Source: Methylosinus trichosporium OB3b
GTDB taxonomy: Bacteria; Pseudomonadota; Alphaproteobacteria; Rhizobiales; Beijerinckiaceae
Length of the DNA stretch: 64,000 nucleotides
Direction of reading: 5' to 3'
Assembly (NCBI RefSeq): GCF_002752655.1
Contig: NZ_CP023737.1
Span: 310,001-374,000 of the forward strand
Shown here: positions 1 through 64,000 of the stretch, in pieces
Numbering within the stretch: position 1 is the stretch's first letter
Layout: each line of letters opens with the position of its first letter
Notes under the pieces: generated by a model
Seen by the model: only the letters and a program-made list of their open reading frames with translations
Database searches by the model: none
What the model was told of the DNA's origin: nothing
Made by a program: the position numbers and the translations under genes

Positions 1-293
1 CCAAGGCGCGGCTCGTCACACTGCGCCAGACCGAGGACGGCTTCCGCATCGCCGAGGAGGATCTGCGCTTGCGCGGGGAGGGGGAGGTCCTCGGCTCGCG
101 CCAGTCCGGCCTGCCGGGCTTTCGCCTCGCCGACATCGCCGCCCATGCCCGGCTGCTCGCGACCGCGCGCGACGACGCCGAGCTGATCCTGCGCCGTGAT
201 CCGGAGCTTGCGAGCCCGCGCGGCGAGGCGCTGCGCGTTCTGCTGTATCTCTTCGAGCGCGACGAGGCGGTGCGGCTGCTGCGCGCCGGCTGA
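1..293 (+). CDS. recG: ATP-dependent DNA helicase RecG, C-terminal end (partial)
   Basis: The frame is open from the left edge and ends at TGA 291-293, so only about the last 96 residues are present and the start lies outside the window. The segment reads DGFRIAEEDLRLRGEGEVLG followed by RQSGLPGFRLADI, the C-terminal signature of RecG after the helicase motor domains. RecG is a superfamily 2 helicase that unwinds branched DNA and drives fork regression during replication repair. The last third (arginine and leucine rich, ending in LRAG) matches the usual RecG tail in length. Nothing in the visible part suggests damage. Confidence rests on the motif, because the motor domains cannot be seen. 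Confidence 0.9.
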   Translation, partial: KARLVTLRQTEDGFRIAEEDLRLRGEGEVLGSRQSGLPGFRLADIAAHARLLATARDDAELILRRDPELASPRGEALRVLLYLFERDEAVRLLRAG

Positions 294-389
294 GCGGGCC
301 TTTATCCGCCGCGCCGCACGGCGTAATCTCCCGCGCCGCCGCGCGGCGGACAACGAAAAAAGTCGAAACGCTTCGAGAGGAGGAGAGAG

Positions 390-536
390 GTGTCGAGCTT
401 GCAGACGATCTGGGGGGTTCTGACTTTTGCCGACAAGGCGATGATCGGCGCGAATGTCGTCGTGGCCTGCATTTTCTTCGTCTCCTGGCGACGCAAGAAA
501 CGCCGCATCGCCGAGGCGGCGAAAAAGGGCCAATAA
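390..536 (+). CDS. Small single-pass membrane protein, 48 aa
   Basis: GTG start preceded by a strong ribosome-binding stretch (GAGGAGGAGAGAG). The 48-residue product has one hydrophobic segment at about residues 17-33 (AMIGANVVVACIFFVSW) followed by a basic tail (RRKKRR, then EAAKKG), the positive-inside pattern of a single-pass inner-membrane protein with its C-terminus in the cytoplasm. It sits about 97 bases after recG on the same strand and ends just before the convergent glutathione transferase, whose stop lies 4 bases away. I do not recognise a family. The reading is supported by the ribosome-binding site, the hydropathy and the lack of a better frame. A longer opposite-strand frame over the same bases looks like a composition shadow. 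Confidence 0.6.
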   Translation: MSSLQTIWGVLTFADKAMIGANVVVACIFFVSWRRKKRRIAEAAKKGQ

Positions 537-539
537 AGC

Positions 540-1250
540 TCAGCTCTCGCGCCGCAGCGTCGCGGATGTCTGGCCGAACAGGATTTTGCGCTCCGCCTCG
601 GTGAAGCCCGAGGCGGAGGGCCGTCGGAGCTCCTCCGCTCTCGCATAGGCGCGAATAACCGCCGGCCGCGCGCCTATGGCCTCGAACCAGCGCTTCAAAT
701 GCGGAAACTCGTCGAGATTTTGGCCCTGCGCCGCATAGGGGACGATCCAGGGATAGGCGGCCATGTCGGCGATCGAATAGTCTCCGGCGAGGAAATCACG
801 GCCGTCGAGCCGCCGGTCCAGCACGCCGTAGAGCCGGTTCGTTTCATTCACATAGCGGTCGATCGCATAAGGGATTTTCTCGGGCGCGTAATTGCGGAAA
901 TGATGATTCTGCCCCGCCATCGGCCCGAGGCCGCCGATCTGCCAGAACAGCCATTCGAGCACGGCGACCCGGCCGCGTGTCTCCTGCGGCAGGAAGCGGC
1001 CCACCTTCTCGGCGAGATAGAGGAGAATCGCGCCGGATTCGAACACGGGCAGGGGAGCGCCGCCGTCGGCCGGCGCATCGTCGACGATCGCCGGCATGCG
1101 GTTGTTGGGAGAGATGGCGAGAAACTCGGGCCGGAACTGCTCGCCCTTGCCGATGTCGACGGGAACGATGCGATAAACGAGCCCCGCCTCCTCGAGGAAG
1201 ATCGTGATCTTGTGGCCATTCGGGGTGGGCCAGTAATGGAGGTCGATCAT
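540..1250 (-). CDS. Glutathione S-transferase, nu-class (YghU/YfcG-like)
   Basis: A 236-residue cytosolic thioltransferase-fold protein. The N-terminal thioredoxin-like domain opens MIDLHYWPTPNGHK, with the Thr-Pro-Asn segment that in YfcG/YghU-type enzymes contacts glutathione. It continues with the cis-proline segment NNRMPAIVD near residue 50 and ESGAILLYL near 71. The helical C-terminal domain has WLFWQIGGLGPMAGQ near residue 100, the clearest nu-class signature. Such enzymes act as disulfide-bond reductases using two glutathione molecules. The ATG at 1250 is preferred over the upstream in-frame start at 1331 because AGAGGG lies a few bases before it and family homology begins there. The gene is convergent with the small protein at 390 and divergent from the glycosylation genes. 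Confidence 0.88.
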   Translation of the reverse strand: MIDLHYWPTPNGHKITIFLEEAGLVYRIVPVDIGKGEQFRPEFLAISPNNRMPAIVDDAPADGGAPLPVFESGAILLYLAEKVGRFLPQETRGRVAVLEWLFWQIGGLGPMAGQNHHFRNYAPEKIPYAIDRYVNETNRLYGVLDRRLDGRDFLAGDYSIADMAAYPWIVPYAAQGQNLDEFPHLKRWFEAIGARPAVIRAYARAEELRRPSASGFTEAERKILFGQTSATLRRES

Positions 1251-1455
1251 GTGGACCCTCTTGCTCTGGACGGAGGCGACGCCGTCGCCTCGGGAACCCT
1301 CTGAAGCGTACCTATGACGAAGGTTTCGCACGCGCTATTCGACCAGCGAGCAAGAAACGGATCAACCGTCGAATCCGTTCGATGTTCCGGCCTCTCCTCC
1401 GACTCATTCACCCTCTCGACGGGGCGGCGCCGAGAGCGCGACGCATGGTGAAACG

Positions 1456-3195
1456 ATGGCCGATGTGGACGAGCTCCCAGATTCGAAGCGTCAGCGGCCG
1501 AAGCTCGCCGACAGATTGTCAACGTTGTACGTCCCGTTCGCCTGCGTCGGCGCGAGCTTGCTGCTCATCGGGCTGTTCTACGCCAAAACACGCTACAGCC
1601 ACTATGTGCTGGTCGGCGAGGAATTGGCGTTTCTCGGCGCGACGCTGCAGCATGGAGCCGACGATTGGCTCTTGCGCGGCTATTCCTATTATTTCAGCAC
1701 CTATCCCGAGCTCGAGTCGACAGTCACGAATTACATTCGTCCGATAGGAAACATTCTGGTTTGGATATGCCATGCCATTTTTGGCGACAGATATCAGTTC
1801 TACTTCATAATCTATTACGCTTCCGCGCTGTCGGCCTTTCTCCTGCTCCTGCTCAGCGTGCGGCCGCTTCGACCACAGGCGGGTCTGCTGCTCGCGAGCG
1901 CCCTGGCCTGGAGCGTCTTTTGTCCCGGCGCGGTGGGGAAGGGCCTCTGGTTCATGCCGGCCATGTTCGACATGGTCGTCGGCTTCTTTGTCGTCGCCGC
2001 ATTCTACTGCACGTTGCGAGAGAAGGACATTCTCGCCATCTTTCTGCTTTTGCTCGCCTTGTTCACCAAGGAAACGGCGTCCTTCGCACCCGTCGCCGCC
2101 GCGCTCACCGTTCTCCTCGTCCGTCCCCGGTCGACGAGGAACTGGGCGACGGCGGCGGCGCTGCTGTCGCCTCTCGCCATTTGGATCGCGTTTCGGCTCA
2201 TCGCATTCGGCGGCGTTCTGGACGGCACGCAAACCTCCTTCGGGCCCCGCGGCCTGCTCTTGCACGGCTTGCTGCGATGGCCTCTGGGCGTCGCCTGGCA
2301 ATCCTGGATGGGTATGGTCGCAGGGTGGACATCGTCGGGCGGCTCGAGCGCGGGCCTCGCCTCGGGCGCCGCCGCGGCGGCGCTCCTTTTGGCGCGGCTC
2401 TGACTCTGGACTTGTGTGCTCTACGTCTCCATTGCGAAAAGCGCGGCCATTCGTCGGCTCGTTGCGAGCGGACGGCCGAGCGAGGCGCCTCCGGCCGACC
2501 GGCTGGCGCTCGCCATCATGATCTGGCTCGCCGGAGCGCTCGCCTATGTGATTCTCGTGCAGGCGAGCGCGCGGTTCGGCGCGCCGGCGCAGCTCTTCTT
2601 GCTCATGCTGTTCGCGGCCGCCTCGGTCGACCGCGACATGAAATTCGGCCGCATCTGCGCCTTCGTCGGCGTCGGCCTCGTCTTCGTCGTTTATTCTGCG
2701 CAGGCGGCCTGGCGTCTCCCCACCTCGGCCGTCCGCATCGAGCAGATGACCGGACAGTATGAATCCCTCTATGCGGCGCTGCGCTCGATCCCTCGGGACG
2801 GCCGGCGCGTCGCTTTGGTCAACGCGCCGTTTCACCTTTATTCCTCGCCGGAGCTGATGGTCCATTTGCTCGATCTGGAGATGAGTTTGACATTTGTAGG
2901 CAATTACGCCGGATGTGACTTTGGCGCGCTCGCTCCCGGCCACGAATATGTCCGCCGCGCAGGCCGTTCGATCGAGGTCGAGCTCCCGAAATGCGCTCGC
3001 GCCCTGGTCAGCGGGCGTCACGCCGTCGACGCGGCGCTCGACAACAGCGTGCTGGAGCGCAAAGGCGTCGGCGTCTATCGCTTTGCGGACGACGCCTTGC
3101 GCGTTTATTCGTTCACGCCGCTGCAGGATTTCAGAACCTACGTTTACTACGATTGGTCCGAGAAGACGTATAAGCTCTTCGACGACGCGCCATAG
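1456..3195 (+). pseudogene. Multi-span membrane protein (GtrC-like/GT-C type), interrupted by in-frame TGA
   Basis: Two open stretches, 1456-2403 and 2416-3195, lie in the same frame and are separated by one TGA at 2401-2403. Read through, they give about 579 residues with many hydrophobic spans (for example residues 24-43, and LSAFLLLLLSV near 130) and a soluble C-terminal third. The stop falls inside what would be one continuous helix (AAAALLLARL, stop, LWTCVLYVSI), so a nonsense change in a single gene fits better than two genes. The first extramembrane loop carries paired acids (GEE, ADD), as in GT-C glycosyltransferases that use lipid-linked sugars. A polyprenyl-phosphate glycosyltransferase follows 90 bases later, so the pair may decorate a surface polysaccharide. 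If the downstream half is made separately, GTG 2416 would be its start, but it has a poor ribosome-binding site. Confidence 0.65.
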
Positions 3196-3285
3196 AGCGC
3201 TTCCCGAATTCGTTTCGAACGAAAGCCGCTCCTTGTCGCCCAATCGGCGCTCTGATAGGCCCATGACATTGACATAGCGAGCGCG

Positions 3286-4371
3286 ATGGCTTCCCCGATG
3301 CAGAATGACGACCCGGGCGAGGGACGATTTGTCGACGCTCCGCCGCCGCGATTGTCGGTCGTCGCACCCTGTCTCGACGAAGAATTGTGCATCGACGCTT
3401 TTTTTGCGCGCGCCTCCGCCGCCTGCGCCGCCGCTGTCGGCGAAGACTACGAGATCATCCTCGTCGACGACGGATCGAAGGACGCGACCTGGAGCAAGAT
3501 TTCGGCGCTCTGCGCGCTGTCGGGCAAGGTGGTCGGCGTCAGGCTCTCCAGAAATCACGGACATCAGCTCGCGGCCTCCGCCGGCCTCGCGGTCTCGCGC
3601 GGCGCGCGCATTCTCTTGATCGACGCCGATCTTCAGGACCCGCCGGAAGCTTTGCCGGAAATGATGGAGATCATGGATCGAGGCTTCGACGTCGTCTATG
3701 GCGTCCGCTCGTCTCGCGAAGGGGAGTCGCGGATCAAGCTTTTCACCGCGCATTGCTTCTATCGCATTCTGCGCATCGGCGCGGGCGTGGAGATCCCGCG
3801 CGACGTCGGCGACTTCCGCCTCATGACGCGCCGCGTCGTCGACATTCTCGACGAGATGCCCGAGCGGCATCGATTTCTGCGCGGCATGGTCAGCTGGATC
3901 GGCGGCCGCCAGGCTCCTTATCCCTATCGCCGAAGCCCGCGTTTCGGCGGCCGCAGCAGCTACCCGCTCGCGAAGATGCTGCATTTCGCCGGCGACGCGA
4001 TCACGAGCTTCTCGGTCCTGCCGCTGCGTCTCGCGATGTGCCTCGGGCTCGCCGCCGCCGTCACCGCCTTCGCCGTGTTTCTCTACGCGCTCTACAGCAA
4101 GTTCGCGGGCGAGGCCGTGCCCGGCTGGACCAGCGTCGTCGCCAGCGGCGCGTTCTTCGCGGGCGCGCAGCTGTTCGTGCTCGGCGTCATCGGCGAATAT
4201 ATCGGACGACTCGTCGAGCAGCAGAAAGGCCGGCCGCTCTACATTATCGAAACGGTCCAGACTCAGCGAAGGGCGGCGCTCTTTCCACGGATCGGGCGCG
4301 ATCGCTGCCCCTGCCGCTCGGCCGCTCGCGAGGCAGGCGGGGCGGAGCCGCCGTCCGGTCCGCACGCCTGA
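3286..4371 (+). CDS. Family 2 glycosyltransferase, GtrB/ArnC/DPM1-like
   Basis: A 361-residue inner-membrane enzyme that probably moves a sugar from a nucleotide donor to undecaprenyl phosphate. The GT-A domain shows LSVVAPCLDEE near residue 23, ILVDDGSKD (about residue 60), RNHGHQ (about 90) and the donor/metal motif LIDADLQDPP (about 108). Two C-terminal transmembrane helices follow (about 245-270 and 280-305), ending with GVIGEYIGRLVEQQ, which is typical of GtrB and ArnC. The basic, Cys-containing tail beyond residue 330 is longer than usual. It follows the interrupted membrane gene on the same strand, matching the GtrB plus GtrC pairing seen in O-antigen modification. The sugar cannot be told from sequence. 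Confidence 0.85.
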   Translation: MASPMQNDDPGEGRFVDAPPPRLSVVAPCLDEELCIDAFFARASAACAAAVGEDYEIILVDDGSKDATWSKISALCALSGKVVGVRLSRNHGHQLAASAGLAVSRGARILLIDADLQDPPEALPEMMEIMDRGFDVVYGVRSSREGESRIKLFTAHCFYRILRIGAGVEIPRDVGDFRLMTRRVVDILDEMPERHRFLRGMVSWIGGRQAPYPYRRSPRFGGRSSYPLAKMLHFAGDAITSFSVLPLRLAMCLGLAAAVTAFAVFLYALYSKFAGEAVPGWTSVVASGAFFAGAQLFVLGVIGEYIGRLVEQQKGRPLYIIETVQTQRRAALFPRIGRDRCPCRSAAREAGGAEPPSGPHA

Positions 4372-4398
4372 GCCGTCGAATCGCTTCTTTGATCCGTC

Positions 4399-4483
4399 TG
4401 GAGCGCTATCCACCAGAATTCTTTCGTTTGAGCGAATTCTGATCGATCGGACGATTCCGTTCCATCGGAAATCGCTCCAGCGC
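4399..4483. repeat. Dispersed repeat B, copy 1
   Basis: An about 85-base intergenic element between the convergent glycosyltransferase and histidine kinase. Its core TCGTTTGAGCGAATTCTG, followed by a GATCGATCGGACG-type palindrome and GGAAAnCGCTC, recurs at 21249-21332 with few changes. Both copies are flanked by GAGCG/CGCTC inverted ends. It may double as a weak bidirectional terminator. Confidence 0.75.
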
Positions 4484-4526
4484 CGCCGTGCGCATGCGAA
4501 AGCCCTCCCGGCCTCTGGTCCGCTCG

Positions 4527-5633
4527 CTACTCGGTCACCGGGATCGTCACATAGAAAGTCGAGCCCACTCCCGGCTGCGACGTCACCGACATCCGCCAGC
4601 CATGCCGGTCGGCGATGGATTTGCAGATGGCGAGGCCGATGCCGGTGCCGGGATAGCGGCCTTTGGGATGCAGGCGCTTGAACGGCTCGAAAACGAGCTG
4701 ATCATATTTGCTCTCGAAGCCGATGCCATTGTCGGAAAATCCGACGACCACCCTCCCGCGCTCTTGCGCCGCGGCGAAGATGCGCACGCGCGGCGGCTCG
4801 TTGTCCTTGCGGTATTTGAGCGCGTTGGACACGATGTTCTGCGTCAGCCGCGCGAATTGCGAGCGATCGGCGTCGAAGGCGAGATGCGGCGCCTCGACCG
4901 CGATTGTCGCATGCGTCTCCTCGATCGCCTCGGAGAGATCGTCGAGGGCGCGCTCGATCTCCTCGTGCAGATCGAGCCGCTGCAGATTTTGCGCGTCGTT
5001 GATGGCGCGCGAATAGGTGAGCAGATCGTCGATGAGCTCACGCGCACGGAGCGCCGAGCTGCGCATCACCGTGTTGGCGTAGCTCATGTCCGCCGCATCG
5101 GACGCGGCGATCGCATGCTCGAGTATGTCGGAGAAGGCGGCGATCTTGCGCAGCGGCTCCTGCAGATCATGCGAGGCCACATAGGCGAATTGCGCGAGCC
5201 GCTCATTGGCGCGCTCGAGCTCGGCCGCTCGTTGCGACAGCGCGTTCTCGGCCTCGCGCCGCGCAGTGATGTCGAGCACGGTCGCGAGCACGACGAGGCC
5301 GCTCGCGGTGTCGATCGGCGTCAGCCCGATCTCGACCGAAAACTCGCTGCCGTCGCGCCGCGCGGCCTTCAGATCGCGGCCGACGCCCATCGGCCTTTTG
5401 CTCGGCCTGGCGAGAAAGCTCTGGCGCAGCGACGCATGTCCGGCGCGCATGCGCGGCGGCGCGAGAATATCGATGGACTTTCCGATCAGCTCGCCGCTAC
5501 CATATCCGAACATCCGTTCGGTCTCGGCGTTGACGAACAGGATCATGCCGGAAGCGTCGCTGACGATCATCGCCGCCGGGGCCGACTCCACCGCGAGGCG
5601 AAAATGGTCGTCGCCTATGCTGTCGAAACTCAT
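4527..5633 (-). CDS. PAS-domain sensor histidine kinase
   Basis: A 368-residue cytoplasmic kinase without membrane segments. A PAS domain spans about residues 8-125 (FVNAETERMFGY; DGSEFSVEIGLTPI), followed by a short coiled coil. The dimerisation/phospho-acceptor helix FAYVASHDLQEPLRKI has the acceptor His at 155. The ATPase domain shows the N box (QNIVSNALKY), G1 (DNGIGFE) and G2 (GTGIGLAI). The SHDLQEP form of the H box is typical of phytochrome-like and bacteriophytochrome-associated kinases, which often partner with small Rcp1-type receivers. Such a receiver is encoded divergently 100 bases away at 5734, so I infer they form a pair. The signal sensed is unknown and no heme or flavin residues stand out. 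Confidence 0.88.
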   Translation of the reverse strand: MSFDSIGDDHFRLAVESAPAAMIVSDASGMILFVNAETERMFGYGSGELIGKSIDILAPPRMRAGHASLRQSFLARPSKRPMGVGRDLKAARRDGSEFSVEIGLTPIDTASGLVVLATVLDITARREAENALSQRAAELERANERLAQFAYVASHDLQEPLRKIAAFSDILEHAIAASDAADMSYANTVMRSSALRARELIDDLLTYSRAINDAQNLQRLDLHEEIERALDDLSEAIEETHATIAVEAPHLAFDADRSQFARLTQNIVSNALKYRKDNEPPRVRIFAAAQERGRVVVGFSDNGIGFESKYDQLVFEPFKRLHPKGRYPGTGIGLAICKSIADRHGWRMSVTSQPGVGSTFYVTIPVTE

Positions 5634-5733
5634 CGCGCACCCCTTGCCGCGCCGACCCTTCGCGCTCCATAACGGCCCGACGGCGTTTGGATTTTTGTTC
5701 TCGTCGCGTGACGGAACGGGCGCGCCTCAAGAG

Positions 5734-6213
5734 ATGGTGATTGAAATGCCCCCTGTCGAGACGAACAACCGCGCTTGCCGGGTTTTGATCATCGAGGACG
5801 ACCAGGACGACGTCTTCTTGTTCAAAAGAGCGCTCGATTCGGCGCGCGCCATTCTCGATCGCGAGATCGAATGCGAGCAGGTGGACAATGGCTTGGACGC
5901 AATCTTCCTGGTCTCGCGCGAGGAGATCACCGACAAGCTCCCGGATGTGCTGGTGCTCGACCTCAACATGCCGCGGCTCGACGGCGTGAAATTCCTGAAG
6001 TCGCTGCGCCGCTCGCTGCTGCTCAAGGATCTGCCGGTCTATGTGCTGACCACCTCGACCGCGCCGGCGATCCACGAGGAGGCGATGCGCGCCGGCGCCG
6101 ACAAGGTGTTCGTCAAACCCAACGACGCCGAGGCGCTGCTCGCCATCGCGCTGGAGATCGTCGGCGCCGCCATGGCGCGCCGGTCCTCGGACGGATCTGC
6201 CGCGGCTCAGTAA
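5734..6213 (+). CDS. Single-domain response regulator, Rcp1-like
   Basis: A receiver-only protein of about 159 residues with no output domain. It has the acidic pocket (LIIEDDQDD, about residues 18-26), phospho-acceptor Asp76 in LVLDLNMPRLDG, the Thr switch (VLTTSTA) and the conserved Lys in VFVKPN. The long alpha-1/beta-2 insertion and the NMPRLDG motif are typical of Rcp1/CheY-like partners of phytochrome-type kinases. It is divergent from the PAS kinase at 4527-5633. Starts at 5734 (ATG), 5737 (GTG) and 5746 (ATG) are all possible; AAGAG lies directly before the first, so one of the later two may be the real one. The 3' end overlaps the convergent secreted-protein gene by 7 bases. Confidence 0.87.
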   Translation: MVIEMPPVETNNRACRVLIIEDDQDDVFLFKRALDSARAILDREIECEQVDNGLDAIFLVSREEITDKLPDVLVLDLNMPRLDGVKFLKSLRRSLLLKDLPVYVLTTSTAPAIHEEAMRAGADKVFVKPNDAEALLAIALEIVGAAMARRSSDGSAAAQ

Positions 6214-6560
6214 TACCAGAGGCCGTTGTGCAGCCCGCGCGGCGAGGGCGGCGGCGCCTCCTGCTGCTGTTGCGGCGGCTGGCCGTAATTCCACTCGCCG
6301 ACGACGGCGCCGGAGTAGAAATCCGCAGGGCGGCCCGGCGCGTAGCCGGGAACGACATCGGCGCCATGATAGCGCCGGCGCGGTTCGCGGCGCCGGCGCC
6401 GCTCGGGCGCGGGCGGAGCCTGATCCTGCGGCTCTGCCAGCGTCGGATCGACCGGCGCGCCGCTGGCGCCCATGGCGTCGGCCATGCCGTCCTCCGCGGC
6501 GGCGGAAGAGGCGGCGAGAAGCGCGGCGAATGTCGCCGCGATCAGCGTATTCTTGAGCAT
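6207..6560 (-). CDS. Small secreted proline/glutamine-rich protein
   Basis: A 117-residue protein with a clear Sec signal peptide (MLKNTLIAATFAALLAASSAAA, cleavage near residue 22). The mature chain has low complexity: an acidic/proline stretch, an arginine cluster (ERRRRREPRRR), then a Tyr- and Gly-containing part with four consecutive Gln, ending NGLWYY. No known domain or catalytic motif is visible. The ATG at 6560 is chosen because the signal peptide begins there and AGGAAAGG lies upstream; the longer frame to 6836 runs through the sciP promoter and start and is not needed. It is divergent from sciP and convergent with the response regulator. Likely periplasmic or outer-membrane-associated, function unknown. 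Confidence 0.7.
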   Translation of the reverse strand: MLKNTLIAATFAALLAASSAAAEDGMADAMGASGAPVDPTLAEPQDQAPPAPERRRRREPRRRYHGADVVPGYAPGRPADFYSGAVVGEWNYGQPPQQQQEAPPPSPRGLHNGLWYY

Positions 6561-6637
6561 GGGAGACGCCTTTCCTGCGCGTTTCGAGATCATCTTAGAC
6601 GATCGCGAGACGACGCGAGCGCAGCCGTTGGTCTTGG

Positions 6638-6665
6638 TTAAGCTTTCTCCTCGCTTAAACGAATC
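6638..6665 (+). promoter_or_regulatory. Possible CtrA half-sites and GANTC site upstream of sciP
   Basis: Two TTAA half-sites (6638-6641 and 6655-6658) are followed at once by GAATC (6661-6665), a CcrM-type GANTC methylation site, about 80-100 bases before the sciP start. Canonical CtrA boxes are TTAA-N7-TTAA. Here the spacing is 13, so this is only suggestive, though sciP genes are known CtrA-circuit members. Confidence 0.3.
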
Positions 6666-6741
6666 TTCACCATTGACGAAAATGATCAGCCGATTGAAAG
6701 GCTCCGCGATGTCATGCGGAGCGAAGGCGCGGAAGGACGGC

Positions 6742-7011
6742 ATGACGACGTTTCCTCCGGCCGGCGCGGACGACGCCGGCGTTGAAGAGCTATCGGCTCC
6801 GCCGCCGGCGCCGACGCGATGGGTGATCCGCCGCAAGGCGGAGGTGGTCGAAGCGGTGCGCGACGGCCGCCTCTCGCTGGAGGAGGCCTGCCGGCGCTAT
6901 GCGCTGACGGTCGACGAATTCGACCGCTGGCGCCAATTCATCGATCGCCACGGCCTGCCGGGCCTGCGGGCGACGCGAGTCCAGCACTATCGGCGCGCGG
7001 CGCCGCGTTAG
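6742..7011 (+). CDS. sciP: SciP-type cell-cycle regulator (DUF1153)
   Basis: An 89-residue protein made mostly of the DUF1153 helix-turn-helix: RWVIRRKAEVVEAVRDGRLS, LEEACRRYALTVDEF, W, then IDRHGLPGLRATRVQHYR. In Caulobacter, SciP binds CtrA and DNA to block CtrA-dependent transcription in G1-phase cells, and the match over the whole core is close. The N-terminus before RWVIRRK is a short Ala/Pro/Asp-rich leader that differs from the longer conserved leader of Caulobacter SciP. The ATG at 6742 has AAGGA upstream; an in-frame ATG at 6712 is possible. Divergent from the small secreted protein; the shared upstream region holds TTAA and GANTC sites. Confidence 0.85.
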   Translation: MTTFPPAGADDAGVEELSAPPPAPTRWVIRRKAEVVEAVRDGRLSLEEACRRYALTVDEFDRWRQFIDRHGLPGLRATRVQHYRRAAPR

Positions 7012-7686
7012 GCTCTGCGCAGCCGTGAGCGTCCCCGCGGCCTCGAGAGGCGCGGGTGGGGCAGGGGTCGGGGACGCTCCGGCCCCGTTCGGCCGGTTGC
7101 GTGAAAGATGTTGCGCCGGGTCCGGAGCGTCCCGCAACGCGGTCGTCGTCCTCGTCGACATCCCGAGGCGTCAGCCGAACCCGCGAATCCTGGGGTTTCT
7201 CGATCAAGACGCGATCGAGTCCGGCGGCCTGGGATCACGAGCGGTTCTCGTTTCCCCCTGTGGACGTCTGTGGACGGGAGAAGAACGCCGCCCGGCGACG
7301 CGCATCCTGTCCGCGGACGGGGGTCGCCGTCCGGGATGGAGCCGCCCCCCGCCCGCGTTTCCCTGACCCGGGGAACGCCCCTTTGTGGGCGGGAGCGGGG
7401 TGGAGGATAGGAATATTTTCAGGAGGAGTCAAGAGGCGGACCGGATCACATCAAAATAGCCTGCCGCGTACATAGGGCGCTTCGCCCTTGGGCGAAGCGA
7501 GCTGAAATGTCCCGACGCACTGACTTCAGACATCAGCCGCTCGAGGAGGACGGACGAGCGCCAACCTGGAAAGATTTGAAACTTCGCGTCTACGCCTTGA
7601 CTGTAGAGCGCTAACGGGTTCAAAAATCGAATATCGATCTGGAAGAAATTTGCGCGGCAGATCGTGGATTTTGGAGGCCACATATC
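7012..7686. other. Intergenic region with hairpins before the RHS gene
   Basis: No convincing gene in 675 bases. A long-range inverted repeat (GAGCGTCCCCG at 7027-7037 against its complement at 7069-7079) lies just after sciP and could fold the transcript end. A perfect 10-base hairpin sits at 7478-7499. From about 7540 the composition turns more A+T rich, marking the left side of the RHS island. AGGAGGAG-like and GGAGG runs near 7420 and 7673 are present; the second serves the RHS gene. Confidence 0.5.
7478..7499. repeat. Perfect 10-bp inverted repeat
   Basis: CGCTTCGCCC, two T, then GGGCGAAGCG. The loop of two is too tight to close fully as RNA, so the end pairs would open. It could be a terminator fragment or a protein-binding palindrome at the left edge of the RHS island. 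No T-run follows on either strand. Confidence 0.5.
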
Positions 7687-10600
7687 ATGAGAAATAAGAG
7701 GTTTCTCGTCGCCACAATCGTCGGTCTGATCCTTTCGGGGTGGAATTTCACAATCCCAACGCGAGGCTCTGGGCATGAGTGGTTCGCAATGTCGATGGCT
7801 TTCGGTCAGGCATGCGTCCCGCCCGTTTGGGAGCCCGATTGTCTTCCGATGATCGACGTAGGCGGGGCACAGGTCAACGTCGGAGAGAACTCAGGAAATC
7901 CGAGCGATTTGTTCGCTTGGTGGTGGGGGGGGCTTCGGCAACGGGATCGGCGGCGGCGGATTCGGAGCGACGGGTGGCGACGTAGCGGGCGCCGGGAGTC
8001 GAAATAATTTCGATCGTTCCCAGAACCAAGGCGACCGCGCCGATATTTGTGTCGGTGATCCGATCAATTTTGCCACCGGTAGCCAATTTGAAAAGGAGAC
8101 GGATTATTCGGCGGCCGGACGTCTACCTCTCACGTTGATTCGTTACTACAACAGCATGGACCCGAGTGGACTGCATGAGCTGGGGAGAAATTGGCACCTA
8201 TCCTATAGCCGCTCTATCGCTGTCAATGGGGCCACTGCCGCGATAACGCGCGATGATGGTCGAGTGCTCACTTTTACTTCATCGAACGGTACATGGACGC
8301 CCCCGCTCTACGCAAGCTACAGCCTGTCGTCGACGTCATCCGGCTACACGTTGATAACCGATCTGGACGAAACGGAAACATACAACAGCGCTGGAAAGCT
8401 GCTCTCCTATTCAGATCGCGGGGGGCTTAAGATTACCCTTGTTTACGACGGTCAGGGGCGCGTCTCCACCATTAAAGACCTCTTCGGCCGCACGATGACA
8501 TTCTCCTATAATTCGGGTTCTTTGATTTCCCGCGTGCAAACGCCCGACGGGAATCGCTACGATTACGGCTATAACGCCGACCAGCGGCTCACTTCGGTGA
8601 CGTTTCCTGACGGGTCAGTCCGACGATATCTTTATGAACGCAGTGGCCAACCCAACTCATTGACCGGCGTCGTCGACGAGAACAACATACGCTATACTAC
8701 AACTGAGTATGATGATTCTGGGCGCGCTGTTTCCTCTCAACACGCTGGCGGAGCGGATCGCTATTCGGTTTCCTACGACAATTTGAGTTCGACCGGCGTC
8801 GTCGATGTCAAGATGCCGCTCGGTGGCTCGCAGAAATATACACTCAAATCCGTCAACGGGCTCGCCAAGCAGATCGAGCAGTGGCGTGGCTGCGCGGAAT
8901 GCTCTCCTAATGGCTCCAGCGGGCAAAGCAATGCCAATGTCTACGACAGCAACGGAAATGTGAAGAGCTATACAGACTTTAATGGTAACAAAACGACTGC
9001 AATCTACGACCAGTCGCGCAACCTGCCGACGTCGGAGACACTGGCTGCCGGAACGCCGGTTGCTCGCAGCATCACGACCACTTGGCACTCGAAATTCCGC
9101 CTGCCGACGAAGATCGTCGATGGCGCGCGCACCTTTACCTATTCGTACGATGCGGCCAAGGGCGTTCTGCTGACAGCGGCAGTTGCAACATCGACCTCTT
9201 CGAGCACGCGCACCTACGCCTATAACAACGTCGGCCAAGTGACATCCGCAACGGACCCGAGAGGTCGTGTGACGGGCTACGCGTATGACGCCATGGGCAA
9301 TCTCAGCAGCGTGACCAATGCGCGCGGTCACACCACGGCTTTCACGAGCTACGACGCCAACGGCCGGCCGCTGACAATCCAAGACCCCAACGGCGTCGTC
9401 ACAACGTTGACCTACAATTTCCGTGGGCAAATCACCTCGAGCATCAAACTCGGGCAGTCGACGACCTACACCTATGACGCGACCGGCCAGTTGACCAAGC
9501 GTCGAGAGCCGACTGGCGCTACGCTTTATTTTGGTTATGACGCAGCACACCGGCTCACAAGCGTTCGCGACGGCGCCGGCAACAAGATTGTCTACACGCT
9601 CGATGCTGCAGGAAATCGGATCGGTGAAGAGGCTTTCGATCCAAGCGGCGTGCGGGTCCGCAAGCATAATCGCGGCTATGATGGTCTCGAACGCCTTTCA
9701 CAGGACGTCGGCGCCTATGAACAGACATCGATGTACGATTATGATTCCAACGATAATACTGTTGGCATACAAAATCCGAACGGTAATGTGACGGCTTTCA
9801 CTTATGATGCGCTCGACCGACTTTCGAAGAAAACATATCCGCTGAACGACGTCTTCAGCGGAGGCGCCGGCACAATCGTCTTTGCGGACATTCTGTATGC
9901 CTATGACGCCAACGGTCGCCTCGCCAGCGTGACCGACCCTCGCGGGCTGACCACGCGCTACACGAACAATTTGCTCGATCTGCCGGACGCGATCGCCAGC
10001 CCCGACACGCGACTGACCTCCAAAACCTATGACGCCGCCGGCAATGTGCTGACCTCGACCGACGCCCTCAGCCAGACGACGACCTATCTCTACGATCAGT
10101 TGAGCCGACTGGTGAAGACGACTTATGCAGACGGTTCCATAGCGACCTACGTCTATGATCAAGGCGACTATGGGATCGGTCGTCTCACCTCTGTAACAGA
10201 TTCCACTGGAACAACCAGCTTCGCCTATGACGCCTTCGGCCATGTCGTGCAGAAGACGCAGACCATTGGCGCCGTCACGCTCACGTCGAAATGGTTTTAT
10301 CACGCGACCAACGGACGCCTCATCGGCCACACCTATCCGTCGGGCTTCAAGCTCCTCTATTCCTATGACAGCGCCGGACGCGTCAGCGCAATTACCCTCC
10401 AGCGGCCGGATGGAACACAGTCGACACTGATCGGCGCGATCTCCTATGGCCCGTTCGAGACCATCACATCCTGGAATCCGAATGTTTCAGGCGGCGGCTC
10501 CTATATTCGCAGCTTCAATGCTGACGGCCGCATCACGAACATCACCTCCTCGACCGGCAACAAGCTGACCTATACCTATGACGCAGGCGGACGGATCAAG

Positions 10601-11857
10601 TCGATCTCGGAGAGCAATCTCGCAGTCAAGAGCTTCTACTATGACCGCAATGACCGCCTGATACGCTATGCCCGCGCCTCCAACTCTATCCTGTATGACT
10701 ATGACAATGCCGACAATCGCACCTCGGCTGGCGGCTCTGTCTATACGATCTCGACGACGGGCAATCGCATCGCCAGCATTGTTGCCGCCGGCTCGAGCAC
10801 GATACAATCCTTTAGTTGGGATGCCGCCGGCGGACTGAGGACCCACGCCAGCGATTTCACCTTGGGCTATGACAAGCGCAATCGGCTGGTGCAGGCCAAG
10901 GTCGGCGCGCTGACCACGAAATATGGCGTCAACGACCTCGGCCAGCGCGTGACGAAGAGTGGGGCGAGCGGACAGGTCGAATATTTCTACGACCTATCGA
11001 GCCATGTCATCGGGACCTATGACCAGAGCGGCGCGGCGAAGGAGGAGATCGTCTGGCTCGGCGATCTGCCGGTGGCGACGCTGCAGAGCGGCGCGGCCTA
11101 TTTCATCATGCCGGATCAGCTCGGCGCGCCGCATGAGATCGTCAATGCGGCAAACGCCCGAGTGTGGTTCTGGGACCATGACCCGTTCGGCAATGGAGCG
11201 CCGACGGCGACCGCGGGCTTTTCGCATGATTTGCGCTTCCCGGGCCAGATCTACGACGCTGAGACGCGCCTGCACTACAATGGATTTCGCGATTATTCGC
11301 CGACGCTCGGCCGATATGTTCAGAGCGATCCCATCGGGCTGGCTGGAGGAATCAATACATATAATTATGTAAACAGCAATCCGCTTTCAAATATTGACTC
11401 GTCTGGATTAGAGACTCTTGTGATAACGAGTGGAGGAATTTCCTCAAACCCATTTGGGCACTCCGCACTTGCATTTACTGGACAAGGTGTTTACAGTTAC
11501 GGCACTGCTGATCTTTATGGCTCTAGTACTACAGCTTATATTCAGGGGCAGTTGGTTAGCCGTAGCGTTACCATTACCACGCTCAAAACGACATCCGAGC
11601 AGGAGGAGAGCATGGCAAACTATTACAAGCAAAACTACGGGCGTGGTACAAAATACTCGGTGATATCAAATAACTGTGCAAATGCAGCCGCAGGTGCATT
11701 AAGCGGCGCTGGCGTAATAGGTCCCCTTTTTAGTACTGCGCTAATGCTTCCTTACGACCCTCAGCATTGGGCTTCGCAACAATTAGGCTCCGTTACACAA
11801 ACACTGGCGCAAGGCAGCGCGCTCCCATCTGGATTTGATGCATTTAACCCTCGATAG
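7687..11857 (+). CDS. RHS/YD-repeat polymorphic toxin (reading frame broken at an 8-G run)
   Basis: GGAGG precedes the ATG. The first segment (MRNKRFLVATIVGLILSG) is a signal peptide or membrane anchor. At 7925-7932 a run of eight G shifts the frame: with seven G the frame continues as WWWGGFGNGIGGGGF and on through GDPINFATGSQFEKETDY, the usual N-terminal RHS entry motif, into the open frame that ends at 11857. About 1,390 residues in total. From there some 20-25 YD repeats (forms of YDxxGR) build the shell, and the core-closing motif ends in RYVQSDPIGLAGG near 11310-11345. The last 148 residues are a variable tip. RHS proteins enclose a C-terminal toxin in a beta-cocoon and deliver it to competitors. 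The N-terminal signal suggests Sec export here, with no VgrG or PAAR nearby. Whether the frameshift is real, phase-variable or an error is open. Confidence 0.8.
11411..11854 (+). other. RHS variable toxin tip, putative papain/LRAT-like fold
   Basis: The 148-residue C-terminal tip after the RHS core. It carries NPFGHSALAF near its residue 14 and SNNCANAAAGAL near residue 87, a His-then-Cys order as in circularly permuted NlpC/P60 (LRAT-like) hydrolases. A YSYG segment lies between them, and KTTSEQEESMANYY precedes the Cys. Such folds cleave amide or ester bonds in peptidoglycan or lipids. The base composition changes here: the line 11401-11460 holds 27 G/C of 60, well below the genome background, as expected for a recombined tip. 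The fold is inferred from motif order only, and the substrate is unknown. Confidence 0.5.
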
Positions 11858-11868
11858 GAGCGTATCTA

Positions 11869-12276
11869 ATGAGTCTTTTTTTTAAACTCGGCATGCTTGG
11901 TTTGCTTTTATCTGGAGCTATGTACTATTGTTGGAAGTTGTTCGGGGTTGATGGCGTAACCGATCAAAAAGCCACATATGCGGCAATGCAGGGAGTCGAG
12001 CTTTTTTACCGAGACAAAGTTATCGCGCCCCCCTTTCTCGTTGAACAAAACGGCCTACGCTTGCTCGCTATCCCTTCTGAGGACGAAAAATTCCCTTATA
12101 TTTGGATTGCCCTGAACCGTAAAAGCCCCACCGATCTAGACGGCGTATATAAAGTTGGCGCTGGTCGTCCAAAGAAAATAAGCTGTGCCAAGATCGCTAG
12201 CGTTTTCGATCAACCGGGCATATCGGAAAGCGCGAAAGCTTTCTTGCGGACCAACTGCTCCGAGAACGATTTCTGA
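11869..12276 (+). CDS. Candidate immunity protein for the RHS tip
   Basis: A 135-residue protein starting 11 bases after the RHS stop, with TAGGAGCG upstream of its ATG. An N-terminal hydrophobic segment (about residues 2-24, FFKLGMLGLLLSGAMYYCW) anchors it, and the remaining 110 residues (one Cys in ISCAKIAS, one in RTNCSEN) would lie in the periplasm. I recognise no named family. The position just after a polymorphic toxin tip, the small size and the low G/C content (23 of 60 in 11881-11940) are the usual marks of a cognate immunity gene. A membrane-anchored periplasmic location fits a toxin that acts in the periplasm. Function is inferred from context, not homology. Confidence 0.6.
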   Translation: MSLFFKLGMLGLLLSGAMYYCWKLFGVDGVTDQKATYAAMQGVELFYRDKVIAPPFLVEQNGLRLLAIPSEDEKFPYIWIALNRKSPTDLDGVYKVGAGRPKKISCAKIASVFDQPGISESAKAFLRTNCSENDF

Positions 12277-12358
12277 GTTTGATCGATGGTGTTAGCTGAT
12301 CTAGAACCGGCTTAGTTCTACTGATTCACAACAAACCCGCGACCATCGGGGGGCCGTC

Positions 12359-12452
12359 AATGCGAGGCGCGCAGCGACAAAGCAATCCAGAGCCGCCGCG
12401 AAATATCGGAAGACGCGGCCCCTCGCCTCTGGATCGCTTCGCTCGCGATGAC
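12359..12452. repeat. Dispersed palindromic repeat (GCAATCCAGAG type)
   Basis: An imperfect inverted repeat: ATGCGAGGCGCGCAGCGACAA then GCAATCCAGAGCCGCC on the left, and GCCTCTGGATCGCTTCGCTC then GCGATGAC on the right. This matches a mobile-looking palindrome I know as common between genes in many alphaproteobacterial genomes. It lies between the immunity gene and UPF0158 and marks the right edge of the RHS island. Confidence 0.75.
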
Positions 12453-12487
12453 TGCTCGGGCGATTTCGAGCAAGCGGGCGGCGCCGC

Positions 12488-12916
12488 TCACTCGCCCTTG
12501 ATTTCGATCCCATTCTCCTCGCACCACTCCTTCAGCGCCTGTTCCTGCGCCTTCGCCTCGAACGCGTGCCAGTCCTCGAGCGCGCCTCTGCGCTCCAGCA
12601 GACCCTTGAAGCGCCCATAGGCGCCCTTGCGGCGGAAGATGTCGCGAATATCGTCGTAAAGGTCCGGCAGGCGTTCGCGCGCGAAATCGAGCACGAGCTG
12701 CTTGCCGAGATCGAGCTGCCGTTTGCCTGGAATCGCCAGATATTTTTCCTCGTCGTCGAGGTCGTCGGGCAGCTCCTCGAAATCCTCGATATCTATGGAG
12801 CGCCAGTAGATCATGCCCGACTCCCGGCGCAAGAACGCCTCTGCGTCGCCGCCGCCGTTGGTGCTGACGAATTCATGGGCGAGAGTGAGTTCGTTCCAGT
12901 CGACGATGATAGGCAT
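12488..12916 (-). CDS. UPF0158 family protein
   Basis: A 142-residue soluble acidic protein: [29 protein letters not shown], an acidic stretch ([19 protein letters not shown]), then [20 protein letters not shown] and [20 protein letters not shown]. The order of a residue pattern with a Tyr/Trp strand, acidic patch and helical FAR / GRFK segments matches UPF0158, a family with no firmly assigned biochemical role. The ATG at 12916 is where homology begins; the longer frame to 13114 runs through a low-complexity region. It is divergent from metG, with 179 bases between the starts. Confidence 0.72.
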
Positions 12917-12994
12917 GGCGGGCGTTCCGAAGCTTCGGGGAGGGCGAAAGCTTCGCACGAGAGGGCAATCTGGTCGAGACGGCGGCGCTGCGAA

Positions 12995-13020
12995 GATGCG
13001 AGCCGGAGGCGCGCGGTCCG
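12995..13020. repeat. Degenerate single arm of palindrome family A
   Basis: GATGCGAGCCGGAGGCGCGC then GGTCCG resembles the family-A arm (GATGCGAGCCTGAAG...GCGGTCC) with several substitutions. It lies between UPF0158 and metG. Confidence 0.4.
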
Positions 13021-13095
13021 GGGCGGGGGCGCGATCTTCGCGTTCCGCCGTTCTCCGCGCTTTCGCGGCGCGGCAAAGCGCGCTAGACCAGCGGC

Positions 13096-14666
13096 ATGGC
13101 CGAACGTCCGACATACATGATCTCCACCGCCATTCCCTATGCGAATGGCGCCCCCATATCGGTCACGCCTATGAGCGGATCGCCACCGACGCCTTCGCCC
13201 GCTTCAAGCGGCTCGACGGCTATGACGTGCTGTTCGTCACCGGCATGGACGAGCACGGCCAGAAGATGCAGCGCACCGCCGAGCGCGAGGGGCTGACGCC
13301 CCAGCAGCTCGCCGACCGCACCGCCGCGCAGTTCCAGACCATGGGCGAGACGCTGAACGCGCTCGCCGACGACGTCGTGCGCACCACCCAGCCGCGCCAT
13401 GCCGCGACCGTGCTGGAAATCTGGCGGCGCATGGAGGCGGCGGGCGACATCTATCTCGCCAAATATTGCGGCTGGTACTCCGTCCGCGACGAGGCCTATT
13501 ACGACGAGAGCGAGATCTCGGAGGTCGAGGGCAAGAAGCTCGCGCCGACCGGAACGCCGGTCGAATGGGTGGAGGAGGAGAGCTGGTTCTTCAAGCTCTC
13601 CGCTTATGCGGATCGGCTGCTCGCCCATTACGAGGCGCATCCCGATTTCATCACGCCGGACAAATATAAAAACGAGATCGTCGCCTTCGTGAAGCGCGGC
13701 CTCTCCGATCTCTCGATCAGCCGCACCACTTTCGACTGGGGCATTCCGGTTCCGGAGAAGCCGGAGACGAACGCCAAGCATGTGATGTATGTGTGGGTCG
13801 ACGCGCTCACCAATTACATCACCGCGACCGGCTTTCTGACCGGGGAGGGGGATCGGACCCGCTTCTGGCCGGCGAACGCCCATGTGATCGGCAAGGACAT
13901 CACCCGTTTCCACGCCATCTATTGGCCGGCCTTTCTGATGTCGGCCGGCGCGCCGCTCCCGAAGCAGATCGTCGTGCACGGCTTTTTGTTCAGCCGCGGC
14001 GAGAAGATGTCGAAATCGCTCGGCAATGTCGTCGATCCGATCGATCTTGCGACGCGCTATGGCGTCGACCAGCTGCGCTATTTCTTCCTGCGCGAGATTC
14101 CTTTCGGCCAGGACGGCAATTATTCGCACGAGGCGATCGTCAACCGCATCAACGCCGATCTCGCCAACGACCTCGGCAATCTGGCGCAGCGCTCGCTGTC
14201 GATGATCGCCAAGAATTGCGGCGGCAAGGTTCCGAGCCCGGGCGAATTGACCGAGGCCGACCGGGCGCTGCTGGCAGAGGCCGCGGCGGCGCTGGAGAAG
14301 GCGAGAGCGGCGATCGACGCCTATGCGCCGCATCTGGCGCTCGCCGAGATCTTCGGCGTTGTCGGCGACGCCAACCGCTATTTCGCCGGCGAGGAGCCCT
14401 GGACGAAGAAAAAGACCGATCCGAAGCGCATGGAGACCATCCTCTATGTGACGGCGGAGGCGCTGCGGCGGCTGGCGATTCCGCTGCAGCCGTTCATTCC
14501 GAGCGCGGCTGCGAGCCTTCTGAACCTGCTCGGCGTCGCCGAGTCGGCGCGCGGCTTCGCGTCGGCCGGCGAGACGCATGCGCTCGTCTCCGGCGCGCCG
14601 CTGCCGGCGCCGGCGCCCGTGTTTCCGCGTTATGTGGAGGAGGCCGAGGCGGGAGACAAAGGCTGA
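13096..14666 (+). CDS. metG: Methionyl-tRNA synthetase, with a one-base deletion at the HIGH motif
   Basis: Charges tRNA-Met in the cytoplasm. The true start is ATG 13096 ([20 protein letters not shown]). At the C run 13151-13155 the frame is lost: one more C would give [17 protein letters not shown] and join the downstream frame that stays open to 14666. Restored, the protein has 523 residues, the usual length for the short alphaproteobacterial form without the C-terminal dimerisation domain. KMSKSLGN (in [14 protein letters not shown]) and the anticodon-binding helical domain are intact. The zinc knuckle is of the short type. metG is followed by a secreted-protein gene, tatD and an MBL gene, the common alphaproteobacterial order. 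Because metG is essential, a sequencing or assembly error is the likeliest cause. Confidence 0.88.
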
Positions 14667-14680
14667 AGCGGAGGCTTGAA

Positions 14681-15187
14681 ATGGGGAAGGGCCATTGGCG
14701 CGGGCTTCTCGGAGCGATGGCGGTCGTTCTCCTCGCGAGCGCAGCGCTCGCCGAGAGCTGGCGCCAATATCGTAACGCGCGGTTCGGGACGACGGCCGAC
14801 GTGCCGGCGGATTGGACCATGGGCGAGGCGCCGGAGAATGACGACGGCCGCGTCTTCGCCTCGCCCGACGGACGCGCGCAGATCACCGTCTCCGGCGGCT
14901 TTCGGACCGATCAGAAGGCGCAGGAGTTCGCTGATCGGCTGGCGCCGGGCAAGGGCGAGACTGTCACCTATCGGCGGCGGGCCAAAGACTGGCTCGCGGT
15001 GTCGGGAACGAAAGGCGATCGAATTTTCTATCGAAAGGCGCTGCTCTCCTGTAATGGGACGGTCTGGAACAGCGTCGCCATCGATTATCCGGCGGCGCAG
15101 AAGAAGAAGCTCGATCCGCTGGTGACGCGCGTCGCGCGCTCGCTGCGCGCCGGGCCGGGCGATGCGCATATGACGGATTGCCCGTAA
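14681..15187 (+). CDS. Secreted protein of unknown function
   Basis: A 168-residue protein with a signal peptide (LLGAMAVVLLASAALAE, cleavage near residue 26). The mature part starts SWRQYRNARFGTTADVPADW, the opening seen in many alphaproteobacterial periplasmic proteins, and has FASPDGRAQITVSGG, SGTKGDRIFYRKALLSCN and YPAAQKKKLDPLVTRVARSL. This pattern of a short beta-rich domain recalls small proteins that follow catalytic or kinase genes in this class, but I assign no named function. GGAGG is well placed before ATG 14681. It lies 14 bases after metG on the same strand and 15 before tatD, so it is likely co-transcribed with both. Confidence 0.7.
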   Translation: MGKGHWRGLLGAMAVVLLASAALAESWRQYRNARFGTTADVPADWTMGEAPENDDGRVFASPDGRAQITVSGGFRTDQKAQEFADRLAPGKGETVTYRRRAKDWLAVSGTKGDRIFYRKALLSCNGTVWNSVAIDYPAAQKKKLDPLVTRVARSLRAGPGDAHMTDCP

Positions 15188-15202
15188 CGAGGCGTTGGAC
15201 GA

Positions 15203-16048
15203 ATGCTCATCGACACCCATTGCCATCTCGACTTCCCCGATTTCGCTCCCGAACAGGACGAGGTCATCGCGCGCGGGCGCGCGCAGGGTGTCGCGCGCTT
15301 CATCACTATCTCGACCCATGTCGGGAAATACGCGGGGGTCCTCGCCGTCGCCGAGCGTTTTGAGGATGTGTTCTGCACCGTTGGCACGCATCCCATTCAT
15401 GCGCATGAGGAGCCCGAGGCCAGCGTCGCCGAGCTCGTCGAGCTGTCGCGTCACGAGAAATGCGTGGGGCTGGGCGAGGCGGGGCTCGATTATTTCCACG
15501 ACAAGGCGTCGCGCGATCTGGCGCATCGCGTGTTCCGCACCCACATCGCCGCGGCGCGCGAGAGCGGCTTGCCGCTTGTCATCCATGCGCGCGACGCCGA
15601 CGAAGATTGCGCGGCGATTCTGCGCGAGGAAATGGGGAAGGGGCCCTTCCCGGCCCTGATCCATTGTTTCACCAGCACGCGCGCGCTGGCCGACACGGCG
15701 ATCGAGCTCGGCCTCTCCATCTCCTTTTCCGGCGTCGTGACCTTCAAGAGCGCGCAGAATCTGCGCGACATCGCCCGCGACGTGCCGATGGAGCGGCTGC
15801 TGGTGGAGACCGACGCGCCCTTTCTCGCGCCGACGCCGCATCGCGGCAAGCGCAACGAGCCGGCCTATGTCGCCGATACGGCGCGCGTGCTGGCGGAGGT
15901 CAAGGGCGTCTCCTTCGAGGAGATGGCGGCGCAGACGACCGCCAATGCGCTGCGGCTGTTCGCCAAGATGACGCGGCCGCAGGAGGATGCGAGCCAGAAG
16001 GCTCGCGGTCCGGGCGCGGACCGCCAGTCCTCGCAGGCGGCCGAATGA
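15203..16048 (+). CDS. tatD: TatD family metal-dependent hydrolase
   Basis: A 281-residue TIM-barrel nuclease of the TatD/YcfH family. MLIDTHCHLDF gives the first metal-binding HxH pair. VGTHPIHAHE (about residue 60), GEAGLDYF (about 92), PLVIHARDADED (about 132), IHCFTST (about 156) and VETDAPFLAP (about 206) are the other active-site strands. Such proteins are 3'-5' exo/endonucleases with repair or RNA roles. The last 20 residues (EDASQKARGPGADRQSSQAA) lie outside the family fold and are encoded by a degenerate copy of palindrome A. The stop overlaps the start of the next gene by 4 bases (ATGA), indicating coupling. Confidence 0.92.
   Translation: MLIDTHCHLDFPDFAPEQDEVIARGRAQGVARFITISTHVGKYAGVLAVAERFEDVFCTVGTHPIHAHEEPEASVAELVELSRHEKCVGLGEAGLDYFHDKASRDLAHRVFRTHIAAARESGLPLVIHARDADEDCAAILREEMGKGPFPALIHCFTSTRALADTAIELGLSISFSGVVTFKSAQNLRDIARDVPMERLLVETDAPFLAPTPHRGKRNEPAYVADTARVLAEVKGVSFEEMAAQTTANALRLFAKMTRPQEDASQKARGPGADRQSSQAAE
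15986..16041. repeat. Palindrome family A copy inside the tatD 3' end
   Basis: GATGCGAGCCAGAAGGCTCG then CGGTCCGG forms the left arm; a diverged right arm (GCGGACCGCCAGTCCTCGC then AGGC) follows. It matches the intergenic copies at 19660, 21175 and 38075. It is translated as the tatD tail. Confidence 0.6.
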
Positions 16049-16839
16049 GCCTCGTCGTCACCATCCTCGGCTGCGGGTCGTCGGGCGGCGTGCCGCGCGT
16101 CGGCCAGGGCTGGGGCGCGTGCGACCCGAGCAATCCGAAGAATCGCCGCCGGCGCTGCTCGATCCTGGCCGCGCGAACGACGGGCGAATCGCGCACCAAT
16201 GTGCTCATCGACACGTCGCCGGATCTGCGCGAGCAATTGATCGACGCTGCGGTCGATCATCTCGACGCCATCTTGTTCACGCATCCGCACGCCGACCACA
16301 CTCATGGCGTCGACGATGTGCGCGGGCTGGTGCTGGAGAGCGGCCGCCGCATTCCGGCCTATCTGGACGAGCCGACGGCGAAGATGCTGACCTCGCGGTT
16401 CGACTATATCTTCGAGACGCCTCCCGGCAGCTTTTATCCGCCGCTGCTCGACGAGCATCGCATCCATCTCGGCCGCGAGATCGCCGTCGACGGGCCTGGA
16501 GGCGTCGTCGAGGCCATGCCGTTCCGGCTCGATCACGGCGACATGGACGCGCTCGGCTTCCGCATCGGCGGACTGGCCTACACGCCCGACCTCAATTCGG
16601 TGCCGAAGGAGAGCTTCCGCCATCTCGAGGGGCTGGATGTCTGGATCATCGACGCGCTGCGCCACAAGCGGCACGGCACGCATCTCTCCGTCGGCGAGGC
16701 GCTGGAATGGATCGCCCATTTCAAGCCGCGCCGCGCGATCCTGACCGATCTGCATGTCGATCTCGACTATCACGCGCTCGCTGCAATGCTGCCGGAGCAT
16801 GTGACGCCGGCTTATGACGGCCTGCGAATCGAGCTCTGA
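16045..16839 (+). CDS. MBL-fold metallo-hydrolase, PhnP-like
   Basis: A 264-residue metallo-beta-lactamase-fold protein. It opens with VTILGCGSSGGVPRVGQGWG, a PhnP/RNase Z-like signature, and has a CDPSNPKNRRRRCS segment with cysteines that may bind structural zinc. The metal motif is THPHADHTHGVDD (about residues 74-86), with FRLDHGD and LTDLHVDLDYH later in the chain. Relatives include cyclic phosphodiesterase PhnP, but no C-P lyase genes are nearby, so the substrate is unknown. It starts within the tatD stop codon and ends a compact metG-tatD-MBL unit. Confidence 0.85.
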   Translation: MSLVVTILGCGSSGGVPRVGQGWGACDPSNPKNRRRRCSILAARTTGESRTNVLIDTSPDLREQLIDAAVDHLDAILFTHPHADHTHGVDDVRGLVLESGRRIPAYLDEPTAKMLTSRFDYIFETPPGSFYPPLLDEHRIHLGREIAVDGPGGVVEAMPFRLDHGDMDALGFRIGGLAYTPDLNSVPKESFRHLEGLDVWIIDALRHKRHGTHLSVGEALEWIAHFKPRRAILTDLHVDLDYHALAAMLPEHVTPAYDGLRIEL

Positions 16840-17420
16840 CCGGCGGCGCCGCGCGCCAATCCTTCCTTATCCATGATTCGAGTCCGGCGGCGACGGCGCC
16901 GCCGGGCATGATAGCGTTCGGGGCCAGTTCGGAAACTCGAGCGGCGCGCCCGCCTCCGCCAACCCGCGTTTTTAGGTTCCATAATATCGATTATGCGAAT
17001 CATATGCGCCCAGACGATTGATCCTGCGAGGACTTCTCCGATCGCTCGAAGGTCCCGCCCCTGTTGGACGCCGATCGGCTCGGCGAGCGAGCGACGAGCG
17101 CGCCGCCGGCGCCGCCGAGCCGCGCGATTATGTTCATAGAGGATTGAATTCAAAGAGAGCCGAGCCCTCGACCAAAAGCGGGGCTCGGGAAATTTCCGGC
17201 GTTCCGCGATTTCAACTAGCCAGGACGGTCGATTTTCTGGTAAAAAGGCCATTGCGCGGGACTATATGGCATTCAACTGGCACAGTTACCAACGCAGCGG
17301 ATCCGGCTCTCCGATAGAGGCCGGCGGCTTCGCGCGTCGTCGGGGCTCCGGCCCCCGACGAGAGACCGTGCATGTGGCTATAGCGGTCTTCAGGCGGATG
17401 GCGGAGACGAGTACATACAC
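16840..17420. other. Long intergenic region and probable cold-shock leader
   Basis: No gene supported in 581 bases. Notable: the palindrome CATAATATCGATTATG at 16980-16995 followed by a GAATC site, a terminator-like stem (CGAGCCC 17161-17167 with GGGCTCG 17181-17187), and a strong 9-bp hairpin (17337-17345 with 17353-17361, 7-base loop) about 60 bases before the cold-shock start. The last part could be a structured 5' untranslated leader. Confidence 0.45.
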
Positions 17421-18086
17421 ATGAGCAGCAAAGGTCGAGATTTCCGGGGCCCCAGGAAGCGCGGGTTCGACGACGACGCCCCTTACAGCTATGACGCGCC
17501 GCGGCCGAGCCGGCCGCCGCGTTCGCCGTTCGGAGGCGGCGGTTTCGCCGATTCGGCGCCGCCCCCGACTGGCAACGAGCCCACCGTCGACGCCGTCGTC
17601 AAATGGTTCAAGCCCGAGAAAGGCTTCGGCTTTGTCGAGCTCGGCAATGGCACCGGCGACGCCTTCCTGCATATCGGCGCCGTCCAGGCCGCCGGCTATG
17701 ACGCTCTGCCTCCCGGCGCCAAGCTGAAGGTCACCGTCACCAGCTCGGTCAAGGGCCAGCAGGTGTCGCGCGTGCTCGAGGTCGATCTGTCCAGCGCGAC
17801 CAGCGAGCGAGCCCCCCCGTCACGCGGCGGCGGGTTCGATCGTCCGCCGCGCCGGCAGGCTCCCGATCCGTCGACGGCCGTGTCGGTGTCCGGCAAGGTC
17901 AAATGGTTCGACGAGACCAAGGGCTTCGGCTTCGTGCAGTCGAACGACGGCGGCAAGGACGTCTTCGTTCACATCTCGATCCTCGGCCCCTCCGGCGTCA
18001 ATCATCTCGCCGAAGGCCAGCCGGTGACGATGCAGGTCGTCGACACCGCCAAGGGCCGTGAGGCCCTGTCGATCACTCTGGACTGA
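17421..18086 (+). CDS. Cold-shock protein with two cold-shock domains
   Basis: A 221-residue protein. After a low-complexity Arg/Gly/Asp/Pro-rich N-terminus (about residues 1-52) come two cold-shock domains: the first near residues 55-125 (VDAVVKWFKPEKGFGFVELG; DAFLHIGAVQAAG) and the second near 153-221 (VSGKVKWFDETKGFGFVQSN; DVFVHISILGPSG). RNP1-type KGFGFV and RNP2-type VFVHIS motifs are intact in the second domain; the first has AFLHIG. Such double-domain proteins are common in alphaproteobacteria and act as RNA chaperones. The linker (SERAPPSRGGGFDRPPRR) is RGG-like and may add RNA binding. The ribosome-binding site is weak (GGCGGAGA, far), and the leader is long and structured. Confidence 0.9.
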   Translation: MSSKGRDFRGPRKRGFDDDAPYSYDAPRPSRPPRSPFGGGGFADSAPPPTGNEPTVDAVVKWFKPEKGFGFVELGNGTGDAFLHIGAVQAAGYDALPPGAKLKVTVTSSVKGQQVSRVLEVDLSSATSERAPPSRGGGFDRPPRRQAPDPSTAVSVSGKVKWFDETKGFGFVQSNDGGKDVFVHISILGPSGVNHLAEGQPVTMQVVDTAKGREALSITLD

Positions 18087-18353
18087 TCGCGCGCCACGTC
18101 GAGGCGATAAGCCTCGAGACCGACAAGACGCTTCGGATTCGTTGGACGGGTCCGAGGCGCTGTCGTTGCAAGGCGGTTCGCCCCGGACCCTCGGACCGAC
18201 TGCTGCCTTGGGCGGAAAGGCTTAAGGCGTCGTCGATGCCGACGCCGTCAGTCTAGAGCAAAAGCCCGCGCCTTTGCCAGTCATTCAACGCGCGCCCATG
18301 CGTCAAAACACCGCGCCGCCGCCTTTTTTCGTGAAGCACCGAAAGAGGAGCAC

Positions 18354-19166
18354 ATGACGCAGGACCGTCTCGCGCGTCTCCTCGACATTATGGCCGCCTT
18401 GCGGACGCCCGTGACCGGCTGTCCCTGGGACCTCGAGCAGAATTTCCGCTCCATCGCGCCCTACACGATCGAGGAGGCCTATGAGGTCGCCGAGGCGGTC
18501 GAGCGCGGCGATCTCGATGATCTGAAGGATGAGCTGGGCGATCTGCTGCTTCAGGTCGTGTTTCACGCCCGCATGGCCGAGGAGCGGCGCGCCTTCGCCT
18601 TCGGCGATGTGATCGACGCCATCGCCGCCAAGCTGGTGCGGCGCCATCCGCATGTGTTCGGCGACGCGACCGCGGCGAGCGCCGATGCAGTGGTGACGCA
18701 ATGGAATGCGATCAAGGCGCGCGAGAAAGCGGCGCGCGCCGACGCCCGCGGCGAGGCCGCTGCGCCGAGCCGGCTCGAAGGGGTTCCGCTCGCTCTGCCC
18801 GCGCTTACACGCGCGGTCAAATTGCAGCGCAAGGCCTGCGAGGTCGGCTTCGACTGGAACGACGCGCGGTTGGTGCTGGCGAAAATTCGCGAGGAGACCG
18901 AGGAGGTGGAGCAGGAGTTGCTGGCCGGCGCGCCCTCGCCCGCTCTCACCGACGAGATCGGCGATCTTCTGTTCGCCGTCGCCAATCTGGCGCGGCATGT
19001 CGACGCCGATCCCGAGCAGGCGCTGCGCGGCGCCAACGCCAAATTCGAGCGGCGCTTTCGTTTCATCGAGCAGGCTCTGGCGGAGCGCGGCGGCGATCCG
19101 GAGAGCGCGACGCTCGACGAGATGGAGGAGCTCTGGCGGGCGGCGAAAGCGGCCGAGCGCGCATGA
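18354..19166 (+). CDS. mazG: Nucleoside triphosphate pyrophosphohydrolase MazG
   Basis: A 270-residue all-alpha NTP pyrophosphatase with the two tandem MazG domains. Domain 1 has GCPWDLEQNFRSI (about residue 22), EEAYEVAEAVE (about 41) and DELGDLLLQVVFHARMAEE (about 60). Domain 2 has KACEVGFDW (about 160), EETEEVEQEL (about 180) and DEIGDLLFAVANLARH (about 200). The acidic ExxE and DExxD residues bind magnesium. It hydrolyses noncanonical or excess NTPs to NMP and PPi. An SD-like GAAAGAGGAG precedes ATG 18354. In this group mazG usually follows hflX; here it is convergent with a small efflux gene that intervenes. Confidence 0.93.
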   Translation: MTQDRLARLLDIMAALRTPVTGCPWDLEQNFRSIAPYTIEEAYEVAEAVERGDLDDLKDELGDLLLQVVFHARMAEERRAFAFGDVIDAIAAKLVRRHPHVFGDATAASADAVVTQWNAIKAREKAARADARGEAAAPSRLEGVPLALPALTRAVKLQRKACEVGFDWNDARLVLAKIREETEEVEQELLAGAPSPALTDEIGDLLFAVANLARHVDADPEQALRGANAKFERRFRFIEQALAERGGDPESATLDEMEELWRAAKAAERA

Positions 19167-19193
19167 GCGCAGTCGCTGAGAACGCGCTCGAGA

Positions 19194-19218
19194 TGCGAGC
19201 CTGAAGACTCGCGGTCCA
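19194..19218. repeat. Single arm of palindrome family A
   Basis: GATGCGAGCCTGAAGACTCG then CGGTCC, just after the mazG stop. Only one arm is present, with one change (GAAGACTC for GAAGGCTC) that spoils the inner mini-hairpin. Confidence 0.6.
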
Positions 19219-19263
19219 ACGCGCGCGACCCGAAGCTTGCGCACCCCGAATTGCTTTTTCCGC

Positions 19264-19590
19264 TCAATGCGCGCCGTTGGAGAAGAAGCCGAGCGTCACG
19301 ACGCCGGCGACGATGAGGCCCATGCCGGCGAGCTCTCCGGCGTTCAGCGTCTGGCGAAAGGCGAACCAGGCGACGGCGGCGATCAGCGCTTGGCCGACGC
19401 CCGACCAGATCGCATAGGCGACCGCCACCGGAATGCTGCGCAGCGCCAGCGACAGCAGGAAGAAGGACACCCCATAGCCGATCACGACGATGATCGAGGG
19501 CAGGAGCCGCGAAAACCCTTCGCTCGATTTCAGCGCCGACGTCGCCGCGACCTCGGACAAAATGGCGACCGCCAGAAAAATGCGATCCAT
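19264..19590 (-). CDS. Small multidrug resistance (SMR) efflux protein, EmrE/QacE-like
   Basis: A 108-residue four-helix inner-membrane protein. The first helix has the essential carboxylate (Glu13 in LSEVAATSALKSSEGF, matching Glu14 of EmrE). Helix 2 is about 30-52, helix 3 about 57-78 (AYAIWSGVGQALIA, the family signature with the Trp) and helix 4 about 85-104. It antiports protons for cationic compounds as an antiparallel dimer. The SEGF motif and A/S-rich first helix favour the EmrE/QacE branch over SugE/Gdx. It stands alone between mazG and hflX; its promoter would lie in the palindrome-A region upstream. Confidence 0.9.
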   Translation of the reverse strand: MDRIFLAVAILSEVAATSALKSSEGFSRLLPSIIVVIGYGVSFFLLSLALRSIPVAVAYAIWSGVGQALIAAVAWFAFRQTLNAGELAGMGLIVAGVVTLGFFSNGAH

Positions 19591-19659
19591 CGGAAATCCC
19601 TTTCGTATCGATGTGAGACTCCAGGCCTCGTCCTTTGGATGTAGCGAGCCTCGAGAGCG

Positions 19660-19711
19660 GCCTGAAGGCTCGCGGTCCAGGGGGCGGGCTCCGGACCGCG
19701 AGCCTTCAGGC
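19660..19711. repeat. Palindrome family A, full copy
   Basis: Left arm GCCTGAAGGCTCGCGGTCC (19660-19678) and right arm GGACCGCGAGCCTTCAGGC (19693-19711) are perfect complements around a 14-base spacer. A CCCTTTT run follows on the plus strand. It lies between the hflX stop and the SMR start, both on the minus strand, so it may shape the hflX transcript end. Confidence 0.9.
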
Positions 19712-19733
19712 TCGCCCTTTTGCCCCCATCACT

Positions 19734-21122
<1,389 letters not shown>

Positions 21123-21174
21123 TCCATCCTCGACGGTCGCCAGCCTGCGTCATCACTTCGACGCCCCCAGGAGA

Positions 21175-21233
21175 GCGAGCCTGAAGGCTCGCGGTCCAAA
21201 GCGCGCCCCTGGACCGCGAGCCTTCAGGCTCGC
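21175..21233. repeat. Palindrome family A, full copy
   Basis: Perfect 24-base arms 21175-21198 and 21210-21233 (GCGAGCCTGAAGGCTCGC then GGTCCA, and its complement) around an 11-base spacer. It lies between hfq and hflX. Each arm itself folds (GCGAGCC-TGAA-GGCTCGC). Confidence 0.92.
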
Positions 21234-21248
21234 CTCTCGAAGCGCCCG

Positions 21249-21332
21249 ATCGGAAAGCGCTCTAGCATTCTCTCGTTTGAGCGAATTCTGGTCGATCGAA
21301 CGGTCCCGTTCGATCGGAAAGCGCTCTAGCGC
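21249..21332. repeat. Dispersed repeat B, copy 2
   Basis: The same core as at 4399 (TCGTTTGAGCGAATTCTG, then a GGTCGATCGAACG palindrome) flanked by GGAAAGCGCTCTAGC on both sides. The right flank overlaps the hfq stop codon at 21326-21328, so the repeat edge supplies the end of hfq. Confidence 0.75.
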
Positions 21333-21589
21333 TGCTTCTCCGCGGCCTCGGAATCGTCTCCCGGCTCGAACATATGGATCGGATGACCGGGCATGATAGT
21401 GGAAATCGCATGTTTGTAGACGAGCTGCGAATGGCCGTCGCGCCGCAGCAACAGACAAAAATTGTCGAACCAGGTCACAATGCCTTGAAGCTTGACGCCA
21501 TTCACGAGGAAAATCGTGAGCGGAACCTTGTTTTTCCTCACGAAGTTCAAAAAAGTATCCTGCAGGTTCTGCGCGCGTTCCGAGGACAT
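21326..21589 (-). CDS. hfq: RNA chaperone Hfq
   Basis: An 87-residue Sm-fold protein that forms a hexameric ring and pairs small RNAs with mRNAs. Sm1 ([40 protein letters not shown]) and Sm2 ([12 protein letters not shown]) are complete; the proximal-face QDxFLN and the lateral arginines in LLRRDGHSQ are present. The tail ([16 protein letters not shown]) is short, as in other alphaproteobacteria. It normally lies directly behind ntrX, but here an IS1380-type element separates them, ending 209 bases before the hfq start, so hfq must rely on a promoter in 21590-21793. Confidence 0.97.
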
Positions 21590-21797
21590 CGGCTATCCTG
21601 TTCTCTTTTTTTCGTTTCCGGGCGACTTCCGCCGCTCACGTCCCATCCAAGTCGTCCGGCGCCGCATTAGAGACCGGGGCCGCGCATTGCGCAAGCCGCG
21701 AGTCTGCGCGCAGCCGCCCTCCCTCGGTCGGCTGGACTCTGCGGATCGTGGCCGAACGTTGCGACGCAACTGCGACGGCGAGCTTCGCCTCCACTAG

Positions 21798-23425
21798 CCC
21801 GTCTTATTCATGAAGGCGCTGTTGGAAGGGTGGCGAGCGTAGCATAGATCACTGAAACGGCGTAGGATTTGGTTGTTGACACCAACCCTTTCCCGCTGCA
21901 CCGGCCTGCCACGCCCGCCATGACAGACGATACGTTCCCCGCCTTCTCGTTTCCAGCCGTCCAGGGCAAGAAAATCACAGCCGCTTTCGACGGCGGCCGC
22001 ATCTCCTCGGACGGCGGCGTCATGCTGCTCGCCATGGCGGAGCGCCGGCTCGGCGTCGCCGAACGGCTGGCGCGCTGCTTTCCCGATCGCCGCGATCCTG
22101 CGCGCATCACCCACACGCTCGCCGATATGATCCGCGCCCGCATCTTCGCGATCGGCTGCGGCTATGAGGACGCCGACGATCTCGATTTTCTGCGCTCCGA
22201 TCCGGCGTTCAAGCTCGCCTGCGGGCGCCTGCCCGACACGGGCCGCGATCTCGCTTCGCAGCCGACGCTGTCGCGGCTCGAGAACGCGCCGGCCCTGCGC
22301 GACGTGATCCGCCTGACCTATGCGCTCGTCGACCAATGGATGGCCTCCTACGAGAAGCCGCCATCTTCGGTCACACTCGACATCGACGACACCTGCGACA
22401 TCGCGCATGGCCATCAGCAATTGTCGTTGTTCAACGCCCATTATGACGAGCGCTGCTTTCTGCCGATCCATGTCTATGACACCGAGCAGAGCCGTCCCGT
22501 CGTTATGATCCTGCGCCCGGGCAAGACGCCGTCCGGCGTCGAGGTGAGAGCGCATCTGCGCCGGCTCGTGCGGCATATCCGCAAGTCTTGGCCGACGACG
22601 GGCATCCTGTTTCGCGGCGACGGGCATTATGCGCGGCCCGAGGCGATGGCCTGGTGCGAGGATCACGGCGTCGATTACGTCTTCGGCCTTCCCGGAACCA
22701 AGCCGCTGTCCAAGAAGGTCGAGGAGACGGCGGACGCCGTCCGCGTCGAGCGCGCCCTCGACGACAAGGACGTCGTGCGAGGCTATGCCGAGACGCGTCA
22801 CCGGGCCAAGTCCTGGGACAGAGAGCGCCGCGCGATCGCCCGCATCGAGGCGACGCGGCTCGGCCTCGACATTCGCTTCATCGTCACCAATCGCGCGCAT
22901 GGCGCGCCGCAATGGCTCTATGAGAGTCTCTACTGCGCGCGCGGACAGGCGGAGAATCTCATCAAGCTGCACAAGACGCAGCTTTGCTCCGATCGAACCT
23001 CGTGTCGTTCGGCGCTCGCCAATCAGGTGCGCCTCGTCCTGCACACCGCCGCCTATTGGCTGATGCTCGGCGTGCGCGACGCGATCCCGCGCCCGCGCGA
23101 CCTCGCCAAAGCCGAGTTCTCGACTCTGCGCCTGCGATTGCTGAAGATCGCCGCGCGCGTGATCGAGACCGCGAGCCGCGTGCGCCTCGCCTTCGCCGCC
23201 GCCTGCCCCGAGGCCGATCTCTTCTGCTCCATGCCGGCGGCGCTGCTCATGCCCGCAGGACCATGATCGACGGGGCGGCGCGCCCCCTCTCGTCTCTCCC
23301 ATTCCTCCCAACGCGTTCCCGAAAGTGCGATCCTCGAAGCGGTGAAAAAGCCGAACGCCCCCGCGCGGCCCGCGAGCCGAACGGCCCGACGATGCAAAAA
23401 ATCGGACCGTCACGAATAAGAGGGG
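21798..23425 (+). mobile_element. IS1380-family insertion sequence
   Basis: About 1,628 bases. Left end CCCGTCTTATTCATGA (21798-21813) and right end TCACGAATAAGAGGGG (23410-23425) are inverted repeats matching at 14 of 16. Both are bordered outside by CTAG (21794-21797 and 23426-23429), consistent with a 4-base target duplication (or the outermost repeat bases). It holds one full transposase gene and no passenger. It is inserted between ntrX and hfq. Confidence 0.9.
21920..23266 (+). CDS. IS1380-type DDE transposase
   Basis: A 448-residue transposase. The N-terminal part FPAVQGKKITAAFDGGRISS then DGGVMLLAMAER is the family opening. The catalytic acids appear as Asp154/156 in TLDIDDTCD, Asp234 in FRGDGHYARPE and Glu345 in CARGQAENLIKLHK, the last being the Y-(2)-R-(3)-E box of the IS4-like supergroup. 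The frame is intact and of normal length, so the element may still be active. ATG 21920 is preferred; an upstream in-frame start at 21869 would add residues without homology. It lies entirely between the inverted repeats. Confidence 0.92.
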   Translation: MTDDTFPAFSFPAVQGKKITAAFDGGRISSDGGVMLLAMAERRLGVAERLARCFPDRRDPARITHTLADMIRARIFAIGCGYEDADDLDFLRSDPAFKLACGRLPDTGRDLASQPTLSRLENAPALRDVIRLTYALVDQWMASYEKPPSSVTLDIDDTCDIAHGHQQLSLFNAHYDERCFLPIHVYDTEQSRPVVMILRPGKTPSGVEVRAHLRRLVRHIRKSWPTTGILFRGDGHYARPEAMAWCEDHGVDYVFGLPGTKPLSKKVEETADAVRVERALDDKDVVRGYAETRHRAKSWDRERRAIARIEATRLGLDIRFIVTNRAHGAPQWLYESLYCARGQAENLIKLHKTQLCSDRTSCRSALANQVRLVLHTAAYWLMLGVRDAIPRPRDLAKAEFSTLRLRLLKIAARVIETASRVRLAFAAACPEADLFCSMPAALLMPAGP

Positions 23426-23463
23426 CTAGAGCGAAACAGCGCCCGAGCCAATAGGAAACTTTC

Positions 23464-23494
23464 ACAAGCTCTTGTAACGCCGCGATTTGCGGCG
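23464..23494 (-). terminator. Possible terminator after ntrX
   Basis: Two small hairpins 9-40 bases after the ntrX stop: CGCCGC-GATTT-GCGGCG (23478-23494) and ACAAG-CT-CTTGT (23464-23475). No long T-run follows, so termination strength is doubtful. Confidence 0.3.
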
Positions 23495-23502
23495 GAAAGC
23501 TC

Positions 23503-24882
23503 TCATTCGATGCCGAGCGACTTCAATTTTCGATGCAACGCCGAGCGCTCCATGCCGATAAATTCGGCCGTACGTGAAATATTATTGCTGAAACGGTTGA
23601 GCTGGGCGATCAGATATTCCCGCTCGAACACTTCGCGCGCCTCGCGCAGCGGCAGGCTCATCAGTTTCTCGCCGCGCACGCCCGCCGGCGTCGCCGGCAC
23701 AAGCTCGCCGACATCCGGCGGCAGCATGTCAGCGGTGATCTCGGCGCCGGCGTCGCCCACGGCGAGGATCATCAGCCGCTCCACATTATTGCGCAGCTGG
23801 CGAATATTACCGGGCCAATCGTGCAATTGCAGCACGGCGAGCGCGTCGGAGCTGATCTTGCGGCGGGCCATGCCGGTCGTCGCCGAGAGCTGCTCCATGA
23901 AAAAATCGATGAGCTCGGGAATGTCCTCGCGCCGCTCGGCGAGCGAGGGCACGCGGATCGGCATCACCTGCAGCCGATGGAACAGATCCTCTCGCAGCGT
24001 CCCCTCCTCGATCGCGGCGGGAAGATCGCGGGCGGAGGAGGAGATGATCCGCACATCTACTTGCACGCGCGTCGTTCCGCCGACGCGCTGGAACGTCTGC
24101 TGCTCGACTAGAACGCGCAGAATCTTGGACTGCGTGTCCTTGGGCATATCGGCGATCTCGTCGAGGAAGAGCGTGCCGCCATGGGCCTCCTCGAGCGCGC
24201 CGATCTTCAGCGGGCCGTCGCCGCCCTCGCGGCCGAACAGCTCGATCTCCATCGTCTCCGGCGTGATGGTCGCCGCATTGATGACGACGAAGGGCCCGCC
24301 GGCGCGCGCCGAGGCGGCGTGGATGCAGCGCGCCGCGAGTTCCTTGCCCGAGCCCGGCCGGCCGGTGATCAGGACGCGCGAGTTGACCGGCGCGACGCGA
24401 GCGATCAGCTGCTGCAGCTGATGCGCGGGCAGCGAGCTGCCGACGATGCGGTCCGAGGCGCCGGAGCGCTGGCGCAGCGCGCTGACCTCGCGGCGCAGCT
24501 GCGACGCCTCGAGAGCCCGCTCGGCGACGAGCACGAGGCGATCGGCCTTGAACGGCTTCTCGATGAAGTCATAGGCGCCGAGCTTGATGGCGCTCACAGC
24601 CGTCTCGATATTGCCGTGGCCCGAGATCATCACCACGGGCAGGCCTTTGTGCTGCTGCTGCACCTGCTCCAGCACCTGCATGCCGTCGAGCCGCGAGCCT
24701 TGCAGCCAGATGTCGAGAAAGACGAGATGCGGCCGGCGCGCCTCGATCGCCGCGAGGGCCGAATCGGAATCCTTGGCCGTGCGCACGCCATGGCCCTCGT
24801 CGCCGAGAATGCCGGCGACGAGCTCGCGGATGTCTTCTTCATCGTCGACGATGAGTATGTCGCTGACCATTTCCTTCACCAT
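23503..24882 (-). CDS. ntrX: Nitrogen assimilation response regulator NtrX
   Basis: A 459-residue NtrC-like regulator. The receiver has acceptor Asp57 (LVFLDIWLQ). The AAA+ domain has Walker A GRPGSGKE (174-181) and Walker B GGTLFLDE (about 235-242). The loop that carries GAFTGA in sigma-54 activators reads GREGGDGPLKIG (218-229) instead, so direct sigma-54 activation is unlikely; alphaproteobacterial NtrX proteins generally lack that motif. A Fis-type helix-turn-helix ends the chain (NISRTAEFIGMERSALHRKL). It is the partner of NtrY, whose stop lies 14 bases upstream, and links nitrogen, redox and envelope control in relatives. In-frame starts at residues 1 and 5 are both possible. Confidence 0.93.
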   Translation of the reverse strand: MVKEMVSDILIVDDEEDIRELVAGILGDEGHGVRTAKDSDSALAAIEARRPHLVFLDIWLQGSRLDGMQVLEQVQQQHKGLPVVMISGHGNIETAVSAIKLGAYDFIEKPFKADRLVLVAERALEASQLRREVSALRQRSGASDRIVGSSLPAHQLQQLIARVAPVNSRVLITGRPGSGKELAARCIHAASARAGGPFVVINAATITPETMEIELFGREGGDGPLKIGALEEAHGGTLFLDEIADMPKDTQSKILRVLVEQQTFQRVGGTTRVQVDVRIISSSARDLPAAIEEGTLREDLFHRLQVMPIRVPSLAERREDIPELIDFFMEQLSATTGMARRKISSDALAVLQLHDWPGNIRQLRNNVERLMILAVGDAGAEITADMLPPDVGELVPATPAGVRGEKLMSLPLREAREVFEREYLIAQLNRFSNNISRTAEFIGMERSALHRKLKSLGIE

Positions 24883-24896
24883 TCACGAGGCGCGGT

Positions 24897-27134
24897 TCAG
24901 ATGGCGCGGACCGGCGCCGGCTCGTCTCGCGCGACCTCTCCGCCGAGCGGCAGGATGAGGCGCACGCAGGCGCCCCTGCCCGACGGCGCGTCGAGCAGAT
25001 CGAGCCGTCCGCCATGGTCCTCGATGATCTTGGCGACAATAGGCAGGCCGAGGCCCGTGCCCTCCGCCCGCGTCGTCATATAAGGCTCGAGCAGGCGCTG
25101 GCGGTTGACGGCGGGAAAACCCTTGCCATTGTCGATCACGTCGATCTGCGCCATGCCGTCATGCGTGGCGAGCGCGATCTCGATGCGCTTTTGCTCTTGC
25201 GCCGCGCTCTCGTCGCGCGCGGCGATGCTCTCGGCGGCGTTCTTCACGATATTGGTGATCGCCTGCGACAACAGCCGCCGGTCGAAGAAGGCGAGAACCG
25301 GCGCCTCCGGCAAATTCAGCGTCATCTCGACGTCGTTGTGGGCGACGCGCAGCAGGAAGGCGGCCTGGCGAACGCATTCGCAGAGGTCGTCGCGCTCGGG
25401 GCGCGCCTTGGGCATGCGCGCAAAGGAGGAGAACTCGTCGACCATGCGCTTGATGTCGTCGACCTGCCGCACGATCGTGTCGGTGCATTGGTCGAAGATG
25501 TCGCGATCGACGGTGATGTGCTTGCCGTATTTGCGCTTCAGCCGCTCCGCCGAGAGCTGGATCGGCGTCAGCGGATTCTTGATCTCATGGGCGATGCGGC
25601 GGGCGACATCGGCCCAGGCGGAGGTGCGCTGCGCGACGACGAGATCGGTGATGTCGTCGAGCGTCACGACGAAATCGGTATCCCCTTCCCCGGTGCTCGC
25701 CGAGGTGACGCGCACAGCGAAGGTCAGCTCCTTGCCGCCGCGGCGGATCATGATCTGGCGCTGGATGGGGCGCGGAAAGGCCTCGGCGGCGTCGGCGAGA
25801 ATGGGCGCGATCTCGGGCAGCGCCTCGGCCGCCCGCTTGCCGATCGCGGCGGCGGCGGCGCTCTTCTGCCCGCCGACGAGAAGCTCCTCTGCGGAGCGGT
25901 TGAGCACATTGATCCGCCCGTCCGTGTCGACGCCGAGCACGGCGGCCGGCACGCCCGACAGCACCGCCTCGGTGAAGCGGCGGCGCTCGTCGATCTGCCG
26001 ATTGGCCGAGATCAGCCGGCGCTGCTGCTGCTCGAGCTCGGTGGTCATGTTGTTGAAGACGTCGCCGAGATGGGCGAGATCGCCCTGCGAGCGCTCGACC
26101 TCGACGCGCACGTCGAGATTGCCGGCCGAGACCTGATCGGTCGCGGCGATCAGCGCGCGGATGGGCGCGACCAGCCGATTGGCGAAATCGAGGCCGAGCC
26201 AGACCGCCGACAGCAGCATGATCATCGCCAGCAGCGCATACATCACCACGAAGGCTTTCTTCACCGCGCCGCGATAGGCGTCGAAGGCGTCGTAAGTGGC
26301 GATGAGGCTCGCCGCCTGCTCGGGGAATTGCACGCCGAAGGGATCGACCGGGCGCGTCGCATAGAGGAATGTGTCGGGATAGGAGGACAGCGGCCGCAGC
26401 GCGACGAAGGTGCGGCCGTCGTCGATGACGAGGCACAGGGGCTCGCCCTTGCGCGCGTCGTCGAAATCCGACTGCGGCGGCGCGATGATGATCGCCGAGC
26501 CGTCCTGCGCGACATCGACGCGCTCGACGATCTCGCCCTTGGTGGTGACAATGGCGGCGACCGAGAAGCCGAGAAAGCGCGCGCGCGAGGCGAAGAATTC
26601 GTGAAACAGGCCGCGGTCGGCGGTGAACATGGCGCGGGCGCGGTCGAGATCGGAGGCCGAGAGCTGCGCCTCCTGCAGCAGCGAGCGGCATTGCGTCTCG
26701 CGGAACACGCGCGCCGCTTCGGCCGTGCTGTGGACCGAGGTCTTGACCATCGCCAGGAATTTCGGATTGAGCGCGCGCTCCAGCGTGATCGAGCCGACGA
26801 CCGCCAGAATGATCGCCGGCGCGAGCGCCAGCACAGAGAAGAAGCCGACGACGCGGATGTGGAGGCCCGCCGCCGCCTCGCCACGCCGCCATGCGCTGAT
26901 GAGCGCGCCGGCCTTGGTCACCACCAGAGCGACGAGCAGGACCAGCGCGACCGCATCGACGAGGAAGAGCACGAAGACGACGTCGCCGGTGGGGGCGATC
27001 GGCGTCAGCTCGGCCATGATGAAGAAGGTGACGAGCGCGCAGGCGACGGCGCCGACAACGGCGATCGGCCCGAACCACGAGCGCAGCGCGCGCCACGCCG
27101 GCGCGGCGCTGTCTATGTCTCCCGCCATGGACAT
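24897..27134 (-). CDS. ntrY: Nitrogen regulation sensor histidine kinase NtrY
   Basis: A 745-residue membrane kinase. Three transmembrane helices near residues 22-42, 50-72 and 94-116 precede a periplasmic sensing domain (about 120-290), with a fourth helix at about 293-318, then HAMP (to about 370), PAS (about 380-500) and the kinase core. The acceptor is His516 in [15 protein letters not shown], and the ATPase boxes include VKNAAESI, DNGKGFP and GTGLGLPI. NtrY phosphorylates NtrX. In this group ntrYX directly follows ntrBC; here a toxin-antitoxin pair on the other strand separates them. Confidence 0.95.
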   Translation of the reverse strand: MSMAGDIDSAAPAWRALRSWFGPIAVVGAVACALVTFFIMAELTPIAPTGDVVFVLFLVDAVALVLLVALVVTKAGALISAWRRGEAAAGLHIRVVGFFSVLALAPAIILAVVGSITLERALNPKFLAMVKTSVHSTAEAARVFRETQCRSLLQEAQLSASDLDRARAMFTADRGLFHEFFASRARFLGFSVAAIVTTKGEIVERVDVAQDGSAIIIAPPQSDFDDARKGEPLCLVIDDGRTFVALRPLSSYPDTFLYATRPVDPFGVQFPEQAASLIATYDAFDAYRGAVKKAFVVMYALLAMIMLLSAVWLGLDFANRLVAPIRALIAATDQVSAGNLDVRVEVERSQGDLAHLGDVFNNMTTELEQQQRRLISANRQIDERRRFTEAVLSGVPAAVLGVDTDGRINVLNRSAEELLVGGQKSAAAAAIGKRAAEALPEIAPILADAAEAFPRPIQRQIMIRRGGKELTFAVRVTSASTGEGDTDFVVTLDDITDLVVAQRTSAWADVARRIAHEIKNPLTPIQLSAERLKRKYGKHITVDRDIFDQCTDTIVRQVDDIKRMVDEFSSFARMPKARPERDDLCECVRQAAFLLRVAHNDVEMTLNLPEAPVLAFFDRRLLSQAITNIVKNAAESIAARDESAAQEQKRIEIALATHDGMAQIDVIDNGKGFPAVNRQRLLEPYMTTRAEGTGLGLPIVAKIIEDHGGRLDLLDAPSGRGACVRLILPLGGEVARDEPAPVRAI

Positions 27135-27359
27135 GCGCCTGTATAGGTCGCGATAGAAGTCGAATCAATCAGGCGCGACGCTCGCGCAGCATCGCTCGGG
27201 TCGACGCCGCAGCAATTGGTCGCCTTGCGGCGTTGCGGAAGCGGGGCCTGACGAGGTTGGTCAGATCGCCCGACGGTGAATGAAGAGGGTGAGGCGATCC
27301 GTGGATCGCGATGCCCTGCCAGAAGCGATTTGATAACAGTTATTGGCCTACGATATTCG

Positions 27360-27403
27360 TTCCTGTAAGGAAAGGGTCGTGAGTTCCTATATGGAAAGGG
27401 TCG
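27360..27403 (+). promoter_or_regulatory. Tandem operator-like repeats upstream of parD
   Basis: Two copies of a 20-base unit (TTCCTGTAAGGAAAGGGTCG at 27360 and TTCCTATATGGAAAGGGTCG at 27384), 24 bases apart. Each opens with an internal TTCC...GGAA dyad. The second ends 4 bases before the antitoxin ATG. This is where a ribbon-helix-helix antitoxin would bind to repress its own operon. Confidence 0.6.
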
Positions 27404-27407
27404 CGCC

Positions 27408-27671
27408 ATGGCCATCAGCGCAGACTTGGGAAGCCAATTGGAAGCGTTCGTCGTCCAACTGGTAGCCTCAGGCCGCTATAACTCGAAGAGCGAGGTTTTA
27501 CGGGAGGGGGTCCGCCTCATCCAGGAGAGAGAGGCGCGTCTTGCCGCTCTGGACGCCTCGATCGCCCGAGGCGTCGCAGACGCCGACGCCGGGCGCGCCA
27601 AACCCGCGGGCGCCGTCTTCGACCGGCTGAAGGCGAAATTCAGGGCCAAGGCGGAAGCCGAGGGCCCATGA
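27408..27671 (+). CDS. parD: Type II antitoxin, ParD/CopG-like
   Basis: An 87-residue protein with an N-terminal ribbon-helix-helix (MAISADLGSQLEAFVVQLVA, SGRYNSKSEVLREGVRLIQE). The SGRYxSxSEVLREGLRLL pattern is the ParD signature. A helical, Ala-rich C-terminal part (about 45-87) would wrap the toxin. The stop overlaps the toxin start by 4 bases (ATGA), so the pair is translationally coupled. Tandem repeats just upstream look like its operators. The module faces opposite to ntrY and ntrC, between which it is inserted. Confidence 0.92.
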   Translation: MAISADLGSQLEAFVVQLVASGRYNSKSEVLREGVRLIQEREARLAALDASIARGVADADAGRAKPAGAVFDRLKAKFRAKAEAEGP

Positions 27672-27967
27672 TCGTCGTTGTCACCGAGCAAGCCGAAGCC
27701 GACCTCGAAGCGATCGGCGAGCATATCGCTGAAGAAAGCCCCTCGAGGGCCGTTTCCTTCATAGAGGAGCTTAGGGAGGCGTGCGAGGGACTCGGCTCCA
27801 TGTCGAAGCGATTCCCTCTCGCGCCGCGCTACGAGCACGCCGGCATCCGCCGCCGCGTCCACGGCAATTATCTGATCTTCTACCGGATCGGGATTGAAAC
27901 CGTAGACGTGATCCATGTGCTGCATGGCGCGATGGACTATGAGCCGTTGCTGTTCCCGAAGGGGTGA
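27668..27967 (+). CDS. parE: Type II toxin, ParE/RelE superfamily
   Basis: A 99-residue RelE/ParE-fold toxin. VTEQAEADLEAIGEHIAEES is the first helical hairpin, then RAVSFIEELREACEGL, RFPLAPRY, GIRRRVHGNYLIFYRI and VIHVLHGAMD. The RxxxxGNYLIFYR strand and the I-x-V-x-x-V/I-L-H-G ending are typical of ParE. ParE toxins poison DNA gyrase, while RelE relatives cut mRNA on ribosomes; the catalytic residues of RelE are not evident, favouring gyrase. Partner of the antitoxin just upstream. Confidence 0.92.
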   Translation: MIVVVTEQAEADLEAIGEHIAEESPSRAVSFIEELREACEGLGSMSKRFPLAPRYEHAGIRRRVHGNYLIFYRIGIETVDVIHVLHGAMDYEPLLFPKG

Positions 27968-28061
27968 TGCAGCCGGCGAAGCTCCCGCCGGCGCATGATC
28001 GTATCCGCGTATCCGTTTTGCCGACCGATCAACAGATGAAAGGCTGACGACGCGACATTGG

Positions 28062-29540
<1,479 letters not shown>

Positions 29541-29559
29541 CGTCTCCAGCGGAATGTCA

Positions 29560-30804
29560 TCATGAACGGCGGTCTTGCGGCGACCGCCCCTCCTTCTCGG
29601 CGGGACCTTTGCGCGTCCGGCGCTCGTCGTCTTTGCGATGGTCGTCTTTGCGATACATGGGCATGAGGATACGGAAAGTGGTTCGCCTCGGGTGGGATTC
29701 GCATTCGACGATGCCGCCGTGGTCATTCACGATCTTGGCGACTAGTGCAAGTCCGAGGCCACTCCCTGACGATTTGGTGGTGACGAACGGGTCGAACAGA
29801 TGCGCGGCGATGTCCTCCGGCACGCCGCGGCCGTTGTCGCGCACGCAGAACTCGAGCGGCAGCCCGACCGGCCGTCCCTCGCCCATGGTGCGAAGGCTCA
29901 CGCCCGGCCGAAAGGCCGTCGACAGCTCGATCTCGCCGTCGACCGCGTCGCCGATCGCCTCGGCGGCGTTCTTCACCAGATTGAGGAACACCTGAATCAG
30001 CTGATCGCGGTTGGCCGCCACCGGCGGGAGCGAGGGATCGTAGTTCTCGATGAAGCGAATGTGACGGGCGAAGCCGCTGCGCGCCACGCGCTTCACATGG
30101 TCGAGAACGATGTGGATATTGACCTTGTCGCGCTCCGGCGGGCGCTGGTCGGAGAACACCTCCATCCGATCGACGAGCCGCACGATGCGGTCGGTCTCGT
30201 CGCAGATGAGCCGCGTCAGCGCCCGATCCTCGTCGCCGACCGAGCTCTCCAGCAATTGCGCCGCGCCCCTGATGCCGGAGAGCGGGTTCTTGATCTCATG
30301 CGCGAGCATGGAGGCGAGCCCCGAAACCGACCGCGCCGCCCCCCTATGGGTCAGCTGCCTGTCTATTTTATCGGCAATGGTGCGTTCTTGCAGCACCACC
30401 AGCACGCCGCCGTCGCTGTCCGGCAGCGGAGCGCAATGCACATCGACGCGGCGGTCGCCGTCGACGCCCGGCCGGCCGAGGTCGATGCGATATTCGTTGA
30501 TGGCGGCGCCGCGCTCGCGCACCTGCTCGATCAGCGCCACCAGCGGCGAGCCGAAAGCGAGCAGGCGGGCGAGCTCCTGGCCGATCAATATCGGCTTGCC
30601 GATCTCGAAGAACGCCTCGGCCGCGGCATTGGCGTCGGCGATCACCCCGTCCCGCCGGATGGCGAGAATAATGCTCGGCAAGGCTTCGAGGATGCAGGAG
30701 CGATTGTCCTCGGAAATCACTCTGAGGCGCGCCCCGAGCGGAGGCGGAAGAGCGCCCCGGCGTTTGTGCGGATTGGATTCGGCCGTCATGTCGTCCCCTC
30801 GCAC
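29560..30804 (-). CDS. ntrB: Nitrogen regulation sensor kinase NtrB (GlnL)
   Basis: A 414-residue cytoplasmic kinase/phosphatase for NtrC, controlled by PII proteins in relatives. A PAS domain spans about residues 35-145 ([15 protein letters not shown]); the H box is [20 protein letters not shown] with acceptor His169; the N box is [11 protein letters not shown], and G boxes are [10 protein letters not shown] and [12 protein letters not shown]. The C-terminal tail is an unusual low-complexity Lys/Arg/Asp run ([19 protein letters not shown]) beyond the kinase fold. It sits between dusB and ntrC in one minus-strand operon, the order seen across Hyphomicrobiales. Confidence 0.95.
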
Positions 30805-30850
30805 TCCTCAACGCAGACACGGGCGCCGGTCCGGCGCACGAATGGATAGA

Positions 30851-31894
30851 TCAGCCCGCCAGCGCCGCCTCGCGCGGCGCCTCCGCCGTGAACAGCCGCG
30901 CGAGCAGGCGCTTGGCCTCCTCGGCGGTCGTCGTGCAGACGAGCGCCTGCCGCAGCGCCCGCCGCTCGCCGCCCTCCGGCGCGTGATCGGCATAGGCTGC
31001 GAGATGCTTGCGCGCGTGACGCAGCCCAGCGGCTTCGCCCATCAGACCGAGCAAGCCGTCGAGATGCTCGAGCGCCGCCTCGAGCCGCGCCGCGCGGCTG
31101 AGCGCCGGCCTGCGGTGGCCGGAAGCCAGAAAATGCGCGACCTCGCCGACGAGCCAGGGCCGGCCGAGCGCCGCCCGGCCGATCATCACCGCATCGGCGC
31201 CGGACCTCTCCAGCATCACTGCGGCGTCTTCAGGGCTCGCACAGTCGCCATTGGCGACGAGCGGAATGCGCAGCGCCCGCCGCACCTCGGCGATAGCGCT
31301 CCAATCCGCCCTGCCCTCATAAAATTGCGCGCGCGTGCGTCCGTGCACCGTGACCATCGCTGCGCCCTCGCTCTCGACGAGGCGCGCCAGCTCGGCCGCA
31401 TTGCGCGAGGCGTCGTCCCAGCCGAGCCGCATCTTGACGCTGACCGGAACCGTCACCGCGCCGACCGCGGCGCGCACCAGCGACGCGGCGAGCGCCGGAT
31501 CGCGCATCAGCGCCGCGCCGGCGAGGCCGCCGGTCACCCTTTTGCACGGACACCCCATGTTGATGTCGATGAGCTTCGCCCCCGCCGCCTCGGCGCGCCG
31601 CGCCGTCTCGGCGATCGATGCGGGATCGCGCGCCGCGATCTGGACGATATGAGCGTCGAGCCCGGCGCCGTCGAGACGCTGGCGGGCCTCGAGATCGCCG
31701 CGTGCCAGCGCGCTCGCGCCGACCATCTCGCCGACCGCCGCCGCGGCGCCGAAGCGCAGCGCGATGCGACGCATGGCGGAGTCCGTCACGCCGGCCATCG
31801 GCGCGAGCAGAGCGCGCCCGGGAAGATGAAGCGAACCGATGCGCAAAGGCGTGGCTCCCAGGGTCTCGCCTATAATTTCATCAGTTTTCATCAT
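30851..31894 (-). CDS. dusB: tRNA-dihydrouridine synthase DusB
   Basis: A 347-residue FMN enzyme that reduces uridines in the tRNA D-loop. Landmarks: ALLAPMAGVTDSAMR (about residue 29), the catalytic-site DINMGCPCKRVTGG (about 108, Cys in NMGCP), VSVKMRLGWDD (about 150), TVHGRTRAQFYEG (about 181), VANGDCASPEDA (about 213) and IGRAALGRPW (about 236). A short helical domain closes the chain. It is the first gene of the dusB-ntrB-ntrC unit and lies divergent from ispDF across a 110-base promoter region. Confidence 0.94.
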   Translation of the reverse strand: MMKTDEIIGETLGATPLRIGSLHLPGRALLAPMAGVTDSAMRRIALRFGAAAAVGEMVGASALARGDLEARQRLDGAGLDAHIVQIAARDPASIAETARRAEAAGAKLIDINMGCPCKRVTGGLAGAALMRDPALAASLVRAAVGAVTVPVSVKMRLGWDDASRNAAELARLVESEGAAMVTVHGRTRAQFYEGRADWSAIAEVRRALRIPLVANGDCASPEDAAVMLERSGADAVMIGRAALGRPWLVGEVAHFLASGHRRPALSRAARLEAALEHLDGLLGLMGEAAGLRHARKHLAAYADHAPEGGERRALRQALVCTTTAEEAKRLLARLFTAEAPREAALAG

Positions 31895-32004
31895 GCCTAC
31901 ACTATATGCACAGCCTTACGTACGCAATGAGTACATCCCCCGAAAATCGCTCTTTGCGTTAGCGAAAATTGACGCGAAAGCCAAAACGCGAGAGAGGAAC
32001 GGCC

Positions 32005-33210
32005 ATGAGCGTCTCCTCCCCCATCGCAATTCTGACCGTCGCCGGCGGCCGCGGCTCCCGGGCCGGCGACGGCCTTCCAAAACAATATCGTGCGCTTTTC
32101 GGCAAGAGCATTCTGACGCGCACGCTGGAGGCGCTGCACGCGGCCGCGCCAGAGGCGGCGCTGCAGGTGGTGATTCACCCCGACGACGACGCGCTCTATG
32201 CGGACGCCGTCGCGCTTCTGGCGCCCGGCGCAAAGGCGCGGCTGCTTCCGCCCGCGCTCGGCGGCGCGAGCCGGCGGGAGAGCGCGCGCAACGGGCTCGA
32301 GGCGCTGGCCTCGCTCGCCGAAGCGCCCGAGATCGTGCTGATCCATGACGCGGCCCGGCCCTTTGTCGACGCCGGCCTCGTCGCCCGCGCCATCGACGCC
32401 GCGCGCGCCCATGGCGCCGCCGTTCCCGGCCTGCCGCTCACCGACACGGTAAAGCAGGTCGACGGCGCAGGAGTGGTCGTTGCGACGCCGGATCGCGCCG
32501 CGCTGCGCTGCGTCCAGACGCCGCAATCCTTCGCCTTTCCGCTGATCCTCTCCGCCCATCGCGCCGCCAGCGCCGGGGCGGAGCTCACCGACGACGGCAT
32601 GGTCGCCGAAGCGGCGGGGCACAAAGTGCACGTGTTCGCCGGCGATCCGGCCAATTTCAAGCTCACGACTGCGGAGGACTTCTTGCGCGCGCAGAGGCAA
32701 GTGCTCGGCGATCTCTCCGACATCCGCACCGGCCAGGGCTATGACGTCCACGCTTTCGGCCCCGGAGACAAGGTCTGGCTCGGGGGCGTTCCAGTGCCTT
32801 ATTCCCGAGGCCTCGCCGGCCATTCGGACGCCGATGTGCTCGCTCACGCGATCACCGACGCTCTGCTCGGCGCGCTCGCCGATGGCGACATCGGCAAGCA
32901 TTTTCCACCCTCCGACCCGCAATGGAAGGGCGCCGCCTCGTCCATCTTCCTCGCCTATGCGGCGAAGCGCGTGCGTGAGCGCGGCGGGATCATCGCCCAT
33001 GTCGACGCCACCATCGTCTGCGAGGCGCCCAAGATCGGCCCACATCGCGATGCGATCCGCGAGAGCCTCGCCAAGATCATGGAGGTGGATGTCTCCCGCG
33101 TCGCGGTGAAGGCGACGACGACGGAGCGCCTCGGCTTCACCGGCCGCCAGGAGGGCATGGCGGCGCTGGCGCTGGCGACGGTGCGATTGCCGGAGCGGCC
33201 TCCGATGTGA
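32005..33210 (+). CDS. ispDF: Bifunctional IspD/IspF isoprenoid enzyme
   Basis: A 401-residue fusion for two non-successive steps of the MEP pathway: 2-C-methylerythritol 4-phosphate cytidylyltransferase (IspD, about residues 1-232) and 2,4-cyclodiphosphate synthase (IspF, about 240-401). IspD motifs: [18 protein letters not shown] and IHDAARPFV (about 113). IspF motifs: GYDVHAF with metal ligands Asp247 and His249, and AGHSDADV (His273), plus HFPPSD and [13 protein letters not shown]. The fusion is typical of alphaproteobacteria. ATG 32005 follows GAGAGGAA; the frame to 31969 is not needed. It feeds precursors for hopanoids and quinones. Confidence 0.96.
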
Positions 33211-33334
33211 GAACATCCGGGTCCGACATCAAATTGTCACATAAAAAGAAGGGTCTAAGTGCTCCTGGCTTAGCTTTTTGGAAAGGTGCGGCGGGGCATT
33301 GGTCGAGCGTCCTCTCAAAGCGGCTTTCGACCCG

Positions 33335-35140
33335 ATGAAATCCAGCCTCACGCGCAAACTCGGCGGCGTAGTCGCGCTGCTCGGCGCTCTCGCTCTTTGC
33401 CTCTCCTTTTTCATCGTTTTGCAGTCGCGCCTCCACTCTCGACAAACAGAGGAGATAGAGGCGGCCTATGACTTCGCCTCTATGGCGCGAGGCCTCGTGC
33501 AGGCGACCCAGCACGCGGCGATCGCGGCGAATGCGGTTTTTTCGGCGGACGAAAAGAACGAGTTCGGGCGCAAACTCGATACACTGCGACAGGCGCTGAC
33601 TCGCTTGCACGAGGCGAGCGACGCGCTCCTGTCGCGCGCCGACCATCGCCTGACGGAGAGTCAGAGGACGCAGCTCGCGCTCGCGGTCCGAGAATTCATC
33701 GCCTATCAGAACGAAACCATCGAGCTCGGCCTCAGTGTCTCGCCGAAAGCGGCGCTGCTTCAGGCCAATGACGAAGCGACGGTCGCCAATCGCGAGCGGA
33801 TGATCGCCGATATGGACGCTTTCGCGCGCGTGACGCTGGAGCGCCTCGCCGCCAACCGCCGGGCGCAAGAAGCCGAGCGAAGCCTCGGCGAAACGCTGAC
33901 GCTCGTTGTTCCGGCGGCCGCAGTGGTCATCGCGCTGGGAGTCGCGTTTTGGATCGTCGCGACGCAGATTCAAGGCCCGCTCGCGACGATCGCCCTGGCA
34001 ATGAAGCGGGCGTCCGAGCAAGACTTCGGCGCGGACATTCCATTTGTCGAGAGGCGCGACGAGATCGGCGACATGGCGAGGGCGCTGCGCGCCTTCGAGG
34101 CGGCGGAGCAGGAGAAGCGCCGTCTCGAGGCGGACGCAGAGACGCAACGCCGTCTCGCGGCCGAGCTGCATGAAGCGAGCGAATTGGAGCGCCGCCGCAC
34201 GGCGGACGAACAGGCCAAGGTCGTCGCCTCGCTCGCGCGCGGGCTCGAGCGGCTCTCATACGGCGACTTCACCATCCGGCTCGCAACGCCTTTCGCCCGC
34301 GATTACGAGCCGCTGCGGGCGGATTTCAACACCGCCGTCGAAAGATTGGGACAGGCCATGACGGCGGTCGCGAAGAACTCCCGAGCGGTGCTCGACGGCA
34401 CACAGGAAGCGGGTCGGGTGGCCGATCATCTCGCCGAGCGCAGTGAAAGACAGGCGGTAGACCTCGAGAGGGCGACGGCCGATCTCGATCGATCGACGGA
34501 CGCGATCAGGCGCACCGCGCAAACGACTGCAAAGGCGCGCGATCTCGTGACGCGCGCCAGCGGGGGCGCGCGGGAGGGCGGCGAAGTCCTGCGGGAGACG
34601 ATCACGGCGATGAGCGCGATCGAGGCCTCGTCCGGAGAAATCGGTCAGATCGTCGGCCTCATCGACGACATCGCCTTTCAGACCAACCTTCTCGCTCTCA
34701 ACGCCGGGGTCGAGGCGGCGCGCAGCGGCGAGGCGGGCCGCGGCTTCGCGGTTGTCGCCTCGGAAGTGCGCGCGCTCGCCCAGCGCGCGCTCGAGGCGGC
34801 CAAGCAGATCGGCGTGCTCGTCTCGACGTCGCAGGCGCAGGTCGCAAAGGGCGTCGCGCTCGTGAACGAGACGAGTCGAACCCTGACCGGCGTCGTCCAG
34901 CTGACCTCGGCCACCTGCGCGCTCGTGGACGAGGCCGCGGCGTCGTCGCAGGAGCACTCGACGAGCCTCGGCGACATCTGCGCGACGATCGGCCGCATCG
35001 ACCGAACGACACGCGAGAACGCCGTTATGGCGGAGCAATCTTCGTCCGCCAGCGCTGCGTTGGCGGAGCGCACGCGCGAGCTGATCGAGCAGATCGGCCG
35101 GTTGCAGATCGTCGTGACCGACGAAGCGAGAGCGGCCTGA
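33335..35140 (+). CDS. Methyl-accepting chemotaxis protein
   Basis: A 601-residue transmembrane receptor. TM1 is about residues 10-30 and TM2 about 187-207, enclosing a helical periplasmic domain of about 155 residues. A HAMP region follows, then a second HAMP-like stretch ([19 protein letters not shown]) and the signalling domain with the tip [20 protein letters not shown], then [17 protein letters not shown]. There is no C-terminal pentapeptide tether for CheR/CheB. No che genes are nearby, so it is an orphan receptor. ATG 33335 is taken as the start since the first helix begins there; TTG 33278 and TTG 33299 are alternatives, the latter with GCGGGG upstream. Confidence 0.88.
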
Positions 35141-35257
35141 CGAGTTTGGGGGGACTAGGGACCGTGTGTCGCGACTCTGGCCTCGCGATCTCCGAGACGC
35201 TGACCACGGTCGATATGCGCCTGTTTCGCGCCATCTGCGGCGAGAGAGGAGAAACCC

Positions 35258-35758
35258 ATGCCTGCTTCCCACCTCACTCGCCTCGCCGAACGCCTCCTCG
35301 AGTTCTGCCGCACGCAGAACCTCCGGCTCGCGACGGCCGAATCCTGCACCGGCGGCCTCGTCGCCGGGGCGATCACCGGCGTCGCCGGCTCGTCGGACGC
35401 CTTCGACCGCGGCTTCGTCACTTATTCCAATGCGGCGAAGGAGGAGATGCTCGGCGTGCCGCATGATCTCCTCGCTCGCTTCGGCGCCGTCAGCGCCGAG
35501 ACCGCGCGGGCGATGGCGCAGGGGGCGGTCGAGCGCTCCTTCGCCGATATCGCCGTCTCTGTCACCGGAATCGCCGGCCCCGGCGGCGGCAGCGTGGAGA
35601 AGCCGGTGGGTCTCGTCCATTTCGCCTGTCTGCGCAAGGGCTTCGGCGTGGAGCATGTGGAGCGCCGCTTCGGGGCCCTCTCGCGCGAGGCGATTCGCGA
35701 GGCGTCGGTCGCCCAAGCACTGGAGATGCTGATCGCGGCCGCTCAGCGGCGGCCGTAG
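35258..35758 (+). CDS. pncC: CinA C-terminal domain, nicotinamide-nucleotide amidohydrolase
   Basis: A 166-residue stand-alone CinA C-terminal domain. LATAESCTGGLVAGAIT (about residue 24), FVTYSNAAKEEMLGV, GAVSAETARAMAQGA and VSVTGIAGPGGGSVEKPVG are the family motifs, with Ser in the AESCTGG nucleophile motif. Family members deamidate nicotinamide mononucleotide in NAD recycling. GAGAGAGGAGA precedes the ATG. It is convergent with the Coq10/RatA gene and their ends overlap by 16 bases. Both genes belong to the conserved lipA-coq10-cinA-ispDF neighbourhood. Confidence 0.92.
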   Translation: MPASHLTRLAERLLEFCRTQNLRLATAESCTGGLVAGAITGVAGSSDAFDRGFVTYSNAAKEEMLGVPHDLLARFGAVSAETARAMAQGAVERSFADIAVSVTGIAGPGGGSVEKPVGLVHFACLRKGFGVEHVERRFGALSREAIREASVAQALEMLIAAAQRRP

Positions 35759-36213
35759 ACCTCGCCGGCCCGCTTCACGAAAGCGTCGGCATATTTGTGA
35801 AAGGCTTGGTCGAACATCGCGCCCATCACCAGGCCGAGCGCCCGGCTGCGGAACTCGTAATTGATGTAGAACTCGACCACCGAGCGCGCGCCGCCATCGG
35901 CCCCGTCCGGCTCGTCGACGAAGGTCCAGCGGTTCTCCAGCTTCTTGAACGGCCCGTCGATATATTCGACGAGAATTTCGCGCTTGGCTGCGTCGCAGGT
36001 GACGCGGCTGGTGAAGCGCTCGCACACCGCTTTGAAGCCGACCTCCATCTCGGCGACGATGATCTCCTTCCCCTCCTCCGTCGTCGTCCGCCGCCGAACG
36101 CGCAGCGCCTCGCAGAGCGGCACGAATTTGGGATAGGATTCGACGTCCCTGACGAGGGCGAACATGTCGTCGGCGCGAAAGGCCACGCGGCGGCGGTTGC
36201 GGAAGCTCTTCAT
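35743..36213 (-). CDS. Coq10/RatA family START-like protein
   Basis: A 156-residue SRPBCC-fold lipid-binding protein. It starts MKSFRNRRRVAFRADDMFAL, with VRDVESYPKFVPLCEALRV (the Coq10 entry motif), ALRVRRRT, VGFKAVCERFTSRV, GPFKKLENRWTF and VVEFYINYEFRS. Mitochondrial Coq10 binds ubiquinone, and the E. coli relative RatA was reported to affect ribosomal subunit joining, so the automatic label toxin RatA should be read cautiously. ATG 36213 begins at the homology; the frame continues far upstream through unrelated genes. It usually lies next to lipA in this group; here two extra genes intervene. Confidence 0.88.
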   Translation of the reverse strand: MKSFRNRRRVAFRADDMFALVRDVESYPKFVPLCEALRVRRRTTTEEGKEIIVAEMEVGFKAVCERFTSRVTCDAAKREILVEYIDGPFKKLENRWTFVDEPDGADGGARSVVEFYINYEFRSRALGLVMGAMFDQAFHKYADAFVKRAGEVYGRR

Positions 36214-36300
36214 GGCGAACGCTACTAGCACTATGCCGAAGCCGGGGAAATGGCTCTCGCCGCGCTGTCGAGCCGCCCTATCTCGCCGCCTCGAAGCGAG

Positions 36301-36699
36301 ATGGAAGAGCGCATGCTCGAGATCAAGCGCGTCTACGACCCGCCCGCACCCGACGACGGGATGAGAATCCTCGTCGATCGCCTGTGGCCGCGCGGTCTCT
36401 CGAAAGCGCGCGCGGCGCTCGATGAGTGGAACAAGGAGATTGCGCCGAGCGACGCTCTGCGCCGCTGGTTCGGACATCGGCCGGAGCGCTGGGAGGAGTT
36501 CAAGGCGCGCTATGCGCAGGAGATCCGCGAGCGCCATGCCGAGGATGCGGCGCGCCTGCGCCGCCTCGCCCGCGGTCGCGTCGTGACGCTGCTGTTCGCC
36601 GCCCGCGAGCCGCATATGAACAACGCCGCCGCCTTGAAAGAGATCATCGCAAGGCGCGCGGGCCCTCAGTCCGTGGCGAAGCCCTCGTCCTTCATATAG
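36301..36699 (+). CDS. DUF488 family protein
   Basis: A 132-residue soluble protein: IKRVYDPP, DGMRILVDRLWPRGLSKARA, LDEWNKEIAPSDALRRWFGH, WEEFKARYAQEI and VVTLLFAAREPHMNNAAALK. The RVYD, DRLWPRG and W-x-K-x-I-x-P-S motifs define the small DUF488 branch, whose biochemical role is not settled. ATG 36301 and ATG 36313 are both possible starts; GAAGCGAG and GGAAGAG precede them. It is inserted between coq10 and lipA on the opposite strand and its 3' end overlaps the convergent secreted-protein gene by 34 bases. Confidence 0.85.
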   Translation: MEERMLEIKRVYDPPAPDDGMRILVDRLWPRGLSKARAALDEWNKEIAPSDALRRWFGHRPERWEEFKARYAQEIRERHAEDAARLRRLARGRVVTLLFAAREPHMNNAAALKEIIARRAGPQSVAKPSSFI

Positions 36700-37004
36700 A
36701 GGTTGCGCACGCCCTTGCACCAGTCGAGCTTGAAGTCCTGCGCGCCCCAATCGTCCCAGCTGACGCGGAACGGCACGACGCAGGCGCCCTCGTTGCTGTT
36801 CCAGTCCATCGGGACCGATTGGCCGGGATGGATGCGGTCGCGCAGCCAATTCTTGCTCCAGCGGCCGTTCTGATAAGTGTAGAAGCCGTTGATCGTGTAG
36901 CCCTTGGCGCGATTGTGCAGCCGAAAGGCGTAATCGCTGGCCGACGCCTCGGCGAGCCGCGCGGCGAGCCCCAGAACGATCAGGGCGCCGACCATCTTGC
37001 GCAT
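36666..37004 (-). CDS. Small secreted protein with conserved Cys and Trp
   Basis: A 112-residue protein with a short signal peptide (MRKMVGALIVLGLAARLAEA, cleavage near 20-22). The mature domain has ASDYAFRLHNRAKGYTINGF, WSKNWLRD, PGQSVPMDW, CVVPFRVSWDDWG and DFKLDWCKGVRNLY. The N-terminal fold of Phe/Asn strand, W pairs, PGQS and two Cys (likely disulfide) resembles a family of small periplasmic proteins of unknown role in alphaproteobacteria. I assign no function. It lies between the DUF488 gene and lipA. Confidence 0.7.
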   Translation of the reverse strand: MRKMVGALIVLGLAARLAEASASDYAFRLHNRAKGYTINGFYTYQNGRWSKNWLRDRIHPGQSVPMDWNSNEGACVVPFRVSWDDWGAQDFKLDWCKGVRNLYMKDEGFATD

Positions 37005-37094
37005 TCCAATTCCCTCGAATCACCTGAAAAGCTCTTCAGCGCCGAGAGTTTAGGCGAGCTATAGCGTCGCCGGCAATGCGCGCCGAGGCGTCTT

Positions 37095-38051
37095 TCAGCC
37101 GAGCCCCCGCGCGCGCTTCAGCCGCTCGAAATCCTCGCCCGCGTGATGCGAGGAGCGGGTCAGCGGCGAGGCGGCGACCATGGCGAAGCCCTTGGCGAAG
37201 GCGATCGTGCGCAGCGCGTCGAACTCCGGCGGCGGGACGAATCGGGCCACCGCATGATGCTTGCGGGTCGGTTGCAAATATTGGCCGAGGGTGAGGAAAT
37301 CGACCTCCGCCACGCGCAGATCGTCCATGACCTGGAGGATCTCGTTGCGCTCCTCCCCGAGCCCGACCATCAGGCCCGATTTGGTGAAGATTGCGGGGTC
37401 GAGCTCCTTGACGCGCTGGAGCAGGCGCAGCGAGTGGAAATAGCGGGCGCCCGGCCGCACCGTCACATAGAGCGACGGGACCGTCTCGAGATTGTGATTG
37501 AAGACGTCCGGCCGCGCCGCGACGACTTTTTCGAGCGCGCCCGGCTTGCGCAGGAAGTCGGGGGTCAGCACCTCGATCGTGGTGGTCGGACAGGCGGCGC
37601 GGATGGCGCGAATGGTCGCGGCGATATGGGCGGCGCCGCCGTCGTCGAGATCGTCGCGGTCGACCGAGGTGACGACGACATGGGCGAGGCCGAGCCGCGC
37701 CGTCGCCGCGGCGACCCGCTCGGGCTCGGTCCGATCGAGCGGGCCGGGCAGTCCGGTCGCGACATTGCAGAAGGCGCAGGCGCGCGTGCAGACCGAGCCC
37801 ATGACGAGGAAGGTCGCGTGCTTCTGCTCCCAGCACTCGCCGATATTGGGACAGGAGGCCTCGCGGCAGACGGTCGAGAGCCCCTGCTCCGCGAGGATGG
37901 AATCGGTCGCGCGGAAGGCGGCCGAGCCCGGCGCCTTGACGCGGATCCACTCCGGCTTGCGCAGGATCGGCGCATCCGGTCGATGCGCCTTCTCGGGATG
38001 GCGCGCGGGCTTGCGCGGATCGTCGTTCAGCAGGTCGAGGAGGACGGTCAT
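37095..38051 (-). CDS. lipA: Lipoyl synthase LipA
   Basis: A 318-residue radical-SAM enzyme that inserts two sulfurs into octanoyl groups on lipoyl domains. The auxiliary cluster motif is the CxxxxxC pair in [13 protein letters not shown]; the SAM cluster motif is CTRACAFC (CxxxCxxC). Both and the C-terminal RSSHHAGE (with the third auxiliary-cluster Ser) are present. TATFLVMG-like and [11 protein letters not shown] segments are normal. It is usually preceded by pdh/lpd genes in this group; here palindrome A and an A+T-rich stretch lead instead to dnaE, so synteny ends here. Confidence 0.96.
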
Positions 38052-38074
38052 GCAGGTTCCGCGCGATGGTCGAT

Positions 38075-38141
38075 AGTGCGAGCCTGAAGGCTCGCGGTCC
38101 AGGGGGCCGCGCTTTGGACCGCGAGCCTTCAGGCTCGCACT
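38075..38141. repeat. Palindrome family A, longest copy
   Basis: Arms 38075-38101 and 38115-38141 are perfect complements over 27 bases, with a 13-base spacer. Core GCGAGCCTGAAGGCTCGC then GGTCCA as in the other copies. It lies just upstream of lipA. Confidence 0.93.
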
Positions 38142-38212
38142 CGCCGAAGATAAGCGCGATCCGCTCGGACGAGAAGGGCGCGCGGCCGAACGCCGCTGCG
38201 CTCAGTCTTCAT

Positions 38213-38283
38213 GCGATACTTTAACTTCAACAAATTTATGTATTGTTTTCATGTATTTGCACTAAAAACTTAATGTTTTAGAT
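38213..38283. other. A+T-rich intergenic stretch after dnaE
   Basis: About 70 bases with very few G/C (TTTAACTTCAACAAATTTAT, then TGTTTTCATGTATTTGCAC, AAAAACTTAATGTTTTAG) in a GC-rich setting, ending 7 bases before the dnaE stop. No DnaA boxes, hairpin or frame is evident. Confidence 0.5.
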
Positions 38284-38290
38284 CGCCTTG

Positions 38291-41743
<3,453 letters not shown>

Positions 41744-41857
41744 TCCCTGCCGCTCCCTTGAAGATAGGACGGCTCATATCGCGCCGCAGCGGAGGGATTG
41801 GCAATAATCGAGCGGCGAGCCGCGCCGATTGACCACAGGCTTCGGGCGCCGCCGTGC

Positions 41858-41896
41858 AAAATGGGAACGCCGAGCAGAACGGATCTGCTCGGCGTT
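41858..41896 (-). terminator. Rho-independent terminator after the phasin gene
   Basis: A perfect 12-bp stem (AACGCCGAGCAG at 41866-41877 and its complement at 41885-41896) with a 7-base loop. On the minus strand it is followed by CCCATTTTGC. It starts 31 bases after the phasin stop. Confidence 0.85.
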
Positions 41897-41927
41897 GGGT
41901 TCCGAACGCTTCGAGGACGTCGCCGGC

Positions 41928-42269
41928 TCACTCGGCCGAGGTGTAGACCTTGGACGCGGCCGTCTCGACGGGCTTGAAGGCTTCCTTGGCGAGGCTGGAA
42001 TAGAGCTCGCCGATCTTGGTCGCCTCGGCGATGAAATCCTCATAGGCGCCCTTGGCGAAGTCCGACTGCAGCTGCAGAGCTTCGTCGATCTTCTTGACGC
42101 CGATAAGCTTTTCCGCGAGCAGGCGGCTCTTCTCGAACGACTTTTTCGAATAATCGGTGGCCTCGGCGGCGATCGTCTGCCAGCCCTTGGTGACGGCGGC
42201 GGTAGCCGCGGACACCGCCTCGAACTGCTCCTTGCCCAGCTGCTGAACGGTCTCGAAAGTGGCAACCAT
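41928..42269 (-). CDS. Phasin family protein
   Basis: A 113-residue amphipathic helical protein coating polyhydroxyalkanoate granules. MVATFETVQQLGKEQFEAVS, TKGWQTIAAEATDYSKKSFE, KLIGVKKIDEALQLQSDFAK and IGELYSSLAKEAFKPVE follow the phasin_2 pattern of alternating polar and hydrophobic residues. No Cys and no membrane segment. ATG 42269 has GAGGA upstream, and the frame further up to 42332 is not needed. A strong terminator follows, and TGC-N3-GCA boxes upstream resemble PhaR binding sites, so it is probably induced when polymer accumulates. Confidence 0.9.
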   Translation of the reverse strand: MVATFETVQQLGKEQFEAVSAATAAVTKGWQTIAAEATDYSKKSFEKSRLLAEKLIGVKKIDEALQLQSDFAKGAYEDFIAEATKIGELYSSLAKEAFKPVETAASKVYTSAE

Positions 42270-42351
42270 CGGTGTCGTCCTCGTATCGATCGCGCGGCCC
42301 CGCCCCATGGCGAACGATCCGCACGCTCTCAATCACGGGGCCAACCTTATA

Positions 42352-42391
42352 TGCGATGCACAATCGAAGTCAATACGTATGTTGCGATGCA
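42352..42391. promoter_or_regulatory. Two PhaR-like TGCGATGCA boxes upstream of the phasin
   Basis: TGCGATGCA occurs at 42352-42360 and again at 42383-42391, 31 bases apart (about three helical turns) and 83 bases from the phasin start. TGC-N3-GCA motifs are known sites for the PHA regulator PhaR in alphaproteobacteria. The first copy extends as TGCGATGCACAA. Confidence 0.5.
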
Positions 42392-42525
42392 ATACCACAC
42401 GAGGGAAATCATTTCGCCTTAACCCGGGGGTAACCTCATATTCCTAGCATTGTAATCATGTGTCTTTTCGGCAACGCAGCGGCGAGCGGGGCCGAGACCG
42501 TGGGCAAAATCAGGATCGCGAGCAA

Positions 42526-44184
42526 ATGACGAACGGCCGATCAATGACGAAAGACGCTGTCGCCGGCCGGCTCATGCAGCGCAAATGGGCCATTTTTCGC
42601 TTCGTCGCTCTGGCGGCGCTGCTAGCCGCCGTCGTCTCATCGCCGGCGCAGGCGCGCCGCCATCACCATGGGCGCGGCCATCACACATCGGGCCTGCGGC
42701 ATGTGTCGCATCATCACGGCGGCGCTCAGCTCGCCCATGCGGTGCGGCGCGGCGCCGGCGGTCCGGCCTTCGCGGCGATCGTCGTCGACGCCAACACCGG
42801 CCGCACGCTCTATGGCCGCAGCGAGAACGAGCTGCGCCATCCCGCCTCGATCACCAAGGTGATGACGCTCTATCTGCTGTTCGAGCAGCTGGAGAAGGGC
42901 CGGCTGCGTCTCGACTCGCCGCTGGTGATCTCGGCTCATGCGGCCGCGCAATCTCCGACCAAGCTCGGACTTCCCCCCGGCCAGACGATCGACGTCGAGA
43001 ACGCCATCAAGGCCGTCGTCACCAAATCGGCCAATGACATCGCGGTCGCCATCGCCGAGAACATCGCCGGCGACGAGGACGCGTTCGCGGAGCTGATGAC
43101 GCGCAAGGCGCATTCGCTGGGCATGACCCGCACGCATTACGCCAACGCCTCGGGCCTGCCCAATGACGCGCAGATCACCACCGCGCGCGATCTTGCTGTG
43201 CTGGGGCGGGCGATCCAGGACCGCTTCCCGCACTACTACCGCTATTTCTCGACCTATAGCTTCACCTATCGCGGACAAGCGCACCGCAACCACAATCATC
43301 TGCTCGGCCAGATCGAAGGCGTCGACGGCATCAAGACCGGCTACACGCGCGCCTCCGGCTTCAACCTGCTGAGCTCGGTGCGGCGCGGGGGCCGGCATAT
43401 CGTCGCGGTGGTGCTGGGCGGGACCTCTGGCCCGTCGCGCGACCATATCATGGCCGGCCTCATCGCTCAGCATATCGGCGAGGGCGATCAGGCGCGCACG
43501 GCGCGCGCCATCACCGAGAACGAGCCGGCCGCGCCGGCCGAGACCGATGTGGTCGCCGAGGAGGAGGATGCGCCGGCGGCGCAGTCGGAGCGGGCCGCTC
43601 CGGTCGTTCGCGCCGCGGCAGTCGCGCCGCTCGCTCTCGCCCCCGCGCCTGCGCCGGTCGTCGTCCCGAGCCCGGAGAAGGACAAGGCCGAGAAGCTCGA
43701 CAAGATTCGCCCCGCCTTCGTGCCCGGCGGCCAAAAGCGCGCCGAGGCTCCCGCCGAAGCCGCGGCGCCGCACGCGACTCGCCATGAGCGCGCCCATGCG
43801 GCCTCGGACGGCTCCACCACGCGCCCGGGACGCCGCGAGGCGATCGCGGCGGCGACGACGCCCCCGGCCGCGCCGCGCCCGCCGGAGCGAGAACTCGCGC
43901 GCGACGCCGGCGAGAGCCACAAGGCCGAGGCCGCGCGTCCCGCGCATTCGGGATGGATGATCCAGATCGGCGCCACCGACGACGCCGACAAAGCGCAGGA
44001 GCTGCTCTCCCGCGCCCGCGCCCGAGGCGTGCCGCCCTCGGCCAAGGCCTTCACCGAGAAGGTTCACAAAGGAAAGGAGACCCTGTGGCGCGCCCGTTTC
44101 GCCGGGCTCGAGGAGAAAAGCGCGGAAGACGCCTGCAAGACGTTGAAGCGCTCTGGATTTTCCTGCTTCGCGACCAAGAACTGA
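42526..44184 (+). CDS. D-alanyl-D-alanine carboxypeptidase with SPOR domain
   Basis: A 552-residue periplasmic penicillin-binding protein that trims pentapeptides. The signal peptide covers about residues 20-43. The catalytic triad motifs are SITK (Ser108-Lys111), SAN (168-170) and KTG (270-272). A long Ala/Pro/Glu-rich linker (about 335-475) leads to a C-terminal SPOR domain (GWMIQIGATDDADKAQELL to SGFSCFATK), which binds denuded septal peptidoglycan. Just after the signal there is a His-rich stretch (RRHHHGRGHHTSGLRHVSHHH) with nine His in 20 residues, unusual for the family. ATG 42526 has AGGA upstream; ATG 42544 is possible. Confidence 0.9.
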   Translation: MTNGRSMTKDAVAGRLMQRKWAIFRFVALAALLAAVVSSPAQARRHHHGRGHHTSGLRHVSHHHGGAQLAHAVRRGAGGPAFAAIVVDANTGRTLYGRSENELRHPASITKVMTLYLLFEQLEKGRLRLDSPLVISAHAAAQSPTKLGLPPGQTIDVENAIKAVVTKSANDIAVAIAENIAGDEDAFAELMTRKAHSLGMTRTHYANASGLPNDAQITTARDLAVLGRAIQDRFPHYYRYFSTYSFTYRGQAHRNHNHLLGQIEGVDGIKTGYTRASGFNLLSSVRRGGRHIVAVVLGGTSGPSRDHIMAGLIAQHIGEGDQARTARAITENEPAAPAETDVVAEEEDAPAAQSERAAPVVRAAAVAPLALAPAPAPVVVPSPEKDKAEKLDKIRPAFVPGGQKRAEAPAEAAAPHATRHERAHAASDGSTTRPGRREAIAAATTPPAAPRPPERELARDAGESHKAEAARPAHSGWMIQIGATDDADKAQELLSRARARGVPPSAKAFTEKVHKGKETLWRARFAGLEEKSAEDACKTLKRSGFSCFATKN

Positions 44185-44243
44185 CGATTCGAGAACCAAA
44201 CCCTTTTTCGTAAAAGCGTGACGCGTAAGCTCGAGAGTGACGT

Positions 44244-44960
44244 TCAATGATGACGCCGCATGAGGACTTCCTTGGCTTCGTTGACCCGGGCCGCGAGATC
44301 GGTCGTCCCGCCATGGTCCGGATGAAGCTTCTTCATCAAATCGCGATGCGCCCGCGCAATGTCCTGGCGCGCCGCTCCCTTCTTCAGGCCCAGAATTTCA
44401 TAGGCCTCATCTTCCGTAATCGTGCCGCTGCGACGGTTTGGTCCGACGCCGCCCGCGTCGGCGCCCCCAGAGTCGCTTCGACCGTCTCCTGTCTGACGCC
44501 ATCCGGCAAACCGGCGGTCGAAATACACCTCTAGGAGGCGGGCGCCGTCCGGGTCGACGCTGCGGCAGGTGCGGTAGAGCTCCATCAGCGCCGATTTGGT
44601 CAAGGCGTCGAGCCGCTTGCCCTCGTCCTTGCCGGCGAGGATGACGCCGCGGACGGCGCCGCTCGCGTGATCGAGCTCCATCTCGATCATCGCCGAGCGC
44701 ACGCGCGAGACGCCGGGGCCGGTGGTCCCGAAACGCTTCACCCCGCGCGTCAAGGCGCCGATGACGAAGGCTCCGACCGCGATCAGGAACAATCCGGCGT
44801 CGATGCGCCCGCGCAGAATGAAGAACAGGCCGAGGGCGATCGCCCCCGCGCCGCCCGCCTGCTTCACCAGCCGCGCCAGCGTCGCCGGCGAGGCGCGGGT
44901 GAAGGCGCGAAGCGCGTAGAGTGCAACGACCAATGCGAGAAAACCGATCAGAATGGGCAT
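44244..44960 (-). CDS. Membrane-anchored J-domain protein
   Basis: A 238-residue protein. Two or three hydrophobic segments at about residues 2-20, 35-50 and 55-72 anchor it, followed by a soluble middle (ALMELYRTC, LLEVYFDRR) and a C-terminal J domain (ITEDEAYEILGLKKGAARQD; HPD at 213-215 in KKLHPDHGG). TIM14-like J proteins of this form stimulate Hsp70 at membranes in alphaproteobacteria. ATG 44960 is chosen because GAGGAG lies upstream and the membrane segment begins at once. It follows the VWA gene with 13 bases between, a pairing that suggests shared function. Confidence 0.85.
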   Translation of the reverse strand: MPILIGFLALVVALYALRAFTRASPATLARLVKQAGGAGAIALGLFFILRGRIDAGLFLIAVGAFVIGALTRGVKRFGTTGPGVSRVRSAMIEMELDHASGAVRGVILAGKDEGKRLDALTKSALMELYRTCRSVDPDGARLLEVYFDRRFAGWRQTGDGRSDSGGADAGGVGPNRRSGTITEDEAYEILGLKKGAARQDIARAHRDLMKKLHPDHGGTTDLAARVNEAKEVLMRRHH

Positions 44961-44973
44961 CGAAGCGCGCTCC

Positions 44974-45684
44974 TCACCCCATCTGCGCCAACAAGAGCCG
45001 GGCCGCTTCCTCGCCGGCGCCGGCGCGACGCTCCAGCGCCGGCCGCCCACCCGCCGCATAGGCCGCGGCGGCGGCGAGAAGCTCGGCGAGACGACGCGGC
45101 GCCGAAGCGTCGAAGGCGGCATAGGCGCCGCCCGAGAGCCGCGCGATCTCGCGGAAGACGGCGCCCGCCGTAGCGTCGCCGCCTTCATGGAACATGAAGG
45201 CCTTCACCCCGACGAGGCCGAGACGTCCGGCGAGGACGCACAGGCGGTCGGCGTTCTCCTCCATCGCGTCGCCGACGAAGACGAGAGCCCCGACGCGTTT
45301 GCCGGCGGCTTCGTCCAGCGTGTGGCGCAGCACCTTCTCGATCTGGGTCTGCCCGCCGCGGCAGGAAATTCTCGCCATCAGAGCTGCGAGCCCCTGCCCG
45401 CCGTCGACGAAATGCGACGCCCGGCATTCGCCGAAGCCGCGGAAGAACACGAGCTGCACGCGCAGGCCGCCGAGCGAGGCGGCGGTGTCGAACATGCGGG
45501 TCTGGATCGACTGCGCCAGATCCCAGGTCGGCTGGCGGCTCATCGTGGCGTCGAGCGCGAAGATCAGCCGGCCGCAATCCTCCGATGCGTCGACGGCGAC
45601 GCGCCGGGCCGTTTCTATGAACGCGTCCACCGCCCCCGACCCTGCGGAGCGTGGAAGCTGCGCCTTGCCCTCGTCATCGCTCAC
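44974..45684 (-). CDS. VWA-domain protein
   Basis: A 236-residue soluble protein with a von Willebrand A fold. The MIDAS motif appears as DATMS (45-49, in LIFALDATMSRQPTWD), a variant of DxSxS with Thr at the second position. VQLVFFRGFGECRASHF, TQIEKVLRHTL and ALVFVGDAMEENADRLC supply further strands and acidic ligands. VWA proteins bind divalent metal to engage partners. It is co-directional with and close to the J-domain gene, so it may work with a chaperone complex. The substrate is unknown. Confidence 0.8.
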   Translation of the reverse strand: MSDDEGKAQLPRSAGSGAVDAFIETARRVAVDASEDCGRLIFALDATMSRQPTWDLAQSIQTRMFDTAASLGGLRVQLVFFRGFGECRASHFVDGGQGLAALMARISCRGGQTQIEKVLRHTLDEAAGKRVGALVFVGDAMEENADRLCVLAGRLGLVGVKAFMFHEGGDATAGAVFREIARLSGGAYAAFDASAPRRLAELLAAAAAYAAGGRPALERRAGAGEEAARLLLAQMG

Positions 45685-45860
45685 GGAAGTTCACGTCGCG
45701 TCTCTGAATGTCTATATCAGATCGGGCGAACCTGCGGAATGACAAGAGGCGCGAGCCTCGCCGAGACCTCATCCGCCGGCGCCGCCCGGGGAGGATAGAC
45801 AAGAACATCTTCTCCGGGAAACGAAAAATCGCGCCGTTTCGAGGGAGTCCGACGCAAGCT

Positions 45861-46415
45861 ATGACCGATCACGCCCCCCTCCTCGTCGCGACCCGCATCG
45901 CCGCCCTGCCCGGCGAGCCGAGCGCCGACATTCAATCGTTGATGGCGCGTTTCGCGCGCCGCCTCGCCCAATCCGGCGCGCGCGTCGCCGGCGTCACGCA
46001 GACCCGTTCCGTCGATCCTTCGACCGGACGCAGCCGCATCGCGCTGCGCGACGTCGGCAGCGGCGCGCTCGCGGCCATCTCACAGGATCTGGGGCCCGGC
46101 TCGGTCGCCTGCAATCTCGATTCGGGCGAGCTGGCGCAGGCCTGCGCGGCGATCGAGCGCGCCGCCGCCGAGGGCCTCGATTTGGCGATCATCAGCAAAT
46201 TCAGCAAGCAGGAGGCGGCGCGCGGCGGCTTCGCCGACGCTTTTCGCGCGGCCATCGCCGCCAAGGTTCCGGTCGTCACCGCGGTCTCGCCTCATTATCT
46301 CACCGAATGGCGCGACTTCGCCGGGCCGCTCGCCGAGTTCCTCGAGCCGAGCGAGGAGGCGCTGGAGATGTGGTGGCGGCGCCTTCGCGCCGATCCCGCG
46401 AGCCGGAGAGAATGA
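45861..46415 (+). CDS. DUF2478-like protein
   Basis: A 184-residue soluble protein: LLVATRIAALPGEPSADIQS, MARFARRLAQSGARVAGVTQ, RIALRDVGSG, LDSGELAQACAAIERAAAEG, LDLAIISKFSKQEAARGGFA and VVTAVSPHYLTEWRDFAG. The order (variable-Gly binding loop, arginine/Asp strand, IISKFGKxEAxGxG, L-x-WxxF) matches DUF2478, often annotated as an NTPase-like, molybdenum-associated family. The Walker A Lys is absent, so nucleotide hydrolysis is doubtful. It overlaps no gene and the next gene begins at the base after its stop codon, so the two are probably co-transcribed. Confidence 0.65.
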   Translation: MTDHAPLLVATRIAALPGEPSADIQSLMARFARRLAQSGARVAGVTQTRSVDPSTGRSRIALRDVGSGALAAISQDLGPGSVACNLDSGELAQACAAIERAAAEGLDLAIISKFSKQEAARGGFADAFRAAIAAKVPVVTAVSPHYLTEWRDFAGPLAEFLEPSEEALEMWWRRLRADPASRRE

Positions 46416-46745
46416 ATGCAGAAATCGATCGTCGTGACCGTGCCGCATGAGCTCGGCGCCGAGGTCGCCCGCAAGCGGGTCGCGGAGGGCGTCGAGCAGC
46501 TGCGGAGCGCCTATATCGAGAAGCTCGCCCATTCGGAAATCAGCTGGACCGGCGACCGCGCCGATCTCAAGGTCGTCGCCCTGGGCCAGACCACCACAGC
46601 GCGCATCGATGTGATGAACGATTCGCTGCGCATAGAGGTGTTCCTGCCCTGGCTGGTCGCCGCGCTCGCCGGACGTGTGCAGGCGGTGCTGACGGCGAGC
46701 GCGGAGAGCGCGCTGCGCATCGAGCACAAGCCGCCGAAAGGGTGA
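46416..46745 (+). CDS. Polyhydroxyalkanoate granule/region protein (PHA_gran_rgn family)
   Basis: A 109-residue protein: VTVPHELGAEVARKRVAEGV, IEKLAHSEISWTGDRADLKV, LGQTTTARIDVMNDSLRIEV, FLPWLVAALAGRVQAVLTA. This is the small family found with PHA synthesis genes and granules, adopting an alpha-beta fold. The HELGxxxARxRV opening and LPWLLAxLAxxIxxxL end match it. It follows the DUF2478 gene directly (ATGAATG junction). With the phasin at 41.9 kb it supports a PHA-storing organism, although no synthase is in the window. Confidence 0.8.
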   Translation: MQKSIVVTVPHELGAEVARKRVAEGVEQLRSAYIEKLAHSEISWTGDRADLKVVALGQTTTARIDVMNDSLRIEVFLPWLVAALAGRVQAVLTASAESALRIEHKPPKG

Positions 46746-46787
46746 GCGGCTACGGCGTCTGGCGAAATCGAATCGCGGCGAACGGGG

Positions 46788-46838
46788 TTCCCCTCATGCG
46801 ACCCCGCTTCGCGGGGCCACCTTCTCCCTATGGGAGAA
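46788..46838. repeat. Double-hairpin intergenic repeat between convergent genes
   Basis: CCCCGC-TTC-GCGGGG (46802-46816) and TTCTCCC-TAT-GGGAGAA (46822-46838) sit side by side after CCCTCATGCGA. The CCTCATnCGACCC...CACCTTCTCCC pattern is a dispersed repeat I know from many alphaproteobacterial genomes. Between convergent genes it may serve as a terminator. Confidence 0.7.
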
Positions 46839-46879
46839 CTCGCCCGATCGCGGCTGAATGCGTCGCCGCCGAAACACCC

Positions 46880-48472
46880 TCAGTGGCGGAAATGCCGCAT
46901 TCCGGTCAGCACCATGGCGAGGCCGGCTTCGTCGGCGGCGGCGATCACGTCCTTGTCGTTGACCGAGCCGCCCGGCTGAATGACCGCGGTCGCGCCGGCC
47001 GAGGCCGCCGCCAGCAGACCGTCGGGGAAGGGAAAGAAAGCGTCCGACGCGACAACCGAGCCAATTGCGAAGCTCTCGGTGACGCCCGCCTCCCGCGCGG
47101 CCTCCTCCGCCTTCACCGCGGCGACGCGGGAGGAATCGACGCGCGACATCTGGCCGGCGCCGACGCCGACCGTGGCGAGGTCGCGCGCATAGACGATGGC
47201 GTTGGACTTCACATGCTTGGCGACGCGGAAGGCGAATTTCAAATCGGCGAGCTCGCGCTCGCTCGGCGCGCGCTTCGTCGCCACGGTCAGCGTCATGTCG
47301 TCGACGACGGCGTTGTCGCGCGATTGCGCGAGAAAGCCGCCGGCGACGCTGCGAAACGTCAGTCCACGCGCGCGCGGATCCGGCAAGCCGCCGGCGAGCA
47401 GCAGGCGCAAGTTCTTCTTGGCCGCGACGAGCGCGATCGCCTCCTCGTCGGCGTCCGGCGCGATGATGACCTCAGTGAAGATCTTCACCACCTCGCGCGC
47501 GGCGGCCGCGTCGAGCCGGCGGTTGAAGGCGACGATGCCGCCGAAGGCGGACACCGGATCGCAGCGCAGCGCCCGGGCGTAGGCTTCGGCGAGGCTCGGC
47601 CCCTCGGCGACGCCGCAGGGATTCGAATGTTTGATGATGGCGACCGCAGCCGTGCGCGCGGGGTCGAATTCCGCGACCAGCTCATAAGCGGCGTCGGTGT
47701 CGTTCACATTATTATAGGAGAGCTGCTTGCCCTGGGCCTGCCGCGCCGTCGCGACGCCGAAACGCGCGTCGCCGGAGAGGTAGAAGCCGGCCGATTGATG
47801 TGGATTCTCGCCGTAGCGCATCGGCTCGGCGAGCTTGCCGCCGAAGGCGCGCCAGGGCGGCGTCGCCTCGCCGAGCGAGGCCGCGAGCCAATTCGAGATC
47901 GCCGCGTCATAGGCGGCGGTTCGGGCGAAGGCTTTTTGCGCGAGACGCCGACGCGTCGCCAGAGTGGCGGCGCCATTGTTGGCCTCGAGCTCGGCGAGGA
48001 AGGGCGCATAGTCCTCTGGATCGACGATCACCGCGACGTCGTCGTGGTTCTTGGCCGCGGCGCGGATCATCGCCGGCCCGCCGATGTCGATATTCTCGAC
48101 ACAATGCTCGAAGGAGCCGCCGGCGCGCAACGTCTCCTCGAACGGATAGAGATTGACGACGAGCAGATCGATCGGACGAATGTCGTGCGCCAGCATCGCC
48201 GCCTCATGCTCGGGATTCTCGCGGATGGCGAGAAGGCCGCCATGGACCTTTGGATGCAGCGTCTTGAGGCGCCCGTCCATCATCTCCGGAAAGCCGGTCA
48301 CATCGGCGACGTCGTTGACGGGAAGCCCGGCCTCGGCGAGCGCCTTGCGCGTGCCGCCGGTGGAGACGAGCGCGACGCCGCGCGCCGCGAGCGCGCTGGC
48401 GAGATCGACGAGGCCCGTCTTGTCGGAGACGGAGACGAGGGCTCTGGCGATGGGGCGCAGATCGACCGGCAT
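46880..48472 (-). CDS. purH: Bifunctional AICAR transformylase/IMP cyclohydrolase
   Basis: A 530-residue enzyme for the last two steps of IMP synthesis. The IMP cyclohydrolase (MGS-like) domain is N-terminal ([56 protein letters not shown]). The transformylase part has [14 protein letters not shown] (about residue 215), [11 protein letters not shown] (catalytic Lys-His), [14 protein letters not shown] and [11 protein letters not shown], ending in [20 protein letters not shown] and MRHFRH. Complete. Downstream of the heparinase-like gene on the minus strand with a palindrome-A half copy between. Confidence 0.97.
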
Positions 48473-48530
48473 TCAGATCCTTTCGGGGGAGCGCGCGAGG
48501 CGCCTCAAACGCATTCGAAGTCCGCGAAGA

Positions 48531-48550
48531 GCGAGCCTGAAGGCTCGCGC
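48531..48550. repeat. Single arm of palindrome family A
   Basis: GCGAGCCTGAAGGCTCGCGC upstream of purH. The inner mini-hairpin (GCGAGCC-TGAA-GGCTCGC) is intact but the GGTCC extension and the second arm are missing. Confidence 0.6.
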
Positions 48551-48573
48551 CCCGTCACGGAGCCCGGCGATTA

Positions 48574-50259
48574 TCATATATCCCGGGGTGCGGAAACCAA
48601 CTCCTCGCCGCGCTCGTCGACACGGGTGAACGACCAGCGCAGGCGCGCGTCCTCGCGGTCGCGGCCGGAAACGACGAGCTGCGCGCATTTGCGCGCGCCG
48701 CAGGCGCCGGCGAAGAACACGCTGTCCTCGATCGCGACCTCGGCGTCGGCCTCGAAAGCGACATGTACGGCGCCGCAGGAGATGAGCGCGCCCCGCCCCT
48801 CGGCCAGCGGCGCGACCTCGGCTCTCGGATGGAGATGGAAGCGCAGCACGAAATCGCGCGCCGGAACGCCAGCCCGCGTGGCGACCAGCCGGTCCTCGCC
48901 GAACAGTTGCGCCCCGTCATGCGTCAGCGACAGCATGCGCTCGTGCCAGAGGCCGAGCTCGGCCGCATAGCCGTCATGGGCGAGCTCCAGCACGCGGCTC
49001 GAGCCGGTGGCTCGCCGAAGCGCCCTCACCTCGCGCGGGCCGGCGACGATGCGCTCCTCGCCGTGCTGCGCGCGGATGCGGCAGGAGGAGCGGTCCTCGA
49101 CGACGAGCGTCGAATGGGCGGCGGTGACGCGCGCCAGCTGGCGCGAGGCCTCGGCGCTCGCCGGCGGCGCGCCGCAGTTCACGACGATGCGCTCGCCGAG
49201 AATCGAATATTCGAAAGAGAGGCACCCCGCATGCGCCGCGCCGGCGAAAGACGGCGGTGGCGGCGCGCCCGCGTCGACGACGACCACCGCTTCGCCCGCC
49301 TGCAGGCGCCGATAGCCCGATTGCGGCGCGTCGAGCGGCGGCGGGCCGGAGGCGTCGTCGTGCGCGAGGACCGTCGCCAGCCGATCCGGCGGCGCGCAGC
49401 CCATGCCGTTGAACAGCGCCAGCGAGCCGTCGCCGTGCTGCATCAGCCGCAGGAAGGAGATCATTTTTGCGATCGACGGCAGCAGCCGCTCGGGCGGACG
49501 GCGGCCGCGCGCCGCATAAGCGCGACGCAGCGGCAAGAGATCGAGCAGCAGCTCGACCAGCGCCTCCGGATTGCGCGAGACGTGGCCGCCATCGTCCAAT
49601 ATCTGCCGCGTCAATTCGGCGTCGAGCAGATCGGTGGCGCGAGCCTCGAACTTACGGCTCGCATCGCCGCAGACGCCGAAGGCGGCGAGCGCGACCGCGC
49701 AGATCAGCCGATCGGATCCGGCTCGCGGCGCCGCCAGCGCGCGCAGCAGGCGCCGGGCGTTGCCGCCGAGCGCCTCCATGAAACGATCATAGAAGTCCTG
49801 ATCGGCGTCCTCGAGCAGGATCGGCGATTGCGCGAGCCAGGACAGAGTGCGCCGCGCGACGACCGCCGGCTCGAAAGCGGGATCGTTCGGCGCGGGCCGG
49901 CGAATGGCCAGGAAATCCTCGGCGAGGGCGCGGGCGTTGGCGCGCGCTAGCGCCTTGTCGGCGGCGCGCAGATGGCGCAGCCAAGCGAAGCCGGCGAGCG
50001 AGCGCCGCCAAGCGGCGGAGGGCGGATCGATGGCGAAAGGCGAGCGCCCCTGCGTCTCGACGATCTTGCCGGCGAACGAAAAATAGCCGGCGTAGATTTC
50101 GTCGGCGACCGTCGGATCGGCGGTGCGTATGTCCTGCGGCGCGATATGGAGTCGCTCCGGCGCGTTGAGCCCCATCGCCTGGACGACGTAATAGGGCGCA
50201 CGGACGGCGCGCGCGACGGAGACGGCGCTCTTTTGGGCGAAGAGGCTCGCGAACCTCAT
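48574..50259 (-). CDS. Heparinase II/III family protein
   Basis: A 561-residue protein. The N-terminal alpha-barrel half has AGYFSFAGKIVETQGRSPFA, WRRSLAGFAWLRHLR and LLDAELTRQILDDGGHVSRN (the family His), followed by LPSIAKMISFLRLMQHGDGS then LALFNGMG. The beta-sandwich half has LSFEYSILGERIVVNCGAPP, AHSTLVVEDRSS and a C-terminal FTRVDERGEEL. The family degrades acidic polysaccharides by lyase chemistry, but this form is widespread in alphaproteobacteria beside rsmB and purH and its substrate is unknown. ATG 50259 starts the homology (MRFASLFAQKSAVSVARAV). No signal peptide is obvious, which is odd for a lyase. Confidence 0.82.
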   Translation of the reverse strand: MRFASLFAQKSAVSVARAVRAPYYVVQAMGLNAPERLHIAPQDIRTADPTVADEIYAGYFSFAGKIVETQGRSPFAIDPPSAAWRRSLAGFAWLRHLRAADKALARANARALAEDFLAIRRPAPNDPAFEPAVVARRTLSWLAQSPILLEDADQDFYDRFMEALGGNARRLLRALAAPRAGSDRLICAVALAAFGVCGDASRKFEARATDLLDAELTRQILDDGGHVSRNPEALVELLLDLLPLRRAYAARGRRPPERLLPSIAKMISFLRLMQHGDGSLALFNGMGCAPPDRLATVLAHDDASGPPPLDAPQSGYRRLQAGEAVVVVDAGAPPPPSFAGAAHAGCLSFEYSILGERIVVNCGAPPASAEASRQLARVTAAHSTLVVEDRSSCRIRAQHGEERIVAGPREVRALRRATGSSRVLELAHDGYAAELGLWHERMLSLTHDGAQLFGEDRLVATRAGVPARDFVLRFHLHPRAEVAPLAEGRGALISCGAVHVAFEADAEVAIEDSVFFAGACGARKCAQLVVSGRDREDARLRWSFTRVDERGEELVSAPRDI

Positions 50260-50473
50260 GCCGGAGCGGATGGCCGTGTCGCTCAGAGCGCCCTCCTCAC
50301 GCGCCGAGCTTCGGCTCGGCGCCGTCCTTCGCAATCGTGGCTCGCTGGGCGGTCCAGCGGAATGATCGATCGAAGCCGCGAGCCCACGGAGCGAGCCTCC
50401 AAGACTTGCTCTTTCAATGCTGTCGGATCGGCTGAATCACAACGCTAGCCTTTACCACCAGCGCCGCGCGCCG

Positions 50474-51877
50474 TCAGCCGCGCCGCGAAAAGCGCGCGGC
50501 GAAAAACCCGTCGACGCCGCGAAGGCGCGGCTCCTCCGCCGGCCAATGCGACGGCAGCGAGCGGAGATCGCCCTCCGCGGTCACGAACTCGTGCGGAATT
50601 CCCTCGCCCTCGGCGTCGATGGGAATGCGGCGCATGTCCGGCTGCCGGCGCAGGAAGGCGGCGACCTGGGCCTCGCCCTCCTCCGGCTCCAGCGAGCAGG
50701 TGCAATAGACCATGCGCCCGCCCGGCCGCAGCAGCGCCGCGGCGCGGTCGAGCATTTTCGATTGCAGCGAGGCGAGCGCATCGAGATCGCCGGGCTTCTT
50801 GATCCAGGCGACATCGGGATGGCGGCGGATTGTGCCGGTCGCCGAGCAGGGCGCGTCGACGAGGATCGCATCGAACGGCCGCGCCTGAAAGCTGGTGGCG
50901 TCGCCGACGGCGATGTCGGCGTGCAGTCGCGCCCGCTGCAGATTGGCGGCGAGCAGCTTCAGGCGCTCGGCCGAGCGATCGAGCGCCGTGACCAGAGCGC
51001 GCGCCTGCGCGAGCTGCGCCGTCTTGCCGCCGGGCGCGGCGCACATGTCGAGGATGCGTTCGTCCGGCTCGGCGCGCAGCAGCCGCGCCGGCAGCGCCGC
51101 GGCCGCGTCCTGCACCCACCATTCGCCCTCTTCATATCCCTCGAGCCCGGCTATCGGCTCGAGCGTGCGCAGACGCACCGAGCCTGTCGGCATGACCACG
51201 CCGTCGAGCCGCTCGGCCCAGCGCTCCGGCTCCGACTTGACGGTGACATCGAGCGGCGGCTCCAGCATATGCGCGCGGGCGAAGGCGCGCGCTTGCGCCT
51301 CGCCATAGGTTTTGGTCCAGCGCTGCGCGAGCCAGGACGGCGTGTCGAGCTCCAGCGGATCGCAGTCGAGAAACTCCTCGCGCCGACGCACGAGATTGCG
51401 CAGCACGCCGTTCACGAGGCCGGCGAAAGGCGCGGTCTTCGGCTCGAGCCGCGCCGCGCGCACGGCGAGGTCGACGGCCGCGTGGTCGGGCGTATCGAGA
51501 AAAAAGATCTGCGCCGCCGCGACGATCATCGGCCATTCGAGCCGCGCGCCCTGCTTGGGCAGGCCCTTGTCCATCAGCGCGGCGAGCGCATGGCGGATCG
51601 TGCCGAGCCGGCGAATCGCCGCGCTGGCGATCGATCGCGCCAGCGCCGCGTCGCGCGCGTCGAGCCCGGCGACCCGCTGGGGAACGGCCTGCGGCGAGAA
51701 ACGTTCGTCGAGCCGGCGCCCGCCCTGCACCACATCGGCGATGACATGGGCGGCGGCGATGCGCGCGGCGAGCCCCGGCACCTGCGCCGCTTCCGCTTCA
51801 CGCGCTGCGTCGGCGGGCACAAAAGCCGCGCGCGGCTTGATCCTGGCCTTGGTGGAGATGGGCTTATCCTCGCTCAT
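50474..51877 (-). CDS. rsmB: 16S rRNA (cytosine-C5)-methyltransferase, RsmB/Fmu family
   Basis: A 467-residue protein. The N-terminal NusB-like domain covers about residues 35-170 (AAHVIADVVQGGRRLDERF; AIRRLGTIRHALAALMD; LVNGVLRNLVRRREEF). The methyltransferase domain has the SAM loop DMCAAPGGKTAQLAQARA, VTALDRSAERL, VGDATSFQ, the catalytic-loop motif DAPCSATGTIRRHPDVAW, and the nucleophile Cys in YCTCSLEPEE. It makes m5C967-type modification in 16S rRNA. The gene lies before the heparinase gene on the minus strand, the common order in this class. ATG 51877 begins the conserved region. Confidence 0.92.
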   Translation of the reverse strand: MSEDKPISTKARIKPRAAFVPADAAREAEAAQVPGLAARIAAAHVIADVVQGGRRLDERFSPQAVPQRVAGLDARDAALARSIASAAIRRLGTIRHALAALMDKGLPKQGARLEWPMIVAAAQIFFLDTPDHAAVDLAVRAARLEPKTAPFAGLVNGVLRNLVRRREEFLDCDPLELDTPSWLAQRWTKTYGEAQARAFARAHMLEPPLDVTVKSEPERWAERLDGVVMPTGSVRLRTLEPIAGLEGYEEGEWWVQDAAAALPARLLRAEPDERILDMCAAPGGKTAQLAQARALVTALDRSAERLKLLAANLQRARLHADIAVGDATSFQARPFDAILVDAPCSATGTIRRHPDVAWIKKPGDLDALASLQSKMLDRAAALLRPGGRMVYCTCSLEPEEGEAQVAAFLRRQPDMRRIPIDAEGEGIPHEFVTAEGDLRSLPSHWPAEEPRLRGVDGFFAARFSRRG

Positions 51878-51984
51878 GAACAAATCGCACCTTCGACGCG
51901 GATCGAATCGTCGTTTATACCACACGCGGAGCTGGCGCCGGGCGAGCCCCGGCAGGAGTGACGAGAAGCAGAGTGACGAGTCGC

Positions 51985-52194
51985 ATGGACGAAGAGCAGA
52001 CGGTCCGACCCGAAGCGACGGAAGAGCCGATGCGGCGGCTTCCGCCTGCGGCGCTGCGCGCGCTCGCCGAAGCGCAGGAGCGCCGCCGCCGCGCCGAGCG
52101 CCCCGCCCCGCCCGCCGAGATCGGCGGTCGCGGAGGGCTCGACCCCGCTCGCTACGGCGATTGGGAGTCCGGAGGAATCGCCAGCGATTTTTGA
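51985..52194 (+). CDS. SDHAF4-like succinate dehydrogenase assembly factor (DUF1674)
   Basis: A 69-residue protein. After a variable Arg/Ala/Pro-rich N-terminus it ends with EIGGRGGLDPARYGDWESGG then IASDF, the DUF1674/SDHAF4 signature (GGxxGPDPTRYGDWExxGxxxDF). In mitochondria SDHAF4 helps load flavinylated SdhA onto SdhB and limits oxidant release; bacterial versions are thought to act likewise. ATG 51985 is preferred; upstream GTG starts at 51958 and 51973 add a few residues. It is divergent from rsmB and upstream of hpnN. Confidence 0.8.
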   Translation: MDEEQTVRPEATEEPMRRLPPAALRALAEAQERRRRAERPAPPAEIGGRGGLDPARYGDWESGGIASDF

Positions 52195-52287
52195 CAGGCC
52201 CGGCCGCTCGCGCGGCCGTGCGCCATCTGAATGTCGCAAGACACACCACCGCCGGCCCGGCCGGCCATATGCGTTCGAGGAGTCTAG

Positions 52288-54960
52288 ATGCTGGAAAGTC
52301 TCGTGGGCTGGTGCCTTCGCAAGCCGTGGATGGTGGTCATCGTCACGCTCGCGCTCACCGCGGGCGGCGGTTATCTGACCGCGACGCGTTTCGCCATCGA
52401 CACCGACACCGCTCATTTGTTCTCGCCTTCGGTGCCCTGGCGCGCCAATGAGGCGCGGCTCTACAAATCCTTCCCCGAGCTCGAGGATCTCATCGTCGCC
52501 GTCATCGACGCGCCGACGCCCGAGCGGGCCGACGCCGCGGCCGACGCGCTGCGCGACGCGCTGACGGGCAAGCCGCTGATCTCCAAGGTCTGGCGCCCCG
52601 ACGACAACGCCTTCTTCCGCAAGAACGGTCTGCTCTTCCTCAGCGTCGAGGAAATCCGCCGCAATATGAGCTCGCTCATCGCCCAGCGCGAGATTTTGCA
52701 GCCGATCGCCGAGGACCCCTCGCTGCGCGGCCTGACGCGCGCGCTGACGCTCGGCCTCGAGCAGGTCGGAACCAGCGAGCGCGGCCTCGAATCCTACGCC
52801 AAGGGACTCGACCAATTCTCCGACGCCTTCGACCGCGTGCTCGCCAGCCAGCCGGCGCGCGTCTCCTGGGAGAAGCTGCTCGGCGGCGGCGAGGAGCCGA
52901 CCCCGCCTTCGCTCGGACCGAGCAAGGAGCCGCGGCGCATCCTGCTCATCAAGCCGGTCATCGATTTTTCGTCGCTGGAGCCGGGCCGCGACGCGGTGCG
53001 GCTCGTGCGTGAGACGGCGAGTCGCCTCGGCCTCGCGCAGGACAAGGGAATCTCCGTCCGCCTCACCGGCCAGGTGCCGCTGGCCGACGAGGAGTTCGCC
53101 ACCGTCGCCGAGAACACCGGGCTGAACGTGTCGGCGACGCTGGGCGCGGTGACGCTGATCCTGTGGGCGGCGCTGCGCTCGAAACGGCTGATCTTCGCCG
53201 TGCTGGCGACGATCGTCGCCGGGCTCGCGATGACCTCCGGCCTCGGCATTCTGCTGATTGGCCGCTTCAATCTGATCTCGGTCGCCTTCGCCGTGCTGTT
53301 CATCGGCCTCGGCGTCGACTTCGGCATTCAATTCGCCACGCGCTATCGCGAGGAGCGGCACCGCAACGGCGATCTGCGCGGCTCCCTGCTGGGAGCGACG
53401 CGCGGCATCGGCTGGTCGCTGACGCTCGCCGCCGTAGCGCTGCTCGCCGGCTTCTTCTGCTTTCTGCCGACCGAGTTCCGCGGCGTCGCCGAACTCGGCC
53501 TCATCGCCGGCTTCGGCATGATCATCGCTTATCTGGCGACGCTCACCTTCCTGCCGGCGCTGATCCTGCTGCTCAATCCCAAGGGCGAGGCCGAGCCGGT
53601 CGGCGTCGCCTCGCTCGCGTCGGTCGATCATTGGATCGCCAGGCATCGTCGCCTCGTGCTGCTCGCCACTGCCTTCGTCGTGATCGGCGGAACGCCGTTC
53701 CTGCTGAATCTGTCGTTCGATTCCAATCCGATGAACTTGCGCGACCAAACGGTCGAATCGGTGGCGACCTTCCTCGAGCTGTCGAAAAATCCGCAGACGG
53801 CGCCCAATAAGATCGAAGCGCTGGCTCCTTCCCTGCCGGCGGCGCGCGAGCTCGCCGAGAAGCTCGCCGCCCTCCCCGAGGTCGACCATGTCACGACGAT
53901 CGACGCGCTGATCCCGGCCGATCAGGACCAGAAGCTGCCGCTCGTCGAGAACGCCCGCTTCCAGCTGCGCAAGGTGCTGGAGCCGGCGCGCAAGCCCGCC
54001 CCCACCGAGGAGGAGACGAAGAAGGCGCTGACGCGCGCGGCCAAGACCATCCGCAAGGCCGGCTCGGCGCGCGGCGCACCGCCGGCGCTCGTCCGCTTCG
54101 CCGATTCGCTCGACGCGCTCGTCAAGGCGAGCCCCGAGACGCGCGAGGCGGCGCGCATCGCCGCCCTCTCCGATTTCGAGCGGCTGATGGGGGATCTGCG
54201 CCGGGCGCTCGATGTCGCGCGCGTCACGCCGGAGACTCTGCCGGCCGATCTGCGCAACGACTGGATCTCGCCTAATGGCGAGGTGCGCGTCGAAGTCACC
54301 GCGAAGGGCGACAGCAACGACCGCGCGGTGATGACCGCCTTCGCCGAGGCGGTGCAGACGCTCGCGCCCGACGCCAGCGGCCCGCCGGTGATCGTGGCCG
54401 AAGCCGGCAAGACCGTCGTGCGCGCCTTCATCCAGGCGGGCGCGCTCGCCTTCGCGGCGATCTTCGTCATTCTCGCCATCGCGTTGCGCCGGCCGCTGGA
54501 TGTGGCTTTGACGCTCGGCCCGCTGCTCTTGGCGGGCGTCATGAGCCTCGAGGCCGCCGATCTCCTCGGCATGTCGCTCAATTTCGCCAATATCATCGCG
54601 CTGCCGCTGATGTTCGGCGTCGGCGTCGCCTTCCACATCTATTATGTGATCGCCTGGCGCAGAGGCGTCGCCGACATGCTCGCCTCCAGCCTCACGCGCG
54701 CGATCTTCTTCAGCGCGCTGACGACCGGCGCCGCCTTCGGCAGCCTGATGCTCTCCAGCCATCCGGGCACGGCGAGCATGGGCCAGCTGCTGGCGATCTC
54801 TCTGTTCTTTACTCTGCTCGCCGCCTTCGTGATCGTGCCGGCCTTCCTCGGCCCACCGCGTCAAGAAGCGTCGCAGCCGGAAGAAGCGGAAGAAGCGCGA
54901 GCGGAACAGAACGCCGAGCCTGTGCATCGTTCCTCCGACGTGCTAGGCTCACGATCATGA
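52288..54960 (+). CDS. hpnN: Hopanoid transporter HpnN (RND/MMPL)
   Basis: An 890-residue inner-membrane transporter of the RND superfamily that moves hopanoids to the outer membrane. The first helix (WMVVIVTLALTAGGGYLTAT) is followed by FAIDTDTAHLFSPSVPW. Periplasmic domain 1 has WRPDDNAFFRKNGLLFLS, then helices from NVSATLGAVTLILWAAL onward (about 280-425) including VLFIGLGVDFGIQFATRY with the conserved DFG. A second periplasmic part and helices (about 705-860) with LPLMFGVGVAFHIYYVIAW follow. The acidic His/Glu tail is short. GAGGAG precedes ATG 52288. No shc or other hpn genes are near. It is translationally coupled to the next gene (ATGA). Confidence 0.93.
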   Translation: MLESLVGWCLRKPWMVVIVTLALTAGGGYLTATRFAIDTDTAHLFSPSVPWRANEARLYKSFPELEDLIVAVIDAPTPERADAAADALRDALTGKPLISKVWRPDDNAFFRKNGLLFLSVEEIRRNMSSLIAQREILQPIAEDPSLRGLTRALTLGLEQVGTSERGLESYAKGLDQFSDAFDRVLASQPARVSWEKLLGGGEEPTPPSLGPSKEPRRILLIKPVIDFSSLEPGRDAVRLVRETASRLGLAQDKGISVRLTGQVPLADEEFATVAENTGLNVSATLGAVTLILWAALRSKRLIFAVLATIVAGLAMTSGLGILLIGRFNLISVAFAVLFIGLGVDFGIQFATRYREERHRNGDLRGSLLGATRGIGWSLTLAAVALLAGFFCFLPTEFRGVAELGLIAGFGMIIAYLATLTFLPALILLLNPKGEAEPVGVASLASVDHWIARHRRLVLLATAFVVIGGTPFLLNLSFDSNPMNLRDQTVESVATFLELSKNPQTAPNKIEALAPSLPAARELAEKLAALPEVDHVTTIDALIPADQDQKLPLVENARFQLRKVLEPARKPAPTEEETKKALTRAAKTIRKAGSARGAPPALVRFADSLDALVKASPETREAARIAALSDFERLMGDLRRALDVARVTPETLPADLRNDWISPNGEVRVEVTAKGDSNDRAVMTAFAEAVQTLAPDASGPPVIVAEAGKTVVRAFIQAGALAFAAIFVILAIALRRPLDVALTLGPLLLAGVMSLEAADLLGMSLNFANIIALPLMFGVGVAFHIYYVIAWRRGVADMLASSLTRAIFFSALTTGAAFGSLMLSSHPGTASMGQLLAISLFFTLLAAFVIVPAFLGPPRQEASQPEEAEEARAEQNAEPVHRSSDVLGSRS

Positions 54961-55388
54961 GGATCATGGCGAATCTCTTTCTGGCAGGCCTTGCGGCCGC
55001 GGCGCCGGCGTTCGCCGGCCCGACCGATCCGATCTACGGCGTGTGGATGCGTGACGGCCATAATCAGAAGCTCGAATTCTTCGACTGCGAAGGACATCTC
55101 TGCGCGCGCGGCTATTTTCCGCCGCCGCCGCCGGGCGCGCAGCCGGCGCTGATCTTTCGCTACGCCACGCGCATCGAGCCCAACAAATGGAAAGGCGATC
55201 TCTTCAATCCCGAGAATGGGAAAATTTATTCCGGCACGGTCACCTTGGACAGTCCGACGCGGCTGACGCTGACCGGTTGCCTCATCGCTTTCCTGTGCCA
55301 GAGCGAGGGCTGGTCGAAAGTTCCCGTGGAGCCCCCCGCGCCGTCGCAGAAGTCCCCGACGCCGCGTCGACGAGTTAACAATCCGTAA
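54957..55388 (+). CDS. DUF2147 family secreted protein
   Basis: A 143-residue protein with a signal peptide (MANLFLAGLAAAAPAFA, about residues 4-20). The mature domain has DPIYGVWMRDGHNQKLEFFD then CEGHLCARGYF, KWKGDLFNPENGKIYSGTV then TLDSPTRLTL, and TGCLIAFLCQSEGWSKV. The G-x-W start, two Cys per half, NP-x-x-GK-x-Y strand and C-x-S-x-x-W end match DUF2147, lipocalin-like envelope proteins. The start overlaps the hpnN stop (ATGA), so it may aid hopanoid or lipid handling. The C-terminal Pro/Lys/Arg tail after residue 125 is not part of the domain. Confidence 0.8.
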   Translation: MRIMANLFLAGLAAAAPAFAGPTDPIYGVWMRDGHNQKLEFFDCEGHLCARGYFPPPPPGAQPALIFRYATRIEPNKWKGDLFNPENGKIYSGTVTLDSPTRLTLTGCLIAFLCQSEGWSKVPVEPPAPSQKSPTPRRRVNNP

Positions 55389-55553
55389 CTTGACCATTCG
55401 GTCGCTCAGCCACAGTTTGCGGCGGGTTTCGCGGAGCCGCAGCAGGCGCCGGCCCCTCGTCATGTGCGCGCATTCGCGCGCGAGCGTCGTCACCGCTTTT
55501 CGATTCTCCCGCGCGTCGCGGGAACCGCGCCCGCCAGGGCGTGGGGAGGCCAA

Positions 55554-57125
55554 TTGAACGGAACCTGTCGCTTGTCGCCTGGGAGACCCTTTTTTCGGCC
55601 GCTGGGATTCTTCCGCGGCGCATGCGCGATCGCCGCCGGCTCCGCGCTGTCCGGCTGCGTGCTGGATTGGCAGAAGCCGGAGGCGAGCGTCGAGACGCCG
55701 CCGACCTTCCAGGCCGCGAAGACGCCCCGCGCCGCGCCGCCGATCGCGGCGGCGCCCGGATGGTCGCGCGGCTTCGGCTCGCCTGAGCTGACCTCGCTGA
55801 TTCAAAAAGCGTTGGACCAAAATCTCGATATTGCCGCGGCCGTGGCGCGCATCGAGCAGGCCGACGCCCAGGCGCGCGTCAACAGCTCGCCGCTGTGGCC
55901 GACGCTGAACATGAACGACATCGCCCGGCGCTCGCAGACGCCGGCCGGCATCACTTCCGCCACCAGCACCAGCGCCTCGACCAACACCACCACGACGAGC
56001 GGCGCCGGCAGCTCGTCGCTTGCCGGGACGCGCCGTTTCAATTTCTTCCAGGCGCAGCTCACCGCCAGTTACGAAATCGATTTCTGGGGCAAGAATCAGG
56101 ACGCCTCCAACGCCGCGCGCCTGCTCGCCCATGCGAGCCGGTTCGATCGGGACGTCGTCGAGATTTCCACCATCGCCTCGGTGACGAACTCCTATTTCCA
56201 GGTGCTGACGGCTCAGGACCGCATCCGCATCGCCAAGGACAATATCAAGATCGCCGAGACGGTCCTCGCCGCGATCAAGGCGCGGCTCGACGTCGGCACG
56301 GCGACCGCGCTTGATTATTCGCAGCAGGAATCGGTCGTTGCGACGCAGCGCGCGACGCTGCCGCCGCTCGAGCAGACTTTGCGGCAGACGAAGAACACGC
56401 TCGCCGTGCTGATGGGATTGCCGCCGGAGACCTCGATCGTCAAAGGCGGATCGCTGACGCGGCTGCGCTACCCCAAGATCGAGCCGGGCCTGCCTTCCGA
56501 GCTGCTGCTGCGCCGTCCCGACATCGCCGAAGCCGAAGCCAAGCTCGAATCGGCGGAGTTCTCCGTGCTGCAGGCGCGCGCGGCGTTTTTCCCGTCGATC
56601 CAGGTGACGGGTTACTATGGCGTGCAGAGCGTCGCGCTGCGCTCTCTGTTCCGGCCCGATGCGATCGCCTGGCAGATCGCCGGGAACCTCGCCCAGCCGG
56701 TGTTCGACGGCTATAATCTGCAAGGTCAGCTGCTGCTGCAGAAGGGCAAATACGCCGAGCTGGCGCAGACCTATCAGAAGACGATCCTGACCGCCTTCTC
56801 CGATGTGGAGAATGCGCTGATCGCGATCGAGGAGACGCGTCGCCAGCTGAAGCTGCAGGGCGAGGCGGCGGCGGCGGCGCGGAAAGCCTATGAAGTCGCC
56901 GATGCGCGCATGCGCGAAGGCACCATCGACATCATCACCTTGTCGACCACGGAAACGACAATGTTTCAGAGCCAGGACGTGCTCGCGCAGGTGCGGCTCG
57001 CTCATTTCCAGGCGGCGACGAGCCTCTATCAGGCGCTCGGCGGCGGCTGGTCCGGCGTGACGCGCGCGCTCGAGATCGCCACGGAAGACGACGCCTATCA
57101 GTCGGACAAGGGACCCTGGCCGTGA
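55554..57125 (+). CDS. RND efflux outer membrane factor, NodT/OprM-like lipoprotein
   Basis: A 523-residue outer-membrane channel. The TTG at 55554 is taken as start because GGGGAGG lies 5 bases upstream and the lipobox (ALSGC, about residue 32-36) then sits at a normal distance; earlier in-frame starts lack this. Mature part: GWSRGFGSPELTSLIQKALD, AQARVNSSPLWPTL and a Thr/Ser-rich surface loop (TSATSTSASTNTTTTSGAG, about 115-135), then YEIDFWGKNQDASNAARLLA, RLDVGTATALDYSQQ, LLLRRPDIAEAEAKL and GNLAQPVFDGYNLQGQL, the paired OEP repeats. It is first in the efflux operon and its stop overlaps the adaptor start. Confidence 0.92.
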   Translation: MNGTCRLSPGRPFFRPLGFFRGACAIAAGSALSGCVLDWQKPEASVETPPTFQAAKTPRAAPPIAAAPGWSRGFGSPELTSLIQKALDQNLDIAAAVARIEQADAQARVNSSPLWPTLNMNDIARRSQTPAGITSATSTSASTNTTTTSGAGSSSLAGTRRFNFFQAQLTASYEIDFWGKNQDASNAARLLAHASRFDRDVVEISTIASVTNSYFQVLTAQDRIRIAKDNIKIAETVLAAIKARLDVGTATALDYSQQESVVATQRATLPPLEQTLRQTKNTLAVLMGLPPETSIVKGGSLTRLRYPKIEPGLPSELLLRRPDIAEAEAKLESAEFSVLQARAAFFPSIQVTGYYGVQSVALRSLFRPDAIAWQIAGNLAQPVFDGYNLQGQLLLQKGKYAELAQTYQKTILTAFSDVENALIAIEETRRQLKLQGEAAAAARKAYEVADARMREGTIDIITLSTTETTMFQSQDVLAQVRLAHFQAATSLYQALGGGWSGVTRALEIATEDDAYQSDKGPWP

Positions 57126-58417
57126 GTTGGTCGAAATATCGACTGCACCTCATTATCGCGTTTCTCGCCGTCGTGGTGGCGCTCGCCGGCGCCTATCGCG
57201 TCCTGCAGCCGGCCGATTCGAACGAGGAGACGGCGCAAGAGGGCGGACCGGCGGGACCGGGCGGGCGGCGCGGACGGCGCCACGGCCATGACGGCCCGAC
57301 CGTGGTGACGGTGGCCGAGCCGCGCATCGCCGATGTTCCGGTGACGATCGACGCCGTGGGCACGGCGCAGGCGCTCAACACGGTGACGGTGCGCACGCAG
57401 GTCGACGGCCGCCTGATGGAGCTCGGCTTCGAGGACGGACAGGATGTCCGGAAAGGCGATGTCGTCGCCAAGATCGATCCGACGCTCTATCAGGCCGCCT
57501 ATGATCAGGCCGTGGCCAAGAAGGCGCAGGACGAGGCCAATCTCGCCAACGCCCGCGTCGACGTCGTCCGCTATCAGAAGCTCGCAGCCAGCAATTTCGG
57601 CTCGCAGCAGCAATTCGCCACGCAAAAGGCGCTGGTCACGCAGCTCGAGGCGCAGATAAGGGCCGATCAAGGCGCGATCGACAACGCCAAGGCGACGCTC
57701 GATTTCGCCACCATCCGCTCGCCGATCGACGGCCGCACCGGCATCCGCCTCGTCGACGTCGGCAATATTCTGCATCCGTCGGATCAGTCCGGCATCGTCG
57801 TCATCACCCAGCTGAAGCCGATCTATGTCGTTTTCACCCTGCCGCAGCAGCATCTGCCGGCTGCGCAGAAGGCGCAGCGAAAGGCGCCGGCGCCGGCGGT
57901 CGCGCTCGGGCCGGACAACGCCACGCCGCTCGACACGGGCGTCGTGAAGGTCATCGACAATCAGATCGACGCCATGACCGGCACGGTCAAGGTCAGGGCC
58001 ATTTTCGACAATCGCCGGCTCGCCCTCTGGCCCGGCCAGTTCGTCAATGTGCGCCTCACCGTCGATACGCTCCGCGACGCCCAGGTGCTGCCGAGCGTCG
58101 CCGTGCAGCGCGGCCCGAGCGGTCCCTTCGTCTATGTGTTGAATGCGGGCGAGAACGCCACCGTCTCGATGCGGCCGGTCGTGATCTCGCGGCAGGACGA
58201 GAGGCAGGCGGTCGTGGCTTCCGGCGTCGCCGCGACGGACAAGGTGGTGACGAGCGGGTTCGGGCGTCTCGCCGACGGATCGCGCGTGCGCGTCCTCGAT
58301 CCGGCGGCGGCGACCGGAGAGGCGCCGAGCGCCGAAGGCGCACCCGTGCGGTCTCGCCGCGGCCGAGGCGACAAATCCGCCGGCGGCGCGGCGCCGGCCG
58401 GCGCCGCGCGACCATGA
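57122..58417 (+). CDS. RND periplasmic adaptor subunit, MdtA-like
   Basis: A 431-residue membrane fusion protein. An N-terminal helix (about residues 9-27) anchors it. After a charged His/Gly-rich linker come TVRTQVDGRLMELGFEDGQD (first lipoyl half), a coiled hairpin (DQAVAKKAQDEANLANARVD, LEAQIRADQGAIDNAKATLD), FATIRSPIDGRTGIRLVDVG (second lipoyl half) and the barrel with DAMTGTVKVRAIFDNRRLAL then WPGQFVNVRL, a motif very typical of MdtA. GTG 57122 overlaps the previous stop (GTGA). The Arg/Gly/Ala-rich tail after residue 395 is of no known use. Confidence 0.93.
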   Translation: MSWSKYRLHLIIAFLAVVVALAGAYRVLQPADSNEETAQEGGPAGPGGRRGRRHGHDGPTVVTVAEPRIADVPVTIDAVGTAQALNTVTVRTQVDGRLMELGFEDGQDVRKGDVVAKIDPTLYQAAYDQAVAKKAQDEANLANARVDVVRYQKLAASNFGSQQQFATQKALVTQLEAQIRADQGAIDNAKATLDFATIRSPIDGRTGIRLVDVGNILHPSDQSGIVVITQLKPIYVVFTLPQQHLPAAQKAQRKAPAPAVALGPDNATPLDTGVVKVIDNQIDAMTGTVKVRAIFDNRRLALWPGQFVNVRLTVDTLRDAQVLPSVAVQRGPSGPFVYVLNAGENATVSMRPVVISRQDERQAVVASGVAATDKVVTSGFGRLADGSRVRVLDPAAATGEAPSAEGAPVRSRRGRGDKSAGGAAPAGAARP

Positions 58418-58427
58418 GCCGATCGAC

Positions 58428-61400
58428 ATGAGCGTCTCGACGCCCTTCATCGAGCGCCCGGTGGCGACCTCGCTGCTGAGCCTCGCCGTTCTGCTGTTCG
58501 GCGTGCTCGGCTTCTTCCGGCTGTCGGTGTCGCCGCTGCCGCAGGTCGACTTCCCCACCATTCAGGTGACGACGCGGCTGCCGGGCGCCAATCCGGACAC
58601 GATGGCCTCGCTGGTGACCGCTTCTCTGGAACGGCAGCTCGGCCAGATTCCGTCGCTGCAGACGATGTCGTCGCTGAGCTCCTTCGGGCTGTCGCAGATC
58701 ACGCTGCAATTCGAGCTCGACCGCGACATCGACGCCGCCGCGCAGGACGTGCAGTCGGCGATCAACTCGGCCGCTTCGACGCTGCCGCGAACTCTGCCTT
58801 ATCCTCCGGTCTACGCCAAGGTCAATCCGGCCGACACGCCCATCGTCACCCTCACGCTGCGCGCGAAGAATGCGGGCATGCGGCAGCTCAGCGATCTCGC
58901 CGACACGCTGATAGCGCCCAAGCTCTCGCAGACGCGCGGCGTCGGGCATGTCGCGGTCGAAGGCGGCGTGCGGCCAGCCGTGCGCATAGAGGCCGATCTC
59001 GCCCGACTCGCGGCCAACCGCATGAGCATGGAGGAGCTGCGCGCGGCGATCGCCGGCGCCAATGTCGCCGGCGCGAAAGGCGCGCTGGACGGGCCGTATC
59101 AAGCCTACACGCTCGACGCCAATGACCAGCTGGTGGCGGCGCGGCAATATGAGACCGTCGTCGTCGCCTATCGCAATGGCGCGCCGATCATGCTGCGCGA
59201 CGTGGCCGATGTCGTCGACGGGCTGGAGGACGCGCGCGTCGGCGGCTGGTATCGTGGCGAGCCGGCGATCATCCTCGACGTGCAGCGCCAGCCGGGCGCG
59301 AACATCATCGACACGGTCGAGCGGCTGAACGAGGCGCTGCCGGATATCAGGCGCACGCTGCCGGAGGGCGCGACGCTCGACGTCGTCAGCGACCGCACGC
59401 AGACGATCCGGGCCTCGATCGAGGAAGTGGAGACGACGCTCGTCATCGCCACGGGCCTCGTCGTGCTCGTCGTGCTGCTGTTTCTGCGCAGCTGGCGCGC
59501 GACGCTCATCGCCGGCGTCAGCCTGCCGCTCTCCATCGTCGCGACCTTCGCCGTGATGGCTGTCGCCGGCTTCTCGCTCGACAATCTCTCCTTGATGGCG
59601 CTTACCATCGGGGCCGGCTTCGTCGTCGACGACGCCATCGTGATGATCGAGAACATCGTCCGCAACATGGAGCTCGGCAAGTCGCCGCATCGGGCCGCGC
59701 TCGACGGCGCGCGCGAGATCGCCTTCACGGTGGTCTCGCTCACCGTGTCGCTGGTCGCCGTGTTCATTCCGCTGCTGTTCATGACCGGCCTCGTCGGCCG
59801 CATGTTCCGCGAGTTCGCGCTCACGCTGACGGCGCAGGTCGTCGTCTCGGCGATCGTCTCGCTGACGCTGACGCCGATGCTGTGCGCGAAATGGCTGAAG
59901 CCCGGTCACGCCCATGAGCGCCACGGCTCCGGCGGAGCCCTCGGCTTCGGCGCGCGGCTCGACGCCTTCTATGCGCGCACGCTCGACCTCGCTCTGACGC
60001 GCCAGCCGCTGATGCTGGCGCTGACCTTCGGCACGCTGGCGCTCACCCTGCTGCTCTATGCCGTCGTTCCGAAGGGCTTTCTGCCGCGCCAGGATACGAG
60101 CCTTCTCACAGTTGTGCTCGAAGGCTCGCCGGAAGCGTCCTTCGCGGCGATGACGCGGCTGCAGGCGGAAGTCGGGAAGATCTTCGACGCCGATCCTGAA
60201 GCCACCGGAACCATCTCCGTGATCGGCGTCGGACCGCTCAACGCCACCACCAACGCCGGCCATCTCGTCGTCACGCTGCGCGGACGCGACATCCGCAGCA
60301 TCGGCGCCGACGCCATCGCCGAGCGGCTGAAGGCGGCGGCCGAGCAGGTTCCCGGCGCGACCGTCTATATCGAGCCGGTCCAGGACATTCAGATCACGAC
60401 GCGCTCGAGCCGCTCGCAATATCAATATACGCTGACCGCGCCCGACGCCGACGAGCTGCAGCGCTGGTCGCAGACGCTGCTCGAGGCGCTGCGCGCCGAC
60501 GGCCTGTTCCGCAATGTCGCCTCCGAATCGCAGACCGGCGGCCTGCGCGCCTTCCTGCACATCGACCGCGAGAAGATGGGCCGGCTCGGCCTGACGACGC
60601 AAATGGTCGACGACACGCTGAACGACGCCTTCGGCCAGCGGCAGATCTCGACGATCTATGCGCAGTCCAATCAATATCGCGTCATCCTCGAGGCGGCGCC
60701 GCAATATCGGCGCGACGCCACCGCGCTCGAGAAGCTCTATGTGGCGCCGGCCGGCGGCGGTCCGCAGACGCCGCTATCGACCTTCGTCACGCTGGAGCAG
60801 ACGACGGCGCCGCTGGCCATCGCCCATCAGGAGCAGTTCCCCGCGGCGACGCTCAGCTTCGATTTGTCGCCAGGCGCCGCGCTCGGCGACGCGGTGGAGG
60901 CGATCGCCCGCGCCGAGGAGCGGATCGGCCTGCCCTCCTCCATCATCGGCCTGTTCAGCGCCGACGCCGCCGAGTTTCAGAAGTCGCTGGCGAGCGAGCC
61001 CTGGCTCATTCTCGCCGCGGCGATCGCCATCTATGTGGTGCTCGGCGTGCTCTATGAGAGCTATGCGCATCCCTTCACCGTGCTGACGACTCTGCCCTCG
61101 GCCGGCGTCGGCGCGCTGCTGGCGCTGATGGCGACTGGCCTCGACATGTCGCTCGTCGCGTTGATCGGCGTCGTGCTGCTGATGGGCATCGTCAAGAAGA
61201 ACGCGATCATGATCATCGACTTCGCGCTCGACGCCGAGCGCGGCGAGCGGCTGTCGGCCAAGGAGGCGATCACGCGCGCCTGCCGGCTGCGCTGCCGGCC
61301 GATCCTGATGACGACGCTCGCGGCCTTGTTCGGCGCGCTGCCGCTGGCGTTCGCCCATGGGCCCGGCAGCGAGCTGCGCATTCCGCTCGGCGTCGCGATC

Positions 61401-61568
61401 ATCGGCGGCCTGCTGCTGTCGCAGATTCTGACGCTCTACACGACTCCGGTCATCTATCTCGCGGTGGAGCGGTTTCGTCTACGGCTGCGCGGAGCGCCCG
61501 CGATGGAGTCGACGACTCCGGCGTCCCCCTTGCGGGAGGCGGACGCGCGCCGGGAGGCGGCGGAGTGA
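58428..61568 (+). CDS. RND efflux permease 1, MdtB-like
   Basis: A 1046-residue proton-driven inner-membrane pump subunit with 12 helices. MSVSTPFIERPVATSLLSLA, SPLPQVDFPTIQVTTRLPGA then NPDTMASLV opens the family. The proton relay in helix 4 is GAGFVVDDAIVMIENIVRN (paired Asp), with the partner Lys in GIVKKNAIMIIDFALDAERG (helix 10). Its first helix and porter motifs (SLSSFGLSQITLQFELDRDI) fit the multidrug MdtBC type. It overlaps the next permease gene by 4 bases (GTGA). Paired permeases of this kind form heterotrimers. Confidence 0.94.
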   Translation: MSVSTPFIERPVATSLLSLAVLLFGVLGFFRLSVSPLPQVDFPTIQVTTRLPGANPDTMASLVTASLERQLGQIPSLQTMSSLSSFGLSQITLQFELDRDIDAAAQDVQSAINSAASTLPRTLPYPPVYAKVNPADTPIVTLTLRAKNAGMRQLSDLADTLIAPKLSQTRGVGHVAVEGGVRPAVRIEADLARLAANRMSMEELRAAIAGANVAGAKGALDGPYQAYTLDANDQLVAARQYETVVVAYRNGAPIMLRDVADVVDGLEDARVGGWYRGEPAIILDVQRQPGANIIDTVERLNEALPDIRRTLPEGATLDVVSDRTQTIRASIEEVETTLVIATGLVVLVVLLFLRSWRATLIAGVSLPLSIVATFAVMAVAGFSLDNLSLMALTIGAGFVVDDAIVMIENIVRNMELGKSPHRAALDGAREIAFTVVSLTVSLVAVFIPLLFMTGLVGRMFREFALTLTAQVVVSAIVSLTLTPMLCAKWLKPGHAHERHGSGGALGFGARLDAFYARTLDLALTRQPLMLALTFGTLALTLLLYAVVPKGFLPRQDTSLLTVVLEGSPEASFAAMTRLQAEVGKIFDADPEATGTISVIGVGPLNATTNAGHLVVTLRGRDIRSIGADAIAERLKAAAEQVPGATVYIEPVQDIQITTRSSRSQYQYTLTAPDADELQRWSQTLLEALRADGLFRNVASESQTGGLRAFLHIDREKMGRLGLTTQMVDDTLNDAFGQRQISTIYAQSNQYRVILEAAPQYRRDATALEKLYVAPAGGGPQTPLSTFVTLEQTTAPLAIAHQEQFPAATLSFDLSPGAALGDAVEAIARAEERIGLPSSIIGLFSADAAEFQKSLASEPWLILAAAIAIYVVLGVLYESYAHPFTVLTTLPSAGVGALLALMATGLDMSLVALIGVVLLMGIVKKNAIMIIDFALDAERGERLSAKEAITRACRLRCRPILMTTLAALFGALPLAFAHGPGSELRIPLGVAIIGGLLLSQILTLYTTPVIYLAVERFRLRLRGAPAMESTTPASPLREADARREAAE

Positions 61569-64000
61569 ACATTTCCGCACCCTTCATCCGCCGACCGGTG
61601 GGAACGACCCTGCTCGCGACGGCGATCTTCCTGATCGGCGCGGTCGCCTATTTCTTCCTGCCGGTCGCGAGCGTGCCATCGGTCGATTTTCCGGCCATAG
61701 CGGTCACGGCGGGACGGTCCGGCGCGGATCCGGAGACCATGGCGGCGACGGTGGCGGCGCCGCTGGAGCATCGCCTCGCCCGCATCGCCAGCGTCAACCA
61801 GCTCACCTCGTCGAGCTCTCTCGGCTCGACCTCGATCTTCGTGCTGTTCGACATCGACCGCAATATCGACGCGGCCGCCCGCGACGTGCAGGCGGCGATC
61901 AACGCCGCGGCGACCGATATTCCCGGCGACCTGCCGATTCTGCCCTACTTCCGCAAGTTCAACCAATCGTCGACGCCCATCATGGTGCTGGCGCTGACCT
62001 CGAAGACGCTGCCGACCAGCGCCGTCTATGACGCGGCCGATTCGGTCCTCGCCCAGCGTCTCGCGCAAATTCCGGGGATCGGCGAGGTGCGCGTCGCCGG
62101 CGCCGAGCAGCCGGCGATCCGCATTCAGGTCGATCCGGCGCGGCTCGCGACGATGGGCCTTTCGATGGACAGGGTCGCGAGCGCGGTGGTCTCGGCCAAT
62201 GTGACGGCGCCGGTCGGCGCGCTCGAAGGCGGCTCCACCGCCATGACCCTCGAGGTCGACGATCAGCTGTCGACGCCCGAGGACTATCGCAAGATCGTGG
62301 TCGCCTCGACCAATGGCGCCGTGGTCAAGCTCGGGGACATCGCCACGGTGGAGCGCGGCTCGCGCAACCGGCTCGCCGCCGGCTGGTTCAACGGCCAACC
62401 CGCTGTGCTGCTGGTCATCACCAAGCAGGCCAACGCCAATGTCATCGCCGCGGTGGATCGGGTGAAGGAGCTGCTGCCGCAGCTCGAGGCGTGGATGCCG
62501 AGCGGGATCGACGTCGCGATCATGTCCGATCGCACCCAGACCATCCGCGCCAGCGTCGCCGAGATTCAGCGCACGATGGTCGTCACGGTCGGCTTGGTGA
62601 TGGCGGTCGTCTTCGTGTTTCTGCGACGGGCGACGCCCACTTTCGCCGCCGGCGTCACCGTGCCGCTGTCGCTGGTCGGCGCCTGCGCGGCCATGTGGGC
62701 GGCGGGCTTCTCGGCCAATAATTTCTCGCTGATGGCGCTGACTATCGCCGTCGGCTTCGTCGTCGATGACGCGATCGTGATGATCGAGGCGATTGAGACC
62801 AATGTCGAGCGCGGCATGGGCCGACTGGAGGCCGCGCTCGCCGGCGCGCGCCAGATCGGCTTCACCGTGGTCTCCATCAGCCTGTCGCTGATCGCCGTGT
62901 TCGTGCCGCTGCTGTTCATGGGCGGCATCATGGGCCGGCTGCTGCGCGAGTTCTCTTTCACTCTCGTCTTCGCCATCGTCATATCGACGGTGGTCTCGCT
63001 CACCGTGACGCCGATGATCTGCGCGCGCATGCCCTCGCGCCCTCGACCTGCGACGCGCTTCGACAGAGCGGTCGAGGGCGCGCTCGCCGTGGCGAGCCGG
63101 CTCTATGCGCGCAGCCTGCGCCCGGTCGTCGATCATCCCTGGATCACGCTCGTCGCCATCGTGCTGACCATCGCCGCGACCGTCCATCTCTATACGGTGA
63201 TCCCGAAAGGCAATCTGCCGGAGGACGACATCGGCTTCCTCAACGGCTCGGCGGAGGCGGCGCCGGATGTCTCCTTCGCGGAGATGTCGCGCCTCCAAAA
63301 GGAGGTCGTCGCCGTCGCCAAGGAGGACTCGGATGTGAAGAATGTCGCCTCCTTCATCGGCCCTGGACGGCCGGGCTCCTCCTCCAATGAAGGACGCCTG
63401 TTCGTCGCGCTGAAGCCGATGGGCGAGCGCCATTCGTCAAGCGTCCAGGTGATGTCGCGGCTGCGCAAGGCCTTCGCGCGCATCGCCGGCGTCGAGGTGT
63501 CCCTGGTTCCGTCGCAGGATATCCGCGTCGGCGGACGCTCGAGCAAGGCGCAATATCAGTTCACGCTGACCGCGGATTCCATGGACGAGCTCGCGGAATG
63601 GACGCCCAAGCTGATCGCGCGACTGCGCCGCTCGAGCGAGCTCGTCGATGTCTCGAGCGACGATCAGCGGGGCGGCCTCAGCGCCGAGGTGGTGATCGAC
63701 CGCACCGCTGCTTCGCGCATGGGCGTGGCGATCAGCTCGATCGATCAGGCGCTCAACAGCGCCTTCGGCCAGCGGCAGGATTCGATCATCTACACGCCGC
63801 GCAACCAATATCGCGTCATCGTCGAGGCGCCGCTGTCGCGCCAGCGCGATCCGCGCGATCTCGAGGGGATTTACGTCGCATCGGCCGACGGGACCCAGGT
63901 TCGGCTCGACGCGCTCGCCCATGTCGAGCGCGGCCTCACGCCGCTCGTCGTCAATCACCAGGGCGTCTCTCCGGCGTCGACGATCACCTACAATGTCGCG
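61565..64000 (+). CDS. RND efflux permease 2, MdtC-like (truncated by window edge)
   Basis: Starts at GTG 61565, overlapping the stop of the first permease, and is open to base 64000, giving 812 residues of an expected 1030 or so. It opens ISAPFIRRPVGTTLLATAIF; DFPAIAVTAGRSGADPETMA, FNQSSTPIMVLALTSK and IGEVRVAGAEQPAIRIQV follow. Helix-4 proton-relay acids are in IAVGFVVDDAIVMIEAIETN. The part carrying the helix-10 Lys lies beyond the edge. It differs enough from the first permease to be its hetero-partner and not a duplicate. The full frame was checked at both ends and is uninterrupted where I read it. Confidence 0.92.
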   Translation, partial: MNISAPFIRRPVGTTLLATAIFLIGAVAYFFLPVASVPSVDFPAIAVTAGRSGADPETMAATVAAPLEHRLARIASVNQLTSSSSLGSTSIFVLFDIDRNIDAAARDVQAAINAAATDIPGDLPILPYFRKFNQSSTPIMVLALTSKTLPTSAVYDAADSVLAQRLAQIPGIGEVRVAGAEQPAIRIQVDPARLATMGLSMDRVASAVVSANVTAPVGALEGGSTAMTLEVDDQLSTPEDYRKIVVASTNGAVVKLGDIATVERGSRNRLAAGWFNGQPAVLLVITKQANANVIAAVDRVKELLPQLEAWMPSGIDVAIMSDRTQTIRASVAEIQRTMVVTVGLVMAVVFVFLRRATPTFAAGVTVPLSLVGACAAMWAAGFSANNFSLMALTIAVGFVVDDAIVMIEAIETNVERGMGRLEAALAGARQIGFTVVSISLSLIAVFVPLLFMGGIMGRLLREFSFTLVFAIVISTVVSLTVTPMICARMPSRPRPATRFDRAVEGALAVASRLYARSLRPVVDHPWITLVAIVLTIAATVHLYTVIPKGNLPEDDIGFLNGSAEAAPDVSFAEMSRLQKEVVAVAKEDSDVKNVASFIGPGRPGSSSNEGRLFVALKPMGERHSSSVQVMSRLRKAFARIAGVEVSLVPSQDIRVGGRSSKAQYQFTLTADSMDELAEWTPKLIARLRRSSELVDVSSDDQRGGLSAEVVIDRTAASRMGVAISSIDQALNSAFGQRQDSIIYTPRNQYRVIVEAPLSRQRDPRDLEGIYVASADGTQVRLDALAHVERGLTPLVVNHQGVSPASTITYNVA

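What the first reader, a model, noticed from the sequence alone, without database searches (positions are those of the whole stretch)
11411..12276. Candidate new RHS toxin tip with its own membrane-anchored immunity protein
After the RHS core motif (DPIGLAGG) a 148-residue tip carries FGHSALAF then NNCANAAAGAL, a His-before-Cys order like permuted NlpC/P60 or LRAT-type hydrolases. A 135-residue gene begins 11 bases later with one N-terminal membrane helix and a predicted periplasmic domain. Both are much poorer in G/C than their surroundings (27 of 60 and 23 of 60 in the lines I counted). I recognise no name for either. The topology suggests a toxin acting in the periplasm on peptidoglycan or lipid, with an immunity protein waiting there.
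Basis: partly seen in the sequence, partly recalled or inferred. Interest (0 to 1): 0.72.

Follow-up and report, generated by a model that had tools for sequence, protein, structure and literature searches.

The report
RHS toxin tip with membrane-anchored immunity
This looks like a bacterial weapon: the last part of a large RHS protein is predicted to be an enzyme that attacks lipids at the outer face of a rival's inner membrane, and the small gene behind it makes a membrane-tethered antidote; neither has a name in the libraries searched, but the kind of weapon is known.

Summary
In detail: RHS core motif, 148-residue tip, and 11 bases on a 135-aa gene with an N-terminal helix; together 48% GC against 66% for the window.

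In 7 of 7 loci a small gene of one unnamed family follows. One branch has an N-terminal hydrophobic helix; 33 of 34 of the other have a lipobox Cys, which places the domain in the periplasm.

Best reading: an RHS toxin/immunity pair working like the phospholipase toxin Tox-Act1 (PMC12994826). Lipid is likelier than peptidoglycan; nothing was tested at the bench.

No T6SS sheath gene was found. New family of a known kind.

The parts
7687..8007 (+). ORF with a signal-peptide-like start; overlaps the RHS frame in a different frame
   Evidence: Kyte-Doolittle 1.67 over 19 residues from residue 6; an own-genome RHS paralogue has a signal-peptide-like start in frame with its core
7907..11857 (+). 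RHS frame as held in the protein database (P0001); first common start codon is TTG 8135
   Evidence: RHS_repeat 310 bits, Rhs_assc_core 83.4 bits
11327..11350 (+). RHS core end motif DPIGLAGG
11411..11857 (+). Toxin tip, 148 aa: predicted permuted papain-like enzyme
11459..11461 (+). Predicted catalytic His (His21 of the modelled tip, numbered from 11399)
   Evidence: invariant 13 of 13; first residues of strand 21-26
11675..11677 (+). Predicted catalytic Cys (Cys93 of the modelled tip); the only Cys of the tip
   Evidence: invariant 13 of 13; first residue of helix 93-103; sole Cys in 13 of 13
11869..12276 (+). Candidate immunity protein, 135 aa
   Evidence: same gene family follows the tip in 7 of 7 loci; 35 relatives, the window's own included
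11875..11943 (+). N-terminal helix (residues 3-25) of the immunity protein, candidate membrane anchor
   Evidence: model; hydrophobicity moderate

Best explanation
The tip is the toxin domain of an RHS polymorphic toxin and the next gene is its immunity protein. The tip is a permuted papain-like (NlpC/P60 superfamily) thiol enzyme; Cys93, activated by His21, attacks acyl bonds of lipids at the periplasmic face of the inner membrane of a rival cell. The immunity protein stands on the same face, held by one helix here and by a lipid anchor in the sister branch, and blocks the tip in the producer and its kin. Shown by computation: family, fold, invariant His and Cys, co-occurrence, two kinds of anchor, different tips on related cores. 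Inferred: catalysis, lipid substrate, side of the membrane for the window's own protein, neutralisation by binding, delivery (Sec-type start on the paralogue, no type VI sheath gene found). Whether the window's copy is made whole is doubtful because of the N-terminal frame break.
Against: The window's tip is below the Lnb_N cut-off (20.3 of 22.2 bits) and 6 of 13 tips do not match it at all. Profile-profile comparison with a few Lnb_N sequences gave only 10.2%. Foldseek alone gives TseH at E 0.013 and nothing at E<=0.001. Residues 83-87, just before the Cys, are unreliable in the model. The window helix is only moderately hydrophobic. The frame break at the start of the gene. No substrate evidence of any kind.
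Confidence: 0.62

Rival explanations
1. Same pair, but the tip cuts peptidoglycan: an amidase or endopeptidase of the NlpC/P60 superfamily acting in the periplasm.
For: NlpC/P60 peptidases are the classical cell-wall members of the superfamily, and a periplasmic immunity protein would serve equally well. TseH was first proposed as an endopeptidase (passage in PMC12994826).
Against: The His-before-Cys order is that of the permuted group, described as having a hydrophobic, lipid-suited pocket (PMC3142127 passages; PMC12994826). hhalign to nine canonical NlpC_P60 domains 4.3%, against 10.2% for Lnb_N, both weak.
Confidence: 0.15
2. Same pair, but the tip acts on lipoproteins, as its relative Lnb does: it removes or transfers acyl chains on lipoproteins, not on bulk phospholipid.
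For: Lnb_N is the nearest profile; the authors of PMC12994826 raise lipoproteins as possible targets of Tox-Act1; 33 of 34 aligned members of one immunity branch look like lipoproteins themselves.
Against: Kinship is distant and the window tip is under the cut-off. Tox-Act1 and TseH showed phospholipase activity (passages).
Confidence: 0.1
3. The tip acts in the cytoplasm on a protein or other target, and the helix of the partner is incidental.
For: Some permuted papain-like enzymes (PPPDE/deSUMOylase) act on proteins, and they appear in the fold list. PMC12994826 says Rhs-fused effectors usually act in the cytoplasm (passage). The window helix is only moderately hydrophobic.
Against: 33 of 34 aligned members of the sister branch have a lipobox Cys, which implies export of the domain.
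Confidence: 0.06
4. About this copy only: it is a relic. The immunity gene is kept while the toxin is no longer made whole.
For: Signal-peptide-like start and RHS frame are in different frames. In L009 and L012 the tip frame itself is interrupted while the partner gene is open.
Against: The 1240 codons from TTG 8135 and the tip are open, and the tip keeps its invariant residues. A reading error in a repetitive Gly-coding stretch or reversible switching would look the same. It does not bear on what the family does.
Confidence: 0.3

Closest known systems
Tox-Act1/Imm-Act1 (STox_15; PMC12994826)
   Same: Permuted NlpC/P60 toxin related to DUF4105, followed by a membrane-associated immunity gene; conserved His and Cys
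   Different: Tox-Act1 is T6SS-linked and Imm-Act1 has two membrane helices (paper); here an RHS tip, no TssB found in the genome, one N-terminal helix. Direct sequence comparison not made
TseH (PF25218; structure 6v98)
   Different: The TseH profile does not match the window tip at E<=10
Lnb_N / DUF4105 (PF13387), lipoprotein N-acyltransferase
   Same: Nearest Pfam profile; 4 of 13 tips pass its cut-off
   Different: Window tip under cut-off, 20.3 of 22.2 bits; the matched part of the profile is about 95-166 of 175, which covers the Cys side and not the His; Lnb is a housekeeping enzyme without immunity gene (recalled)
YiiX, PPPDE and LRAT-like permuted papain-like enzymes
   Different: Profiles far below cut-off: PF05903 16.3 of 29.2 bits, PF04970 12.9 of 24.3; hhalign with PF05708 members 2.0%

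Membership tests
RHS polymorphic toxin | RHS repeats and RHS core domain before a C-terminal tip | tested here: met
   PF05593 310.1 bits, TIGR03696 83.4 bits
RHS polymorphic toxin | Tip differs between related cores | tested here: met
   Cores 74-82% identical in the own genome and in G405 with visibly different tips and downstream genes
RHS polymorphic toxin | Immunity gene directly behind the tip | tested here: met
   7 of 7 loci; neutralisation itself untested
Permuted NlpC/P60 (permuted papain-like) enzymes | Catalytic His before catalytic Cys, both conserved | tested here: met
   13 of 13
Permuted NlpC/P60 (permuted papain-like) enzymes | Permuted papain-like fold | tested here: met
   Model and top five entries of the fold comparison; Foldseek alone weaker
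Permuted NlpC/P60 (permuted papain-like) enzymes | Third polar residue and active-site Tyr | tested here: inconclusive
   Invariant Y32, Y47 and polar residues exist, but no coordinates to place them
Permuted NlpC/P60 (permuted papain-like) enzymes | Hydrophobic lipid pocket | not tested
   No coordinates available
Lnb_N (PF13387) | Score over the curated cut-off | tested here: not met
   Window 20.3 of 22.2 bits; P0002 27.4, P0003 27.2, L009 25.7 and L010 23.2 are over it
TseH (PF25218) | Profile match | tested here: not met
   Not listed for the tip at E<=10
Tox-Act1 clade | Placement in that clade of the tree | not tested
   Sequences not fetched
Type VI secretion effector | T6SS sheath gene TssB/VipA in the genome | tested here: not met
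   PF05591: 0 matches in the own genome, 4 of 4 candidates scored; control rang in 1 of 14 genomes

The most novel reading that the evidence does not exclude
The tip is a hostile Lnb-like enzyme that strips or transfers acyl chains of lipoproteins, and the immunity protein of the lipoprotein branch works partly as a lipidated decoy that offers its own anchored N-terminus to the active site; the helix-anchored branch of the window would have lost the decoy and kept only the blocking domain.
Probability: 0.07. Interest if true: 0.78.

Novelty: new member of a known kind. Interest (0 to 1): 0.5.

Why it matters
It adds an unnamed toxin family and an unnamed immunity family to the young group of lipid-attacking permuted NlpC/P60 toxins. 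It puts that fold on RHS proteins, here in a genome where no T6SS sheath gene was found and whose RHS paralogue has a Sec-type start, whereas PMC12994826 describes Rhs-fused effectors as usually acting in the cytoplasm. The immunity family, one domain on two kinds of membrane anchor, makes the site of protection directly testable.

Full report
What is there. The RHS frame runs to 11857. It carries RHS repeats (PF05593, 310.1 bits) and the RHS core domain (TIGR03696, 83.4 bits). The motif DPIGLAGG is at 11327-11350, the tip at 11411-11854, and a 135-codon gene at 11869-12276. GC falls from 0.571 in the RHS part (7907-11398) to 0.484 in the tip (11399-11857) and 0.473 in the small gene, with 0.662 for the window. 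Against L009, the nearest relative with DNA, differences concentrate at third codon positions in both genes.

The first common start codon of the RHS frame is TTG 8135; the database protein P0001, identical over the tip region searched, begins at 7907 on an ATT codon. An ORF with a signal-peptide-like start, 7687-8007, overlaps it in another frame. The own-genome paralogue, 82% identical over the 200 core residues compared, has a signal-peptide-like start in frame with its core. So Sec export is the likely design, and the window's copy may be silent, reversibly or not, or misread. I did not pursue which.

The tip family. A search with the tip region found 9 proteins, the window's own among them. 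A scan of the GTDB species genomes with one peptide pattern found 7 loci. Genome samples found 3 of 397 in the order (one of them, G087, only a partial match) and 3 of 398 in the phylum, the window's genome counted in both; at most 9 candidates per genome were scored, so these are lower bounds. G617 is probably the same genome as L012, by contig position. His21 and Cys93 are invariant in 13 of 13 aligned tips, with N17, G20 and most of a stretch around FTGQGVYSY; each tip has one Cys. A more distant tip in G309 (L017) keeps FGH and NNC.

Sequence kinship. Lnb_N (DUF4105) is the most frequent Pfam match, 7 of 13 tips at E<=1. Scanned as tips alone, P0002 (27.4 bits), P0003 (27.2), L009 (25.7) and L010 (23.2) pass the cut-off of 22.2; P0004 (21.8), the window (20.3) and P0007 (10.8) do not; L011, L013, L014, L015, P0006 and P0008 show no match. 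Scanned within whole RHS proteins the scores are lower (window 14.7 bits). hhalign against seven Lnb_N sequences was inconclusive (10.2%). The TseH profile does not match the tip at E<=10.

The partner. In 7 of 7 loci an ORF of 125-145 codons follows on the same strand. Its first base lies at -3 to +6 from the last base of the tip's stop in L010, L011, L013, L014 and L015; in L009 and L012 the tip frame is interrupted and the partner is still there. The helix branch (window, P0011, L009, L010) and the lipobox branch (L011 to L015) are related: hhalign 96.7%, E 4.7e-10, 95 columns, from shallow alignments. A profile search found 35 proteins, the window's own and P0011 included. Of 34 aligned members of the second branch, 33 have the lipobox Cys (the other has Arg there), 32 of those 33 with Gly before it and 25 with Asp after it. 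A lipobox implies export, so the shared domain is very likely periplasmic. The helix of the window's protein is only moderately hydrophobic (1.47; its three close relatives 1.86 to 2.52), and L010's helix contains a VAAC that could be read as a lipobox. Two C-terminal Cys are conserved in 4 of 4 members of the window's branch, 106 and 130 in the window, which would suit a disulphide; that is inference. That Asp after the Cys keeps lipoproteins in the inner membrane of enterobacteria is recalled, not from a call. The immunity model (pLDDT 81.7, pTM 0.62) resembles no solved fold convincingly.

Polymorphism. The own-genome paralogue and four cores in G405 (74-79% identical) carry visibly different tips and different downstream ORFs; the paralogue's 235-aa downstream ORF has no N-terminal hydrophobic stretch by eye. 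In L014 a second short RHS ORF follows the pair, with a TseH-like tip (PF25218, 75.3 bits), so two different permuted tips sit side by side. In L017 the gene behind the tip is an ankyrin-repeat protein (PF12796, 44.5 bits) with a lipoprotein-like start by eye, so tips of the wider family can be paired with another immunity family.

What is known. Tox-Act1 (PMC12994826: abstract and sections 10 and 11 read whole, passages elsewhere) is a permuted NlpC/P60 toxin, toxic in the periplasm and not in the cytoplasm, neutralised by a protein with two membrane helices, dependent on its His and Cys, a phospholipase on PG and PE, and sister to DUF4105; the authors also report phospholipase activity for TseH. 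PMC3142127 (passages) describes a hydrophobic pocket in permuted enzymes. PMC3482391 and PMC10318531 (passages) treat papain-like toxins and folds; PMC13377157 (passages) proved unrelated; PMC12288458 was seen only in listings. In seven library searches the listings showed no title or abstract naming this RHS tip or its partner; the library lacks preprints and most subscription journals.

Verdict. Most likely it attacks membrane lipids from the periplasmic side; lipid against peptidoglycan rests on fold and kinship only.

Noticed in passing
window 7687-8007 against 7907-11857: Signal-peptide-like ORF and RHS frame overlap in different frames in a Gly-coding stretch: relic, switching or misreading.
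   Followed up: partly
L014:917-1768: Directly behind the tip/immunity pair of a Desulfocapsa MAG lies a short RHS ORF with a TseH-like tip (PF25218, 75.3 bits), itself followed by a small ORF with a hydrophobic start (1765-2091).
   Followed up: partly
L017:604-1041 (minus strand), behind the tip in 1038-2939: A distant member of the tip family is followed by an ankyrin-repeat protein with a lipoprotein-like start, not by the immunity family of the window.
   Followed up: partly
G000:C4 (180 kb contig), 89259-94802 and 134143-136255: Five RHS core matches on one small contig, three of them within 6 kb.
   Followed up: no
G405:C132 (L046, L055, L058): Several RHS cores with different tips in a row within about 4 kb in a genome of the same genus, as in an array of displaced tips.
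   Followed up: no
own genome, 7 places, e.g. G000:C1:2896558-2897277: Seven matches to the two-partner secretion domain PF05860, so other large exported proteins of this type are present.
   Followed up: no
window 12488-13114, minus strand: Next gene downstream matches UPF0158 (28.0 bits, cut-off 21.1); no link to the pair seen.
   Followed up: no
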